64,000 bases of DNA, taken from an uncultured Candidatus Actinomarinales bacterium (GTDB lineage: Bacteria > Actinomycetota > Acidimicrobiia > Actinomarinales > Actinomarinaceae). The stretch covers positions 186,001-250,000 of the forward strand of contig CALSUY010000001.1 in NCBI GenBank assembly GCA_943840565.1, written 5' to 3'. This document shows positions 1-64,000 of this stretch, piece after piece (position 1 is the first letter of the stretch; each line of letters opens with the position of its first letter). The notes below the pieces were generated by a model that saw nothing but the letters and a program-made list of their open reading frames with translations, was not told the origin of the DNA and searched no databases. A program made the translations under genes and the position numbers.

Positions 1-1
1 A

Positions 2-535
2 TACATTAATGACATCATCATTAATTCTAAAGTCCAGAGACCAGGAGTATGTAACGCACTTGAGACACTCTTAATAAATCGTAAAGTTTACAATGAAATC
101 GGTAAAGAAATCATTTCTGAATTAATCAACAACGATGTTGAGTTATTTGTTGATAAAGATATTAAGAATGAGTTTCCATCACTTGAAGAGGTCACAGATA
201 CTCATTTCGCAACTGAGTTCCATGATCTTAAGTTAGCAGTTGGCATTGTAGACACACTAGACGAAGCCATAGAGCATATCCAGGAATATTCGTCTGGGCA
301 CACAGAAGGTATCATTTCCGAATCTACAAAAGTCGCTGAACAATTTTCTAAAAGTATTGATTCCTCTGTCATTTTTATTAATACCTCAACTAGATTTACA
401 GATGGAGAAATGTTTGGATTTGGAGCAGAAGTCGGTATAAGTACTCAAAAACTTCATGTGAGAGGGCCTATGGGTTTGGAGGCGTTAACCACCGAAAGGT
501 ATGTTGTAACTACTGAAGGGATAATTAGAAAATGA
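2..535 (+). CDS. proA: Gamma-glutamyl phosphate reductase, C-terminal part
   Basis: This is the last 177 codons of glutamate-5-semialdehyde dehydrogenase, which reduces gamma-glutamyl phosphate with NADPH in proline synthesis in the cytoplasm. The gene begins before the window. The family's catalytic-cysteine block is visible near the left edge as QRPGVCNALETLL, and the C-terminal signature STRFTDGEMFGFGAEVGIST followed by RGPMGLEALTT is nearly canonical. The stop codon overlaps the ATG of the next gene (ATGA), so the two are probably cotranscribed. Proximity of proA and nadD is common in bacteria, and a MoxR/VWA pair between them is, as I recall, a mycobacterial arrangement. Identification is very safe; only the missing N-terminus limits it. 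Confidence 0.95.
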   Translation, partial: YINDIIINSKVQRPGVCNALETLLINRKVYNEIGKEIISELINNDVELFVDKDIKNEFPSLEEVTDTHFATEFHDLKLAVGIVDTLDEAIEHIQEYSSGHTEGIISESTKVAEQFSKSIDSSVIFINTSTRFTDGEMFGFGAEVGISTQKLHVRGPMGLEALTTERYVVTTEGIIRK

Positions 536-1362
536 ATATAGAAGATTTGAGTCTTAAGGATTTACAGAAAAGTGGATACTTTGCTGATCAAGCCTTACTG
601 GATGTAGTTAATGCAGCTCGTTTTTTAAATAAACCATTACTGATAGAAGGACCAGCAGGTACCGGAAAAACATTTTTAGCGAAAACCCTCTCAGGGATTC
701 TTAATTTAAAATTAATCCGTCTCCAGTGTCATGAGGGCATTGATGAGGACAGAGCTGTATATGAATGGAATTATAAAAAACAACTTTTATCTATTCAAAC
801 TAAATCTGATACGAGTAATCTTTTCGCTGAAGAATATCTTATAAAAAGACCTCTATTAAAAGCATTGACCTCTGAAGTTGATAACTTACTTCTTATCGAT
901 GAAATAGACCGAGCTGATGAAGAATTCGAAGCATTACTCTTAGAAATACTTGCAGAAAACCAAATCACAATTCCTGAAATGGGAACCATTACAGGCGAAG
1001 AGAACAAGGTTATAATACTGACCTCTAATAACACCAGAGAGCTATCAGATGCATTAAGAAGAAGGTGCATATATCTATATCTTGATTTTCCAAACATTGA
1101 GATAGAAAAAAAGGTACTAATGAATACTGTTGAGGGAATATCAGAAGATGAAGCTATAAAATATGCCTCACTCATTGCTTTTGTAAGAAATCTCAACTTA
1201 AATAAAATACCCTCATTAATTGAATCTGTTGAATGGGTAAAATTTAATATTTTCAGCAAAAGTCAAACTGATGAAAACTTAGGTATATTACTTAAAGATA
1301 AGTCAGACCATAAATTATACCTTGAAAGTATGGAACATTTTAATGAGTCTAACAACAAATGA
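532..1362 (+). CDS. MoxR-family AAA+ ATPase
   Basis: A 276-residue AAA+ ATPase of the MoxR type. Walker A is GPAGTGKT at residues 40-47, Walker B is LLLIDE at about 119-124, the sensor-1 asparagine lies in LTSNN at about 163-167, and an arginine run (RRR, 176-178) fits the arginine-finger position. MoxR ATPases typically act as chaperones that remodel or insert cofactors into a client, together with a VWA-domain partner; here the partner is the next gene, whose start overlaps this one. No carbon monoxide dehydrogenase or other obvious client is nearby, so CoxD would be an over-call. The start ATG overlaps the proA stop, which supports it. The client is unknown. Confidence 0.85.
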   Translation: MNIEDLSLKDLQKSGYFADQALLDVVNAARFLNKPLLIEGPAGTGKTFLAKTLSGILNLKLIRLQCHEGIDEDRAVYEWNYKKQLLSIQTKSDTSNLFAEEYLIKRPLLKALTSEVDNLLLIDEIDRADEEFEALLLEILAENQITIPEMGTITGEENKVIILTSNNTRELSDALRRRCIYLYLDFPNIEIEKKVLMNTVEGISEDEAIKYASLIAFVRNLNLNKIPSLIESVEWVKFNIFSKSQTDENLGILLKDKSDHKLYLESMEHFNESNNK

Positions 1363-2704
1363 GTTAGCTAAATTTTCTGCTTTTTGCAAAGATAATAACT
1401 TCTATATTCCCGTAGAATCAAGCGAAACATTTTTAAAGTATAAAATACAAAAGGATTTAAATTCACTTGAAGACAGCATAAAATATTTATATTACTTACT
1501 ACCAAAAGACTATGAAAGCCAACAAACTCTTAAAAGCTTAATTTATAAATATTTTCATTATGTGATTGAAGACTTGAATAGTACAACATTTCACATCATC
1601 GATGAATATCAAAACAATAATCAAAAACTTCTTGAAATACTTGAAGACATAAATTTAGGTAATTTAGAAGAACTCGAACGTATGTCTGTAGATCTTATTA
1701 TGAACGATATAGATGCTGATTTCACGAGACCAGTGTCAGACTTATATTGGTTAAATCAAATTAAAAAATCCAAAAAATATCAAGAATTTTTTGATATGTT
1801 TAATAATCTGGAAATGTCTAAATTCTCAGAACTCACTAATCAGTTGAATAAAGAAAACATGCAGAGATTATTAGATAACTCTATTTTGGAAAAAATTATA
1901 GAGGAAAGAAATAAACAAAAAGCAGCTTATAAGCCCTCAGAGCTTGAACCAAGAACACAACTTAATGAAAAAGATTTTTTATTTACCAATCAAGAGGAAC
2001 GTAAATTATTACTAGAGCAAACCTATCAATTAGGGAAAAAACTAGCAATAAAATACAAGCGATTTATAAAAGACTCAAATAAAGGACACCTATATTTCCG
2101 AAGAACTATTCGCAAATCCCTAGAATCTGGAGGTTCATTTGAAAAGCTTATTTTCAAACCTCGGGTTAAAAAAAAGCCAAAACTAACGATTTTATGTGAT
2201 ATAAGTGGGTCAATGGCACTGAATTCATTATTTGGTGTAACACTGCTTTACGGGATGGTTAGTAAATTTAAATCTATTAAAGCCTTTGTCTTCATAGATG
2301 GAGCAACTGAAATATCAAAAACTTTACGATTAATTAAAAAAAATGAAATTGAGAAAATATTTTCCAGATGGAGTGAATTTGTAAAATCCGATGGGCATTC
2401 TGACTACCAAACGTCGCTTCGAGAACTCATCAAATACGACAATTCTGAAAAGGGAACATTAATTGTTATTGGAGATGCTAGAAATAATTATAGAAACATA
2501 TCTGAAGATCTTATTGAAGACTTAGATGAAAAGTATAAAAAAATATTTTGGATAAATCCAGAACAGAGTAAATACTGGAACACTGGCGATAGTCAAATGA
2601 AAAAGTTTGAAGAAATTAACTATAAGACTGTTGAAGTGAGAAACTATAAACAGTTAAAAGATTTTATTAAAGAAATAGATCTCAAAAAGGTATTATCACT
2701 ATGA
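1343..2704 (+). CDS. VWA-domain protein, CoxE-like partner of the MoxR ATPase
   Basis: A 453-residue protein whose C-terminal half is a von Willebrand factor A domain. The MIDAS metal site DISGS begins at about residue 286 and is followed by a Rossmann-like stretch and a threonine/aspartate-containing region (KSDGHSDYQTSL). The N-terminal half is charged and helical without a recognised domain. I chose ATG 1343; a TTG at 1322 in the same frame would add seven residues and a longer overlap with the upstream ATPase gene. MoxR and VWA proteins usually work as a pair in assembling or activating a metalloprotein or complex. The stop overlaps the nadD start. The domain call is firm and the substrate is not known. 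Confidence 0.8.
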   Translation: MSLTTNELAKFSAFCKDNNFYIPVESSETFLKYKIQKDLNSLEDSIKYLYYLLPKDYESQQTLKSLIYKYFHYVIEDLNSTTFHIIDEYQNNNQKLLEILEDINLGNLEELERMSVDLIMNDIDADFTRPVSDLYWLNQIKKSKKYQEFFDMFNNLEMSKFSELTNQLNKENMQRLLDNSILEKIIEERNKQKAAYKPSELEPRTQLNEKDFLFTNQEERKLLLEQTYQLGKKLAIKYKRFIKDSNKGHLYFRRTIRKSLESGGSFEKLIFKPRVKKKPKLTILCDISGSMALNSLFGVTLLYGMVSKFKSIKAFVFIDGATEISKTLRLIKKNEIEKIFSRWSEFVKSDGHSDYQTSLRELIKYDNSEKGTLIVIGDARNNYRNISEDLIEDLDEKYKKIFWINPEQSKYWNTGDSQMKKFEEINYKTVEVRNYKQLKDFIKEIDLKKVLSL

Positions 2705-3264
2705 GTATCGGTATTTTAGGTGGGACATTTGATCCACCACACAAGGCACATGTTGAAATTTCCAATAGAGCAATAGAACAGTATGACCTAGATCAAATTT
2801 ACTTTGTTCCGTCTAAAAATCCCTGGCAAAAAGATGTATCTACGACTTATATCGATCGCTTCAATATGACTTCTTTACTAGTTCAAGACTTTAATAATAT
2901 AGAAGTTAGTGATATTGAACAATTGAATGAAAATAAGACTTATACAGTGGATACTCTTAAAAAACTATCAATTCCTAAAGATGAACTGTATTTCATTCTA
3001 GGTGCAGATGTAGCTATAGATATTAAGACATGGAGTAGATATGAAGAACTTGAGAAACTCACTAACTTCTTAATTGCACCTAGAAATCATATTAATGAAA
3101 AATTATTGGATGAACTTTTTCCATTTGAATATAGCCTAATAGAAGGGGAGGAGCTAGACATTAGTTCATCAAATATAAGAAAGAGTTATGAAAATGGGGT
3201 TAACCTAAACTCTATAATCCCCGAAGAAGTATTAAATTATATTTCTAAAAATAAGCTTTATTAA
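2701..3264 (+). CDS. nadD: Nicotinate-nucleotide adenylyltransferase
   Basis: A 187-residue enzyme that joins nicotinate mononucleotide and ATP to make deamido-NAD in NAD biosynthesis. The nucleotidyltransferase signature GGTFDPPHKAH is at residues 7-17 and the C-terminal SSSNIR motif (family ISSTxIR) is at 155-160. Length is typical. The ATG overlaps the stop of the VWA gene by four bases, pointing to an operon from proA to nadD. In most bacteria rsfS follows directly; here a two-gene potassium-uptake unit on the other strand has been placed between them. The end overlaps the convergent trkH stop by a few bases, with no room for a terminator. Confidence 0.95.
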   Translation: MSIGILGGTFDPPHKAHVEISNRAIEQYDLDQIYFVPSKNPWQKDVSTTYIDRFNMTSLLVQDFNNIEVSDIEQLNENKTYTVDTLKKLSIPKDELYFILGADVAIDIKTWSRYEELEKLTNFLIAPRNHINEKLLDELFPFEYSLIEGEELDISSSNIRKSYENGVNLNSIIPEEVLNYISKNKLY

Positions 3265-4712
3265 TTCTTCCAAGTCTTTTTATAAAAAAGAATTGCGATA
3301 GGAAAAATCTCCAATCTTCCAACAATCATCAAAAAGCAAATAACTAATTTAGATGGTGAATCTAAAAAAGCGAAATTTCTAATTGGCCCCACTTCATTAA
3401 GTCCAGGACCAATGTTATTCATGGCAGAAGCCACGCTACTTAATACTCCCTCAAAAGATAAATTAAGACCTGCAGCACTAGTTGTTGCGCTAAGTGCAAA
3501 CGTACCAAGCACAAAAATAGCAACATATAGAATAAAAAACGTTTGTACAGATTCAATCATTTTTTCTGGAAGCGCAGATTTAGACATCCGAATTTTAAAT
3601 ATTGCATTAGGGTAAAGTATTTTACGTATCTCATTTCTCACTGATTTTAAAAGAGCTATTACCCTAATTGTTTTCAATCCACCAGCTGTTGACCCTGCCA
3701 TTCCACCTAAAAACATTAATCCTAAAATGAAAGCTCTATAGTCTACACTCCAAAATTCATAATCAATATTCGTAAATCCAGTTGTTGTTATTAATGTCAG
3801 CGATGTAAATAACGCCGAGTTGATAGCCTCTAGATATGTTTCACTAATAGATAATGTTTTAGGAATAAATATTAAGGATGAAGAAATTACTATAAATAGG
3901 TAAAATTTAAATTCTGTACTCTCAACTAAGCTTTTGAAACTTTTAAAGCTTTTGAATATGAGAGTAAACGAAATTCCAGCAATAAACATGAATAGTATTA
4001 GTATCCACTTTGCTGATTGAGCCATTTCAGAAACTGATGAATTTGAAACACTGAAACCTCCTGTCGACAGTGTTGTTAGTGAGTGGTTTAAAGCTGAGTA
4101 AAACGATAATCCACTGAAATACAACATAACAGTTTCAAGTAAAGTTAATCCCGAATAAACTACCCATAATAGTTTCGCAGTATCCTGAAATCGGGGTGTT
4201 AACCTATCTGCAGTAGGTCCCGGTGATTCTGCTTTGAATAGATTAATTCCACCTGAGCCAAGTAATGGAAGAACAGTTATTGTCAAGACCACTATTCCCA
4301 TTCCACCCAGCCACTGAGTAGTTGATCTCCATATAAGTAATGAGGCATTTATAGACTCAATGTCACTTAGTATTGAAGATCCTGTTGTTGTAAAACCTGA
4401 AATTGTTTCAAATAATATGTCAATAAATGAAAAATTTATATTTGAAAGTAAGTAAGGGATAGTTCCATATACTGAAATTAATATCCACGATATACCAACA
4501 GCACCAAAACCTTGTATTGTCGTAAGTTTTCTAGTGGGTAAAATATTTTTCCTTATCAAATATGAAAAAACTAATGTAGATACCAGAAGAATTACAAGAG
4601 AGTTTGCATAGAAATAATCTTGCTCATAAAAACCATAAAGTATAGTTGGAATTAATGATGCTGCTAGAACGGGATACACAGCAGAACTAATAAATATTAT
4701 AATTTTTAACAT
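3261..4712 (-). CDS. trkH: Potassium uptake membrane subunit TrkH/KtrB family
   Basis: A 483-residue integral membrane protein with the four pseudo-repeated pore loops of the Trk/Ktr/HKT family. The filter glycines are visible in TTGS (109-112), STGGF (216-220), TTTGF (309-313) and NNIGPG (432-437). It forms the K+ pathway in the cytoplasmic membrane and is gated by the cytoplasmic TrkA protein encoded immediately upstream on the same strand, seven bases away. The length fits TrkH better than the shorter KtrB, and a two-RCK TrkA partner supports TrkH. It ends against the nadD stop in a tail-to-tail arrangement. The family call is secure. Confidence 0.92.
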   Translation of the reverse strand: MLKIIIFISSAVYPVLAASLIPTILYGFYEQDYFYANSLVILLVSTLVFSYLIRKNILPTRKLTTIQGFGAVGISWILISVYGTIPYLLSNINFSFIDILFETISGFTTTGSSILSDIESINASLLIWRSTTQWLGGMGIVVLTITVLPLLGSGGINLFKAESPGPTADRLTPRFQDTAKLLWVVYSGLTLLETVMLYFSGLSFYSALNHSLTTLSTGGFSVSNSSVSEMAQSAKWILILFMFIAGISFTLIFKSFKSFKSLVESTEFKFYLFIVISSSLIFIPKTLSISETYLEAINSALFTSLTLITTTGFTNIDYEFWSVDYRAFILGLMFLGGMAGSTAGGLKTIRVIALLKSVRNEIRKILYPNAIFKIRMSKSALPEKMIESVQTFFILYVAIFVLGTFALSATTSAAGLNLSFEGVLSSVASAMNNIGPGLNEVGPIRNFAFLDSPSKLVICFLMIVGRLEIFPIAILFYKKTWKN

Positions 4713-4719
4713 TTAAAAT

Positions 4720-6051
4720 CTAACAGAATAATTCTTCTACTTCTTCAATACTTTCAGGATGCGTGAAAACAACTAATTTATCCTTTGCACCGAATTTCCA
4801 GCTTCCAGATGGGATGAAGGTATTTTCTCTTCTCGTAACACCAGCAATGAGGCAATTATTTGGTAATTCAAGATCAGAAATTGACTTATCTAAGACTTCA
4901 CATTTGTCACTTATAATAATTTCCAACGCTTCAATATCAGTATCTTCAAAAGTCAATGCAGAGGTTACTTGAGAAGATCTGACATCTTTCAGGATGGAGT
5001 TTGCAGCAGAAATTCTTGTAGAGATAGTTGCTTGTATCGATGAATCTTTTAGTAACTCCAAGTAGTCAATTTTATTTACTCGCGTAATTATTTCCGTTGC
5101 ACCAAGCGCTTTGCCTACGAGTGAGCATACTATATTCTTAGAATCATCTTTACTTAAAGCAACTATTGCTGATTCGTCATCAACTCCAATATCAATCAAA
5201 TTATTAGGAACTTCTGGATCATTGCAGACGACAATCACATGAGAATTATTCTCAGCTATTCGATTACAATCTTTTTCATTGTCATCGATTACAACAACAT
5301 CGTATTTTTTATATAATCTTTGTGCTAATAATTCTGCGGCCCTTGAGGCACCAATGATGATAACTTTTCTTAATTCTTTTTTTTCTTCAATTCCAAGTAG
5401 AGACAATGCAGTTTGAATATCACCATTTTTAACAATTAGTTTTACATGATCATTTTCTTCCAGTTCAGTATCTCCATTAGCCAAGCTTGATTCATTATCT
5501 CGTACAAAAGCAGTAACAAGCCAATTTTCTCTTCCTCCAAATTCATGGATATTACTAAGTTTGTTATCTAATAATGGGGAAGATTCTGAAATGACTCCTC
5601 CAATTGATAAGAGTTTACCATCTCCAAACTCATGAATATCATAGATGCCAGCTCTAGATAATAACTTTTCTATCTCGTCACAAGCAGAATCAGAAGGATC
5701 AATTATTTGATCAATTTTTAATTCCTCAAGTTCATTTTTCATTGAATTATCTTGAACTCTAGCAAAAGATTTTTTGGTACCCATATTTTTTGCTAAGTAA
5801 CAACTCAACATATTTACATTTTCGTTATCGGTTACTGCAATAATTAAATCAGCTTCTTCAGCACCACCTTGTATCAATGAACTTGGACTTCCACCATTTC
5901 CCTGGATGACTAATGCATCTAAAGTAGAGTTAAGTTCTTCAACTTTGTTAACATTTTCCTCTATGAGAGTTACATCGTGTTGTTCACCGGAAAGTTTAGT
6001 TGCTAAAAAACTACCAACTTCGCCTGCTCCAATAATAATTATTTTTTTCAA
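4720..6051 (-). CDS. trkA: Trk potassium system NAD-binding regulator TrkA
   Basis: A 443-residue cytoplasmic protein with two tandem RCK units, each an NAD-binding Rossmann fold (TrkA-N) followed by a TrkA-C domain. The first dinucleotide motif is GAGEVG at residues 8-13; the second begins KVIIIGASRAAE near residue 230 and is degenerate in its glycines. It gates TrkH in response to bound nucleotide. The start is a TTG giving MKKIIIIGAGEVG, with a GAGG ribosome-binding site five bases before it. It is divergent from rsfS with only 39 bases between the two start codons, so both promoters must be packed there. The two-domain architecture matches TrkA of the Trk system rather than single-RCK KtrA. 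Confidence 0.92.
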   Translation of the reverse strand: MKKIIIIGAGEVGSFLATKLSGEQHDVTLIEENVNKVEELNSTLDALVIQGNGGSPSSLIQGGAEEADLIIAVTDNENVNMLSCYLAKNMGTKKSFARVQDNSMKNELEELKIDQIIDPSDSACDEIEKLLSRAGIYDIHEFGDGKLLSIGGVISESSPLLDNKLSNIHEFGGRENWLVTAFVRDNESSLANGDTELEENDHVKLIVKNGDIQTALSLLGIEEKKELRKVIIIGASRAAELLAQRLYKKYDVVVIDDNEKDCNRIAENNSHVIVVCNDPEVPNNLIDIGVDDESAIVALSKDDSKNIVCSLVGKALGATEIITRVNKIDYLELLKDSSIQATISTRISAANSILKDVRSSQVTSALTFEDTDIEALEIIISDKCEVLDKSISDLELPNNCLIAGVTRRENTFIPSGSWKFGAKDKLVVFTHPESIEEVEELFC

Positions 6052-6090
6052 GTTAGCCTCAATATTAAGGATAGTGTCATTATTTATTAC

Positions 6091-6462
6091 ATGGTAATAT
6101 ATTTATTAGTGACTAAAAAAATAAATGAAAATAAATCTAACTTCACTGACTCACTCATTGATATTCTATTAATTCAAAACATTAAAAATATTACAATTTA
6201 TAGACCTAAATTAGATCCCTATAGTGATTATGTTATTATCTCTACAGCAGCTTCTAATACTCAAATGAACTCAGCTCTAACTAAAATAAGTAAGCATATT
6301 AAATCCCTTGGCTTGGTAGTACTATCTGAGGGTATCAATTCATCATGGATACTTCTTCAGTCTAATGGTGTGTCCCTACATATTTTTACAGAAGAGGCAA
6401 GAGAATACTATTCAATTGAAGATTTATACTTTGATAGTAATTTAGTGAACCAATATGGTTAA
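6091..6462 (+). CDS. rsfS: Ribosomal silencing factor RsfS
   Basis: A 123-residue protein of the RsfS/Iojap family (DUF143). It binds ribosomal protein uL14 on the 50S subunit and blocks subunit joining under starvation. The family pattern is clear: a beta strand ending in TDSLIDILLIQNI, then DYVIISTAASNTQ (family DYFVIASGNS), the central GLVVLSEGINSSWILL and the conserved HIFTEEAREYYSIEDLY. Length is normal. In related genomes rsfS follows nadD; here trkA-trkH intervene on the other strand. The tRNA-Ala gene begins 14 bases after the stop, so both may be on one transcript. Confidence 0.9.
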   Translation: MVIYLLVTKKINENKSNFTDSLIDILLIQNIKNITIYRPKLDPYSDYVIISTAASNTQMNSALTKISKHIKSLGLVVLSEGINSSWILLQSNGVSLHIFTEEAREYYSIEDLYFDSNLVNQYG

Positions 6463-6476
6463 AATTCCAATAGTTA

Positions 6477-6549
6477 GGGGCTGTAGCTCAGCTGGCAGAG
6501 CACCTGCATGGCATGCAGGGGGTCAGGGGTTCAAATCCCCTCAGCTCCA
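6477..6549 (+). tRNA. tRNA-Ala (GGC)
   Basis: A complete 73-base cloverleaf. The acceptor stem pairs GGGGCTG with CAGCTCC (one G-U), the anticodon arm is CCTGC-ATGGCAT-GCAGG with anticodon GGC for alanine, and the T arm is AGGGG-TTCAAAT-CCCCT. The discriminator base is A and the CCA end is not encoded. It marks the left edge of a small polysaccharide insert whose first gene starts nine bases downstream. Confidence 0.96.
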
Positions 6550-6558
6550 CTTGAAAAA

Positions 6559-7803
6559 ATGAATATTTCTTATTTAAAAAAAATTTTTCTTGAAACCAAA
6601 GAATTATTCACTTCTCAATTTTTTATAGCTTTGCTGTCTTTATTACAAGTTAGTTATGTCGTAAAACAACTTGGTCCTGAAAAGTATGGTGTGATTACTT
6701 TATTTGTAACATTCATATCACTTTTCTTCAAAGCACTCCATTCGAAAAATAGCGATGTAACATTACTAGCGTTTAAAGAAGATAATAAAAATATATTTTA
6801 TCCTGCTTTGACATTTGACTTAATAATTGGACTATTCGCAATGCTCTTGTGTTTCACAATATACTTAACACCTTATGTTTCAAAAATTAATATTAATAGT
6901 TTTTCAAATTATCTCCTTATTTACCTGGTTTGTAGAGTAATTTTTAATTTTTCCGAAACGTCAAAAGCCATATTGATAAATACTGGTAACTTAAAGATAC
7001 TTTCGTATATGGAATTATTTGGCATCGTAATTAGATTTTTTTTAATAGTATCTTTAATAAGCATTGATCCTACAATCCAAAATTATTTATTAGGTCAGTC
7101 GATTTATTTCCTTTCTTACGGCTTAATAGCAGTTGCTATAGCTAGAAAAGTAATAAAAAAAACAAGATATGAATTTCAAATGAATATAAATGAATATTGG
7201 CATACAGTAAAAAAAACATATAAAAAAATTCGAGTTGATCAAATAATAGGTACAGTTCCTCAACACTTCGATGTTTTACTGCTTTCTTTAATTGGTGATA
7301 TAAATATTGTAGGTATTTATAAATTTGCAAAAAGACTAGTTGAACCTATTAACTATATCGTAAGTGCTTTTAATCCATGGATTCAGAATCAATATTCAAA
7401 TAAAAAAAATATAAATTTTAGTGATTTTGTAAAAAAATTACTTCTCCCAGTCTCCACTGCAATACTTTTAGCTTATATTTATATGGGAAAAAGTATTATT
7501 TTGTTAGTAGGCAGCAGCGAATTCACAAGTGCCTATCAGCCAATGATTATTTTGAGTTTAGGTTACTTATTTTACCTGCTTACTTTTTGGATTAGACAAT
7601 CACTACTCTTTAATGAATTAATAACATACCATATTTACGGCCGGTTCATTTATACAGCTATTTTTATTGCTACATCCCTTCCACTGACAAATTTATTTAA
7701 TCTAAATGGTTTAGCTTTGTCGCTGTCTTTATCTATGATTATTCAAAAATTATACGAGTATTTTATATATAAGAACAAAATTATTCCCAAATCAATTTTT
7801 TAG
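6559..7803 (+). CDS. Polysaccharide flippase (Wzx-like, MATE/MVF superfamily)
   Basis: A 414-residue, very hydrophobic protein with about 12 predicted membrane segments and the N-terminal amphipathic FTSQFFIALLSLLQVSYVV plus GPEKYGVITLF pattern of O-antigen flippases. It would move undecaprenyl-linked oligosaccharides across the cytoplasmic membrane. The start is ATG 6559; the open frame extends upstream only because it reads through the tRNA-Ala gene, so the longer version is not real. The next gene is a polymerase-like membrane protein, which supports a Wzx/Wzy pathway. The whole unit lies directly behind a tRNA gene, a common site for flexible islands. Glycan specificity cannot be read from sequence. 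Confidence 0.75.
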   Translation: MNISYLKKIFLETKELFTSQFFIALLSLLQVSYVVKQLGPEKYGVITLFVTFISLFFKALHSKNSDVTLLAFKEDNKNIFYPALTFDLIIGLFAMLLCFTIYLTPYVSKININSFSNYLLIYLVCRVIFNFSETSKAILINTGNLKILSYMELFGIVIRFFLIVSLISIDPTIQNYLLGQSIYFLSYGLIAVAIARKVIKKTRYEFQMNINEYWHTVKKTYKKIRVDQIIGTVPQHFDVLLLSLIGDINIVGIYKFAKRLVEPINYIVSAFNPWIQNQYSNKKNINFSDFVKKLLLPVSTAILLAYIYMGKSIILLVGSSEFTSAYQPMIILSLGYLFYLLTFWIRQSLLFNELITYHIYGRFIYTAIFIATSLPLTNLFNLNGLALSLSLSMIIQKLYEYFIYKNKIIPKSIF

Positions 7804-7821
7804 TTCTGTATCATTAAGTTT

Positions 7822-9195
7822 ATGATTAAGAATAAGAATCAAGTCTTAGAACCCTTAATAATTGCCGGTATCTTTTTGGTATTCTTAGATGCTTATGAAG
7901 TTTTCAGCTTCCCTATATCCTGGATGGGGCAAGTATTCCTACTTTCATTAGCTATTACACAATTTAAGGAATATAAACAATTCTTCAAAGGGAGACTCTT
8001 TTTCAATGTAGTGTTATTGCTATTAGTACCGCAGATTTATATATTTATCAATCTTGTATTTTCTGAGGAAAACTTAACATACACAGCATTACGTTTTTTA
8101 AATATATTTTCCTTTCTAATTTTACTTGCTTTTTCTGTAAATTATTCGACTAATAATAAGATAGATAAAGAAGATATTCTTATAAAAATGAAATATTTCT
8201 GTTTTATTTACTCAATATTTGTTATTTATATCTTTTTGGCACAAATATTTGATTTTTATGAGCCATTTCGAAATAGGTCAAATACAGATTCCTTTGAAGC
8301 TTCTAGACAATCAATTTTTTGGTTATCTCAACCGCACAGAGCAATGGGTACATTTAGAGAACCAAGTTTTCTCATAACATTTTTCTGCCCCTTAATTTTG
8401 CTAGTTGTGAAATCATTAAAAAAAACCAACATCATTTTTTGTGTAATTACTGGAATAGCTTTGGGTTTAACAAGGAGTGACTACATTAGATTTTTTTCAG
8501 TAATAATTTTTCTATTTTTAATGTACACAATCTACGTTGAAAAAAAAATAAATTTTAATTTTATTTTTTTGCTCATCCCAATCATATTCTTTTCAACTTT
8601 TGGTATTTTAGAATGTAATTTAAATCCTAACAGTATTGATTGTAGTAATTATAAAGAAGATGTTGAAAAAATAAATGGCTCAGGAAAGTTACAAGTTAAA
8701 TCAAATAGTCCTGCATCAGTCATTGAGCTAGGAGTTGAACGTTTAGATGTAGTAAGTTTCTTTTTTGGCACATTAGATAATTTAAAACCTAATGGATTAA
8801 GTAGTGTCAACAAAAATTATCAGTACTATCAATCTATTAAAATTAGTGACGAAATGTATCTTACAAACAGAACTCTTCCAGAGTACCTGCTAACTCGTTA
8901 CGATACTAAAAATTTTGGAACAGGCAGTTATTCGGTAGTTGGTTATGAAGTAAATGTGCAAAATTTAATAGTATTTTATTCACAGGCCTTTGGTGTAACA
9001 TTTATTGTTTTATTATTTCTAATTTTTATCGACTTCATAACAAAGAATAAGTTATCAGTAGACACAGTATATTTTATAATTATTGTTTTATTTTTTACAA
9101 TTAGTCCCATTGAAGAAGTTAATGCTTACTATGGATTGATAATAGGATTTTCATACGGTTTATTAATAAAAGGAAACAAATATGAAAAAATATAA
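7822..9195 (+). CDS. O-antigen polymerase/ligase-like membrane protein (Wzy-type), copy 1
   Basis: A 457-residue membrane protein with about ten hydrophobic segments and a long extracytoplasmic loop (roughly residues 270-370) between late segments, as in Wzy polymerases and WaaL ligases. It carries GTFREPSFLITFF, which recurs almost unchanged (GTFREPSFLAVW) in the protein at 47839-49224; both also begin with a similar FLDAYEVFSFPISW / LEGLDAFSIFAVPFPW segment and have cysteine-rich loops. They are therefore paralogues. The arginine in the loop motif resembles the conserved arginine of polymerases. It follows the flippase by 18 bases and its stop overlaps the serC start. Polymerase versus ligase cannot be decided. 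Confidence 0.65.
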   Translation: MIKNKNQVLEPLIIAGIFLVFLDAYEVFSFPISWMGQVFLLSLAITQFKEYKQFFKGRLFFNVVLLLLVPQIYIFINLVFSEENLTYTALRFLNIFSFLILLAFSVNYSTNNKIDKEDILIKMKYFCFIYSIFVIYIFLAQIFDFYEPFRNRSNTDSFEASRQSIFWLSQPHRAMGTFREPSFLITFFCPLILLVVKSLKKTNIIFCVITGIALGLTRSDYIRFFSVIIFLFLMYTIYVEKKINFNFIFLLIPIIFFSTFGILECNLNPNSIDCSNYKEDVEKINGSGKLQVKSNSPASVIELGVERLDVVSFFFGTLDNLKPNGLSSVNKNYQYYQSIKISDEMYLTNRTLPEYLLTRYDTKNFGTGSYSVVGYEVNVQNLIVFYSQAFGVTFIVLLFLIFIDFITKNKLSVDTVYFIIIVLFFTISPIEEVNAYYGLIIGFSYGLLIKGNKYEKI

Positions 9196-10248
9196 CTTCT
9201 CACCAGGTCCTGCAAAATTAGATAATTCCATTCTTGAAAGAGTCAATGAAGATATTCTAGAGTATCGCGATACTGGAGTTTCAATACTGGAGATTTCGCA
9301 TAGAAGTGAAAATTTTCAAGATATTTTAAACAAAACAAAAAGTAATTTATCAGATTTGTTTAATATCCCTAGTAACTACAAATTACTTTTTCTTCAAGGG
9401 GGTGCAACGTTTCACAATACTTTTATTGCCAATAATATAAAAGAAAATAAATATACAGCAAATTTAATTACGGGAACCTGGGGTCAAAAAACTTATGAAG
9501 ATTTATTAAAATTAGAGATTCAAAAAAAATTTTATTAGAAAATAATCAAATCTTAGAGTTTTTAAATCAACCACTGCCAGATGACATTCAAAATACTGAT
9601 TATATGCATATTACTTCAAATGAAACAATTGAAGGAATTCAGATAAGATAACTTTAACAAGATAGAAAATGATTTAATAATTGATAGCTCTTCTGATATA
9701 GGATCTTATATATTCGATTGGGATAACGTAGCGTATCTTTATGCTGGCGCACAAAAGAACTCTGGGTATACCTGGGGTAACTATTTCGGTGGTTAGGGAT
9801 GACTTTATTGAAAAAAATGATAATCCCACGTATCTTAATTTATATAAATTGATTAATAAAGACTCTCTTTTAAACACTCCACCAACTTTTGCAATATATG
9901 TCTTAAACCTTGTTACTGATTGGATGTTAACTATGGGTGGTATAAATTATTTTGAAAGGCAATCAATTGAGTACTCATCTGATGTCTATGCATTACTTGA
10001 AAGATACGATGACTCACGTTACCTTGCCAGTTGAAAATTCTTTAAGGAGTCGGATGAATATTGTTTTTAATTTTAATAATGAAAAAAATGAACAAGCTTT
10101 TATTAAGGAATCTCTAGACCATGGCATCATAGGCATAAAAGGCCATCGTAGTGTGGGTGGGGTTAGGATTAGTTTATATAACTCTATTGACAGGCCTTCA
10201 TTAGATTATTTACTAGGATTCATGAATTCTTTTTTTCAAAAATTATGA
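9182..10248 (+). pseudogene. serC: Phosphoserine aminotransferase, several frameshifts
   Basis: PLP-dependent aminotransferase of serine synthesis (3-phosphohydroxypyruvate plus glutamate to phosphoserine). The first 118 residues are a clean SerC N-terminus (YNFSPGPAKLDNSILE, DTGVSILEISHRS, LFLQGGATFHNTFIANN). Later pieces appear in other frames: IIDSSSDIGSYIF, AGAQKN with the PLP lysine, GIPGVTISVVRDD, NTPPTFAIYVLNLVTDW, RMNIVFNF and KGHRSVGGVRISLYNS. At least four one-base shifts lie near 9530, 9640, 9760 and 10030. For example the frame changes directly between AGAQKN and LGIPGVT, so one base is missing at about 9760. All key motifs survive, which argues for consensus errors rather than decay. 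Reconstructed length is about 355 residues, as expected. Its start overlaps the polymerase gene and its stop overlaps the DUF1015 gene. Confidence 0.88.
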
Positions 10249-10910
10249 TAATCAATAACTTTGAAAAATATAACTTTAAAAATTCTGAGGTCAGTGGAAT
10301 CATAACTTCCATTAATTTCTCATCAGAAAAAGATGTTGAGATAATATTACACGAAGAAACTCAAGACAAATTTGAACAGGTTAGAGATTTAGAGACTGTT
10401 AAATCTTTTCCACCACTAGTTTTTTCCACAGGAGCAGATCGAGATCTTACTAATATCTTAAATGGTTCCAAAGAAATAAAGAAGTTAACACTATTAGATG
10501 GACACCATCGGTTTGAACACCTTAATCTATATAATTATGACTATTCCATACCTGTAGTTCTAATCTCGAACCAAGATGTTACAGTCCAATCATATAATTC
10601 CAAAATAAATGTAGATAAAAAGACATTTATAGATCATCTTTTTGCAAGTAATTTTAAACCATCTTCTTCTTCCAAATATTTTATAGAGATTGAAGATTGT
10701 AAATATTCAAATATAAAAATAGAAAGTATATATGAATTGTATGATTTTAAAAGAAAACTAATAAATCACGATTTCATTATTCCAATTCCTAACGATATGG
10801 TTAACGTCGATGATTTGATTATAAACTTTACACCAATTCAGCTTGTCGAATTTTATAAGGAGAATTATTTATTTCCTCCAAAGTCAACATGGATTTCTCC
10901 TAGAATCTAA
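10245..10910 (+). CDS. Compact DUF1015-family protein
   Basis: A 221-residue protein recognisable by the DUF1015 core LLDGHHRFEHL (family ADGHHRYE), preceded by HEETQDKFEQVRDL (family HExTxxxxKxDRL) and ending with FPPKSTWISPRI (family PPKSTYFYPK). DUF1015 proteins are usually about 400 residues; here both ends of the family pattern remain and roughly half the length is missing from the middle and N-terminus, with no sign of a frameshift. The function of the family is not established, but it commonly sits beside serC and serA, as here, where it overlaps the serC stop. I take it as a streamlined but intact member. Confidence 0.7.
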   Translation: MIINNFEKYNFKNSEVSGIITSINFSSEKDVEIILHEETQDKFEQVRDLETVKSFPPLVFSTGADRDLTNILNGSKEIKKLTLLDGHHRFEHLNLYNYDYSIPVVLISNQDVTVQSYNSKINVDKKTFIDHLFASNFKPSSSSKYFIEIEDCKYSNIKIESIYELYDFKRKLINHDFIIPIPNDMVNVDDLIINFTPIQLVEFYKENYLFPPKSTWISPRI

Positions 10911-10917
10911 TTTGATT

Positions 10918-12015
10918 ATGAAAGTATGTCATGTAATAAATACACTTAATAGGGGAGGCGCAGAAACACATTTATTTGATTTAGTACACCAACAAACACT
11001 CAAAAGCTATGAGGTGGAATTAGTCGTAATTGGATCTGACAGAGAGAATATAATGTCTCTTGAAGAAGAATTCAAAAATTTACAAATTCGAATTAAAAGG
11101 CTTAATGGGCCAAGAATGTTCAATATCTCGTCATACTTCAGGCTTTATTCTCACATTAAAACAAATAAATACCAGGTTATTCACTCTCACCAACCTAGAA
11201 GTGACTTTATGTTATACGTCGTTCGAAAATTTAATACTTCTTTTAGATGGATAGTTAGTGTTCATGGTAAATACGATACATACTTAGAAAGTACAAAAAT
11301 ATCTAATACTATAAAGAAAAGATTTATGCACTTGTTAGCTAGATACTGGGAAAAAGCTGATGCAGTCATAGCGATCTCAGATGCAGTTAGTGATTGGATT
11401 GTTGATCTAAATAAAAAAATTAGACCTACAGCTATTCCTTACTGGGTTGATCAAAGCAACTTAAATTCATCAAATACATTTGGAGAAGATATTTCAATTG
11501 GCTTTCTAGGAAGGCTTAATAAAAATAAGGGCATTGAAGAATTACTTTTAGCTTTTAATAAACTTGACACTACAAACCTCACACTCACAATAGGAGGATA
11601 TTCAGAACCAGCATACCTTGAATACTTAAAATCAATCTCAAATGAAGAAAGTTATAAAAAAATTAAATATCTTGGCTATGTTTCAAATAGAAAAATATTT
11701 TATGATTCTGTCGATTTATTTGTTTTTCCTTCATTTTCAGAGGGTTTAGGACTCGTGTTACTTGAGGCAATGAGTTTTTCAAAAGTATGTATAACTAGAG
11801 ACATACTTCCAATGAATACCTACCTTACAAAAGATAGTGGTTACTTATTTAAAAACAATGAAGAACTGTTGACTTCTTTAATTGAAGCCATTGAAGATTT
11901 AAGAAGAGATAACAAAAAAATAAAATCAAAATTGTTTAATATTGAACAAATGGTTAAAAAATCTAGTGCAGAAACAATTTTTCCAATGATAGAAAAGGTT
12001 TACCAAAGTGAGTGA
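10918..12015 (+). CDS. Glycosyltransferase family 4
   Basis: A 365-residue GT-B fold enzyme. The N-terminus MKVCHVINTLNRGGAETHL is the typical GT4 acceptor-domain start, and the nucleotide-sugar site is in FPSFSEGLGLVLLEAMSF with the E-x7-E pattern. It is expected to transfer a sugar onto a lipid-linked glycan on the cytoplasmic side of the membrane. The start is ATG 10918; an in-frame start 75 bases earlier lies inside the DUF1015 gene and would add a non-homologous tail. The stop overlaps the GTG start of leuS. Together with the flippase and polymerase upstream it makes up a small glycan insert interrupted by serC and DUF1015. Confidence 0.82.
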   Translation: MKVCHVINTLNRGGAETHLFDLVHQQTLKSYEVELVVIGSDRENIMSLEEEFKNLQIRIKRLNGPRMFNISSYFRLYSHIKTNKYQVIHSHQPRSDFMLYVVRKFNTSFRWIVSVHGKYDTYLESTKISNTIKKRFMHLLARYWEKADAVIAISDAVSDWIVDLNKKIRPTAIPYWVDQSNLNSSNTFGEDISIGFLGRLNKNKGIEELLLAFNKLDTTNLTLTIGGYSEPAYLEYLKSISNEESYKKIKYLGYVSNRKIFYDSVDLFVFPSFSEGLGLVLLEAMSFSKVCITRDILPMNTYLTKDSGYLFKNNEELLTSLIEAIEDLRRDNKKIKSKLFNIEQMVKKSSAETIFPMIEKVYQSE

Positions 12016-14440
12016 TTATAAATTTTCAGAATTTGAAAAAAAATGGCAAAGTAACTGGGCTAATTCAAATCTTGGTAAATGTGATTTAAATTCACAAAAG
12101 CCAAAGTTTTATAATTTATGTATGTATCCATATCCCTCTGGAGATTTGCACATGGGGCATATAAGAAACTACACAATTGGTGACGTGATTACGCGATATA
12201 AAAAACTAATTGGCTATAACGTACTCTCACCAATGGGTTGGGATTCTTTTGGCCTTCCTGCCGAAAATGCAGCAATTAAAACAGGTATACATCCTAAGAA
12301 ATTTACTGAAGACAGAATGAAAAACATGAAAGATCAGATAATTAGACTTGGGTCGTTATATGACTGGGATAGAGAAGTTGCTGCACATACAGAGGAATAC
12401 TACAAGTGGACTCAATATTTATTCATACAACTTTTCAACAATGATTTAGCCTATAAAAAAGATGCTCCGGTCAATTGGTGCACCTCTTGTAAGACTGTTC
12501 TAGCTAATGAACAAGTTATCGAAGGAAATTGTGATAGGTGTGATGCAATTGTCACTCAGAAAAATCTTAATCAGTGGTTTTTAAGTATTTCAAAATACTC
12601 TGAAGAACTTCTGAGTGGACTTAATGATATTGGAGATTGGCCAGAAAATGTTAAATCAATGCAGAAAAACTGGATTGGAAAATCTGTTGGAGCACAATTT
12701 AATCTTGAAGTAATAGATAGTGATATATCCATAGAAGTGTTTACCACCAGACCTGATACGTTATTCGGTATGACCTTTGCTGTAATATCTCCAGAACACA
12801 AATTAATGAAAAATATCCTTGATCTATCTAAAAATCAGGAAAATATTAAAAATTATATTTCTTCAGCCTCCTCAAAGTCTGAATTTGAGAGAATGTCTAT
12901 TACTAAAGAGAAGACAGGGGTTGACACAGGGTTGTTTGTTATTAATCCACTCACTAATGAATCAATACCACTGTGGATTGCAGACTATGTTTTAATCAAC
13001 TATGGTACCGGTGCAATAATGGCAGTTCCTGGCCACGATCAAAGAGATTATGATTTTGCTAAAAAGTATAATATTGAGATTAAACAGGTGATTAAGGATC
13101 CCAATAAAGAAGGAGGTATTGAATTAGAAGCTTATACAGGACATGGAGAGTTAGTTAATTCAGATAACTTTGATGGACTAAATTCCCATGAGGAAGCCTC
13201 TTCTCAGATTATTAAAAAATTGACAGAGAGTAACATAGGTTCTGCGAAAACAACTTATAGACTTAGAGATTGGCTAATCAGTAGACAAAGATATTGGGGC
13301 TGCCCAATACCTTTAGTAAATTGTAACAAGTGTGGACTTGTTGCTGAAAATATTGAAAACTTACCGGTCAAACTTCCTGAAATTGATGATTATTTGAACA
13401 CAGATGGTTCACCTTTGTCTAAAAGTGAGAGTTTCGTTAATGTAAATTGTCCTGAATGCGGCAACCCGGCAACAAGAGAAACGGATACTATGGATACTTT
13501 TGTTGATTCATCATGGTATTTTATGAGATACCTAGACCCTAAAAATTCAGAAAAGCCATTTAATGAAGAGCATATAAATAATTGGCTTCCTGTAGACCAA
13601 TATATTGGAGGAGTTGAGCATGCTATTTTACACTTACTTTATTCCCGCTTTTTTGTTAAAGCACTAAGAGATCTGGACATGGTGAAAGTTAATGAACCTT
13701 TCGAGAATCTTTTCTCACAAGGCATGATTAATTTTAAGGGATCAAAAATGTCAAAATCAAAAGGAAACATAGTTGATCCAGAAGGTTATTTTAAAAGTCA
13801 CGGTGCAGATGCTTTAAGACTGTACATTCTATTTATGGCCCCACCAAGTGACGGAGTTGAATGGAACGATGGAGGAATAGAGGGCACGAGGAGATTCTTG
13901 TTTAAGTTATGGGATAACCTTGAGACAATCTCAGAACTAGAAGAGATTGATTCAAAAAATAGCGATGAAGAAAAATTAGAAATTTATTTAAACCAAACTA
14001 TTGATTCAGTAACCAAGCACCTCGAAAAATTTGAATTCAATACAGCGGTGTCTGACCTAATGAAAATCAATAATCAAATTACTGATTACATAAAGAACAA
14101 CAAAGTAATTTCCTCTGAAGTAAAAAAATCAACATTACAAAATGTATGTTTATTATTAAATCCATTTGCCCCACATATATCATCAGAAATCTTTCAGAGA
14201 AATTTTAACACAGAAATTACTGAACATAATTGGCCATCAGTAAATAAAGAAAAAATAAAAAACCCAACATATGAGTTAGTAGTTCAAGTTAATGGCAAGA
14301 AGAAACATGCTATAGAAGCTTCTAGGGGATTACAGCAAACAGAGATTGAACAATTATGTTTTGAGAATTTCAAACTAGTTGTTAAAGAATATAAAAAAGT
14401 AATTTTTGTACAAGATAAGATAATAAATTACGTAGGTTGA
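12008..14440 (+). CDS. leuS: Leucyl-tRNA synthetase
   Basis: An intact 810-residue class I synthetase. The HIGH motif is HMGH at 48-51 within YPYPSGDLHMGHIRNY, and KMSKS is at 580-584. The CP1 editing domain is present (TTRPDTLFG and GHDQRDYDFAKKY), as is the zinc-like C-rich insert (CTSCKTVLANEQV, CDRC). The start is GTG 12008, overlapping the upstream glycosyltransferase stop by eight bases. Length and motif order are normal for bacterial LeuRS. This gene reads cleanly over 2.4 kb, which contrasts with the frameshifted stretches on either side. Confidence 0.97.
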   Translation: MSDYKFSEFEKKWQSNWANSNLGKCDLNSQKPKFYNLCMYPYPSGDLHMGHIRNYTIGDVITRYKKLIGYNVLSPMGWDSFGLPAENAAIKTGIHPKKFTEDRMKNMKDQIIRLGSLYDWDREVAAHTEEYYKWTQYLFIQLFNNDLAYKKDAPVNWCTSCKTVLANEQVIEGNCDRCDAIVTQKNLNQWFLSISKYSEELLSGLNDIGDWPENVKSMQKNWIGKSVGAQFNLEVIDSDISIEVFTTRPDTLFGMTFAVISPEHKLMKNILDLSKNQENIKNYISSASSKSEFERMSITKEKTGVDTGLFVINPLTNESIPLWIADYVLINYGTGAIMAVPGHDQRDYDFAKKYNIEIKQVIKDPNKEGGIELEAYTGHGELVNSDNFDGLNSHEEASSQIIKKLTESNIGSAKTTYRLRDWLISRQRYWGCPIPLVNCNKCGLVAENIENLPVKLPEIDDYLNTDGSPLSKSESFVNVNCPECGNPATRETDTMDTFVDSSWYFMRYLDPKNSEKPFNEEHINNWLPVDQYIGGVEHAILHLLYSRFFVKALRDLDMVKVNEPFENLFSQGMINFKGSKMSKSKGNIVDPEGYFKSHGADALRLYILFMAPPSDGVEWNDGGIEGTRRFLFKLWDNLETISELEEIDSKNSDEEKLEIYLNQTIDSVTKHLEKFEFNTAVSDLMKINNQITDYIKNNKVISSEVKKSTLQNVCLLLNPFAPHISSEIFQRNFNTEITEHNWPSVNKEKIKNPTYELVVQVNGKKKHAIEASRGLQQTEIEQLCFENFKLVVKEYKKVIFVQDKIINYVG

Positions 14441-15118
14441 TGACAAAGTTACTTATTACAGAAAAACTTATTACTAATAAACAAGATTTTATTAAATTCT
14501 CAAATATTCAAGACACTGTCGAATTTATAAAATATAGTGATTTTTCTTCAAATACTACAGCGTCACTATTTGAAGAGAACAATATTAAATTTATATATGA
14601 CCAATTTGTTAATTTCAGAGATTTATCAAATAGTAACTATAAATTCTCATCTAACTGTATTTTTCAAATTAAAAAGAATAGTTTAAGTAAATTTTCGGAA
14701 GTGTCTAAGGATATAGAAGTCATTGAAGGATCAATCAAAGATAAAGATAAATTTCTTCCCTGGGATCTCAGCAATATTATATTTAATAAAAAACAGTCAC
14801 TTTCAAACGAAGTTATTTCTAAATTTTGTGGTGATGAAACTTTATTTAGACAATTTATTTCTTACCTCAACAAAGAGCTTTTAAGGATTAATTTATTGAA
14901 CGATAATGATGTAGAAAAAATTTCACAATTGCTAGACGAGAAAATAGATTTTAAATATGAATTAGCTGAAAGAAGATTAAGTAATGATAAGTACAGTTAA
15001 CTTAGAAAAGTCATTTCATCAACTAAAGAAGATTGAGATGCTAATTAATAAATCAGGGTTTAATCAAGAAAACAATAAAAGGTTTGTAGTTGGAGTTAAA
15101 CAGCTTTTAGAGTTTTGA
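14437..15118 (+). CDS. holA: Probable DNA polymerase III delta subunit, short, one frameshift
   Basis: The first frame gives 187 residues (14437-15000). A second frame from about 14984 to 15118 continues with STVNLEKSFHQLKKIEMLI and ends VVGVKQLLEF, which resembles the HolA C-terminal helix pattern (LEALLEADLALK ... ALERLLLEL). One indel near 14990 would join them into about 227 residues. HolA is the clamp-loader arm and is usually about 320 residues, so this protein is short, apparently in the N-terminal domain. The assignment rests largely on position: holA lies beside rpsT in many actinobacteria. No Walker motif is visible, as expected for delta. Its end overlaps the convergent rpsT stop by 12 bases. 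Sequence support alone is weak. Confidence 0.5.
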
Positions 15119-15343
15119 AATTCTAGATTTGTTTCTATCTCTATAGTTTTTTGAAATAATTCCATCGGTAAATGCTTTGTCAAGTTCTTTCATAACGGAT
15201 GCTTTTTTTTCTACAATTACTTGATTATTTTCATCGTATAGAGATTTGAGAGATGATTTAAGTTCAGTTTTTACAGACTTGTTTCGCAAATTTTTCTTTG
15301 CATCTTGCCTAATTCTTTTTTTTTGTGATTTAATATTTGCCAT
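15107..15343 (-). CDS. rpsT: 30S ribosomal protein S20 (bS20)
   Basis: A 78-residue basic helical protein beginning MANIKSQKKRIRQDAKKNLRNK, the standard bS20 N-terminus, with the C-terminal GIISKNYRDRNKSR in place of the family's GVIHKNTAARRKSR. It binds 16S rRNA early in 30S assembly. A strong ribosome-binding site AAAGGGG precedes the ATG with six bases between. It is transcribed opposite to its neighbours, convergent with the holA-like gene and divergent from lepA, an orientation also seen in mycobacteria. Confidence 0.96.
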   Translation of the reverse strand: MANIKSQKKRIRQDAKKNLRNKSVKTELKSSLKSLYDENNQVIVEKKASVMKELDKAFTDGIISKNYRDRNKSRISKL

Positions 15344-15349
15344 CTAAAA

Positions 15350-15356
15350 CCCCTTT
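15350..15356 (-). promoter_or_regulatory. Ribosome-binding site of rpsT
   Basis: On the minus strand this reads AAAGGGG, six bases before the rpsT ATG. It is one of the clearest Shine-Dalgarno sequences in the window, in contrast to several genes that appear leaderless. Confidence 0.7.
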
Positions 15357-15382
15357 GTATATAAGATAATAACTTAATAAAG

Positions 15383-17161
15383 ATGTTAACTAATAAAAAT
15401 ATAAGAAATATTTCAATCATTGCCCATGTTGATCATGGAAAATCCACTTTGGCTGATAGGCTCATCGAAATTTCTGGGTTAATTACTCCAGGTGATCATG
15501 TTGATCAAATATTAGACACTATGGACCTTGAAAGAGAGCGCGGTATTACAATCAAGTCACAACCAATTCGATTAAATTTTGGGAATATGCAGATAAACCT
15601 TATAGACACCCCTGGACATGTCGATTTTTCTTATGAAGTATCCAGAGCGCTCATAGCATGTGATGGTGCAATTCTTTTAGTAGATGGCACCCAAGGTGTA
15701 CAGGCCCAAACATTTGCACATTCATATGCCGCCATAGAGGCAGGCTTAGATATAATTCCAGTAATCAATAAGGTTGATTCAATTGATGTTGATGTTGAAA
15801 ATGTAACAAAACAGATTTTTAACCTTATTGGAGCACGAGATGAAGAAATTTTTAAAATTTCAGCTAAAAGTGGATTAGGTGTTGATGAACTAATAAAAGA
15901 AATTCCCGGTTTAATAAGTTCTCCAGTAACAAAAGCAGAAAATACAAATGCACTAATCTTCGACTCATACTTCGATCCTTATAGAGGAGTAATCGCATCC
16001 GTAAGAGTGTTTGGAGGGGAGGTCAAAACTAATTCGAAATTGAAACTTATTAACTCTAAATTTGATTTTGAGGCCTCAGAAATTGGTTATTTTGATTTGA
16101 AACTTTCTCCAGCTAATTTATTATCTTCCGGTGAAGTTGGATACATAGTCACCGGAGCAAAAGAATTATCCCAAATTAGAGTAGGAGATACTCTAGTAAG
16201 TCAAGAAGATGAAAATCCAATTGTTGTTTCCGGCTATAAGGAACCACAGCCAACTGTCTTCTCCAGTATTTATCCAGCTGATTCAGATGATTATGCAAAA
16301 TTAAGGGATTCTCTGGATAAATATGTTTTGAATGATGCAAGTTTTTATTATGAACCTGAAACATCTTCTGCTTTTGGATTTGGGTTTAGGTGTGGATTTT
16401 TAGGACTCTTACATTTAGAAATTGTTATAGAAAGATTAGAAAGAGAGTTTAATCTTTCTTTAATTGTCACACCTCCATCCGTTGAGTTCAAGATTGTACG
16501 TAATAATGACGAAGAAATAATAATTAGGAATCCATCAAAAATAGAGGAATATACGGATATTAAATCCATACAGGAAAGAATCTGTGAACTTGATTTACTT
16601 TTCCCAAAAGAGTATCTCGGTTCAATAATGAATTTATTGAATGAGAAGAGAGGCACTCAGTTAGATTTAAATTACTTGAGTACATCGATGGTTAAATTAA
16701 AGTACAGAATGCCTCTTTTAGAACTGGTAACTGGATTTTATGATTCATTGAAATCAATATCTCAAGGATTTGCATCATTAGATTATCAAATCTTAGATTT
16801 CGAAAAAGGAAATTTAGTAAAACTAGATATATTAGTTAACGGCATATCAATAGATTCGTTTAGTTCAATACTCGCCAAAGAAAATGCAGAGTTTGTTGGA
16901 AGAAATAGAGTTAAAAAACTTTCTGAGTTAATTCCAAGACAACAATTTGATATCCCAATCCAGGCAGCAGTGGGATCTAGGATTATTGCTAGAGAAACCA
17001 TTAAGGCCCTAAGAAAAGATGTTACGGCAAAGTTATATGGTGGTGACATAACAAGAAAAAGAAAGCTGCTTGAGAAACAAAAAGAAGGCAAAAAGAAAAT
17101 GCGCAATATTGGCAAAGTAGCTGTTCCAAAAGAAGCTTTTAAAGAATTTTTAAAACAATAA
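15383..17161 (+). CDS. lepA: Elongation factor 4 (LepA)
   Basis: A 592-residue translational GTPase that acts on ribosomes during initiation and back-translocation. G1 is AHVDHGKST (14-22), G3 is DTPGH (75-79) and G4 is NKVD (129-132). The LepA-specific C-terminal domain is present, ending with DVTAKLYGGDITRKRKLLEK and GKKKMRNIGKVAVPKEAF. Length is normal and the frame is intact. It is divergent from rpsT with 39 bases between, which contain TATAAG and GATAAT sequences that could serve as -10 elements. The rsmE reading frame starts at the lepA stop. Confidence 0.97.
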   Translation: MLTNKNIRNISIIAHVDHGKSTLADRLIEISGLITPGDHVDQILDTMDLERERGITIKSQPIRLNFGNMQINLIDTPGHVDFSYEVSRALIACDGAILLVDGTQGVQAQTFAHSYAAIEAGLDIIPVINKVDSIDVDVENVTKQIFNLIGARDEEIFKISAKSGLGVDELIKEIPGLISSPVTKAENTNALIFDSYFDPYRGVIASVRVFGGEVKTNSKLKLINSKFDFEASEIGYFDLKLSPANLLSSGEVGYIVTGAKELSQIRVGDTLVSQEDENPIVVSGYKEPQPTVFSSIYPADSDDYAKLRDSLDKYVLNDASFYYEPETSSAFGFGFRCGFLGLLHLEIVIERLEREFNLSLIVTPPSVEFKIVRNNDEEIIIRNPSKIEEYTDIKSIQERICELDLLFPKEYLGSIMNLLNEKRGTQLDLNYLSTSMVKLKYRMPLLELVTGFYDSLKSISQGFASLDYQILDFEKGNLVKLDILVNGISIDSFSSILAKENAEFVGRNRVKKLSELIPRQQFDIPIQAAVGSRIIARETIKALRKDVTAKLYGGDITRKRKLLEKQKEGKKKMRNIGKVAVPKEAFKEFLKQ

Positions 17162-17796
17162 TGCACATACCAACAATATTTGATGCTAACTATGAATCTT
17201 CAAAAGAAGACTATATCCTTACTGAAGAGAAAGTACACCATTTAAACAATGTTCTTAGAGTAAAAAATGGATCTGATGTGATGGATTACCAACGGTGAAG
17301 GTATTATTTCCCATGGTAAAATATATAATTCAAAGGTAGATATTTCTGAAACTGATTACCCACCAAAGAAACAATGAATTAAACATATTCATAGCAAAAC
17401 TTCAAGATAAAACAAGAATGAGACAGCTCATTGAAAAATTGACTGAGCTTGGTGTAAAAAGTATAACAATTGGTCCAACTATGAATTCTCAAAAAGTTAA
17501 TATCGATGCTAAAAAAGTAAATACATGGATAATCGGAGCAATTGAACAGTCGGGTATTCCCTTTGTACCAAAAGTGATTTTAGAAGATAAACTTGACTTC
17601 AATAAATTTCAACACACTTTTGATATTACTGGCAAATCTCTCAAAAAAAATATTGAGTCACACAGACTTTGCAATTGGTCCAGAGGGTGGTTGGAGTATG
17701 GAAGAATTAAAAAAATTTAGATATATCTCTAAACTAAGTGATTTTACTTTAAGATCGGATACTGCTGCTGTAGTTGCTGTATCCTTAATGATGTAG
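17161..17796 (+). pseudogene. rsmE: 16S rRNA m3U1498 methyltransferase RsmE, several frameshifts
   Basis: Pieces of RsmE are spread over three frames. The start gives MHIPTIFDANYESSK and HHLNNVLRVKNGSDV. The next piece gives TNGEGIISHGKIYNSK. Then follow LNIFIAKLQDKTRMRQLIEKLTELG and IGPTMNSQK, and the last piece gives DFAIGPEGGWSMEELKKF and LRSDTAAVVAVSLMM. FAIGPEGGWS is the SAM-binding knot motif of the SPOUT family and LRSDTA is its C-terminal signature (family LRTETA). At least three one-base shifts lie near 17285, 17375 and 17665. Since all motifs are kept, these are probably consensus errors. Reconstructed length is about 212 residues, slightly below the usual 230-250. The position between lepA and phoH matches actinobacterial order. 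Confidence 0.85.
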
Positions 17797-17804
17797 AATT
17801 TATT

Positions 17805-18146
17805 ATGGAAGAAAAATCAATATTTGAGATGATCCTCAACAAAGAAATCGATTCTGAGATTATCTATGAAGATGATGAAATATTTGCAATACATGACATC
17901 AATCCAGTTGCCCCTATACATGTATTAATAATTCCTAAAAAAAAGATAAAAACTATTAATGATGTTACACAAGAAGACACAGCACTAATAGGTAAACTAG
18001 TTATAACTGCAAAAAATCTTGCTAAAAGTCTTGGAATTGATGAATCGGGATATCGTTTATTATGGAATACAAACAAGGATGCCATGCAAACAGTTTTCCA
18101 TATTCATCTACATCTTATTGGTGGAACTATGTTGAAGGCAATTTAA
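17805..18146 (+). CDS. HIT-family nucleotide hydrolase (HinT-like)
   Basis: A 113-residue histidine-triad protein. The active-site triad is HIHLHL with histidines at 99, 101 and 103, preceded by the family pattern PIHVLIIPKKKI and SGYRLLWNTN. HinT-like enzymes hydrolyse adenosine phosphoramidates in the cytoplasm. Length is standard. The stop shares one base with the phoH start (TAATG), indicating translational coupling. An HIT gene just before phoH is frequent in actinobacteria. Confidence 0.93.
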   Translation: MEEKSIFEMILNKEIDSEIIYEDDEIFAIHDINPVAPIHVLIIPKKKIKTINDVTQEDTALIGKLVITAKNLAKSLGIDESGYRLLWNTNKDAMQTVFHIHLHLIGGTMLKAI

Positions 18147-19078
18147 TGAGTTTTGAAAAAGAAATTCCTTCAAATGTTGAAGTAGTAAATATTTTGGGCA
18201 TTAATGATAAAAATCTTAAGTATATTAAATCTGTTTTTCCTAATGTCATGATAAATGTAAGAGGAAATACTATTTTTATAGAGGGCCAAGATAAAGATGC
18301 CAAAGAAATCATGCGAATCTTTGATGAAATGGTGATGATGAATGATAATGGCCAGAATATTGAAGAAACCGATGTAGCACTACTTACTAATATTAAAGAT
18401 ACTCAAAAGCACGGCGGAAAAAAAATTAGTTCTATTTCAATAATTGAGAATAAGTCCATAAAAGTTAAGAATATTAATCAATATAAGTACATGGATCTAA
18501 TACAAAATTCAACTGTAACTTTTGGTATTGGCCCAGCTGGTACTGGAAAAACTTTTTTAGCGGTTGCAGCTGCCGTTAAGATGTATTCTGAACAAAAAAT
18601 AAAAAAAATAGTACTTACTAGACCTGCAGTTGAGGCTGGAGAGAGGCTTGGCTATTTACCTGGAGATTTATCACAAAAAATTGATCCTTATCTTGTTCCA
18701 TTATTTGACTCATTGGAATATTTTTTTGGTAATGAGGTTTTAGCTTACTTAATAGAAAAACGAAATATAGAGATTGTACCCTTGGCATACATGAGGGGGA
18801 GAACTCTAAGTAATGCATGTATAATATTGGATGAAGCACAAAATGCAACAATGAGTCAAATAAAAATGTTTTTAACAAGATTAGGTGAAAATTCAAAAAT
18901 AATCATCACAGGTGATGAGTCTCAAATAGACTTATATAGCAAAGATAATTCAGGACTTAAAAAAACTAGAAAAATACTCTCAAAAATAGATGAAATTACT
19001 GTTATGGAATTCCAAAATACAGATATTGTAAGAAATCCTATCGTTTCAAAGATTCTAGAAATATTTCCAGATAAATGA
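18146..19078 (+). CDS. phoH: PhoH-family ATPase
   Basis: A 310-residue cytoplasmic ATPase. Walker A is GPAGTGKT at 129-136, followed by the PhoH signatures LTRPAVEAGERLGYLPGDL and DEAQNAT, with the late ITGDESQIDL. The N-terminal 100 residues have the KH-like region of PhoH (VNVRGNTIFIEGQ). PhoH proteins are thought to be RNA-associated helicase-like ATPases; the precise role is unclear. I chose ATG 18146, which overlaps the HIT stop; an in-frame ATG at 18062 lies within the HIT gene. The stop overlaps the next start (ATGA). Confidence 0.94.
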   Translation: MSFEKEIPSNVEVVNILGINDKNLKYIKSVFPNVMINVRGNTIFIEGQDKDAKEIMRIFDEMVMMNDNGQNIEETDVALLTNIKDTQKHGGKKISSISIIENKSIKVKNINQYKYMDLIQNSTVTFGIGPAGTGKTFLAVAAAVKMYSEQKIKKIVLTRPAVEAGERLGYLPGDLSQKIDPYLVPLFDSLEYFFGNEVLAYLIEKRNIEIVPLAYMRGRTLSNACIILDEAQNATMSQIKMFLTRLGENSKIIITGDESQIDLYSKDNSGLKKTRKILSKIDEITVMEFQNTDIVRNPIVSKILEIFPDK

Positions 19079-21247
19079 TTTCTAACTATCTTCTCCATGC
19101 CCGAAAATTAATTTATGTAATAATTTTTGGTGCCTTAGTTTGGTTTATTTCATTCACTATATTTCCCGAAAATCAAATAATAAAAATAAGTGTTGGAGAT
19201 ATTTCTCCCGTATCTTTTACTGCCCCTAATTACATCGAAGTTATTGATGAAGAGCAAACAGCATTAAATAAAGCACTCGCAGTAGAATCCGTAAATCCTA
19301 TCTACTCAATAGATACAACTATTAATGATGCAGTAATTAATGGTGTCAAAGATATGTTCCTTGCCGTTATTGAAGCTAGGATTTCGGAAACTCTAATTGT
19401 TAATGATTCAGATATCGTTACTGAAAATACTGAACCAGAAGTGGAAATTAAAAATCTTACAAAGCTCGAACAAATTGAAAAAATTACTGAGTCACTTTTG
19501 TTTTCAACTATTTCAACTTCCACAATTGAAGTTTTAGTTGAAATTTCTAATTATGACTTAAACAATAAATCTAACTACCTTGCGCAACTTGAATTAGAAG
19601 CAAAAAGCCAAGCTAATGATATTTTAAATAATGGTATAAACAATGAAAATCTAAATGGACTAAGACAGAGTATTGTCTCTAATCCTCCTTATTTAGATCT
19701 AACAAGTGACCTTTTCTTACTGATACCTGAAAATCGCTTGAGGTCAACTGTTTCTGAGATAATTGCTGAAAATTTAGTATCTAACCAAAAATTAGAAGAA
19801 GATTTATGGAATAACCAAAAACAACAGATTTCAGATTCTGTAGAACCTGTGGTCATAAAATTTTTTGAAAATGACCTAATTATTCAAGAGGGAACAATTG
19901 TGAATCAGATTCAATACAATACCTTAGATAGTTTCGGTTATCTTTCAGGAGAATCGAGAACAATTCAAACTGCTGCTTTACCAATTATATTCTCAATATT
20001 TCTACTGATTTATTTTTTATTTTGGAGATTCAACGATTCTATTTGGAACAATGATAAAGAATTTTTATTATTATTAACTTTAATCCTCATAGCATCAGTA
20101 TTCCTAAGGGGAACTTCTTACTTTTCTCAGACATTAGAACTTGATTATTTAAAGTATGGAGTACCAATTTCTTTCGTTGGTGTCGTCTCAGCTACATTAC
20201 TGAATCTCAGAGCAAGTCTGGTTTTATCACTCTCTAGTGCTTTATTAGCTTTAGCTGGAGGTGGAAATATTGGACTTTTGGCCTTAGGAGGAATTCTTTC
20301 AATTCTTCCATCTGTGTTCATCTCAGAAGACATCGATAGAAGGCTCTTGCGAGAAAGAATAATTTACATATCCTTAACTCAACCTGTTATATCTTTTGGA
20401 ATCTATTTCTTCTTAAGAGAAGACTTTAGTCTTATTCGAGGTATTGATTACTGGTTTGATAGGTGGATTAGTTGCTAACTTGGCTGCATTTTCATTGATT
20501 ACATACATAGAAGCAGTCTTTAAAATCACCACAAACTTTCGACTATCCGAACTTGCAGATAGAAACCATCCAGGATTACGATATCTTGAAGAGAAGGCCT
20601 TAGGAACATTTAATCATTCATTAGTCGTAGGTACTTTAGCTGATAGAGCCTCAAATGTGATTAATGCAAACGCTCAATTAGCTAGAGCAATGGCATATTT
20701 TCATGATCTTGGAAAAACAGAAAATCCAACAATGTTTATTGAAAATCAATTTGGATCAACCAATCCTCATGACACATTATCCACACATGAATCTTCTAAT
20801 ATAATCAGGGCGCATGTCACTGATGGAATTAAACTAGCTAAAAAATTTAAAATACCAGAAGTTGTTTATAACGGGATATTAGAGCATCATGGTGACTCAA
20901 TAATGCGATTCTTCTATGAAAAAGAAAAAATAGATAATCCTGATGTTGATAAAAGTGATTTTAGACATTTAGGTAGAAAACCTACCTCCAAAGAAACAAC
21001 AATCCTAATGTTCGCTGATGCTCTCGAAGGAGCATGTCGGGCAAGATTTCTAAATGAAGATGCTGACGAAGAAAAAATAAGAAATGTTATTGAGGAAATT
21101 TTTAATGAAAAGATCTCCGATGGACAGCTAGAGAACTCACCAATTACATTTTCCGACATAGATAAAATTAAACAATCTTTTCAAAAAAGCTTAGAAGGTC
21201 TTTATCATCAAAGAGTAATGTATCCAGATATCTCTGAAGAAGAATAG
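19075..21247 (+). CDS. pgpH: PgpH-type 7TM-HD phosphohydrolase, one frameshift
   Basis: The first frame (19075-20478) encodes an N-terminal membrane anchor, a roughly 270-residue extracytoplasmic domain (7TMR-HDED) and a bundle of membrane segments. The second frame (from about 20450 to 21247) continues with TGLIGGLVANLAAFSL and an HD domain: LGTFNHSLVVGTLA, AYFHDLGKT and LEHHGDS contain the metal-binding histidines and aspartates. One missing base near 20450 splits the protein; reconstructed length is about 724 residues, normal for PgpH/YqfF. Known members hydrolyse cyclic di-AMP. The order phoH - pgpH - ybeY is common in Firmicutes and other phyla; its presence in an otherwise actinobacterial order is notable. 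The start overlaps phoH, and ybeY follows after one base. Confidence 0.88.
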
Positions 21248-21248
21248 T

Positions 21249-21701
21249 TTGAAAGTCACTTTCAATGGATATTTTTATAAAGATGAAAAAGAGAACATAG
21301 AACATGCAGTTGAGGTTTTTAACTATTTTTTCAATATTCCTAGTAAATTCTCTTTTAATCTATATTCCATTTCTCAAAAAGCAATAAGCAATCTAAATTT
21401 ACAGCATTTTAATAAACCAGGACCAACTGATGTGCTTTCATTTCCATTATTTTCTGGAATTAATGAAATAAAAAAACTTAATCCACATAATGAAGAAACT
21501 TTAGGAGATATGTTTTTTTGTAGACCTATTTTAAAAAAAAATGCTGCCGAATTCCACAAGGGTTTAATTGAAGAGTTGCAGCTAGTATTAATCCATGGTT
21601 TGTTACATTTAGTTGGCTATTCCCATTTAAATGAAACAAAATTGAGAAAAAAAGAAAATGAAATATTAGATAAGGTGTGGAATGGACTTAGCAAAGATTG
21701 A
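21249..21701 (+). CDS. ybeY: Endoribonuclease YbeY (rRNA maturation factor)
   Basis: A 150-residue zinc-dependent RNase involved in 16S rRNA 3' end maturation and ribosome quality control. The zinc motif HGLLHLVGYSH (family HGxLHLxGYDH) is at 116-126, and TDVLSFP, another family signature, is about residue 60. The usual aspartate before the third histidine is a serine here; the three metal-binding histidines are kept. The start is TTG 21249, one base after the pgpH stop, giving MKVTFNG. The stop lies 20 bases inside uppS. Confidence 0.93.
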   Translation: MKVTFNGYFYKDEKENIEHAVEVFNYFFNIPSKFSFNLYSISQKAISNLNLQHFNKPGPTDVLSFPLFSGINEIKKLNPHNEETLGDMFFCRPILKKNAAEFHKGLIEELQLVLIHGLLHLVGYSHLNETKLRKKENEILDKVWNGLSKD

Positions 21702-22392
21702 TCTAAACCATATAGCCATAATTATGGATGGTAACGGACGATGGGCCCAAGATAGAGGTCTCGAGAGAACTGCAGGACATGCAGCAGGTGAAGAGTCCCT
21801 GTCAAAGACCATCCACTGGGCATTAGAAAATAATTTAAAATGGCTAACTGTCTATGCTTTCTCTACTGAAAATTGGATGAGAAGTTCTGATGAAGTTGAG
21901 TTCCTTATGTTTTTCAACAGAGATCTTCTTATTAGAAGAAGAGAAGAATTTAATAATTTAGGTGTCCGTTTCCACTTTTTAGGTGATTTAGATGACGAAA
22001 AGATACCAGTTGAAAATAAAGTACTTATGTCGGAGACTGAAAAGCAAACTTCTTCAAATATAAAGCTGAACTTGGTGTTTGCTTTTAATTATGGATCTCG
22101 AGATGAAGTTCATAAAAGTATTGAAAAATTTACGAATGACCATGACTCTAATGTCAATGTCGAGCTGGTAAGTGATAAATTTAGAAATTATATGTATATT
22201 CCTTCTATGCCGGATCCAGATCTTTTAATAAGAACTGCAGGAGAACAGCGGCTAAGTAACTTTCTACTATATCAACTTAGCTACACTGAGCTTATGTTTT
22301 TTAAAACTCTTTGGCCAGAATTTTGTGAAGATGAACTTAATCAAGCTGTAGAGGAATTTTCAAAAAGAAAGAGAACTTATGGAAAAGCCTGA
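21682..22392 (+). CDS. uppS: Isoprenyl (undecaprenyl) diphosphate synthase
   Basis: A 236-residue cis-prenyltransferase that makes the polyprenyl diphosphate carrier for cell-wall and polysaccharide synthesis. The P-loop IMDGNGRWA with catalytic D16 is at 14-22. The later signatures FSTENWMRS, FNYGSRDEV and DPDLLIRTAGEQRLSNFLLYQ are all present. Length is normal. The product lipid is presumably the carrier used by the WecA- and PglC-type transferases in the downstream island. The gene overlaps ybeY by 20 bases and glyS by 14. Confidence 0.95.
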   Translation: MDLAKIDLNHIAIIMDGNGRWAQDRGLERTAGHAAGEESLSKTIHWALENNLKWLTVYAFSTENWMRSSDEVEFLMFFNRDLLIRRREEFNNLGVRFHFLGDLDDEKIPVENKVLMSETEKQTSSNIKLNLVFAFNYGSRDEVHKSIEKFTNDHDSNVNVELVSDKFRNYMYIPSMPDPDLLIRTAGEQRLSNFLLYQLSYTELMFFKTLWPEFCEDELNQAVEEFSKRKRTYGKA

Positions 22393-23678
22393 TAAAGAAT
22401 TATTTGAAAAAATAGTAAAAATAGCTCAAAACAGGGGATTCGTATTTAATGCATCATCAATATACGGTGGTTTAAGAAGTTCTTATGACTACGGTCCACT
22501 AGGTACATTATTGAAAAATAATATTGCAGAGCTTTGGTGGAAATCCTTAAAAACTACTGAAGTTAAAATTTATCCTGTAGATACAGCAATTATTCAAAGC
22601 ACCGAAGTATGGAAAGCCTCAGGTCATTTAAGTGAATTCACAGACCCAATGGTAGAGTGTAAAAATTGTAATTCGAGATTTAGAAGTGATTCTGAACCAG
22701 AAGTAACTTGTTGCGATACACAGGATTTAACTGAGCCTAAAAACTTTAACCTAATGTTTGAGACAAATCTTGGACCTGTTCAGAATGAAAATTCCCAAGT
22801 CTACTTAAGGCCAGAAACAGCCCAAGGAATATTTGTTAATTTCGAAAATGTACTTAGAACCATGCGGGCTAAGCTACCTTTTGGAATAGCAAATATTGGT
22901 AAATCTTTTAGAAATGAGATAACTCCCGGACAGTTTGTCTTTCGAACAAGAGAGTTTGAACAAATGGAAATTGAATTCTTCTGTAAAGAAGATGAATCGG
23001 AAGAGTGGATGAAATATTGGACCCAGAAAAGACTTGACTGGTATATCAAACTCGGTTTAAAAAAGAATCTTTTAAGACTAAGACCCCATGAAGCCGATGA
23101 ATTAGCCCACTATGCTAAATCTACTACTGATATCGAATATCTTTATCCATGGGGATGGGGAGAGTTAGAGGGAGTCGCAAACCGCGGTAATTATGACCTT
23201 GCAGCTCATCAAGAAAAAAGTGGAAAAGACTTAACTTATTTTGACCCAAAAGATAATTCAAAACACTTACCAACAGTTATTGAGCCTGCGGGTGGATTAA
23301 CAAGAACAGTTTTTGCTATTTTATTATCTACTTATGAAGAGGAACAACTTGAGAATGGAGATAGTAGAACACTTTTTAAAATGAGTTTTGAGATAGCCCC
23401 CATTCAAATAGCAATTCTGCCTTTAAGTAAGAAAGAAGAATTAATTAATGTTTGTAATCAAATTGATTCATTACTTGGGACCACTTTATAGAACAGAGAT
23501 CGATATTACTCAATCAATTGGAAAAAGATATAGAAGACAGGATGAAATAGGTACTCCTAATTGTATAACAGTAGATTTTGACTCCCTAGATGATGAATGT
23601 GTGACAATCAGAAACAGAGATACAATGAAACAAGAAAGAATTCAAATCACCTCCTTAGTTGAATATTTTCAAAATTGA
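22379..23678 (+). CDS. glyS: Glycyl-tRNA synthetase (dimeric type), one frameshift
   Basis: Class II synthetase of the single-chain homodimer type. The first frame (22379-23491) contains [32 protein letters not shown], the motif-2 segment [20 protein letters not shown] and [10 protein letters not shown] (motif 3). The remainder is in another frame to 23678: [39 protein letters not shown]. The shift lies at about 23470-23490 and part of the anticodon-binding domain there may be garbled. Because a cell cannot lose its only GlyRS, this is best explained as a consensus error. Reconstructed length is about 433 residues, near the family norm. It overlaps uppS, and dnaG starts one base after the stop. 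Confidence 0.93.
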
Positions 23679-23679
23679 T

Positions 23680-25324
23680 ATGGGTATCGCAAAAGATTCA
23701 ATAGAGTCATTAAAACTAAAAGCTAGAATAAGCGATTTCGTGTTGGCTTCTACTTCTGGTAAATTACGTGGCAATAAAGGTATGGCAATATGCCCATTTC
23801 ATGGAGAAAAAACTGCAAGTATGAGTTTTACCGATGAGGAAAATCTTTTTCATTGTTTTGGCTGCAAAGAAGGTGGGGACATATTTAAATATGTGCAACT
23901 CATAAACAATATTGAATTCCAAGAGTCAGTGGAGGTAGTTGCAGAAAAATACGCATTTAATCTGAAATATACTGATTCGCAATTTGAATCAAATCAAAAA
24001 AGCTTGATTCAAATGATGAAAATAATCTCTGATTACTTTATTAGCAAATATTGAGGAAACTGAATCTACAAAACCTAAAAAATACTTAATTTCAAGAAAA
24101 ATTGATAATGAAGCAATCAAAAAATTTAAACTTGGATTCGCTGAATTAGATGAAAAAATATTTTATGATTTTTGTAATAAAAACGATATATCTAAGCAAA
24201 ATCTAAAATCTCTAGGTCTGTTGAGTGAGAAGCAAAATTTATTATTCAGAGAGAGAATATTATTCCCAATAACAAATTTCAGGAATGAAACTGTTGCCTA
24301 CGGAGGCAGAGCTTTGAATGATTTTGGACCTAAATATTTAAATTCAGCCGAATCTCAAATTTACAAAAAAAATAAAACTCTATATTTTACGGACAACTTT
24401 CTCAAAAGTGTGAAGGAAAAAGATGAAATTATCATAGTGGAAGGCTACATAGATGTTATTGCATTCAATTTGCTTGGCTATTCCAATGTGGCATCACCTT
24501 CGGGAACTGCTTTAACTTCTCAGCAGTTAGAGCAGCTTTCAAAGTATTCATCAAACATTATTATATCTTTTGATAATGATGATGCAGGTATCAATGCTAC
24601 TAATAGAATTCTTGAGATTAAAAATTCTACATCCCGTGATTTATATTTAAAATGCATGCTATTACCTGAAGAATACAAAGATATTGGAGAATATTATGAA
24701 GATGGTAAAGACAATCTCGATTTACTATTAAGTAATAAGATAGATTTAATAGAGTTCTCTATTGACTCATTAATTAAAAAAGAAGATACAGGTGACAAAC
24801 GTATTATTTTCAGTGAGTTTAAAAAGCTTATTAGATCTCTCAGTCCACTTGATCAAGATTTTGCTTTTGATATACTTTCCGTCAAAATTAATACTCCAAA
24901 AGATTTACTTGTAAAGGAGCTGAAACATAAAAAATCAAGCCCAACTTACGGAGAGAGCTCTTCAAGCCAAAATGAAAGTAACAAACACATTGAAGCTTTT
25001 CAGGACATATTTATATCAAGTTTAATTAAGAATGAGTTTGAGAATATATCGGAATTTGAAGACCTGCTAAATTCTAGTGAAGAGCTATTCAACATCATTA
25101 AAAAACTTCAATCCGGTCAAAACAAAGATATCAGTAATAGCTTTATAAATATCTCTTTTACTGAATATCAATTACAGGAGGCAATTTCAAGATTGTACAT
25201 TCATTATTTTGAAATTAAAATAAACACATTAATTAGTCAATTAGAGGTATCAAATGACACAAATATATTTTCTGAAATTGAAAATCTTAAAAAGAAAATT
25301 GAAAATTATCAGAATACACTTTAA
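23680..25324 (+). CDS. dnaG: DNA primase, one frameshift
   Basis: Replicative primase. The N-terminal zinc finger is C38, H41, C59, C62 in CPFHGEKT ... CFGCKEGGD. The catalytic core carries RERILFPITNFRNETVAYGGRAL, and the Toprim residues are in IIVEGYIDVIAF and SFDNDDAG. The first frame ends at 24054; the second picks up at about 24045 with LANIEETESTKPKKYLISRKI, so one base is missing near 24043. Reconstructed length is about 548 residues. The last 140 residues are weakly conserved and serve as the helicase-binding domain. I chose ATG 23680, directly after the glyS stop; an upstream in-frame TTG is inside glyS. Being essential, its shift is another sign of base-level consensus error. Confidence 0.93.
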
Positions 25325-25347
25325 TTCATAGTATTATTAATTTGCTA

Positions 25348-25420
25348 TCCGAGGTAGCTCAATTGGCAGAGCAGCGGACTGTTAATCCGTTGGTTGTGGG
25401 TTCAAGTCCCACCCTCGGAG
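25348..25420 (+). tRNA. tRNA-Asn (GTT)
   Basis: A complete 73-base cloverleaf. The acceptor stem TCCGAGG pairs with CCTCGGA, the anticodon arm is GCGGA-CTGTTAA-TCCGT with anticodon GTT, and the T arm is GTGGG-TTCAAGT-CCCAC. The discriminator is G and CCA is not encoded. It lies 23 bases after dnaG. Confidence 0.96.
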
Positions 25421-25452
25421 CAATTAATTATCAACAGAATCGCAATCGTGTA

Positions 25453-25458
25453 TATAAT
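25453..25458 (+). promoter_or_regulatory. Possible -10 element of the SCP2-like gene
   Basis: A perfect TATAAT 25 bases before the ATG at 25483. No convincing -35 is seen at the expected distance. The gap allows a short leader containing the AGGAGG site. Confidence 0.4.
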
Positions 25459-25473
25459 TGAGTATTGGATAAT

Positions 25474-25479
25474 AGGAGG
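25474..25479 (+). promoter_or_regulatory. Ribosome-binding site of the SCP2-like gene
   Basis: AGGAGG, the full consensus, three bases before ATG 25483. It decides this start over the in-frame TTG at 25465. The spacing is tighter than usual. Confidence 0.7.
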
Positions 25480-25482
25480 AAT

Positions 25483-25773
25483 ATGTCAGAAGCATTGGAA
25501 TTTGTTAAAAAGAATATGGAAGGTAAAGATTTAAGTATCTTACCTGGTTCTATCAAATGGGTTGTAGATTCACAAATAGTTTATATGAGTCCTGAAGGTA
25601 GCGAAGTAACTGACGAGGATGCTGAAGCAGCATGTACAATTACCACTGATATGGAAACATTCAAGGGTATGTACGACAAATCCGTTAGCCCACAAGCAGC
25701 GTTCATGACTGGAAAAATTAAAATAGCTGGAGATATGGGAATTGCGCTTAAATTGCAATCTGTCATAGGTTAA
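25483..25773 (+). CDS. SCP2 sterol-binding-fold protein
   Basis: A 96-residue soluble protein matching the SCP2 sterol-transfer fold. The family's central strand pattern is seen in VVDSQIVYMSPEG and CTITTDMETF, and its C-terminal signature in AFMTGKIKIAGDMGIALKLQSVI (family GKLKVEGDMxLAxKL). Stand-alone SCP2 proteins bind hydrophobic ligands; the natural ligand here is unknown. It lies between two tRNA genes, just before the polysaccharide island. A very strong Shine-Dalgarno site and a TATAAT suggest high expression. Length is typical for minimal SCP2 domains. Confidence 0.8.
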   Translation: MSEALEFVKKNMEGKDLSILPGSIKWVVDSQIVYMSPEGSEVTDEDAEAACTITTDMETFKGMYDKSVSPQAAFMTGKIKIAGDMGIALKLQSVIG

Positions 25774-25778
25774 TTTAA

Positions 25779-25852
25779 GGGCCTGTAGCTCAGTTGGTTA
25801 GAGCAACGGACTCATAATCCGTCGGTCGCAGGTTCGAGTCCTGCCGGGCCCA
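25779..25852 (+). tRNA. tRNA with CAT anticodon (elongator Met or Ile2)
   Basis: A complete 74-base cloverleaf. The acceptor stem GGGCCTG pairs with CGGGCCC (one G-U), the anticodon arm is ACGGA-CTCATAA-TCCGT with anticodon CAT, and the T arm is GCAGG-TTCGAGT-CCTGC. It is not an initiator by stem features. Distinguishing elongator methionine from lysidine-modified isoleucine tRNA needs a covariance model. It forms the left edge of the large polysaccharide island, which starts 13 bases later. Confidence 0.93.
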
Positions 25853-25865
25853 CTTGAAAACATTT

Positions 25866-27847
25866 ATGAACATTAAAAATATAAATGCTCGAACAATTGG
25901 ATTAGTATTTGCATCAACACTATTAATTCCCTCAAATTACGGATTAAATATTTTAGGATTGAACTTTGAAGACTTGCCCATAGTCGTTCTTTTTTTATTT
26001 CTATTTTATAAAAAAATAAATAATTACAATCCTATTTCAAACATCTGATAAAGTATTTTTATCATTATAATTTCATTTATTTTATACTCAAATATATTTA
26101 CTCAAGAATTTTGAAATATTTAATCAAACAAATTTAAGATTCTATTTCTATTTTATCTTCAGTTATTTGTGTGTTGATGTAGTTAGAGAAAATAAGGAAA
26201 GCTTAGTTACAGTTTTTGAACCACTCTCATACTGTCATGATTGCAAACTTTTTAGTTGTTCTATTTCAAGTTCAACTTCCTGGAACTATTGATGGATGGA
26301 TATTTAAATAATTCTGGTAGCACTAATATCTTTTACATCTGGAAGACTAGGAGGATTTCAAGGTGGTGGTCCAAATGTTATTGGAGTGATTTGTCTACTG
26401 TATGTACTTTTATGTATATATAAAGCTTCAAGTTCTGATAATATTTTGAAATATTTCCGTACAGACAAGTTAAATACATTATTACTTATTATTTCCTTTT
26501 TCAATCTTTACATTACATATTCAAGAGGTTCATATTTAGCATTATATGTCTGGTTTGCTTTTACTTCTCATCTATACAAGAGCAGTTACAGTAAATTCAA
26601 AATCTATTTTTTAATTATTTCAATACTTTTTTCTGTAGTTTCAATCTTTATATTCCCTTCAATTTTTTTGAAACAATCAAATAGAAGCTTCCTAAACAAT
26701 CTTGCTATCAATAATTTGGAGCTTTTTGAGGGAAGTGGTGGTGGTAACTATATTAAAGAGGTCTATAGAGATTATTTATTAGGGCTTGATGATGATGAAA
26801 TTTTAGAAAAATTTAATATAGTCTTATTCAGAAAAAGACAAAAAAATCATACTACGAATCAACCCAAAAAGAAATTGATCCAGCTGAAGGGTATTTAAAG
26901 CTGAAATTTGATTACAAAGATGGTGTACTTACCAAGGTCTATAATCTCTTTCTACCACTCTCAAAATGGTATTACTTGGTCACAGATTGGTTCTGAACAT
27001 ACAAATGGATCAGTTATTGAACTTATGAAGAATGATTCATATTTTGAAGTAGGAGGTTGGGGAGATGGACAATCTCCAGGAGACTCATATCTTGATGGTT
27101 TTATTAAGCAAGTAGATATCAGTTTTCTAGACAATATTTACAGTTACCAATTTATTGAAGAAAATAGAGATAAAGACTACTTTGTATACTTACCTACACG
27201 TACAGAATTTTATGACAATAGAAATGATGGAAAATTAGTTTACACAGAAGATGGTCTCAAGTTAAAAAGACCAAGAAGTTATTGGGTAGCAATTCCAAGC
27301 GAAGATAATATATCTCAACAAGACTTTGAAGTAGTAATACAACTTAAACTTAATCAACATTCCCAAAGGAAATGAAACAATATTTAGCCAAAGTTCAATT
27401 ATTAGTTCTTCAGATAATATCAACAACCAGTCATGGAAGTGGTCAATTATTGATGGAAGAATGTATTTCTTTTGGGTAGAAGATATCATTAGTGGGTATT
27501 CGAACTACCTTGGAGGACAAAGTCTTAGGTCTGGAAGACTAGTTGCTACTAATGGTCAGTTTGATTCAATTACTTCAGACTTTTCACTTTCCCAATATGA
27601 TGAAATAACTACTTCACATAATGGATTCTTGACAATGGCAGTCGAATATGGCTTATTTCCTGTAGTTCTTATCGTATTTAGCATATTGTTTCTAGTTGTC
27701 AAAAATGCAAATTACAAAAATCATTTTTTAATTACTATATTGGTAGCTTTATTAACTCAAAATCTTACTAATGATTTAATATATTCACCAGATGTAGCAA
27801 TTTATTTTTGGATAATTCCTAGCTATTTATTCTTAAAAAAAGATTAA
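25866..27847 (+). pseudogene. Wzy-like membrane polymerase with LamG-like insert, many frameshifts
   Basis: The membrane portion is recognisable as an O-antigen polymerase: TLLIPSNYGLNIL at the start, then TSGRLGGFQGGGPNVIGVI, matching KGRVNGFQAGGPNSYADLI of the intact protein at 38281, and a C-terminus SHNGFLTMAVEYGLFPVVLIV. Between about 26860 and 27560 lies a soluble segment with LamG/concanavalin-like features (SFYHSQNGITWSQIGSE, FEVGGWGDGQSPGDSYLDGFIKQVDI, then a second piece NQSWKWSIIDGRMYFFWVED). Reconstructed length is about 660 residues, some 260 longer than its paralogue. At least six shifts break it, with dense damage at 26050-26330. The membrane family is clear; the insert is inferred from fragments. 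It follows the tRNA by 13 bases and may share its transcript. Confidence 0.65.
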
Positions 27848-27850
27848 GAA

Positions 27851-28970
27851 TTAATTAATCCAATTCGTTTCTGCATAAGTAGAAAAGTTTTCAGAAATTA
27901 TTAGTACTCTGTCTTCCATCTTCAAGTTCATATGGCGAAGTTGGTATTGAAACTTTGTTGATACTGCTAAAGTCTATATTTCTCAAATTCCACAGTGTAT
28001 TTATAGCAGAGCTTAAAGTAAGATTTTCATCAATGATAAATGAATCCTCTAGGCATTAATAAAACTATTTAATTCAGTAAGTGATTCAAAGTCATTAAGT
28101 CTTTTCAATAGTTGCAATATAACATACTGCTGTCGTCTCATTCCTTGATAAGTCACTTACACCATCCATCTTTTTCCATTCTGATGCATCTTCACCATTT
28201 TCATCTAATATTTTTTCACCAACTAATATTTCAGTATTTCTGGATACGATCCAATTCAAGGCTGTAGATCCAGTTACTACTTGACATCCTTTTTGCAATT
28301 CGAAAGAGTACCCTTCTTTTTGTGTACTATCTACACAGATTTCAATTCCATTAAAAGAGTTAATAATATTCTCGAAACCCTCAAAATTAAAACTTGCAAA
28401 ATGATCTACTTGATACCCGTTAAGTTTTTTACTGCAGCAGCTAGGTTTTCAGCATTGTTCCCACATTTATTTTCTGAGTAAGATGCCATTTATTCTTTCA
28501 AGATTTTCTGTACAATGAGTTAACTATCAATGTGTCTCTAGGGATAGAAAGTAGGTAGTGTATTGCTTTCAGTTTCATCAATAAGACCTACTATGATAAC
28601 ATCTGCTCTTTGACCTTCAACAAAACCTCTTGATTCAGAAGAATTTTCATCTCTTTCATCACTACCAATCAAAAGATATGATTTGTATCCATCTATATCC
28701 TTCGTTAGCAATGTTGTTTATGAGTAATTTTTCAATTTCTGATTTCTCAATTCTGAATTATTTCAGGGTTCGAGGTTTAGTTTCATTCTTCCTCGATATT
28801 TTCTTCACTAAGAAGACTTGTAGTAGGAGTACAGACCCTCTGATATATTTTCTACTCTATCTGGATCAAATGCTTGTTTTTCAAATCTTGGAATAATCGC
28901 AAATATTACTATGAACTGCTGTACTAACTAGTCCTATAAATAAGTAAGTGTATTTATTTAAAATTTTCAT
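27851..28970 (-). pseudogene. LytR-CpsA-Psr (LCP) family glycopolymer ligase, many frameshifts
   Basis: Read on the minus strand, the fragments line up with an LCP protein of about 370 residues. A short cytoplasmic start MKILNKYTY leads into a membrane anchor, then YLLIGSDERDENSSE (family LLLGSDxR), RADVIIVGLIDET, the hallmark LSIPRDTLIVNS, VDHFASFNFEGFENIINSFNGIE, GYSFELQKGCQVVTGSTALNW and a late SINKVSIPTSPYELEDGR. LCP enzymes attach undecaprenyl-linked glycopolymers to peptidoglycan on the outer face of the membrane. That suits a Gram-positive-type wall and explains a WecA-type transferase next door. At least six shifts break the frame, most likely from consensus error. Start 28970 and the stop at 27851 are inferred from the reconstruction. 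Confidence 0.72.
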
Positions 28971-28996
28971 GTTAAACCAAAAACTAAGTATAACTC

Positions 28997-29002
28997 TATA
29001 AT
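28997..29002 (+). promoter_or_regulatory. -10 element of the RmlA-like gene, leaderless spacing
   Basis: A perfect TATAAT followed by eight bases and then the GTG start at 29011. With no ribosome-binding site between, transcription would begin at or next to the start codon. It also lies in the divergent gap to the LCP gene. Confidence 0.55.
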
Positions 29003-29010
29003 ATCTCTTT

Positions 29011-29733
29011 GTGAATAAAATTAAAACAGTTATAGCAGCTGGAGGTCTAGGAACTCGCCTTCAGGGCTTTAGAGGAAATGACTCAACTAAAATTCTATTA
29101 GAAGTTGACGGATCTCCAATGATTATTCGGCAAATTGAACAGCTTACAAACTGGGGATTAAACGAATTTATCATAATTACTAACCCTTCTTTTGATAAAT
29201 TGATTAAAGATGTTATTAGTTCCTATTTTCCTGATAAAAATATTAAGTTTTACAATACAACATGAACAAAAAGGTATTTCACATGCACTTAATGTGTGCT
29301 AAAGAATACATTTATCCTGGAGACACAGTTTTTTTTATTTTAGGAGATAATTTCTTTGAACACAGTCCTAGCTGAAAGTATAAATTTAGAAAAATTGGTA
29401 ATAATAAAGGAGCCTATATATTTTCTACAAAGTTGAAAATCCTGAAGAATTTGGAGTTGCCGAATTCGATTCTAATAATAATGTTATTTCAATTGAAGAA
29501 AAGCCTGATAAACCAAAGTCTAATCAAGCTGTTGTCGGGTTTATATCTATGACGATACTGTTATGGAAAAAATTACAACTTTAAAGCCTTCTGCTCGTGG
29601 GGAGTATGAAGTAACAGATCTAAACAATTTATATATTCAAGACGGAAAATGTAAAAATGTAACTATAGAAGGATGGTGGATCGACGCAGGGACACCAGAT
29701 AGAATCATAGAATTAGAAAAAAAGTTAACTTAA
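29011..29733 (+). pseudogene. Sugar nucleotidyltransferase (RmlA-like), several frameshifts
   Basis: NTP_transferase fold enzyme that makes an activated nucleotide sugar from a sugar 1-phosphate. The start carries the signature VIAAGGLGTRLQGF with DSTKILLEVDGSPMI. Later fragments in other frames give [64 protein letters not shown] and GWWIDAGTPDRI. The last two are characteristic of glucose-1-phosphate thymidylyltransferases. At least four shifts lie between 29262 and 29560. Reconstructed length is about 241 residues, at the short end for this family. The start is GTG, eight bases after a TATAAT. The sugar and nucleotide are inferred from the family. Confidence 0.75.
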
Positions 29734-29752
29734 TGGTTCCATTTTTTTATAT

Positions 29753-30765
29753 TTAGCAAAATTGTATAGTAAAAAATACTAAATATCCAATTGCGAAAAT
29801 GTAACTCAGTGCTCCATTAAAGAATATAGTTCCAATCAGTAATACATAAGAAAAGAAACTCAAAATTAGAAAACTTAATAATACCTTTCTTTCCGAATAG
29901 CCTAGATTTAATAGTCTGTGTGAAATATGGTCGGTTCCACCAATTGTTGGTGATTTATTATTGCTAATTCTATCAGAAGTAACTATTAAAAAATCTAGTA
30001 TTGGAACTGTAAATATGAACAAAATTGGGCTAAAGGGTGAAACTAATACGCCATCTACTTTTGGTATCCAGTCAAAAATTATAGAAATAAATCCCAGTAC
30101 GTATCCAACAAATAGAGTTCCCGAATCTCCAAAATATAACTTTGCTGGGGGATAGTTGTATATAAAGAACCCTAGTAGTGACGCAAAGAGGAGTAATGAA
30201 ATATCTGTAACTTTATATAAATTTGAATAATTTGCCAAAATAGCAATTTGTAAACAGATGCTTCCAGAGACAACAACTGTTAGACCATCCATGTTATCAA
30301 TAAAATTTATAGAGTTAATAATTAAAAGCACCCACAAAAGTGAAAAGAAGAAGATTTACATAATTTTGAAGATCTACTTTTAGGTAAGCCTCAATATTTA
30401 TAAATGTATCAAGTTTAACAAGAGGGTAGAGGATGATAATAATTTGTCCTGTAATTTTAGTCTTCCAGTCCAGATTAAATATGTCATCGAGTAATCCAAT
30501 TATTGAAATTATGACTGCGCATATTCCAATTGTTACAAAGTCTTGTTCAGCTCTACCTAAGAAAAATAGTAGCTATCAAAAAAGCAACTCGAGGTTGCTA
30601 TTCCTCCAAACGGAGATATATTTTTATTGCTCAACCTTTTTTCACTTTTATTATTCTTTTTCTTGAATTGTTTCGTGAAATGCATAAAACTTTTGTTTAG
30701 TAAAGCAGATAATATAATAGCTAAAAGTGCCGCAGCAGTTACTGGAAGTTGAAACTGAAGTCAAT
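29753..30765 (-). pseudogene. WecA/MraY-type undecaprenyl-phosphate phosphosugar transferase, frameshifted
   Basis: Polytopic enzyme that loads the first sugar phosphate onto undecaprenyl phosphate. The clean C-terminal part (29753-30337) contains NSINFIDNMDGLTVV with the catalytic aspartate cluster, YFGDSGTLFVGYVLGF and GGTDHISHRLLNLGYS, all hallmarks of the WecA branch. The N-terminal part is broken, but LPVTAAALLAIILSALL and KRLSNKNISPFGGIATS (family PRGGGIAI) are readable. The start near 30765 is approximate and abuts or overlaps the end of a glycosyltransferase gene on the same strand. Neighbouring LCP and glycosyltransferase genes suggest wall glycopolymer priming. A second, PglC-type priming enzyme lies at 43202. 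Confidence 0.8.
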
Positions 30766-30769
30766 TTAG

Positions 30770-31882
30770 ATACATCCAATTCTTTGTAAATTTTCTCAAA
30801 TTGTGAAGCTATAACTTTAGAGGTATAAAACTCATCAATTAATTGTCTATTTTTTGAATGATCATTTGTTTCATTATATTTTTCAATATACTCCACAAAT
30901 TTGTCAATCTTGATTCAATTCAATTAATTCAAGATTATTAAACTCTTTCATCACTTCAGTGCCCTGAATCCTATAAGCTAAGCAGTAGAGACCAACGTAT
31001 AATGATTCAAGAAGTATTCTTGAAAACCCTTCATGTGATGACATTACAAGTGATATATCAAATTCAGACAGCTCTGTTTCTATATCAATCTTTCCTAAAT
31101 AATTTAGTTTTTCTTCATTTAAAACTATTTCCATGTCCTTGTCTGATAATATTTTGAGGATTACCTTCATCACGCTCACCAGCTAGGTAAAATTCAATAT
31201 TGTACCATATTGACTTGATTAACAATACTCAGGTAATCCATAATTCCTTTATCGTATAAAAGTCTTGAAACAAGGATGACTTTCTTTTTTGCTGGGTTAC
31301 TTGATGTAGATCTTTTTTTTTGAAATTGACTACTTTCAATCCCTGAACTAGGAATTACTTCTGTCTTATTTTCGAAAGTTTGAAAAATTAAGAAATATTT
31401 CTTTGTCTGATGTATTTTGAAATATAATCACGTTGATAGCATTATTGAAGAGGTAACCTATGAAGGGTTTTATTAGGTATCTTAATAATTTTGCTTTTGG
31501 GCTTCTTGCTAAATAAAAAACCAAGTCCTGTGACTGACAGCACAGCTTTATTTTTATTTTTCAGAAAGAGATTAGCTAAACAGAAAAGTATTCCAGTTTT
31601 TAATGTAAAGCAATGAAATTTGCTATCTACATTTTTTAAGTGACTTCTTAGAGAGAATATTGCTTTTATATCCAATATTTTATTTCTGTTTATTTCCCAC
31701 GATGACACACCTTTGTAGATTGATTCTATTTCCTCCCTGTGAACACCATTTGGACACATTGCATGGATTTCTTCCGATTGTATATACTTAACCAAATCTT
31801 TTCTAGATTTGTATAAAATCCAATCCCAATGAGATAAATAAGTTATCATTAACACCATTTTAAGTCTTAAATTTGTTAACAT
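30770..31882 (-). pseudogene. Glycosyltransferase family 4, several frameshifts
   Basis: The N-terminal 146 residues (31442-31882) read cleanly: SHWDWILYKSRKDLVKYI and AVLSVTGLGFLF match GT4 enzymes of the undecaprenyl-linked type. Further pieces are IPSSGIESSQF, VILVSRLLYDKGIMDYL, NFYLAGERDEGN, and LSEFDISLVMSSHEGFSRILLESLYVG, which carries the E-x7-E donor-site pattern. The C-terminal piece QLIDEFYTSKVIASQFEKIYKEL is a typical GT4 end. At least four shifts break the gene. It would add a sugar to the glycan begun by the WecA-type enzyme encoded just downstream on the same strand. Confidence 0.72.
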
Positions 31883-31890
31883 TGCCTAAT

Positions 31891-33090
31891 ATGAATTTAG
31901 TCGTCATAGGAACAGGTTATGTAGGCTTAGTTACAGGGGTTGGCTTTGCAAGTCTTGGCAACACTGTGAGCTTTGTTGATCTAGATGAAAACAAAGTTTC
32001 AAAACTTAAAGACAAACAAGTCCCATTTCTATGAACCTGGTCTTGAAGAACATTTTCAGGATAATGAAACATTCTCAAGAATGTCTTTCACATCTTCATA
32101 TGAAGAAATCGACTGGGAAGATCACAGATGTGGCATTTATCTGTGTACAAACCCCAAACAATCTTGAGACCAATTCTGTTGATACCAGATTTCTTGAATC
32201 TGCAATTACAGAGATAAACAACCTCAACAACCCAAAATTAGTTGTTACAGTAAAATCAACTATTCCTCCTTATGAAATTGAGAAAGTTTGTAATAAGGTA
32301 GGGATGGATAAAAACGAAATTACATTCAATCCTGAATTCCTCAGAGAAGGCACAGCTATTGAAGATTTTTTTCAACCTGACAGAATTGTAATAGGAGGGA
32401 ATGATCCCGAAAAAACTTTCCATTCTAAGAGAATTATACAAAGGCTTTGATGCAGAACTTATAGAGACTGATCCGATTAGTTCACAGCTTATTAAATATT
32501 TAGCAAACACATATTTACCTTTAAGGCTTTCATTTGTGAATGAAGCAGCAAGATTAATTGATCATTCTAATGGTAATCAGGTTGATGTTCTAAAGGGGGT
32601 TGGTTTAGATTCAAGAATTGGTTCGCATTACTTTAGACCATCTCCAGCTTGGGGAGGTTCTTGTTTTCCAAAGGATTTGATTGAAGTCAACAATTTTTAT
32701 AAAGAAGGTGAAGTTATGCTGCCTATAATCTCAAATATAATTGAATCAAATGATATTCAAACTAAATGGACTGTAAATAAATTAACATCAATACTCAGCA
32801 ATGAGAATATAAATTCAGTATTGTTGATTGGTGCTGCCTTTAAAGAAGATACCGACGATTTGAGAAATTCACCAACTTTAGATATCTATAAAATGTTAAT
32901 CCAAAAAGACGTAAATACTTTTATCTATGACGAAATGGTTGAACTTGCTGAATATAATTCAGTAGATAATCTTGATGATATTTCTGATAAAACTTTAGTA
33001 GTGCTGATGTATCCGATTAAGAAAGCACTTATGGAAAAAATTGAAACTATCTTAACTGAAACTAACTCTATTTTGTATACACCATGGTAA
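31891..33090 (+). pseudogene. ugd: UDP-glucose/UDP-sugar 6-dehydrogenase (Ugd family), two or more frameshifts
   Basis: Four-electron NAD-dependent oxidation of a UDP-hexose to the uronate. The start gives the Rossmann motif IGTGYVGLVTGVGFAS; later come DVAFICVQTPNN, VTVKSTIPPYEIEKV, NPEFLREGTAIEDFFQPDRIVIGG, and the catalytic cysteine in PSPAWGGSCFPKDL. AAFKEDTDDLRNSP is the C-terminal UDP-binding domain signature. Shifts lie near 32025-32100 and 32430. Reconstructed length is about 400 residues. Motif spacing resembles UDP-glucose dehydrogenases, and a UDP-glucuronate decarboxylase and a UDP-glucuronate 4-epimerase are nearby, consistent with UDP-glucuronate as product. The ATG is nine bases after a TAACAT. 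Confidence 0.85.
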
Positions 33091-33094
33091 AAAG

Positions 33095-34033
33095 ATGAAT
33101 ATTGTTTTAACAGGTGGATCAGGTTTTATAGGCTCGCATCTCTCTAAGGAGCTACTCAAAAATGGTGAAAACAAGTTAATTGTTGTAGATAATCTACTAA
33201 CTGGAAACCTAGACAATATTCAAGACTTATTAGATCATGAAAATGCAACATTTATCCAACATGACGTTCAAGATCATATAGAAATAGATGAAAAAGTTGA
33301 CTATGTATTTCATTTAGCAAGTGCCGCATCACCAGTTGCATATACGGAAAATCCAGTGAATACCTTAAAAGCTGGAAGCCTTGGAACAATAAACACTCTA
33401 GGTTTAGCTAGGAAGCATGGTGCTGAATATTTCTTGGCTTCTACCTCTGAGGTTTATGGAGACCCTCTAATTACTCCTCAAAATGAAGAATATTGGGGAA
33501 ATGTCAATCCAAACGGGGAAAGAAGCATGTATGATGAGGCAAAAAGATTTGCAGAGGCTGCAACAGCAACATATGCAAGAAGCTATGACATAAAGACCAA
33601 AATAATTAGGATATTCAACACCTATGGGCCAAACATGCAGCTAAACGATGGCAGGGTAGTCACAAATCTTATAGTACAGGCACTTAATGATGAAGATTTA
33701 ACTATTTATGGAGACGGCTCGCAAACTAGAAGTTTTTCCTATGTATCCGATACAGTGGCTGGAATTCTTGCAATGATGGAATCAAATCATTATGAAGTCT
33801 TTAATATCGGCAACCCTTATGAAATGACTGTTAAAGAATTAGCCGAGACAATATTAAAACTTACAAACTCGAAATCTGAGATAATTTATAAACCATTACC
33901 AAATGATGATCCCCAACAAAGAAGACCAGACATTAGTAAAGCTAAAGAAAAACTTAACTGGGAACCAAAAGTAGGCTTAGAAACCGGGTTGAATACAACT
34001 ATTGAATGGATAAAAAAAGAGTTATCTAAATAA
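33095..34033 (+). CDS. UDP-glucuronate decarboxylase (UDP-xylose synthase-like SDR)
   Basis: An intact 312-residue extended short-chain dehydrogenase. The NAD motif is GGSGFIG at 7-13. The family-specific blocks HLASAASPVAY and YGDPLITPQNEEYWGNVNP are those of UDP-xylose synthases, and the catalytic pair is Y146 and K150 in SMYDEAKR. It converts UDP-glucuronate to UDP-xylose through a keto intermediate; some relatives stop at the 4-keto sugar. It follows ugd by four bases, so the two make a short UDP-glucose to UDP-xylose route. The stop overlaps that of a convergent glycosyltransferase gene. Confidence 0.85.
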   Translation: MNIVLTGGSGFIGSHLSKELLKNGENKLIVVDNLLTGNLDNIQDLLDHENATFIQHDVQDHIEIDEKVDYVFHLASAASPVAYTENPVNTLKAGSLGTINTLGLARKHGAEYFLASTSEVYGDPLITPQNEEYWGNVNPNGERSMYDEAKRFAEAATATYARSYDIKTKIIRIFNTYGPNMQLNDGRVVTNLIVQALNDEDLTIYGDGSQTRSFSYVSDTVAGILAMMESNHYEVFNIGNPYEMTVKELAETILKLTNSKSEIIYKPLPNDDPQQRRPDISKAKEKLNWEPKVGLETGLNTTIEWIKKELSK

Positions 34034-35085
34034 CTTTTAATATTCTATGGTGTAAAGTTTTCAGTGACTCGTCTTTAACTTTTTCTTGTGAAAATTGAAT
34101 AATTTCTAAAAGTAAATCTTTTTCTAATTTAGAAATTAAATTTATACTTTTCGTTAAGTCATCTTTTGTACCATCAAACTTTAGAATGTTGATATATTCT
34201 GGATGAATATTTTTGTCATACTCTGAATTCATATAAAAATTAATAATTCCACCAGATAGTGTTTCAAGGACGCTCTTATCATAAAAACCCTTTGGAGTGT
34301 TATTGATGTGGAATCCAGTTTTATCTATATATGTACTTAAGTTCAGTATGAGGGACAGAACCGACAAATCTTATATTAGGATAGTTCAGAGTATTTATTT
34401 TTTAAGTAACTTTCATAATCAGCATCTTGTTTTGTTAGAGGTCCCCCCACGATTGTGATACTCTGCGACTCCCCGTAAACACTATTTAAAAAACCTTGAA
34501 TAGATTCCTCGATATTTTTTGATTTGGAAATCCTACTTAAGATGAGAAAATCTTTTGATCCTGTATTGATTCTACCTCTATAAAAATCTTCGTAGTTAAT
34601 GGCATGTCCAATAGAAGTTACTTTTTTAAACTCTTAAAGGAAATGAATTCTCTGAAGCTGTAATTATTCTATCTGAAAATAATGCGCCTAAATAGAGAAC
34701 AATCTTCTTTATAAAAGTAGTGGGACCCTTGTGTGTGTACCAAAGGATAGACTGCAGATTTTGAAATCTGAATATACTTGAACTTACTAATGTTAAGGAG
34801 GTTGTCATATGTGAGAGACAGTATCTATATTCATTATCTTTTAATAGGTTTTTGATGGTTTTTCTAAGTGCAATGAATTTTGTTATCTTATTTGTATTTA
34901 CAGAATCATGGCTGTATACATTTATATTGTCATTTAACATATGAGTTGCACCTTCATTTAATGTCACGACATCAATTTCTATATAATATTCAGATAATTG
35001 ATTTAGCCAATTTACTCGCAAATCCAAGTGAAGTATTGTTTGAGTCTGTAGATATATTAAAAATTAATATTTTCTCTTTTTTCAT
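34026..35085 (-). pseudogene. Glycosyltransferase family 4, several frameshifts
   Basis: Minus-strand fragments form a GT4 enzyme of about 350 residues. The start MKKEKILIFNISTD is followed in another frame by WLNQLSEYYIEIDVVTLNEGA, QSILWYTHKGPTTF and DRIITASENSF. Then come GHAINYEDF, LILSRISKSKNIEESI, SITIVGGPLTK, and a clean C-terminus from 34367 (GFYDKSVLETLSGG, SLKTLHHRILKVI). The HKGPTTF block and RISKSKNI block are typical GT4 sites. There are at least three shifts. Start 35085 and the stop at 34026 are inferred. Its stop overlaps the convergent decarboxylase gene. Confidence 0.65.
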
Positions 35086-36222
35086 AATTCTATTTTTTCA
35101 TTTTGTTGGAAAATTTCCATATATTGGTTTGCCTGTACTAAAAAATTATGTTTGTTACTAATGAATGCTTTTGCTGCATCAGCTCTTTTAGTTGCTTCAG
35201 CTTTATTTTCAATTATAAAGCTGATATTCTCAGCAATAACTTTCTTATCTGGGTGGTATGGGAATAATAAATCCACGCTCACCGTCATTTAACAAGTCTT
35301 TACAACCACCAGCTTCAGTACTTAATATAGGAACCTCATAATTAATTGCTTCCAGTACCGAATGGGGGAGACCTTCATAATCAGATGCTTGTATGAAGAT
35401 ATCTGCAGTAAGTAGAAATTGAGAGATTTTATTGTTATCAATTTTACCTAAAAGTTGAACTCGATTTTGTAAATTCAAATCATGTATTGCACTTTCTAAT
35501 TTACTGAACTCACCACCTTCACCAATTATGCTCAGTTTTAGGTTCTTATTATCTAGTAATTCCATTGCTTCTATAACTATGTTTATATTTTTCTGAACTA
35601 CTAATCTTGAAATAATTATTAAGTTGATATCGGCTTTACTCTACATTTGCCCTTTTAATATCTGTAATGTCAACTCCGTTATTTATTTTTAAAATTTTTT
35701 TGCTATAGCCTATTCCAGATACAAAACTTTTTAAATGATCAGACGGAGTAATTACTATTTCAGCAGAATTGATACTCCAGTTTCTAAGTAATTTTTGCAA
35801 CTTCAATTAGAAAAGAGTGTTTGTTGTTCTGAAACTCATCAAAAGACTCAGTCGTTCTTTTTTTGATTGTAAGCTCTTTCCCAGACGGGATCGCCCACAA
35901 TCTTTCTGATTAGTTGTTTCTTGAGTATGAGATTTGCTATTGCTGACTCAATGCCAAGCCCATTAACGAAAATCAGATCACTTCTTCTTCCATTTTTGAC
36001 GATTTGGTAAATTGTTTTTATCCAGCGAATAGGGAGACTGTTTGATCTTTTGATTCTTATTACATCTAAATTATCTTCAGTATGATTATTTCCAACTTCA
36101 GATAAACAAATAATTTTTACATTGTGACCATTCTCTATCAAGAAATCAGAAATTTTAGGAACAAAACTTGCTGGTCCGCCAATATCTGGAGGAAATATTC
36201 CTACAGTTATTAAAATGTTCAT
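35082..36222 (-). pseudogene. Glycosyltransferase family 4, several frameshifts
   Basis: The N-terminus (35848-36222) is clean: MNILITVGIFPPDIGGPASFVPKI and FVNGLGIESAI, a classic GT4 acceptor domain. The donor domain is readable as LKLSIIGEGGEFSKLESAI, LLGKIDNNKISQFLLTADIFIQASDYEGLPHSVLEAINYEVPI with the E-x7-E pattern, and EAGGCKDLLNDGERGFI. A short C-terminal piece ends FQQNEKIEL at 35082. At least four shifts lie between 35245 and 35850. The last four bases overlap the next glycosyltransferase start on the same strand, suggesting one operon running from 38204 down to 34026. Confidence 0.75.
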
Positions 36223-36240
36223 AATTTAAATTCTATTAAG

Positions 36241-37204
36241 TTATTTTCTTTTGTGTGCAACTATCTCTTTAATCATTGAATCAATATCTTTAGTCGGAGT
36301 CATGCCAGTAAAGTTAACTATCTTATCTATGTTTGGAGTTCTTCTAGTTGGATCTTCAAACTTATTCCCGAATACTTCTTCATGTTGAATGTAATTTATT
36401 TGTGATTCTGAACCACATGTCTTAATTACAAGTTCAGCTAAATCTTTAATTGTTATTTCTTGGGTCTGGCCAATATTAAATACTTCACCATAAGCCTTCA
36501 TTTCAGCGAGTTTAATGAAATAACTAGTTACATCATCTACCCATGTAAAAGATCGAGATTGGCTTCCATCACCATGGATGATAATATCATCATTATTTAG
36601 GGCAGCATCAATAAACTTAGGAACTACCATTCCATATTCTGATAGTTGATTCGGCCCAATAATGTTAAAGAGTCTTACGATTATCGGATTAAGCTTTCCT
36701 TCTTCGTATTCAGATAGTGCTAAAAATTCATCAATCATTTTTGATGCAGCATATGACCATCGCAATTTTGTTGTTGGGCCAATTAAACTCCTTGATTCTT
36801 CTGTCCACTCTTTATCTTCGGAGACACCATAAACTTCAGATGTTGAAGTAACTAATACTGGAATATTATTTTTCTTACAAGCTTCAAACACTTCGTGAGT
36901 CGCCAAGATATTTGTGAGTAATGACTTACTTAAATTTTCCATAATATACTGAACTCCAACGCCAGCCGCTAAATGATAGCAAAAATCATATCCTTCAAAG
37001 GTTTCATCTCAAGTTTTGAACATCTTCAACTTTCTTATTAATAAATTTAACTTTGTTACTGTCGTTAAATTTTGAAAGATTAGCACTTTTACCTGTGGAT
37101 AGGTCATCTATAACTAGTATTTCTTCAACTTCAGTCTTGATTAACTTTTCTATTAAGTGGGAACCAATAAAGCCAGCCCCACCAGTAATTATTATTTTTT
37201 TCAT
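36241..37204 (-). CDS. NAD-dependent nucleotide-sugar epimerase/dehydratase, one frameshift
   Basis: Extended SDR enzyme. The first frame (37004-37204) has IITGGAGFIGSHLIEKL; after one shift near 37005 the second gives CYHLAAGVGVQYIM, VTSTSEVYGVSED, the catalytic WSYAASKMIDE (YxxxK), FNIIGPNQ and the late HGDGSQSRSFTWVDDV. Reconstructed length is about 321 residues, normal for the family. It resembles UDP-glucose or UDP-GlcNAc 4-epimerase-like enzymes of polysaccharide clusters, but the substrate is not certain. It lies between a UDP-glucuronate 4-epimerase and a glycosyltransferase gene on the same strand, with very short gaps. Confidence 0.8.
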
Positions 37205-37205
37205 A

Positions 37206-38204
37206 TTATTTGTTTATGTAATTTAATGATTTTAGCAACTCTATATTTTCAAGGTACCATTCTACGGTTTTTTGTACACCCTGGTCTATTAAGGTTGTCG
37301 GTTCCCAGTCGAGTGTTTGTTTAATATGGCTTAAATCTGGCTTCACTACATCTGGGTCTTTTATAGCCCTTTCTTTATTAACGACAATAGACTTTATATC
37401 AGTACTATCTTCTATTATTTCAATAACACGATTTAGAGAAACAGTATTGTTTGAACCTATGTTAAAGGTGTCAGAGGAATTATGGTTCATCACTTTAACT
37501 AAAGCTGAAACTACATCATCTACATAAGTAAATGATCTCCTCTGTTCTCCGTTTCCAAAAACTTGTACTTCCTCTTTATTAATTATCCAGTGAATAAATC
37601 GTAAAATAGACATATCTGGTCTTCCATAAGGGCCGTAGACTGTAAAAAATCTTGGTATTAAAACTTTTGTATCTGATTCATCAAGTATTGTTTTAGCCAA
37701 AATTTCTCCTGAAAGTTTTGTACTGGCGTAAACGGAGGGGGGTTGGATTCTCTCATCTTTGTTTTCTCGCATTAAATTGTCTCCACTATCTCCATAAATT
37801 GAGGATGTGGAAGCAAGTATTAATGATGACACTCCTGTTACTTTGCAAAAATTAGCAACATTTGTAGTTGCAACTGTATTGTCAAGTACATAGCCGTAAG
37901 GCTCTAAAAAGCTCTGTCTTACACCTGCGCGAGCCGCCATATGATAAAAAGTTTGTACTTGAGTGTTTAATGTTTGAAGTTGTGAAATAGAAGTTGGATC
38001 TGATAAATTTAATTCGTGAAATTCATAATTCTTGAAAGTGCTAAGTTCATTTAATCGTAAATTTTTTAATCTTACATCGTAAGCGTCATTAAGGGAATCA
38101 ACACCTATTACTTCAAATCCCATATTTATCAGTTTTTTAGCAAGATGAAAGCCTATAAATCCTGCACTACCGGAAATGATTACTTTGTTATTCACAACAA
38201 TCAT
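37206..38204 (-). CDS. UDP-glucuronate 4-epimerase-like SDR
   Basis: An intact 332-residue extended SDR. The NAD motif is SGSAGFIGFHLAKKL. The block GVDSLNDAYDVRLKNLRL is characteristic of UDP-glucuronate 4-epimerases (CapI/LpsL type), as is YHMAARAGVRQSFLEP. The catalytic pair is in SVYASTKLSGE, and GNGEQRRSFTYVDDVV is typical. It would convert UDP-glucuronate to UDP-galacturonate, using the Ugd product. The start is ATG 38204; an ATG or GTG a few codons in would also fit the family N-terminus. It is divergent from the polymerase gene at 38281 with 76 bases between. Confidence 0.83.
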   Translation of the reverse strand: MIVVNNKVIISGSAGFIGFHLAKKLINMGFEVIGVDSLNDAYDVRLKNLRLNELSTFKNYEFHELNLSDPTSISQLQTLNTQVQTFYHMAARAGVRQSFLEPYGYVLDNTVATTNVANFCKVTGVSSLILASTSSIYGDSGDNLMRENKDERIQPPSVYASTKLSGEILAKTILDESDTKVLIPRFFTVYGPYGRPDMSILRFIHWIINKEEVQVFGNGEQRRSFTYVDDVVSALVKVMNHNSSDTFNIGSNNTVSLNRVIEIIEDSTDIKSIVVNKERAIKDPDVVKPDLSHIKQTLDWEPTTLIDQGVQKTVEWYLENIELLKSLNYINK

Positions 38205-38267
38205 GCTACCAAAAATATATTTAATTCTTTAAAAAGATTTAAATAGTATTTATTTAATTTTAAAAAG

Positions 38268-38273
38268 TAGAAT
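38268..38273 (+). promoter_or_regulatory. -10 element of the polymerase gene, leaderless spacing
   Basis: TAGAAT followed by seven bases and the GTG start at 38281, with no ribosome-binding site. The surrounding 76 bp divergent gap is almost pure A and T and would also have to hold the promoter of the minus-strand operon. Confidence 0.45.
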
Positions 38274-38280
38274 TTTATTA

Positions 38281-39483
38281 GTGCAATTATTAGTTAAAAA
38301 AATTAAAAGTCTTTCACCATTAAATATTCTATTTTTTATACCATTAATACCACACTTTAACATTATCGAAGACGTTCTCCATACTGATGACATACCTGTA
38401 TTACTATTTCTTATATTGTTTTTAACCAGAATTATGTCTTTATTTGATAACTTCAAACCAGTTAAAGGTTACCTTCTTATTGATTTTTTTATTTTGTACC
38501 TGTTAATTCAGAATATTTATCTTGGAAATGGTTTTTTTAATAACGAAATACTAAGGTTTGCATTTTATGCAATTATTTTCTTTTTTATCCTAGGAAATAA
38601 AATGGAAAGTTTCTATGAATATTTACCTGTATATCTTTTTATCTTATGTAGTAGTTTTTCAATTATTGCATATTTCTTTTCTATTAATTTAGGGACAGAT
38701 CTTTACAACAATTGGAATATAGGCCTAAATCTTAGTGATATCGACTACATCAAAGGCAGGGTTAACGGTTTCCAAGCAGGAGGTCCCAATAGTTATGCTG
38801 ATCTAATTGCTGTGACTGGAATCTATACAATTTTTAAATTAGAAGATAATTATTTTCCATACATTTCAAGCCTTGCGATTTTGGGATGTTTCTTTACATA
38901 CTCAAGATTTTCACTAATTGTATTAATTATTTTTATTATTCTCAGAGCTTTAAGCACCCAAAATAAAATGTTAAGTTTAGGCATTATTTTTGCCTCCATC
39001 TTAGTTTGTGCCAATTTTGGATTAATTGAGAGATTTAGCAATGATGATAATTCAGGTATCCAGGATAGAGTTGATATGAGTGTTGGAGCTGTGGAGTATT
39101 TACTTAATGATACACTTCTTAATAATCTCATTGGTAGGGGCCACGATAGTTTTATTGTCAGTGGAGATGAAATAATCAACAGTAATAAGTTCGATCAAAA
39201 TACAGTATCTTATGGTCCTCATAATTCTTTTTTATTCATTATTTTAAATTATGGAGTCTTTGGATTAATTTTGTATTTATTGATATTTAAAAATATAATT
39301 ACTTACACACTTAGATTAAAAACTTTATTTAACCTATCACCACATTTTTATGTAGTAGCTGCTTTTTTTGTTTTAAGTTTTTCTAGTGATCTATTACAGA
39401 ATCACAGTATTTCTTGGTATTTATACTTATCAAGCTTTCTTTTAATGAGAGAAATCAAAAATAAAGATTCTTTCGATGTTTAA
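38281..39483 (+). CDS. O-antigen polymerase-like membrane protein (Wzy-type)
   Basis: A 400-residue protein with about ten to twelve membrane segments. The central motif KGRVNGFQAGGPNSYADLI resembles Wzy_C-type polymerases, with an arginine near the membrane edge and a second loop SYGPHNSFLFIILNYGVFG; the PHNSFL block is the family's H-N-x-(F/Y) motif. It is the intact relative of the broken protein at 25866, which has an extra soluble insert. The start is GTG, close behind a TAGAAT element. The gene is alone between divergent and separately promoted units. Polymerase is the likeliest role; glycan ligase is the alternative. Confidence 0.68.
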   Translation: MQLLVKKIKSLSPLNILFFIPLIPHFNIIEDVLHTDDIPVLLFLILFLTRIMSLFDNFKPVKGYLLIDFFILYLLIQNIYLGNGFFNNEILRFAFYAIIFFFILGNKMESFYEYLPVYLFILCSSFSIIAYFFSINLGTDLYNNWNIGLNLSDIDYIKGRVNGFQAGGPNSYADLIAVTGIYTIFKLEDNYFPYISSLAILGCFFTYSRFSLIVLIIFIILRALSTQNKMLSLGIIFASILVCANFGLIERFSNDDNSGIQDRVDMSVGAVEYLLNDTLLNNLIGRGHDSFIVSGDEIINSNKFDQNTVSYGPHNSFLFIILNYGVFGLILYLLIFKNIITYTLRLKTLFNLSPHFYVVAAFFVLSFSSDLLQNHSISWYLYLSSFLLMREIKNKDSFDV

Positions 39484-39510
39484 ATACACCTTTATTAGCG
39501 AATTGAAACA

Positions 39511-39516
39511 TATACT
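39511..39516 (+). promoter_or_regulatory. -10 element of the SDR gene at 39526
   Basis: TATACT nine bases before the ATG at 39526 in a 42-base gap. No Shine-Dalgarno sequence follows, which again suggests a leaderless transcript. Confidence 0.45.
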
Positions 39517-39525
39517 ATTGAATAG

Positions 39526-40374
39526 ATGAAAATATTAGTAGTTGGTGGCGCAGGTTATGTTGGCGGAGGTATCGTTGACAAATTAGTTCCTAACCATGAG
39601 GTAACAGTCTATGACTCACTTGTATATGAGACTTCTTACAGGAAAGACGTTAATTTTATTTATGGAGATATAAGAGATCATAAAAAACTTAATTCTATTT
39701 TAAACAATTATGACTCTGTAATTTGGCTAGCTGCCCTTGTTGGAGACGGAGCTTGTAGCATCAACCCGAGCCTCACACAAGAAATAAACGCAGAGAGTGT
39801 AAAAAACTTGACAAAAAATTATTCAGGAAGAATCGTTTTTCTCTCAACTTGCTCTGTTTACGGAGCACAAGAAGGAGTATTATCTGAAGACTCTTCTACA
39901 AATCCGCTTTCAGAATATGCCAGTTCAAAACTAATTGCAGAAAAGTATTTAGAAGATTCAAATGTAATAATTTTTCGCCTTGGAACACTATTTGGAATAA
40001 GTGATCAGTATTCAAGAATTAGACTTGATTTAGTCGTTAACATACTTGTAACCAAAGCACTGATGGAAAATAAGATGAGCGTTTTTGGTGGGGATCAATG
40101 GAGACCTCTTTTACACGTAAATGATGTTGCAAATGCAATTGATGTAACTATAGAGACCCAAGTAAATGGAATATTTAACTTACACTATCAAAATTTCAAA
40201 ATAATAGAAATAGCTGAGGAAATTGAAAAAAAAATAACTACAGCGGAAATTATCAAAACGCCATTGGAATTCCAAGATGCAAGAAATTATCAAGTAACAA
40301 GTGAAAAGCTTCATAAAGAGACTGGATTCAAGGCTGAAGTAGATTTAAAGGTAGGTATAGATGAGATTTACTAA
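39526..40374 (+). CDS. NAD-dependent nucleotide-sugar epimerase (SDR), C-terminus at a suspected junction
   Basis: A 282-residue extended SDR. The NAD motif is VVGGAGYVGGGI and the catalytic motif SEYASSKLIAE follows STCSVYGAQEG. The C-terminal pattern QDARNYQVTSEKLHKETGF is typical of sugar epimerases acting on NDP-hexoses. It ends at DEIY, some 20-30 residues shorter than most relatives. The following reading frame lacks an N-terminus and begins inside the last codons of this one, so the 3' end here may be truncated by a deletion or a misjoin. The substrate is unknown. Confidence 0.7.
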   Translation: MKILVVGGAGYVGGGIVDKLVPNHEVTVYDSLVYETSYRKDVNFIYGDIRDHKKLNSILNNYDSVIWLAALVGDGACSINPSLTQEINAESVKNLTKNYSGRIVFLSTCSVYGAQEGVLSEDSSTNPLSEYASSKLIAEKYLEDSNVIIFRLGTLFGISDQYSRIRLDLVVNILVTKALMENKMSVFGGDQWRPLLHVNDVANAIDVTIETQVNGIFNLHYQNFKIIEIAEEIEKKITTAEIIKTPLEFQDARNYQVTSEKLHKETGFKAEVDLKVGIDEIY

Positions 40375-40882
40375 CACAGATGCTATAGACGTATATGGAA
40401 AAACCAAAATTGCAGGTGAGATTATGGTTAAAAATAAAACTGTTATTAGATCAAGTATTATTGGTCCAGAGTACGCTACAGGTAGATCTCTACTTAATTG
40501 GTTTTACCATGAACAGTCTGACTCAGTAAATGGATTTAACAATCATTTATGGAATGGTGTTACAACACTAAATTTTGCAAATGTTATTAATGGAATCATA
40601 GAAAATAATTATGATGCAGGTTTAATCCAGCATTTAATACCATCAGATGTTGTTACTAAATATGAATTATTACACCTCTTCGCAAAATACTTTAAAAAGG
40701 ACATAGGCATAAATAAAACCGAGGCTGATACCGTGATAAACAGAACACTGAGCACACTAAATCCTGAACAAAACAAAATACTTTGGAAATTTGGGGGGTA
40801 TGACGAAATACCTAGTGTTGAGGAAAATATTGAAGAACTTTCAAGATACAGCTTAACTCAGGAATTATTGGTTAATCAATGA
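40361..40882 (+). pseudogene. RmlD-like sugar reductase, N-terminal half missing
   Basis: This 173-residue reading frame matches the second half of RmlD-like reductases: it starts at the catalytic motif DVYGKTKIAGEIMV (YxxxK), then has RSSIIGPEYATGRSLLNWF and GFNNHLWNGVTTLNFANVI, which are strongly diagnostic. The Rossmann N-terminus (about 110-130 residues with GxxGxxG) is absent, because the previous gene occupies that space. Either about 350-400 bases are deleted here in the cell, or the assembly skipped them. In intact form the enzyme reduces a 4-keto nucleotide sugar. Immediately downstream is a WecB-like epimerase, the order seen in FnlB-FnlC/CapF-CapG pathways for N-acetylfucosamine-type sugars. 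Confidence 0.65.
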
Positions 40883-42036
40883 AAGATATAGCTATCATTT
40901 TAGGTATTAGGCCTGACGTTATTCGTGCTAGTAAAATTCTCAAGCTACTGGAGAGCAGTAACAATTTAACATATGATTTTATTTGGTCTGGCCAGCACTA
41001 TTCAGAAAATATGAAAGATGTATTTTTTGAACAATTAAATGTTCCAAAGCCAAACGTAGAGTTTGAAATTGAAAAAGGAAACGACGCAGCAATTGTCAGT
41101 TCAGTTATTAAGAATATATATAATCATTTAGAAAAAAATAAATATAAAGCCGTAATATTTCTAGGGGATACAAATACAGTTATGGGCTCAATTGCTGTTG
41201 CTCAACATAATATCCCAATTGTTCATATTGAAGGATGTATGAGGTCTTACGACTGGAGAATGCCAGAGGAAAAATATAGAACAACAATAGATCATTTATC
41301 TGACAGGATATATGCATATCTTGATGGATACAAAAATCAAGGTCTGAAAGAAGGTATATCTGAACAAATAATCAAAGTTACAGGAAATCCTATTGTTGAC
41401 ATTATTAATGAAAACAAAAATTTATTTGAATCTGGAGATCAGTTTCTATCTCAAGAAATTTCAAAATTAATAGAAAAGGATGAATTCCTTCTTGCAACTG
41501 TACACCGTCGAGAGAATGTACTTGAGGAATCAAGTTTAAAAGAAATAGTAAATCTAATAAATAAAACAGATAAAAATGTGATTTTTCCAATGGGGTACAC
41601 AACTCAGAAGAAAATGAAGGAATTTAATTTGAATCTTAAATCAAATGTTTATGTCTGTGATCCAATTGGTTATCTTGAGTTTATGCATTTACTTGGTAGA
41701 TCAGATTATGTATTATCAGATTCAGGTACTGTTGTCGAAGAGGCTTGTATATTGGGAACAGCAAGTATTCAATTAAGATTTTCAACGGAAAGACCAGAGG
41801 TGTATGATGTTGAGTCTTCAGTTAAGTTTGATCCATCTGAAAAACATACTGACTATGAATCATTTATTTCTAAAGTTGAAAGTTTGAAAAATACAAATTG
41901 GGAACAACCATTCGGAGATGGAACAGCTTCTGAGAAAATTGTACAAGATTTAGTTAATCTTTCAGACACAGATTCATTCAAAAAACATGCGCCAAGTGAT
42001 TATCCATTTGATATAAGTAATTCTCTTAAAGGATGA
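40879..42036 (+). CDS. Non-hydrolysing UDP-N-acetylglucosamine 2-epimerase family, WecB/CapG-like
   Basis: A 385-residue GT-B fold epimerase. Family blocks are LGIRPDVIRASKIL, IWSGQHYSENM, FLGDTNTVMGSIAVA, VHIEGCMRSYDWRMPEEKYRTTIDHLSD, TVHRRENV and DSGTVVEEACILG. The active-site aspartate, glutamates and histidine of WecB appear to be kept (D in GDTNT, E in HIEG and PEEK, H in TVHRRE). The HIEGCMRSYD block differs from the usual HVEAGLRS and resembles CapG/FnlC, which epimerise late intermediates of UDP-N-acetyl-L-fucosamine synthesis. A second, more canonical WecB is at 51421. It overlaps the preceding reductase by four bases and the following glycosyltransferase by four. Confidence 0.8.
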   Translation: MKDIAIILGIRPDVIRASKILKLLESSNNLTYDFIWSGQHYSENMKDVFFEQLNVPKPNVEFEIEKGNDAAIVSSVIKNIYNHLEKNKYKAVIFLGDTNTVMGSIAVAQHNIPIVHIEGCMRSYDWRMPEEKYRTTIDHLSDRIYAYLDGYKNQGLKEGISEQIIKVTGNPIVDIINENKNLFESGDQFLSQEISKLIEKDEFLLATVHRRENVLEESSLKEIVNLINKTDKNVIFPMGYTTQKKMKEFNLNLKSNVYVCDPIGYLEFMHLLGRSDYVLSDSGTVVEEACILGTASIQLRFSTERPEVYDVESSVKFDPSEKHTDYESFISKVESLKNTNWEQPFGDGTASEKIVQDLVNLSDTDSFKKHAPSDYPFDISNSLKG

Positions 42037-43205
42037 AAAGGATACTATTCCACTCTCTTACAATACCTCCCGATAATGTTTCTACTGGGATGTTGGTAGC
42101 TGAGTTAGCAGCTGGATTTAATGAAAATAATATTAAAGTAGAAATACTTGCCAGCACACCACAGTACAATTTTGAAAAGTCAAAGCCAAACAATTTATCC
42201 ATCATAGATAAGCTGTACTCACAATCTGAATACAAAGGCGTAAAAATCTATCATGTAAATTCAAAAACAAGAAGTTTTAAAGAATCTAGAAGGATATTTC
42301 AGTGGATGCGATTTCATTATTACTCACTACGTTTTTTATACAAGGCAAGAAAAACCTACGAACATATCTTTATTTTTAGTTATCCGCCAACAATGAATTT
42401 AGTAAGTATTTTCGTTTATAAAATATTAAAACTTAAAGTTACCTATTCAGTTTGGGAGCTTTATCCAGAGATAGCTAATAACTTAAGTCTATTTAAATCA
42501 AAGTTACTTACAAGGATATTTAAAAAGCTAGATACATATTCAATGAAGAATACTAATAATTTAGTCGTCAATTCTCCTGAGCTCCGAAATTATTTAATAA
42601 CAAATAGAGATTTGTCACAAAAAAATATTGAAGTTATTACGCACTTTTCCCCTTATCCATTAAGTGAGAATTATCCCAATCTAGATTTAAAAAAGATGTT
42701 TTATGCAGGGAATCTTGGTAAGCCACAAAATTTAGAAAAGTTCATTCAAATGTCTATTGAACATGATGTTAAGTGGGAGCTTGATATTTATGGTGCTGGG
42801 ACCGAGTACGTAAATATTGAAAAGTATGTAAATGCTGAAATTAATCTTAATAAACATATTGAACGGAATGAACTAATAGAAAAAATCTCTGACATACCCG
42901 TAGCTTTAATTTCTCTTGATGAACGTATAACTATTGAGGGATTTCCAGGTAAAACATTTGACTATCTTTCAATGAATAAGGTTTTGCTATCAATTTCAAA
43001 TAAGGAGTCCGCTGTTGCAAAGTTTATAGAGAAATATAGCCTTGGTGTGAATATAGAACCTGATTCAGTGGAATCATTTTTAGATGCATTTGAAAAATTA
43101 TCATCGAGACAATTTTTATCTGAAACATTGTTAAATGTAAGCAATATTAATAAGAACCAGATCGAAAAATCAGAGATAGTTAAAAAGTATTTAACCTTGA
43201 TTTAG
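42033..43205 (+). CDS. Glycosyltransferase family 4, WbuB-like
   Basis: A 390-residue GT-B enzyme. The N-terminus MKRILFHSLTIPPDNVSTGML with VEILASTPQYN and the mid-domain VWELYPEIANNL closely resemble WbuB-type transferases, which usually follow FnlA-FnlB-FnlC genes and add N-acetyl-L-fucosamine. The donor domain has MFYAGNLGKPQNLEKFI and PGKTFDYLSMNKVLLSIS. Position directly after a CapG-like epimerase supports the same context. Its end overlaps the convergent sugar transferase gene by four bases. The transferred sugar is inferred from neighbours only. Confidence 0.78.
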   Translation: MKRILFHSLTIPPDNVSTGMLVAELAAGFNENNIKVEILASTPQYNFEKSKPNNLSIIDKLYSQSEYKGVKIYHVNSKTRSFKESRRIFQWMRFHYYSLRFLYKARKTYEHIFIFSYPPTMNLVSIFVYKILKLKVTYSVWELYPEIANNLSLFKSKLLTRIFKKLDTYSMKNTNNLVVNSPELRNYLITNRDLSQKNIEVITHFSPYPLSENYPNLDLKKMFYAGNLGKPQNLEKFIQMSIEHDVKWELDIYGAGTEYVNIEKYVNAEINLNKHIERNELIEKISDIPVALISLDERITIEGFPGKTFDYLSMNKVLLSISNKESAVAKFIEKYSLGVNIEPDSVESFLDAFEKLSSRQFLSETLLNVSNINKNQIEKSEIVKKYLTLI

Positions 43206-43819
43206 CTTGCACCTTTCCTGGTAACTACATAATAAAAAGTTAAAAATATAATTTTCACATCCACAAATAAGGATCTACTTTCAACATATTCTAAATCCCA
43301 ATAAAGTCTTTCTTGCAAGCTTAGATCCAACCGGCCTTGTATTTGAGCTAAGCCTGTAATACCTGGTTTTACAGTATTCCTTATTTTTTGATAATCTCCG
43401 TACAGATCTGATTCATATTTTACAAGTGGCCTTGGTCCCACAATTGACATTTCTCCTCGTAAGACATTAATAAGGTTCGGTAATTCATCTAAGGACGTTT
43501 TTCTGAGAAAATTACCAATATTGGTAATACGATCATCATTTTCAATTCTTATAGGTTTACTTGGAGTTAATGAAGGTTCAATTGCCTCTTTTTTTGAAAG
43601 TTTTTCATAATGCTCTTGATGTACATCGTCACTAGATAAAGCATCCATTGTTCTAAATTTATACAAAAGAAATGAATTTCCATTTTCACCCACTCTTTGT
43701 TGTTTATATAAACCAGGAGAACCATCAGATATGTAAATTACCATCAAAATAAGTGGGTAAATTACTAGTAGAACCGGAGAAAATATTAGGGTTATTGTAA
43801 TGTCTAATAGTTTTTTCAT
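43202..43819 (-). CDS. Undecaprenyl-phosphate phosphosugar transferase, short PglC-type
   Basis: A 205-residue monotopic phosphoglycosyl transferase. It has one N-terminal re-entrant hydrophobic helix (ITLIFSPVLLVIYPLILMVIY), then FRTMDA, the catalytic Asp-Glu pair in TSLDELPNLINVLRGEMSIVGPRPLV, and PGITGLAQIQGR. This is the short PglC form without the extra N-terminal membrane domain of WbaP. It transfers a sugar 1-phosphate onto undecaprenyl phosphate and so starts a glycan. It is the second priming enzyme in the island, after the WecA type at 29753, suggesting two separate polymers. Length is normal for the short form. Confidence 0.92.
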   Translation of the reverse strand: MKKLLDITITLIFSPVLLVIYPLILMVIYISDGSPGLYKQQRVGENGNSFLLYKFRTMDALSSDDVHQEHYEKLSKKEAIEPSLTPSKPIRIENDDRITNIGNFLRKTSLDELPNLINVLRGEMSIVGPRPLVKYESDLYGDYQKIRNTVKPGITGLAQIQGRLDLSLQERLYWDLEYVESRSLFVDVKIIFLTFYYVVTRKGAS

Positions 43820-43875
43820 ACAATATTTACTTTAAACTATTCAAATTAATGTACTTTAAATAAAAAATATAACAG

Positions 43876-43881
43876 TAGAGT
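43876..43881 (+). promoter_or_regulatory. -10 element of the asparagine-synthase-like gene, leaderless spacing
   Basis: TAGAGT followed by seven bases and the ATG at 43889, without a ribosome-binding site. A TATAAC nine bases further upstream is an alternative. Confidence 0.4.
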
Positions 43882-43888
43882 TAAAGAA

Positions 43889-45349
43889 ATGTGTGGAATA
43901 GGTGGAATTATTAACATTAATAATTCTAAAATTGACCCAGAAATTGCCAATAATATTAAAACCTCACTAGAGCATAGAGGGCCAGACAACTCTTCAATAA
44001 AACACATTTCAGAAACTGTCTCATTGGTCCATACAAGATTAGCCATCATTGATATAGACGATAGATCAAACCAACCATTTCATTCCGACGACAATCGTTA
44101 TTGGATAGTATTCAATGGAGAAATCTACAATTACAAAGAGATTAGAGAAGAACTCGAAAACAAAGGATACAGCTTTCATACATCTGGAGACACCGAGGTT
44201 TTGCTAAAAGGGTTTATATGTTACAAAGAAAAAATTCTAGATAAGCTCAGAGGGCAATTTGCTTTTGCTATATATGATTCAATTGAAAAAACTACATTTT
44301 TAGCTAGAGATAGGATTGGAATAAAACCTTTATATTTTTCAAAATATAAAGAATGGATAGTTTTCGGATCTGAAATGAAAACTATTGAATCCTCAAAATT
44401 AATACCATTCATTCCGGATACAGAATCATACATGACTTACATGAGACATTTATGTATCCCAGGAAGTAGTACTGGTAATAAAAATATTTCCAAAGTTAGA
44501 CCAGGAGAGTATGTTACTTTTTCTAAAAGTGGTGAAATTAAAACATATAAATACTGGGATCCGTTTAGTTTTGAAATAGATTACGAGATGAGTGAGAGTG
44601 ATGCAAGTGACGAATTAGAAAGACTACTTATTGAATCAGTGGAGTATAGAAAAGTAAGTGATGTTGAAGTTGGACTATTCCTTTCTGGTGGATTGGACTC
44701 CTCATTAATAGGGAAACTCATGAAGGCAGGTAGTCAAAGTAAATTGAAAGGTTTTAATATCGATTATGAGGAACACTTTGATGGCTACAAAGGGGAAGTA
44801 TCTGAGGCTGAATACGCATCATCAAATATTGATATAGAGTTAATTAAAGAAAAAATAGCATATAGAGACTTTAAAACTTTATTAAATAATTACTCAAACT
44901 ACCAAGATGATTTAAATGGTGACGAAGTTGGCATTCCTCTTTATTTTCTTGGAAAATCTGCAAGGTCGAAAGGAATTACAGTTGTTCAAGTTGGAGAAGG
45001 GGCTGATGAATTATTTTATGGTTACGAACATTGGCTTAGATATCTAAAACTTAATAGATTCATTAAGCCGATTATGAAAAATAATTCTAGAGTTTCAGGA
45101 TTTTCAAACCATAGGTTAAATTTGTTATCAAACATTATATTTAATCGAACATCTTTTCCGGGTGGAGCTTTAGGTTTCAATTTATCAGAGATCAATAGAC
45201 TTGTTGATGGAGGCATTTCAGAGAACCCATCTTCGTTACATTATGTTGCGGAACCTTCTAATTGCCTTTATATTCCTCTATCCTTTGACTGTAATTTTCA
45301 AAAGAGATTTTACTTTGACTTCATTATTTTTAATAGGTTTTGTAATTAA
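43889..45349 (+). CDS. asnB: Asparagine-synthase-like glutamine amidotransferase, C-terminus lost at a junction
   Basis: Cys2 of MCGIGGI is the N-terminal glutaminase nucleophile; HRGPDNSSIKH, NGEIYNYKEIRE and ARDRIGIKPLYF complete that domain. The synthetase PP-loop SGGLDSS is at 266-272, followed by EGADELFYGYEHW. In polysaccharide clusters such enzymes amidate uronic acids; adjacent uronate-making genes favour that role over asparagine synthesis. The protein should be about 600 residues or more, but homology stops at about residue 450. From roughly 45240 the reading is an out-of-frame copy of a flippase gene, so the true 3' end is missing. The stop at 45349 is incidental. Confidence 0.85.
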   Translation: MCGIGGIININNSKIDPEIANNIKTSLEHRGPDNSSIKHISETVSLVHTRLAIIDIDDRSNQPFHSDDNRYWIVFNGEIYNYKEIREELENKGYSFHTSGDTEVLLKGFICYKEKILDKLRGQFAFAIYDSIEKTTFLARDRIGIKPLYFSKYKEWIVFGSEMKTIESSKLIPFIPDTESYMTYMRHLCIPGSSTGNKNISKVRPGEYVTFSKSGEIKTYKYWDPFSFEIDYEMSESDASDELERLLIESVEYRKVSDVEVGLFLSGGLDSSLIGKLMKAGSQSKLKGFNIDYEEHFDGYKGEVSEAEYASSNIDIELIKEKIAYRDFKTLLNNYSNYQDDLNGDEVGIPLYFLGKSARSKGITVVQVGEGADELFYGYEHWLRYLKLNRFIKPIMKNNSRVSGFSNHRLNLLSNIIFNRTSFPGGALGFNLSEINRLVDGGISENPSSLHYVAEPSNCLYIPLSFDCNFQKRFYFDFIIFNRFCN

Positions 45350-46199
45350 TGAGTTGATACATGTTGCACTTGCATTTTATCAAGCCAATGGCGATTTTGT
45401 TACTAGTTCAAAGCAAATTGCTATTCGGACAATACTATACGGAATAGGTGCCTGGATTATAGTCATGGCTGGCTACCCAATAGTCTGGGTGATTGTATAC
45501 CAAGTTTTTGTATTAGCTATTTTCTTTGGAGTTGCACATTTTTCAATACGTGATAATTATAAAAATCCTAAAAATCATGACAAGAAAGATGTTAGAAATA
45601 AGCTATCAAAATCTGGACAAAAAATGGTGCTAACAACCTTTTCAAGTGCTCTTGTTTCAGAGCTGGATATAGTTTTACTAGGTTTATTTTTTGGGGGACC
45701 CTTACTAGGTGTACTATCTTGGGCTCGAAGAATACTTGAAATACTTTTTCAACTTGTAGCTGCAAGCCTAGATATACTTTTTCCACAACTTTCTAAGGTT
45801 AAGACCAGAGAAGAAGTTATGAATATAAGAAATACATTGAAGAAAGTATTCTTTGCATCTTTTATAATCCCAATTTCATTTTATTTCCTTAGGAACTTTG
45901 CAAGTAGCATCTTTGTTCTCCTTTTAGGTGATGAATTTTCAACTGTTGCTGAGTACACTTCTTATATCTTGTTTTGTCTACCTCTTATGGTGTGGTCAAG
46001 AATAAATATAATTTTCGCAAGAGCCTTAAATTTTGAGATCAATCTTTCAAAAATTATATTTTTAGCTTCAATGATTTCATTGTCAATTTATTTTATTACT
46101 AATCAAATTCTTCAAAACTCAGCTGTAGTTTCTATCATCTTATCTCAAATAACAATTTCAGCTCTTACATCTTATAGTTTCAGGAATTCTTACAAATGA
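45240..46199 (+). pseudogene. Polysaccharide flippase (Wzx-like), N-terminus missing
   Basis: About 320 residues with eight or nine membrane segments. Segments such as KMVLTTFSSALVSELDIVLLGLFFGGPLLGVLSWAR and EFSTVAEYTSYILFCLPLMVWSRINIIFARALN match the later part of Wzx/MVF flippases. The usual first 100-150 residues are missing: upstream, the sequence is the asparagine-synthase-like gene in another frame. The open frame itself begins at 45201, but the homologous part starts near 45240-45260 (NLLIAFIFLYPLTVIF). A deletion or misjoin of roughly a kilobase between the two genes explains both truncations. Its stop overlaps the start of the heparinase-like gene by four bases. Confidence 0.7.
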
Positions 46200-47842
46200 G
46201 AAGATACTTAAGAAAATTTAAATACGAAATTAATAATCTTTTTAAAAAACCTCCACTCATACCTGATAACTTTGATCAAGGAAAATGGAAAGATAAATCA
46301 CAAGTTTTTGACTTGTTAGGGGCAATAGGTAAAGACTTAACTCAAGATTTAAATCTTATTGATATGAAAATATTTGGAGAATCTGTAAATAATAGTTGGA
46401 TTGTCGGTACAGATTTTTTTAAGGGCTACGACTTCTCCAATAGAAAATTAAAGCCTGCCTTTTTCAATATTGCAGATGTAAAAGTGCCCTACGAAGCTTC
46501 GAGGTTGCAACACCTACAAAAACAGAATTTAATTAGCTCTATTGATGCTATGAAGGCACTAGATTCCGAAGCTTTTGTAGTTAAAGTAGATAAATTTCCC
46601 CTAATTTACTGGAATAGTCCCATGGATGTTGCAATCCGCCTAATTAATCTAATAATTCACAGACAGTTTCTTGCTCATAAAAGTAATAGATCTATAATTT
46701 TTGACAATAGTGAAGAATTACTTGATGCTTATATTTCCCAGAATTATCAATATGTAAAAGATAACCTAGAGAATGAGGGCAATGTTGTTGGAAACCATTA
46801 CCTAATAGAACTTTCAGCCATGTTATTTTTTCTTGCTAACTATGAAACTAAAAATAGTGTGATTGATACTGAATTCGTACTTTCAGAATTAGAAAATGAA
46901 ATAACAAATCAGTTTAACGAAGAAGGAACAAATTTTGAAGGTTCTACACATTACGCTGCTTTCGTAACTGAAGCATTGATACTATGCAAAATTTCCATGC
47001 AAGATCTAGATAAAACTTCAGATATTTCATCAGTGATAGATAAATTAATTCTACTAAATAAGAAATTTTTAGAATTGTTAATTATTGATGGTGAATTGTC
47101 ACAAATTGGAGATAATGATTCTGGAAGAATATTTTATTTTGCATTTGAAGAAGAAAAACCGCTAAAGCTTACTTGGTTAATAAAACTGATTGAAAGTCTT
47201 GAAATTAATGAAAATTTAATTATTAATAAAAATAATAATATGAATGAAGTGTCAAAAGAAATTCCAAATTTAAAAGACTACAAACATGTGAAGCATCCAG
47301 AAATAAAATTATTTTCAAAAGATTATCAATCATACGCATACCCAGAGTTTGGGATTTTTATTTGGAGGAATGACTCTGAATATTTAAGTATTAGATGTGG
47401 ACCCGTTGGACAAAATGGAGTAGGAGGTCATTCACATTATGATCAGTTGTCTATTGAATGTTTTACAGATAATAAGTGGATAGCTAGAGATCCAGGAACA
47501 GGTACTTACACAGATGATATTTCTACTAGAAATAAATTTAAATCTTTAGAGTATCACTGGGGCCCTAATCTCAATATTAAGTTTAAAAAAGAAGATGAAT
47601 TTGATTGCTTCAAAATAAATAATATGACTAATGGAAATGTGTTAACTTTTAATATGGAAAATTTTCTTGGGGTAGTTGAATTTAATGGAAGTAAGATATA
47701 TAGGGAAATAAAACTAGATGATGGAATACTTTCAATTCAGGACTTTTCAAAATTACAAAGATTACAACCATACGACTCTTGGGGAGAAAAAACTAGTGGT
47801 ATCAAAAATAAATTTTCAGAAGGGTATAAAAGATTTAGTTGA
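46196..47842 (+). CDS. Heparinase II/III-family polysaccharide lyase-like protein
   Basis: A 548-residue protein. The N-terminal alpha-helical toroid includes YWNSPMDVAIRLINLI, GNHYLIELSAMLFFLANY and FNEEGTNFEGSTHYAAFVTEA, a highly typical block. The C-terminal beta-sandwich has GHSHYDQLSIECFTDNKWIARDPGTGTYT. These are the conserved regions of heparinase II/III (lyase families PL12/PL15/PL21-like). Such genes often sit in exopolysaccharide clusters, where they may trim or release uronate-containing polymer. No signal peptide is seen, which leaves the location unclear. It overlaps the flippase start-to-stop and the next polymerase gene by four bases each. Confidence 0.85.
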   Translation: MRRYLRKFKYEINNLFKKPPLIPDNFDQGKWKDKSQVFDLLGAIGKDLTQDLNLIDMKIFGESVNNSWIVGTDFFKGYDFSNRKLKPAFFNIADVKVPYEASRLQHLQKQNLISSIDAMKALDSEAFVVKVDKFPLIYWNSPMDVAIRLINLIIHRQFLAHKSNRSIIFDNSEELLDAYISQNYQYVKDNLENEGNVVGNHYLIELSAMLFFLANYETKNSVIDTEFVLSELENEITNQFNEEGTNFEGSTHYAAFVTEALILCKISMQDLDKTSDISSVIDKLILLNKKFLELLIIDGELSQIGDNDSGRIFYFAFEEEKPLKLTWLIKLIESLEINENLIINKNNNMNEVSKEIPNLKDYKHVKHPEIKLFSKDYQSYAYPEFGIFIWRNDSEYLSIRCGPVGQNGVGGHSHYDQLSIECFTDNKWIARDPGTGTYTDDISTRNKFKSLEYHWGPNLNIKFKKEDEFDCFKINNMTNGNVLTFNMENFLGVVEFNGSKIYREIKLDDGILSIQDFSKLQRLQPYDSWGEKTSGIKNKFSEGYKRFS

Positions 47843-49224
47843 AGATTAAAGAGCAAAATATAGTTCTATCTATTCTACTTTCTAGTATTTTCCTAGAGGG
47901 CTTAGATGCTTTCTCTATATTTGCAGTTCCATTTCCATGGTTTGGCGTATCCATATTATTACTAATAATTCCTGCATATTATGTTTTTAACTTTGATTTA
48001 AGTTCTTTAAATTTTGGTTCATTAAAATATTGGATTTTATACGTAGTCACTGTAACAATTATTAAAGCTTTTTCTTTTGATCTTGAAATGCCTCAATATG
48101 CTACTAGTACTTATTCTCAATTCATCAGTTTGAGAGTTACGAAAATTATAAGTTTTTTTATTGTCGTGTGGATAATACAGTTTCTGGCCTCGTATTTTAC
48201 TAAAGATCAACTCATTGAGTATATTGCTTATATTGGAGTTATCATTTCAGTCTTGTCGCTGTATTCATATTTCTCATTTTTTCTCGATTTTCCAGATTTT
48301 AATCGAACCAGAGCTGGATCGGGGGGCTGGTCCCAGCCTATCCAAAGAGCTTGTTCAGTTTTAAGAAACTATGGAACATTTCGTGAACCTAGTTTTTTAG
48401 CAGTATGGACAGTACCTTTTATACCTTTAAACTTTTATTTAGCTAGAAAAAATAATAAATGGTATTTTTTATCAATACTTCCAATATTATCACTCATACT
48501 TACAAGAAGTCTTACTGGGGTAATATCAGTATTAGTTGCATGTCTTGTAGTATTGTTTGTTTACTTACTTAAAACTAAAAAACTTGAATTAAATTTTGTA
48601 TATCCAATAATTATGATCCTTTTTGTATCGTTAATCGCCAATAACATAAGTTTTAAATTTCCTCCTTTGGATCCTTCCATGTGTCCGCCTAACTCTGCAG
48701 ATAAGTGCGACTGTAGTATTTACGATGACTCCTTAGATGAAGCTAAAAATTCAGAGAACATCGCTGAAAGTATTTTTTCTAGAGCTACATTAATAGCTGG
48801 GGGAGGACTAGATGGATTTGGAAACTTTTCATATTTAACAAACCATATACTTAATGAAAATATAAAGTTATTTGGCGATGGTCTCGGAAGTTCAAATATT
48901 ATTTACTCCTATAATTTTGAAAAACAAACAGCTCAAGTTAAATCAGGAGAGATAGTATTTAGAAATCCAGGACAGATTGTTTCTTTTAACAACCTATATG
49001 CGAATATTTATTTTTCAAGTGGCTTAATTGGTCTCATCTGGTTTTTATTTATATTGTTTAAATACATGTATTACCTATTTAAAAATACAGAAATTATTAA
49101 TTATTATTTAGCGATTCAGCTTTTTTCGATTCTATTAATGTTTTTCTTCCAAGCTGAGGAGTTGAGCACTCTATTGGGTGTATCTGTTGGATTAATAATT
49201 CTAGAAAGTCATAAAAATGAGTAA
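47839..49224 (+). CDS. O-antigen polymerase/ligase-like membrane protein (Wzy-type), copy 2
   Basis: A 461-residue membrane protein with about ten hydrophobic segments and a long loop (roughly residues 270-370) holding a CPPNSADKCDC cluster. It shares the GTFREPSFL motif, the early LDAFSIFAVPFPWFG segment and overall layout with the protein at 7822-9195, so the two are paralogues in separate glycan loci. The start is TTG 47839, overlapping the heparinase-like stop. With the flippase and glycosyltransferases around it, it probably polymerises the island's glycan. The cysteines could form disulfides outside the membrane. Confidence 0.68.
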   Translation: MKIKEQNIVLSILLSSIFLEGLDAFSIFAVPFPWFGVSILLLIIPAYYVFNFDLSSLNFGSLKYWILYVVTVTIIKAFSFDLEMPQYATSTYSQFISLRVTKIISFFIVVWIIQFLASYFTKDQLIEYIAYIGVIISVLSLYSYFSFFLDFPDFNRTRAGSGGWSQPIQRACSVLRNYGTFREPSFLAVWTVPFIPLNFYLARKNNKWYFLSILPILSLILTRSLTGVISVLVACLVVLFVYLLKTKKLELNFVYPIIMILFVSLIANNISFKFPPLDPSMCPPNSADKCDCSIYDDSLDEAKNSENIAESIFSRATLIAGGGLDGFGNFSYLTNHILNENIKLFGDGLGSSNIIYSYNFEKQTAQVKSGEIVFRNPGQIVSFNNLYANIYFSSGLIGLIWFLFILFKYMYYLFKNTEIINYYLAIQLFSILLMFFFQAEELSTLLGVSVGLIILESHKNE

Positions 49225-50440
49225 GTACCTAATTGTTACTCATCAGTTTTTACCCCACGTAAGTCCTAGAACAACTAGGTGGAAGCTTTTAGTTGATGAG
49301 CTGGTTTCACTAGGTCACGAGGTGACAGTTCTAACTGGCACAAAACAACACAGTCAAGACAGCAATATTGAGACAATTTTTGTAGGAAATTCAAGAGCAA
49401 GTAATGTTGTTGTTAGCTTACGAAATCAATCTAATAGTTTGGATTCAAAGAATAGAATTAAAAGTATAATTTTTAAATTATTAAAAAAAGTCTACCGATT
49501 TGTAATTAGAAATTTTGCTTGGCCCGACTATACAATGTTTTGGCTCATTTCTGTTTTTAAAGTAAGAAAAAAATTAAATTTAGAATATGATGTTCTTGTT
49601 ACCGTTAGTTTGCCTTTCTCGTCACATATTGCTGGATATTTGATTAATAAAAAAATAGGGAAGCCTTGGATTATGGACGTGGGTGACCCTTTTACATTAA
49701 AAACAACAGCCCCTGAAAACAATAGTTTTCTATATGGACGATTAAATAAACACTATGAAACGAAATTTTACCAGCAAGCTTCTAAAGTCTTATTTACACA
49801 TGATGATGCTAGAAAAATTCATATAAAAGAGTTTCAAATCAACCCCTCTATTACAGCTGTGGGACAGCCTATCAGCAAATTTCGAGAACATTTATATGAA
49901 CAAACCAAGAACTATAACTATACAAATAATGATATAAAATTTGGATATTTTGGTATTTTCACTCATGGGGTCAGGACGCCTGTAAATTTTATTAATTTTC
50001 TAGACAAATTTCAAAATTATGAAATGCACTGGTATATAAATTCAGATTCGGAGAGTATATTGCAAAAGAGTACACTTGACAGCAGCAAGCATAATTTTAA
50101 TTCTCATGTTGCGAGAGATGAAGCACTACAGTTAATGACTAAGTCATTCCACTGCCTCGTTTCCATTGGTAATTTAAACCCAAATCAAATACCCAGTAAA
50201 GTTATCGAATATATAGCAACTGGTAAACCCGTCATTCACTTTGCTGAAATTAATGATGATCCGGTAATTCATATTTCAGATGAGTTTGATAACCTGTTTA
50301 TTATTACAAAAAATACAGATATAAATATTTTTAAAAAAGATCTAAATAAGTTTTTCTCGGAAATTGATAATTTTGATAGCAAAAAGTTCAATAAACTTTA
50401 TTCACCCTCAGCATTGATTGAGAAACTAGATACTTTTTAG
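49217..50440 (+). CDS. Glycosyltransferase family 4
   Basis: A 407-residue GT-B enzyme. The start MSKYLIVTHQFLPHVSPRTTRWKLL is a typical GT4 acceptor loop, followed by LVSLGHEVTVLTG and PWIMDVGDPFTL. The donor domain includes FGYFGIFTHG, SKVIEYIATGKPVIHFAE and ends without extra domains. It overlaps the polymerase stop by eight bases. Its 3' end overlaps a convergent glycosyltransferase-like gene by 15 bases. The sugar is not predictable. Confidence 0.78.
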   Translation: MSKYLIVTHQFLPHVSPRTTRWKLLVDELVSLGHEVTVLTGTKQHSQDSNIETIFVGNSRASNVVVSLRNQSNSLDSKNRIKSIIFKLLKKVYRFVIRNFAWPDYTMFWLISVFKVRKKLNLEYDVLVTVSLPFSSHIAGYLINKKIGKPWIMDVGDPFTLKTTAPENNSFLYGRLNKHYETKFYQQASKVLFTHDDARKIHIKEFQINPSITAVGQPISKFREHLYEQTKNYNYTNNDIKFGYFGIFTHGVRTPVNFINFLDKFQNYEMHWYINSDSESILQKSTLDSSKHNFNSHVARDEALQLMTKSFHCLVSIGNLNPNQIPSKVIEYIATGKPVIHFAEINDDPVIHISDEFDNLFIITKNTDINIFKKDLNKFFSEIDNFDSKKFNKLYSPSALIEKLDTF

Positions 50441-51367
50441 AACAGGATTCCAGTCTTCTGTATATTCTAAACTGTAAAAGGGTTCTTTTTTAACATCTAA
50501 TGCATCTTTAATACATGTAGTGGCAGATTCAATATCTCCTGGTATATATTTAATTGAATTAGAAATATCAAAATGCTCCATATATGCAGAATCAGGAGCC
50601 ACCACAAACAGTCCAGCAGAACTTGCTTCATATAAAGGTAATCCTACAGTTTCATAATGACTTGTATGTAAATAGATACTGTGACTGGGAAATTCTTCAA
50701 GTAATAAAGTTGATTTATTTTCTGATCTTTTTTGACTTTCTTCTGATATAAACTTTGTTATTTTCAGATTAGGATTATCAACCTTCAGTTTCTTTAGTAC
50801 AGCATCCATAAAGCTAGAATTTTTATTTTTAATTTGGCTCTGTATGCTTAATACTCCAGTTTCAGAATTTATGTCATTTTCAAACTTTTCAATCACACCA
50901 ATTTTTATTAATTTATTACTGAATTGATTTTGTATTTCTTCAGCAACATGGTCAAGTTGGTAAATTATATGATCACTTTCTTTAAATGATTTATTTATAA
51001 AGTATCTTAAAATTAGATTCTTCAGGTCCTTAACTTTTAGTGGAAGTAAGTTCTGGATGAGAGCGTATGATTTATTTTTAGTTTTAAAGCCAAAATTGCC
51101 AAAATGGATTATTGCCTCTGATTCGTTAATCATATTCATATCTTTTTTACTTAAGAAAATATTGAGATAGGGGTGAAAATATCTATTTAAACTTGTTTCT
51201 ATTTTTTGCACAGTAGAATTTATATCTAAATTATCTAATAAATAATTATCGTGTAAAAGAATTATTTTGTAGTTTGACTTTTCAATAAATTTTAAAGCAG
51301 ATTTAACTATAACTTGTCCACCAAGCGATTTTACACCACATATGTTAAGTACAATACTCTTATCCAT
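50426..51367 (-). CDS. Glycosyltransferase-like protein (GT4-type donor domain)
   Basis: A 313-residue protein. The C-terminal domain has HTSHYETVGLPLYEASSAGLFVVAPDSAYMEHF, a GT4 donor site with the E-x7-E pattern, while the N-terminus (VLNICGVKSLGGQVIVKSALKFIE) is only loosely GT4-like. Homologous proteins of this kind occur in O-antigen clusters. The overall length is 50-80 residues shorter than typical GT4 enzymes, the shortfall being in the middle. It stands alone on the minus strand between two plus-strand units, divergent from the WecB gene with 53 bases between. Confidence 0.65.
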   Translation of the reverse strand: MDKSIVLNICGVKSLGGQVIVKSALKFIEKSNYKIILLHDNYLLDNLDINSTVQKIETSLNRYFHPYLNIFLSKKDMNMINESEAIIHFGNFGFKTKNKSYALIQNLLPLKVKDLKNLILRYFINKSFKESDHIIYQLDHVAEEIQNQFSNKLIKIGVIEKFENDINSETGVLSIQSQIKNKNSSFMDAVLKKLKVDNPNLKITKFISEESQKRSENKSTLLLEEFPSHSIYLHTSHYETVGLPLYEASSAGLFVVAPDSAYMEHFDISNSIKYIPGDIESATTCIKDALDVKKEPFYSLEYTEDWNPVLKSI

Positions 51368-51408
51368 TAATTCAATAATAGTTCCTTATTAACAACTAAT
51401 TGTATGAC

Positions 51409-51414
51409 TAAAAT
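51409..51414 (+). promoter_or_regulatory. -10 element of the WecB gene, leaderless spacing
   Basis: TAAAAT followed by six bases and the GTG start at 51421; no Shine-Dalgarno sequence is present. Confidence 0.4.
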
Positions 51415-51420
51415 CATTAT

Positions 51421-52500
51421 GTGGTTAAAAATAGTTATGATGTAGCTTTAGTTGTCGGTACGAGACCAAATTTTATAAAAGCTGCTCCTTTAGTGAAATA
51501 TTTTGAAAGTAAGAATTTAGAGGTCTTATTTATTCATACAGGCCAACATTGGGATAAGAATCTTTCAGGAAACATATTTACAGATCTTGAATTAAGAGAA
51601 CCTGATATAAACCTAGAAACCCCCCTTGATGGAATGAATCATCAATTGAGCTATATGATTAAGAGCCTAGATACTACATTAAGTAAATGTAATTTACCAA
51701 GGGTAGGGGTTTTTGGTGACGTAACTTCAACTCTTGCAGCCGCTTTAGTTACTAAAAATAGAGATTTAGAACTATTTCATGTTGAGTCAGGTCTAAGATC
51801 CAGAAATCTGAATATGCCCGAAGAAAGAAATAGGCTAGCTGTTGACACAATAAGTGACTACTTATTTACACCATCTGATGATGCTGTTAAAAATCTACTT
51901 GATGAAAATATTGGAAAAGAAAAAATATTTAATGTTGGAAACATAATGATTGACACCCTTAAGGCTAATTTGGATAAAATTCAAAATTCAAAAAATACCG
52001 TTATTGATGAATTAGGTATCAATGAACCATACTTCGTAATGACTATCCACAGGCCTTCAAATCTATCTAATGAAGCATTAAGTGGCATCTTTACTGCATT
52101 AGATTCATTTAAGAAAGATTATAAAATATTAATACCAGCCCATCCTAGGCTATCTCAATTTATTGAAAAAAATGACTTACAATTCGAAAATTTTATTTTT
52201 ATCGATCCACTGCCTTACATTAAATTCTTAGGTTTAGTTTCAGGCGCAAAATTAGTATTAACCGACTCTGGAGGCCTCCAAGAAGAGACAACGTATCTTA
52301 ATATAAGATGTTTAACTTTAAGAGAGGAAACAGAGCGACCAATTACTGTATTTGAAGGAACAAATAAAGTTATCGGTATAAATACAGAAGTAATAATTAA
52401 TGAAATAAAGGGTTCATTAGGCAGTAAACTACCAAATGAAATTAATATTAAAAATTGGGATGGTCTTACATCATCAAGAATTTATGATGTTTTGTATTAG
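51421..52500 (+). CDS. wecB: UDP-N-acetylglucosamine 2-epimerase (non-hydrolysing)
   Basis: A 359-residue enzyme that interconverts UDP-GlcNAc and UDP-ManNAc. Signatures are VVGTRPNFIKAAPLV, IHTGQHWDKNLS, FGDVTSTLAAALV, FHVESGLRSRNLNMPEERNRLAVDTISDYLF, TIHRPSNL and TDSGGLQEETTYL. All expected active-site residues are visible. The next gene is a UDP-ManNAc dehydrogenase-type enzyme six bases downstream, so the pair should make UDP-N-acetylmannosaminuronate. The start is GTG behind a TAAAAT element. The other WecB relative at 40879 belongs to a different branch. Confidence 0.92.
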   Translation: MVKNSYDVALVVGTRPNFIKAAPLVKYFESKNLEVLFIHTGQHWDKNLSGNIFTDLELREPDINLETPLDGMNHQLSYMIKSLDTTLSKCNLPRVGVFGDVTSTLAAALVTKNRDLELFHVESGLRSRNLNMPEERNRLAVDTISDYLFTPSDDAVKNLLDENIGKEKIFNVGNIMIDTLKANLDKIQNSKNTVIDELGINEPYFVMTIHRPSNLSNEALSGIFTALDSFKKDYKILIPAHPRLSQFIEKNDLQFENFIFIDPLPYIKFLGLVSGAKLVLTDSGGLQEETTYLNIRCLTLREETERPITVFEGTNKVIGINTEVIINEIKGSLGSKLPNEINIKNWDGLTSSRIYDVLY

Positions 52501-52506
52501 AGGTAT

Positions 52507-53769
52507 ATGAGTAATTTTAAATACGATGTAGCGGTAATAGGGCTTGGTTACGTAGGCTTACCTTTAGCTATACAAGCTACAAGTTCAAACTTGAAAGTTT
52601 ACGGTTACGATATAGATGAAAATAAAATTTCTAATTATAATTTAGGAAAATCAACTATAGAAGATATCTCAGATAAAGAACTTAAAGCATCCTTAGAGAA
52701 AGGTCTTTTCTTATCATCTGACCCTAAATATTTATCTGAGTCAGAAACTATAGTTATAAGCGTACCAACACCGTTGACTGATTATCAACCAGATCTTAGT
52801 TATGTAAAGGCTGCAGCTGAAACTATTGCTAAAAATATTACTAAAAATCAGATTATAATTCTTGAGTCAACGACATATCCCGGAACAACTGTAGAGGTTT
52901 TGATACCTGTTATTGAAGAAATCTCAAATCTTAAAGCAGGGGTTGATTTTTTTGTGGGCTATTCTCCAGAGAGAATTGATCCAGGAAACGATACATGGAA
53001 TTTTAAAAACACACCAAAGGTTATAAGCGGAATTAACGATGAGTCACTTTCAAAAATTGAGAATTTCTACGAACAAATTATAGATTCGGTAGTAAGAGTC
53101 AGTGGTACAAAAGAAGCTGAGATGGTGAAACTCTTAGAAAATACTTATAGACATGTAAATATTGCATTAATAAATGAGCTAGCAATCTTATGTAATATGC
53201 TCGAAATAGATATATGGGAGGTTGTAAATGCTGCAAAAACTAAACCATTTGGATTTGAATCCTTTAGGCCTGGGCCAGGTGTTGGTGGGCATTGCATTCC
53301 AGTAGACCCTAATTACCTATCTTTTAAAACGAGACAAATAGGAAAACCGGTAAGGTTTGTTGAACTCGCCCAAGAAATTAATAATTCCATGCCAAGTTAT
53401 GTTGTCAGTAGACTTTTAGAAAAGATGAATCTTTTAGAAAAGCCATTTAAAAACTCAAAAATCTTGATTCTTGGAGTAGCTTACAAAAAAGACATTGGAG
53501 ATGTCAGAGAGTCACCAGCTATTGGAATTATTGAAAACCTTTTCGAACGGGGAGTCAATGTTAAGTACTATGACCCATTTGTTGATAGCATTTTAGTAAA
53601 TAAAAAATATGTTGAAAAAGAAGATAGTTTTGACAACATTGATAAATATGATTTAGTTTTAGTTCACACGGCACATACTGATTTTGAAAACTTTGACTTT
53701 AGTAAAGTCTCAGTTCCTATATTCGATGCAACTGGTAGTGATCACTTTAAGAATGCTGAGAGGATATAG
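52507..53769 (+). CDS. wecC: UDP-N-acetyl-D-mannosamine (or GlcNAc) 6-dehydrogenase
   Basis: A 420-residue dehydrogenase of the UDP-N-acetylhexosamine branch. The Rossmann motif is VIGLGYVGLPLAI, then VPTPLTDYQPDLSY, ESTTYPGTT and GYSPERIDPGND. The catalytic cysteine is C263 in GPGVGGHCIPVDPNYL, and LGVAYKKDIGDVRESPA is the C-terminal signature. The GVGGHCIPVDP block separates it from the UDP-glucose dehydrogenase type seen at 31891 (GGSCFPKD). Following wecB, it most likely makes UDP-ManNAcA; UDP-GlcNAcA is the alternative. It is the last gene of the island, and its 3' end overlaps the probable ppc start. Confidence 0.88.
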   Translation: MSNFKYDVAVIGLGYVGLPLAIQATSSNLKVYGYDIDENKISNYNLGKSTIEDISDKELKASLEKGLFLSSDPKYLSESETIVISVPTPLTDYQPDLSYVKAAAETIAKNITKNQIIILESTTYPGTTVEVLIPVIEEISNLKAGVDFFVGYSPERIDPGNDTWNFKNTPKVISGINDESLSKIENFYEQIIDSVVRVSGTKEAEMVKLLENTYRHVNIALINELAILCNMLEIDIWEVVNAAKTKPFGFESFRPGPGVGGHCIPVDPNYLSFKTRQIGKPVRFVELAQEINNSMPSYVVSRLLEKMNLLEKPFKNSKILILGVAYKKDIGDVRESPAIGIIENLFERGVNVKYYDPFVDSILVNKKYVEKEDSFDNIDKYDLVLVHTAHTDFENFDFSKVSVPIFDATGSDHFKNAERI

Positions 53770-54283
53770 CTATTTCTAACGACTTCTCTACTTTATCAAA
53801 AACTATTAACTTATTAGCCAGTGAACTTGGGCAAGTAATAAAGAAGCAAGCTGGAGAAAAATATTTCAACATAGTAGAAGATATAAGATTAAATTCAAAA
53901 AAGTATAGAGCTTCTAACAATCCAAAATATTTAGAAGAAGCATTCAGCGAATTAAGTAAATTGAACTCTAAGGAAATACTAATTGTTGCTAAAGCATTCA
54001 CACTCTTTTTCTATTTAGCTAATATTTCTGAACAAGTTTTTAGAGAAGCTTTTACTGGTATAAAAAAAGAGAAAATAGTACAAAAGGGTAATACTGGGTA
54101 CAAATTTTCGCCAGTATTTACAGCACACCCTACTGAAAGTGCAAGACAGTCGACTTTGAACAAGATATATAAGATTGGTGAAATTGTTAGCAAAAATGAT
54201 ATTGATTCACTTCCAGAAATTAATACTATTATTACAGAACTTTGGTACACAAGAGAGATAAGATCAAAAAAGCCAAATCCTCT

Positions 54284-55754
54284 AGATGAAGTTAAGTCAC
54301 TCTTGTATTATTTAGACATAATTTATAAAGATGTGTTCCTTGATGTTGAAAAAGAAATCAAAGTAAAACTATACAAACAGAGCCCATTCTTACTCTCGGT
54401 TCCTGGGTCGGTGGTGATAGAGATGGAAATCCGTTTGTAACTAAAAAAATTACAGATCAGTCTCTAAAAATATATTCAAAACAAATAATCAATATTTACA
54501 TGGATAAGATAAAAGATTTCTCTGAAGAGTTTAGCTTTTCAACAAGTTACTTAACTACTCCAAAAAAGTTAGAAAATAAAATTCAAGAATATAGAAAAAT
54601 TCTTAAAAAAGAATATAACCATTATGCAAAAGTCAATTTTGATGAGCCTTTTAGGATTTTTCTTTCCTTAGTTTTCCATCGTTTGGAAAATTTTCAAGAA
54701 AATAATATAGGATATAAAACTTATGAAGAGTTTCATAAGGATATGGAACTTGTCAACGATTCACTTAAGCAAACTCTAAAATTAAATGATTCGATACATG
54801 GCTTTTCTGAATTCCTTAAATATGTTGAATCTTTTCAATTTCATGGTGTCACTCTAGATATAAGAGAAAATTCTAAAGTAATAAATAACCCACAATCAAA
54901 CAAACAACAATATGGAGAGTTTATAAAAGTTTTGGCTTGTATTTCAGATTGGAAAGCTATTTATGGAAGCAATGTTATAAATTCACTTATAGTTTCTATG
55001 ACAAAAAATGAATCAGACATATTAAATTTATATAAACTTTGCAAGAAATATATAACTTCTCAAAAAGATATTCCTATGATTGTACCGTTACTTGAAGAGA
55101 TTGATGATTTACAAAACTCAGATTATTTTCTAAACAACCTGTTGTCAAATAAAGCTTATAAAACTCACATTATAAAATATCAAGACTCTACTCAGGAAAT
55201 AATGCTTGGATACTCAGATTCCAATAAAGATGGTGGAATTATATCTTCCCAGTGGAATGTTTATAAAGCACAGATTGCACTATTTAAAAAAGGAAAAGAT
55301 CATAATTGTAATATAGTTTTCTTTCATGGCAGAGGGGGGACCATTAGTCGTGGTGGTGGACCTACATATAACTCTATACTTTCTCAACCCAGAGGAACAA
55401 TATCTAATCAAATACGCTACACAGAGCAAGGTGAGGTTATTTCTGATAAGTACTCAACAGCTAATCTAGCAAAAGAGAACTTAAAATTAGGTTTAGACGC
55501 TTTTCTCTCGGCTAGTTCTACCACTTTAAAAAATAATAAAGATGAATATTTATTGATTGAGGAACTATCGAAAGTATCATTTAAAAAATATCAAGAATTA
55601 ATCACAGATGATAATCTTATGATTTATTTTGAAAAAGTTACACCAGTAAATCTTCTATCGACTCTAAATATAGGCTCTAGGCCCTCTAAAAGAACCTCTG
55701 AGAGCACAATAGACAGCTATAGGGCGATTCCGTGGGTTTTTGGTTGGGCACAGA
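54284..55754 (+). repeat. Tandem duplication within ppc, copy 1
   Basis: A direct repeat of 1471 bases, joined to copy 2 at a three-base shared AGA. I counted about 12 substitutions and two one-base indels between copies, under 1% divergence. It starts inside the codons for LDEVKSLLYYL and ends after WVFGWAQ. Confidence 0.95.
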
Positions 55755-57224
55755 TGAAGTTAAGTCACTCTTGTATTATTTAGACATAATTTATAAAGAT
55801 GTGTTTCTTGATGTTGAAAAAGAAATACAAAGTAAAACTATACAAACAGAGCCTATTCTTACTCTCGGTTCCTGGGTCGGTGGTGATAGAGATGGAAATC
55901 CGTTTGTAACTAAAAAAATTACAGATCAGTCTCTAAAAATATATTCAAAACAAATAATTAATATTTACATGGATAAGATAAAAGAATTCTCTGAAGAGTT
56001 TAGCTTTTCAACAAGTTACTTAACTACTCCAAAAAAGTTAGAAAATAAAATTCAAGAATATAGAAAAATTCTTAAAAAAGAATATAACCATTATGCAAAA
56101 GTCAATTTTGATGAGCCTTTTAGGATTTTTCTTTCCTTAGTTTTCCATCGTTTGGAAAATTTTCAAAAAAATAATATAGGATATAAAACTTATAAAGAGT
56201 TTCATAAGGATATGGAACTTGTCAACGAGTCACTTAAGCAAACTCTAAAATTAAATGATTCGATACATGGCTTTTCTGAATTCCTTAAATATGTAGAATC
56301 TTTTCAATTTCATGGTGTCACTCTAGATATAAGAGAAAATTCTAAAGTAATAAATAACCCACAATCAAACAAACAACAATATGGAGAGTTTATAAAAGTT
56401 TTGGCTTGTATTTCAGATTGGAAAGCTATTTATGGAAGCAATGTTATAAATTCACTTATAGTTTCTATGACAAAAAATGAATCAGACATATTAAATTTAT
56501 ATAAACTTTGCAAGAAATATATAACTTCTCAAAAAGATATTCCTATGATTGTACCGTTACTTGAAGAGATTGATGATTTACAAAACTCAGATTATTTTCT
56601 AAACAACCTGTTGTCAAATAAAGCTTATAAAACTCACATTATAAAATATCAAGACTCTACTCAGGAAATAATGCTTGGATACTCAGATTCCAATAAAGAT
56701 GGTGGAATTATATCTTCCCAGTGGAATGTTTATAAAGCACAGATTGCACTATTTAAAAAAGGAAAAGATCATAATTGTAATATAGTTTTCTTTCATGGCA
56801 GAGGGGGGACCATTAGTCGTGGTGGTGGACCTACATATAACTCTATACTTTCTCAACCTAGAGGAACAATATCTAATCAAATACGCTACACAGAGCAAGG
56901 TGAGGTTATTTCTGATAAGTACTCAACAGGTAATCTAGCAAAAGAGAACTTAAAATTAGGTTTAGACGCTTTTCTCTCGGCTAGTTCTACCACTTTAAAA
57001 AATAATAAAGATGAATATTTATTGATTGAGGAATTATCGAAAGTATCATTTAAAAAATATCAAGAATTAATCACAGATGATAATCTTAATGATTTATTTT
57101 GAAAAAGTTACACCAGTAAATCTTCTATCGACTTTAAATATAGGCTCTAGGCCCTCTAAAAGAACCTCTGAGAGCACAATAGACAGCTATAGGGCGATTC
57201 CGTGGGTTTTTGGTTGGGCACAGA
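55752..57224 (+). repeat. Tandem duplication within ppc, copy 2
   Basis: A direct repeat of 1473 bases, the second copy of the segment at 54284. It carries the correct reading at the first indel (EIQSKTIQTEPILTLG) but an extra A at about 57089 that stops the frame (DDNLNDLF). Confidence 0.95.
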
Positions 57225-57661
57225 CCAGACATACTATTACTGGTTGGTATGGAGCGGGAACAGCCTTATTAGATATTATTGAAAAAAATGGTATCAGAAA
57301 AATTCAATCCGCTTACAGGAAGTCATCATTTTTACAAAACCTTATAAGCAATATTGAAATGACAGTTGTGAAGTCAGATTTGTTGATATCAAAAATGTAT
57401 GTTGAGGAACTTTTAGATGAAGAGTACAAGTATTTGTTTGATGAAATAACTAAAGAATTGAAGAAAGTCAATAAGGCTATAAGACTTGTTACCAACAATG
57501 TTGAGCTATTGGAAGATAATCCAATTTTAAAAAATACACTAAAAATTAGAAATGCTTATTTAGATCCTCTTTCATTGATACAGATACTTTTAATGAAGAA
57601 GCTTTCAGATAAAGAAATAACCGAAGAAGAAAAAACATCTCTGCTTTTATCAATAAATGGA

Positions 57662-58810
57662 TTAGCCGCTGGTCTTCGAAATACTGGCTGATAAGTCCCT
57701 AAGTTCAAAATGCATTTCATCTGGTGATGTCCAAGTACCACCCCAAGCGAAGCCCCAGGAATTGAAGATCTCAACCACTCGTGGAACATATCCAGATTTT
57801 GTATTTATATCTATTGCTATGCCCCATGCATGTCTTGATAAAGAACCTCCAGCATCAAAGCGTGAAATTCTCCTAGGAGCGTAACATCCACCCGAAGTTT
57901 TAAACTCATCTAGGTAGAGTGTATTTGCCAAACCTTCTTCTTCGACCTGGTTTAATGCTCCTCTGAGTGGTTCCCACATTAACCTATGACATGTAGTTCT
58001 ACCAATAATCGGCATTTTAATTGTTTCAATATTTTCTTCTCTCCACTTTGGTTCTGTAATAATCCAGGTACCGTCTCTTTCTTTAATTTGGAAATCTCCA
58101 AACATTTCTTTGACTAGTGCATTTGGGAGTACCCAATTTTTGTTGGGCTTAGAGTTTTTATCAGAGACTCTTATTTTTTTATATTTTATATTCCGATAAA
58201 TTTCAATTAGATGATTTTCAGTAATTTTATTATCCCATATTATTGCTTGGATATTTCTAAAAATACCAAGCTTAAAACCTGTTTCCTTACTAACTACAGC
58301 CTCAAACCATCCCAATTTTGAATCTGGAACAATATCTCCAACAACTATTTCTAAAGGTTCACCATTGAGACCTACTAAGTGAACTATGTCCCCAATTTCA
58401 ATAGAATAAAGATTCGCAGTGAGTTCAGATATGATTATTAAATCTGAAACAATTTTGGTCGCAATTTCATTTGGATATATGTAATTTACAAAATCTTTTT
58501 CAACTGTTTTGACTGAGATGCTAAAAAGGTAGTCTTCTTTAGTTGCAATTTTCTCATTACCTGAATTATCAATAATCTTTTCTAAACCAACATTTGCTCT
58601 ACCTATAAAAGTTAAATTAGAGTTGAGATTATTAATACCTTCAATAATTTCATTCGTTACGCTGTAAAACAAACTCCCAGATTGAGAAATAGTCATTGTC
58701 TGATAATTATCAATACGATTCTTTGGCTCTCTATTTATTTCTTCGTGAGCATTTGCAACAGATGGAAGGGATATTGCAGCTAATAAAACAAACCAGAAGT
58801 ATTTTTTCAT
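57662..58810 (-). CDS. Secreted M15-family peptidase (VanY/D,D-carboxypeptidase-like)
   Basis: A 382-residue exported protein. The signal peptide is MKKYFWFVLLAAISLPSVANA with probable cleavage after residue 21. The C-terminal 110 residues form the zinc peptidase: SRHAWGIAIDIN supplies the first histidine and aspartate (family SxHxxGxAxD), and WTSPDEMHFEL gives the second histidine and a glutamate. The middle 200 residues contain a hydrophobic beta-rich region of unknown function. M15 enzymes trim peptidoglycan side chains. It overlaps the ppc 3' end by 30 bases. A TAAAAT lies seven bases before the ATG, suggesting a leaderless start. Confidence 0.82.
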   Translation of the reverse strand: MKKYFWFVLLAAISLPSVANAHEEINREPKNRIDNYQTMTISQSGSLFYSVTNEIIEGINNLNSNLTFIGRANVGLEKIIDNSGNEKIATKEDYLFSISVKTVEKDFVNYIYPNEIATKIVSDLIIISELTANLYSIEIGDIVHLVGLNGEPLEIVVGDIVPDSKLGWFEAVVSKETGFKLGIFRNIQAIIWDNKITENHLIEIYRNIKYKKIRVSDKNSKPNKNWVLPNALVKEMFGDFQIKERDGTWIITEPKWREENIETIKMPIIGRTTCHRLMWEPLRGALNQVEEEGLANTLYLDEFKTSGGCYAPRRISRFDAGGSLSRHAWGIAIDINTKSGYVPRVVEIFNSWGFAWGGTWTSPDEMHFELRDLSASISKTSG

Positions 58811-58817
58811 AGATTTA

Positions 58818-58823
58818 ATTTTA
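58818..58823 (-). promoter_or_regulatory. -10 element of the M15 peptidase gene, leaderless spacing
   Basis: On the minus strand TAAAAT, then seven bases, then the ATG at 58810; no ribosome-binding site is seen. Confidence 0.45.
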
Positions 58824-58867
58824 CAGTAAATAGAAACTATGGTTTCAAGAGATTACCTTTGTATCGA

Positions 58868-58887
58868 CTGGGATTTTTTTATCCTAG
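58868..58887. promoter_or_regulatory. Small inverted repeat in the divergent gap
   Basis: CTGGGAT and ATCCTAG pair over seven bases (one G-U) around a loop of six T. It lies between the divergent M15 peptidase and MMPL genes and could be an operator or an incidental hairpin. Confidence 0.25.
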
Positions 58888-58948
58888 GGTACTGATTAAA
58901 CAAGAGAATTATTAGTATAAAAAAAGTTTAAAAAATGGAGAAAATTTA

Positions 58949-61543
58949 ATGAAGTTGCTTACAAACTTTTTTGGTTCGGCCGCTACTAAGAGACCAGTAG
59001 TAACTATTTTGGTCGTACTTTTACTGACAGGTTTTTTTGGATACATGTCTACTCAAGCGGAAGAACTCAGTACAAGTTTTGGTGGGGAACTAGACACACC
59101 AGAAATTCAAGCACAATCAAAATTAGGTGATTACTTTGCTTCTTCAGGTGGTCAAAGCGTTTTTCAAATAATAATTACTGGTGATGATGTATTAACTGTA
59201 GATGGATACAAAGCTTGGCTTGAAATTCAACAAGTTGTCGCAACAAGTGAAATTTCTGAGTATCTAGTTAGTCAACCAGGCCAAGGGGCATTACAAGGAT
59301 TTTTTGGACCTATTGATTTTGCTAGAGCTTTTAATCCTATGTTTAACATTGATCAAATGAATGATGAACAATTTAAACAAGCTTATAAAGCAGCTTCAGC
59401 GCAAATGCCTCCAGAATTTCAAGCTTTTGCATCTGCATTACTTTCTGAAAACTATGATGCAGATAAAGTAAGTTCCACAGCCGGCCTTGCCATAATCACA
59501 ATTGATTCGGCTAAAATTGCACAAAACTATGGAGGTAGTGATGGAGCATTTATCGAGCAACCACGTATGGAAGTTCAACTAAGCGAAGAGCTGGGTTTAA
59601 TAAGTAGTAATTTCGAAAATATTGAAGTAAGTGGATTCTCTTTTGGGCTTTTACTGGGTAATGATGGAGGAGACTTCTTAACTGAAATTGGTATTTTATT
59701 TGGTAAGGCTTTCTTAATCATCCTCGGTGTTTTAGCATACATATTTTTTATTAGACCAAGGAAAGGTTATGGCTTTTTTAAATCATCCAGAAGAACTTTA
59801 AGTGATTTGCTATTAAGCCTTGGAACTATACTTCTCTCAATTTTATGGATGCAGGGGATTGGAACACTTTTAGGTCCCGGATTCCTTAATATCATTGGAG
59901 CTCCGAATCAGATTTCACAAATAGCACCGATTCTTTTAATTGGTTTAGGAGTTGATTATGCAATTCACTTTACAGGAAGATATCGAGAAGAACTGGGAGA
60001 GGGTTTATCTGTAAAAGACTCTACAAAGAATACTTTAAGTTCTGTTGGCATAGCCTTGACGCTTGCTACCTTAGCTACAATTGTTGGTTTCCTTTCAAAT
60101 GTTGTATCACCATTACCTGAATTTAAAGATTTTGGAATAACTGTTTCGTTTGGAATTTTATTTGCCTTACTACTAGTCATGACCTTTGTTCCTGCAATCA
60201 GGTCTTTATTAGACAAAAAGGCTGAGAAAAAAGATTCTATAAACAGGGAAGCTTTCTCCTCATCTGGTGAAAGCGTCCTTAATAAAGTTGCCGGCGCAAG
60301 CTCTATTATTCCTAGAAAATTAAAACTTATTAGCATAGCTTTACTCTTGGGTATCTCCAGTTACGGTTATGTCAGTTTTACTAATTTAGATACAGTATTT
60401 AATTTCACTGATTTTCTTCCTGAAGATGATCCAGTTGTAGCTACACTTGCAGTCTTGACTGATGAATTTGGTGGTGGGTTTGGAGAGACTACTACCGTTT
60501 TACTTGAAGGTGAAGATTTAGCTACTCCAGAAATTCATAATGCAATTATTGACGCAATTAATAATTTAGCTACTGCTGACAATGTGGTAGTTTTTGGTGA
60601 AAATGTTGCAAATGAATCTGTAGTTGCATCCCTTGGAGCAATGTTAGCACCCCAAGATGTTGCACCAGGTGCACCCCCTCAAGCACCTGACATGGATCTT
60701 ATTTCAGGATTAATGTCATATGGTGTTCAGCTCATGACTGGGGAAGGAATGAATGCACTTAAAGTTTCGACTACTGGTGATGTTGAGTCACTTTACAAAT
60801 CTCTTTTAACAATGGACCCAGCAACTTTTGGTGGTTCTCTCTACTTAAACGATCAGGAAATATTTACGGCACAACAAATAAAAATTACAACTTCAGCTGG
60901 TTCAGAAGGTTCTAGACAGCTGACCGAAGATATTTATAGTGCTTTTGCTCAAGTTATAGATCTTGGAGTTGACGTAGCGGCAACAAATGACAGTATTGTA
61001 ACAAACAGTGTAAGCGATTTAATATCAGCTTCACAATTCCAGTCCTTAATTTTCGCAATACTTTCCTCTATGCTATTTTTGATAATCTATTATTGGATTG
61101 ACTTGAGGAGACCATTTTTAGGTGTGGTTACGATATTCCCTGTTATAGCTATCGTCATGGGTACATATTTGGGAATGGGCTTATTAGAAATACCTCTAAA
61201 TCCAGTAACAGCAACTTTAACAGGTATAGCAATAGGAATCGGAGTTCCGTTCGTAATACATGTCACTAATAGATTCAGAGAAGCTTTGACTAAAGACTCA
61301 AATCCAGTATCTGCAATTACATCAACTCTTAAAACAACAGGAGGTTCATTATTTGGTTCAGCATTTACAACAATGGCTGGTTTCGGAATTCTGACAACCT
61401 CAACACTAAAACCATTTCAACAAATGGGTCAAGTTGTATTAGTTTCTATAGGATTTGCATTAGTTGCATCAATTTTAATTCTCCCTACGTTACTTGTTTT
61501 GTGGGCAAATTATCATAATAAAAAAACTGCTAAATCTTTATAG
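58949..61543 (+). CDS. MMPL/RND-superfamily transporter
   Basis: An 864-residue membrane protein with the internal twofold repeat of the MMPL/HpnN family: each half has one membrane helix, a large extracytoplasmic domain and a five-helix bundle. The first half has GVDYAIHFTGRYREELG and the second IGVPFVIHVTNRFREAL, the duplicated helix 4 signature. In actinobacteria such proteins export lipids or siderophore-like molecules; the cargo here is unknown. A ribosome-binding site TGGAG lies eight bases before the ATG. It is divergent from the M15 peptidase gene. The first extracytoplasmic domain starts with a segment rich in glutamine and glycine (SQPGQGALQGFFG). Confidence 0.88.
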   Translation: MKLLTNFFGSAATKRPVVTILVVLLLTGFFGYMSTQAEELSTSFGGELDTPEIQAQSKLGDYFASSGGQSVFQIIITGDDVLTVDGYKAWLEIQQVVATSEISEYLVSQPGQGALQGFFGPIDFARAFNPMFNIDQMNDEQFKQAYKAASAQMPPEFQAFASALLSENYDADKVSSTAGLAIITIDSAKIAQNYGGSDGAFIEQPRMEVQLSEELGLISSNFENIEVSGFSFGLLLGNDGGDFLTEIGILFGKAFLIILGVLAYIFFIRPRKGYGFFKSSRRTLSDLLLSLGTILLSILWMQGIGTLLGPGFLNIIGAPNQISQIAPILLIGLGVDYAIHFTGRYREELGEGLSVKDSTKNTLSSVGIALTLATLATIVGFLSNVVSPLPEFKDFGITVSFGILFALLLVMTFVPAIRSLLDKKAEKKDSINREAFSSSGESVLNKVAGASSIIPRKLKLISIALLLGISSYGYVSFTNLDTVFNFTDFLPEDDPVVATLAVLTDEFGGGFGETTTVLLEGEDLATPEIHNAIIDAINNLATADNVVVFGENVANESVVASLGAMLAPQDVAPGAPPQAPDMDLISGLMSYGVQLMTGEGMNALKVSTTGDVESLYKSLLTMDPATFGGSLYLNDQEIFTAQQIKITTSAGSEGSRQLTEDIYSAFAQVIDLGVDVAATNDSIVTNSVSDLISASQFQSLIFAILSSMLFLIIYYWIDLRRPFLGVVTIFPVIAIVMGTYLGMGLLEIPLNPVTATLTGIAIGIGVPFVIHVTNRFREALTKDSNPVSAITSTLKTTGGSLFGSAFTTMAGFGILTTSTLKPFQQMGQVVLVSIGFALVASILILPTLLVLWANYHNKKTAKSL

Positions 61544-61566
61544 ATTTGGTTATTACTATTAAATGA

Positions 61567-62331
61567 GTGAAAGTATTTGATTTACTCGATGTAGTTAACA
61601 AAATCTGTCCTTTAAAGGATGCATTTGATGATGATAAAGTAGGTTTACTTATTGGATCTGGGACAAATGATGTTTCTGGAATAGTTGTTAGTCATGATTT
61701 AGAAAAATCTACACTTGATTACTGTAAAGAAAATAATATAAATACAGTCATTTCATACCATCCAGCAACATATAAAAAATTTGATGATCTTAATGAAGAT
61801 TTAATGCTTTCAAAGTTGTCCCTTGACTATTACAAGGAAAATATCAATGTCATATCGATACACACTGCTCAAGATGTTTGCATAGGTGGAAATGGTGACA
61901 CTTTAGCAAACATTTTTAATCTAACAGATGTTCAAATCTTTGGAGAAACCTCACCAGGAATAGGAGTTGGAAAAATTGGCAGAATTAAAAATCATGATCC
62001 AAATTCTCTAAGCGCGCTAATAGAAAATAAACTTTCCACAACAATTGTTAGAACAAACAGCCAGTATCATCAACTTAAGAATATTGAAAAAATTGCTTTT
62101 GTTCCAGGTTCTGGAACACAATTCTTAGATGAAATATTAGGAAAAACAGACGTCTTTATAACTGGGGATGCTTCACACCATCATTTTCTACTTACGGATG
62201 AATACAACATGGGATTCATTCAATTAAATCATATATCTACAGAGAAACCTGGCATGCAATCTTTTACTGACAAACTAAACAAAGTTCTAAAATTAAACAT
62301 AAAATATTTATACAACAAATATTATGAATGA
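61567..62331 (+). CDS. Nif3-like dinuclear metal-centre protein
   Basis: A 254-residue protein of the Nif3/YbgI family. The blocks DDDKVGLLIGSG, ISYHPATYKKF and SIHTAQDVCIGGNGDTLAN match the metal-binding site, and ITGDASHHHFL with FIQLNHISTEKPGM near the end completes it. The canonical N-terminal HHP is YHP here; the other histidines are kept. The biochemical role of the family is not settled. The start is GTG 61567; an ATG at 61563 is out of frame. It overlaps the following zinc-ribbon gene by eight bases. The order Nif3, zinc-ribbon protein, RNase H matches mycobacteria. Confidence 0.88.
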   Translation: MKVFDLLDVVNKICPLKDAFDDDKVGLLIGSGTNDVSGIVVSHDLEKSTLDYCKENNINTVISYHPATYKKFDDLNEDLMLSKLSLDYYKENINVISIHTAQDVCIGGNGDTLANIFNLTDVQIFGETSPGIGVGKIGRIKNHDPNSLSALIENKLSTTIVRTNSQYHQLKNIEKIAFVPGSGTQFLDEILGKTDVFITGDASHHHFLLTDEYNMGFIQLNHISTEKPGMQSFTDKLNKVLKLNIKYLYNKYYE

Positions 62332-63034
62332 ACCATTTTTACTCAGTAATCTTATAGAGCTTCAAGATATTGATAACAAGATATACAAACTCGAAGTTGA
62401 TAAAAAGAGCAGTGAAAATGTTGAGCGATTAATAGCTTTAGAATCTGAGTTTAATGAAGTAAATAAAAAAATTGAATCACAAAAGAATATTATGGCTAGT
62501 TACTTTAAAGATATTGAAGAAATTTCAAAAACTAGTAACTCTATTCTTCAAAAGATTTCCAGCATAAATATTAAACTTGAAGATAAATCTTTAGATGCAA
62601 ACGAACTTTTGAACTATACAAAACAGAAAGAGTCAAGTCAATCACAAGTATCTCAATTAGAAAAGAAAAAAATTATTCATGATAGGAATAATGATGATGA
62701 AATTAAGGAAATGCAGTTATTAAATGAATCATTAAGTGATGTTAAGGATGATTTGATGAATACATCTAAATTAGTTAAAGATGAATGGATGGTTATTGAT
62801 GAAAAGCTTAGCTTATACGAATTAGAAAAAAAAGAATTTCTTACTAACTTTCCATTGAAAATACAAGAGCTTTACGATGAACTAAAAACTAGAGGAGTAG
62901 ATGTCGTGGCTGCTTATAAACTTGAAAATAATCAGTGTGGCTGTTGCGGTGTAGATTTAACTACTAGTGAATTAGATGCGATATCTGCAACAGAGTTTCA
63001 GCAGTGCCCTTATTGTGATGGTGTTCTAGTTTGA
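62324..63034 (+). CDS. Coiled-coil C4-type zinc-ribbon protein (CT398/YbgI-neighbour family)
   Basis: A 236-residue protein made of a long coiled coil (about residues 10-180) followed by a zinc ribbon with C205, C208, C228 and C231 (CGCC ... CPYC). This is the CT398-like family found in many bacteria next to a Nif3-like gene. The function is uncertain; a role in secretion or nucleic-acid handling has been suggested for relatives. Starts with ATG 62324 inside the Nif3 gene, and the RNase H start overlaps its stop. Confidence 0.85.
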   Translation: MNEPFLLSNLIELQDIDNKIYKLEVDKKSSENVERLIALESEFNEVNKKIESQKNIMASYFKDIEEISKTSNSILQKISSINIKLEDKSLDANELLNYTKQKESSQSQVSQLEKKKIIHDRNNDDEIKEMQLLNESLSDVKDDLMNTSKLVKDEWMVIDEKLSLYELEKKEFLTNFPLKIQELYDELKTRGVDVVAAYKLENNQCGCCGVDLTTSELDAISATEFQQCPYCDGVLV

Positions 63035-63423
63035 TACTAGATATATATTGTGATGGTGCTTCAAGATCTAATCCAGGAGAAGCTTCAGTGGGAGTTTCTA
63101 TTAGTCATGAGAATATTGAAATTAAAGTTATTTCTAGAAAAATAGGAATAGCTACTAATAATGTGGCCGAATATCAGGCTTTAATCGACGGTTTACAATA
63201 CTGTAATGATAACAATATTCAATCAGCTAGGTTTTATCTAGACTCAAAACTAGTGGTAGAACAAATAGTTGGTAATTTTAAAGTAAAGTCAGAGCATCTA
63301 AGGGAATTACATGGGCGTGCAAAAGCCTTAATTTTTAAAATAGAAAATTTTACAATAGAGCATGTGTACAGAGAAAACAATAAAAGAGCAGATGAACTAG
63401 CTAACTTAGCACTGGATAAATAA
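63031..63423 (+). CDS. RNase HI-family ribonuclease
   Basis: A 130-residue single-domain RNase HI fold. The catalytic carboxylates are D8 (YCDGASRSNPG), E47 (NVAEYQAL), D71 (FYLDSKLVV) and D121 (KRADELANLA). It cleaves RNA in RNA-DNA hybrids. In mycobacteria the corresponding protein carries an additional acid-phosphatase domain; that part is absent here. The start is TTG 63031, overlapping the zinc-ribbon stop (TTGA). The start was chosen because it gives the family N-terminus ILDIYCDGAS. Confidence 0.9.
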   Translation: MILDIYCDGASRSNPGEASVGVSISHENIEIKVISRKIGIATNNVAEYQALIDGLQYCNDNNIQSARFYLDSKLVVEQIVGNFKVKSEHLRELHGRAKALIFKIENFTIEHVYRENNKRADELANLALDK

Positions 63424-63881
63424 TGTTTTTTTGGTTTATTGGTGTTGGAGTTATCATTTTTAAATATATTTTTAAAGATAAGAATGCTGACTTAAGGTTT
63501 TTGATTGTAGGTCTTTTGATTTTAGATATTATGGATATTCTTTTGGCTGTCCAACCTGTTGGTAAAGACCAAAAATTTGTAACACATTCATTATTGCTCT
63601 CAGTTTTCACTATGTTTTTGATAATGCTGTTAACTAAGAGAGGTACAAAAACTAGAAAGAACTTATTACTATTTTCAATAGGCACTTACCTACATTTGTT
63701 TTTAGATTTCATGTGGCTAGATCAATCTACTTTTTTATACCCCCTTCCTTTTGAAAGCAATGAAATGTTCAACAAGAGTATCGCGTTAACTATCATTCAG
63801 GAATTAATAGGTGTCGCATATGTCATTTACAAAATGAAAGATAACTCATTCAAAACTTTTATAAGAAGTGGAATTATTTAG
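63423..63881 (+). CDS. Membrane protein, possibly YdjM/DUF457-like hydrolase
   Basis: A 152-residue protein with four or five membrane segments. FVTHSLLLSVFTM and YLHLFLDFMW place histidines and an aspartate next to membrane helices, like the HxxxD pattern of the YdjM membrane-bound metal-dependent hydrolase family. I recognise the style rather than a close match. It starts at the base where RNase H stops and probably shares its transcript. Its end overlaps the convergent gene by eight bases. Confidence 0.5.
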   Translation: MFFWFIGVGVIIFKYIFKDKNADLRFLIVGLLILDIMDILLAVQPVGKDQKFVTHSLLLSVFTMFLIMLLTKRGTKTRKNLLLFSIGTYLHLFLDFMWLDQSTFLYPLPFESNEMFNKSIALTIIQELIGVAYVIYKMKDNSFKTFIRSGII

Positions 63882-64000
63882 AAGTTTTAACGAGCATATT
63901 TATACTCACCACTAATAAAAATATTGCGAATGATGTGTTCAGAAATTCTTGTGGTAATTCAAATGCTAAATTACCTCCAAACACCGATCCCAATATGCCG
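63874..64000 (-). CDS. C-terminus of a TauE/SafE-like membrane permease
   Basis: The last 41 codons of a minus-strand gene that continues past the window. GILGSVFGGNLAFELPQEFLNTSF followed by AIFLLVVSINML resembles the final repeat of TauE/SafE family permeases, with their GSxxGAxLA turn and terminal helix. Only this fragment is visible, so the call is tentative. It overlaps the convergent membrane-protein gene by eight bases. Confidence 0.5.
   Translation of the reverse strand, partial: GILGSVFGGNLAFELPQEFLNTSFAIFLLVVSINMLVKTSK

Follow-up and report, generated by a model that had tools for sequence, protein, structure and literature searches.

A predicted circularly permuted LamG-type domain within the catalytic loop of a Wzy_C-type polymerase of Candidatus Actinomarina

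In a window of 64,000 nucleotides (the whole stretch of DNA analysed) from an uncultured Candidatus Actinomarinales bacterium, a gene was identified that appears to encode an integral-membrane glycan polymerase of the Wzy/WaaL (Wzy_C) superfamily, within which polymerases and ligases are inseparable from sequence. The enzyme family is known, and the new element is a putative lectin-type domain that is inserted in the catalytic loop and whose two halves occur in swapped order. The features of the locus, with the evidence for each, are as follows.

25779-25853, plus strand: tRNA-Met directly before the polymerase gene; edge of an envelope-polysaccharide island (ARAGORN)
25866-27847, plus strand: Wzy_C-type polymerase gene with a predicted internal lectin-type domain, frameshifted in the assembly (Wzy_C matches, open frames of congeners)
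25866-26751, plus strand: N-terminal membrane part, predicted helices 1-9, reaching to the conserved external-loop motif GxGGGxY (model of the intact relative P0001, charges, alignment)
26752-27607, plus strand: predicted extracytoplasmic insert, 285 residues in P0001 (alignment, paralogue comparison, charges)
26886-27123, plus strand: probable C-terminal half of a LamG/ConA-type domain, placed first (canonical LamG profile 133-170, P 9e-5; tblastn match to phage Shoya)
27064-27075, plus strand: DGQS loop, candidate ligand rim (invariant in 27 polymerases; putative ligand role)
27124-27276, plus strand: probable linker that connects the native C terminus of the domain to its native N terminus (plateau of the rotation scan for any cut here)
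27277-27547, plus strand: probable N-terminal half of the LamG/ConA-type domain, placed second (canonical LamG profile 31-94, P 4e-5)
27608-27847, plus strand: C-terminal membrane part, predicted helices 10-12 (model, charges)
27617-27622, plus strand: catalytic-type His-Asn of the SHNGFL motif (invariant in 27 relatives)
27869-28970, minus strand: convergent gene for an LCP (LytR_cpsA_psr) wall-polymer ligase, frameshifted here (Pfam E 5e-25, intact relative)

The polymerase gene begins 12 bases past the tRNA-Met, and its window copy is split by frameshifts into several open reading frames. The LamG-like fragments that the initial annotation had reported between Wzy membrane parts were all found: NGITWSQIGSE, FEVGGWGDG, and LDGFIKQVDI share one frame (26908-27375), SWKWSIIDGRMYFFW lies just downstream in another frame, and weak Wzy_C matches flank the fragments on both sides (26386-26898, E 4e-6; 27461-27847, E 0.011). 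Comparison with the nearest intact relative revealed 16 indels in the window polymerase, all of them frameshifting, and 14 frameshifting indels in the LCP neighbour, with 0-1 in glyS, uppS, and dnaG. Of the 194 substitutions in the polymerase, 123 were at third codon positions. Identity to the nearest relative (G027) was approximately 98% upstream and approximately 90% between about 26000 and 31500, a segment dense in indels; identity rose again at 31500-34000 and fell once more at 34000-36000. The two drops look like recombining segments of the envelope island. Because the neighbouring genes are also broken and third-position substitutions are still favoured, the broken stretch of the polymerase is probably unpolished sequence inside a recombining island rather than a product of decay, in a genome represented by a bin of 0.64 Mb and 70% completeness.

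Intact copies were found in related genomes. In 17 congeners (Candidatus Actinomarina), the short form of the gene was one full-length open frame of 675-687 codons with no internal stops, which places the insert in frame within the polymerase rather than in a separate gene, an outcome that the initial annotation had left to frame correction. The nearest intact relative, P0001, has 660 amino acids and is 85% identical to the window copy. The insert comprises 280-285 residues in the short form, and the paralogue at 38281 has approximately 22 residues at this position, in line with the earlier estimate of about 260 missing residues. Moreover, 29 columns of the insert were invariant across 27 sequences of the genus, by which a chance insert is excluded. 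The polymerase with the insert was detected in 31 of the 42 genus genomes, and the convergent LCP gene was present in exactly those 31; the 353 other genomes of the class yielded no match to the polymerase with the insert. In the GTDB collection, the named copies belonged to Candidatus Actinomarina/OCS155, with two exceptions labelled only Acidimicrobiia and Actinomycetota. Gene loss in the other 11 congeners was considered and found unsupported, as those bins also had no LCP neighbour, and the joint absence of both genes is expected if the island was not binned. Across 14 species pairs, dN/dS was 0.075-0.160 for the insert versus 0.068-0.177 for the membrane part, showing that the insert is under purifying selection with a constraint equal to that of the membrane part. 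A pseudogene was rejected for the genus on the basis of the open frames in 17 congeners and the low dN/dS.

For the membrane enzyme, an AlphaFold model built with 27 relatives (mean pLDDT 80, pTM 0.74) predicted twelve helices, with the insert placed between helices 9 and 10 and between the GxGGGxY and SHN motifs. The charge pattern fits the positive-inside rule if the N and C termini lie inside and the insert lies outside, and the insert is thus, by model and charge distribution, assigned to the outer side of the membrane. Motifs typical of Wzy_C polymerases and ligases (SRGS, NR, GxGGGxY, and TTxHNG) were conserved, and R219, R272, H583, N584, and G594 were invariant in 27 sequences; the His-Asn pair is presumably catalytic and the motifs presumably act as they do in WaaL/Wzy_C enzymes. 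The short form scored 27-31.1 bits against PF04932 (Wzy_C), compared with a curated cut-off of 31.7, each piece falling below the cut-off because the insert splits the model. In a survey of Wzy_C proteins of Actinomycetota, which favours insert-free members, the span was at most about 190 residues among the matches listed, and inserts of 280-285 residues appear not to be common among well-matching members.

The insert is best described as a circularly permuted LamG/concanavalin-type domain with its C-terminal half first, as demonstrated by profile comparison. A LamG reference alignment of 16 domains (13 from phages and 3 from genomes of the phylum) gave two crossed local matches with the insert in its native order, residues 129-196 aligning with LamG 31-94 (P 4e-5) and residues 21-57 with LamG 133-170 (P 9e-5). 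With the halves swapped, a single collinear match over 125 columns was obtained (P 2.3e-9). When the insert was turned in 8-column steps against the LamG profile, the score reached a plateau of 66-67 for cuts in the linker versus 39.5 in native order, and the controls gave 29.1 (best of 150 column shuffles) and 11.9 (reversed). Given the swapped order, the native termini would be joined by the linker, and a former internal loop would connect the domain to the membrane part. The phage tail LamG set was decisive for the assignment of LamG kinship at the profile level, and comparison with Laminin_G_3 domains of the same class (hhalign) added modest support (P 0.0012 and 0.02). The proposal of two LamG modules was rejected, as both halves form one domain. 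Thus, of the one or two modules outside the membrane suggested by the initial annotation, the LamG/concanavalin type, the external location, and the Wzy_C-type host enzyme stood, and the number was settled as a single domain with permuted halves.

The structural comparison pointed the same way. The AlphaFold model predicted approximately 14 strands in the insert with moderate confidence, and Foldseek retrieved concanavalin A (ConA) with the short-form model (E 0.016, prob 0.98, TM 0.35) and ConA plus Dioclea (Diocleinae) lectins with the long-form model (E 0.16 and higher, low TM-scores). The jelly-roll type of fold proposed at the outset is made plausible by the profile match after rotation and by the retrieval of ConA. 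Circular permutation is a property of ConA and the Dioclea lectins among the legume lectins, and the Foldseek matches listed for either model contained none of the remaining legume lectins. The Pfam LamG model matched neither the native nor the rotated insert, and searches of Pfam, NCBIfam, and PDB sequences with the protein and the insert returned no family for the insert, nor did Pfam after re-permutation; this Pfam miss is partly explained by the permuted halves. A weak match to phrog_32846 (PHROG, unknown function) covered the linker and second half (E 2e-4). With the re-permuted profile, nothing was found outside the window genome among 297 genomes of the phylum, nor in viral contigs or plasmids. 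The only phage match of the first half was the tail fibre of Arthrobacter phage Shoya (tblastn E 1e-3; 50,697 records), whose LamG domain is in canonical order, and the DGQS loop was missing from the phage LamG sequences compared. The closest relatives found of the insert were LamG-like domains in tail proteins of actinophages and Cellulophaga phage, annotated as hydrolase, pectate lyase, tail fibre, or minor tail protein. It is possible that the insert and the phage tail LamG domains share a common glycan target. LamG folds bind proteins too.

At the same locus, 11 congeners carried a long form with 426-445 inserted residues (10 measured), in which some 150 cysteine-rich residues come ahead of the same permuted domain. 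The long form as a duplicated LamG was rejected, since the extra segment is cysteine-rich, helical, and SLH-like. Compared with SLH repeats of the same class by hhalign, this segment matched at two places (P 1.6e-4 and 4.8e-4; control P 0.27), a third SLH repeat is only suggested, and PF00395 (SLH) gave no Pfam match in the long form. A second soluble module is thus a property of these other congeners only and not of the window gene. SLH domains bind wall polymers, and the SLH-like module accordingly fits a glycan-facing role.

With regard to the neighbourhood, a tRNA-Asn/tRNA-Met pair preceded both forms of the polymerase in the 11 relatives checked. An envelope-polysaccharide island (fGI1), with tRNAs as hot spots and with variation even within species, has been described for the order (PMC7771536), and the word "polymerase" is absent from the text of that paper (PMC7771536). 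The polymerase locus appears to be the edge of fGI1, making the polymerase a constant gene at the edge of an otherwise variable envelope island in a widespread marine genus. The glycan cluster of the window also holds a Heparinase II/III-like protein (46196-47842), an asparagine-synthase-like amidotransferase (43889-45349), and a weak Wzx-flippase-like protein (45201-46199, NCBIfam E 0.0025) as the candidate flippase of the cluster. Farther downstream, a phosphoenolpyruvate carboxylase match extends over two overlapping open reading frames (54500-57102), probably owing to one more frameshift. The Wzz co-polymerase, searched for with the one Pfam model PF02706, was detected in none of the 42 genus genomes and in 10 of 14 control genomes, and a diverged or unrelated co-polymerase could exist in the genus.

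The reading that we tentatively prefer, at a little under an even chance, is that the enzyme polymerises a wall glycan and keeps hold of the growing chain through a lectin-type module of its own. The enzyme would make a cell-wall polysaccharide in Candidatus Actinomarina, with the permuted domain sitting above the active site, in the external catalytic loop just before the catalytic His-Asn. The domain may bind the growing lipid-linked chain, perhaps via the rim with the invariant DGQS loop, so that the bound chain would stay engaged for further transfers, giving processivity or length control and performing part of the job done elsewhere by a separate Wzz co-polymerase. The neighbouring LCP ligase would then receive the finished chain and attach it to the wall. 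The presence of the domain in every relative with a recovered locus suggests an enzyme gripping its own product. A bolder version, in which the permuted lectin grips the nascent chain, sets its length, replaces Wzz throughout the genus, and descends from a common ancestor with the phage tail-fibre domains, is conceivable but doubtful.

Several other explanations were weighed against the chain-holding module. The permuted LamG domain, together with the SLH-like module of the long form, may instead bind peptidoglycan, wall polymer already in place, or the LCP ligase and thereby hold the polymerase where the wall is assembled, without control of the growing chain; the wall-polymer binding known for SLH domains and the perfect co-occurrence and adjacency with LCP speak for such docking, but a site inside the catalytic loop beside the His-Asn would be odd for a mere anchor, anchors usually being terminal, and we consider docking rather unlikely. 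Slightly less probable still is a structural lid or substrate-specificity module that would rest against the membrane core and mould the acceptor or donor site, with no lectin-like binding of the chain. Its insertion between two motifs of the catalytic loop and a constraint equal to that of the membrane part are consistent with such a lid, yet the conserved exposed-type DGQS loop and the kinship with phage tail domains fit a ligand role better, and the lid comes without a resolved interface.

An O-antigen-ligase-like transferase of the WaaL type, in which the domain would recognise the acceptor, is compatible with a Wzy_C family that includes polymerases and ligases alike. The twelve helices and the large external loop that precedes the His are likewise reminiscent of WaaL. 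This transferase is nevertheless very unlikely, given that these Actinobacteria show no evidence of an outer membrane (PMC7771536) and that the neighbouring LCP protein is the expected ligase. Finally, the 16 frameshifting indels of the window copy might be taken to mean that the insert is assembly noise or part of a decaying gene, which is scarcely credible in view of the uninterrupted frames in 17 congeners, the low dN/dS, the breakage of neighbouring genes, and the excess of third-position substitutions.

An open question is what keeps Wzy-type polymerases bound to their substrate and sets the length of their chains, and PMC12502699 states that a high-resolution structure of Wzy had yet to become available when that paper was written. 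A catalytic loop that carries a fused soluble domain offers a direct handle on that question. Like the initial annotation, which knew of no polymerase with this layout, we found no description of one whose catalytic loop carries a lectin-type domain in the literature searched, mostly outside subscription journals. The locus also provides a case, documented by sequence, in which a LamG-type domain within a membrane enzyme is circularly permuted and goes unrecognised by Pfam, and domain searches may therefore miss other such inserts.

Compared with known systems, the long form resembles the SLH domains (PF00395) of Acidimicrobiia in its repeat pattern at two places, but the pattern is degenerate and lies inside a polymerase loop. 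With the Wzz/PCP co-polymerases (PF02706), only the proposed role of extracytoplasmic control of polymerisation would be shared; these are separate proteins without kinship in sequence or fold, whereas the domain described here is part of the enzyme. The ConA/Dioclea lectins, retrieved with both models, would share a beta-sandwich and the same kind of permuted order, but they are plant proteins, Foldseek scores are weak, and the likeness stops short of demonstrated sequence kinship. The tail-fibre LamG of Arthrobacter phage Shoya (gp25) and its relatives is the same domain by profile once rotated, although its strands are in canonical order rather than with swapped halves, the DGQS loop occurs only in the polymerase, and a virion protein there contrasts with a host membrane enzyme here. 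With the Wzy/WaaL superfamily (PF04932), the enzyme has in common the twelve helices, the external loop between helices 9 and 10, and the SRGS, NR, GxGGGxY, and HN...G motifs, and it differs in the 280-285 (or 426-445) extra residues carried in its catalytic loop.
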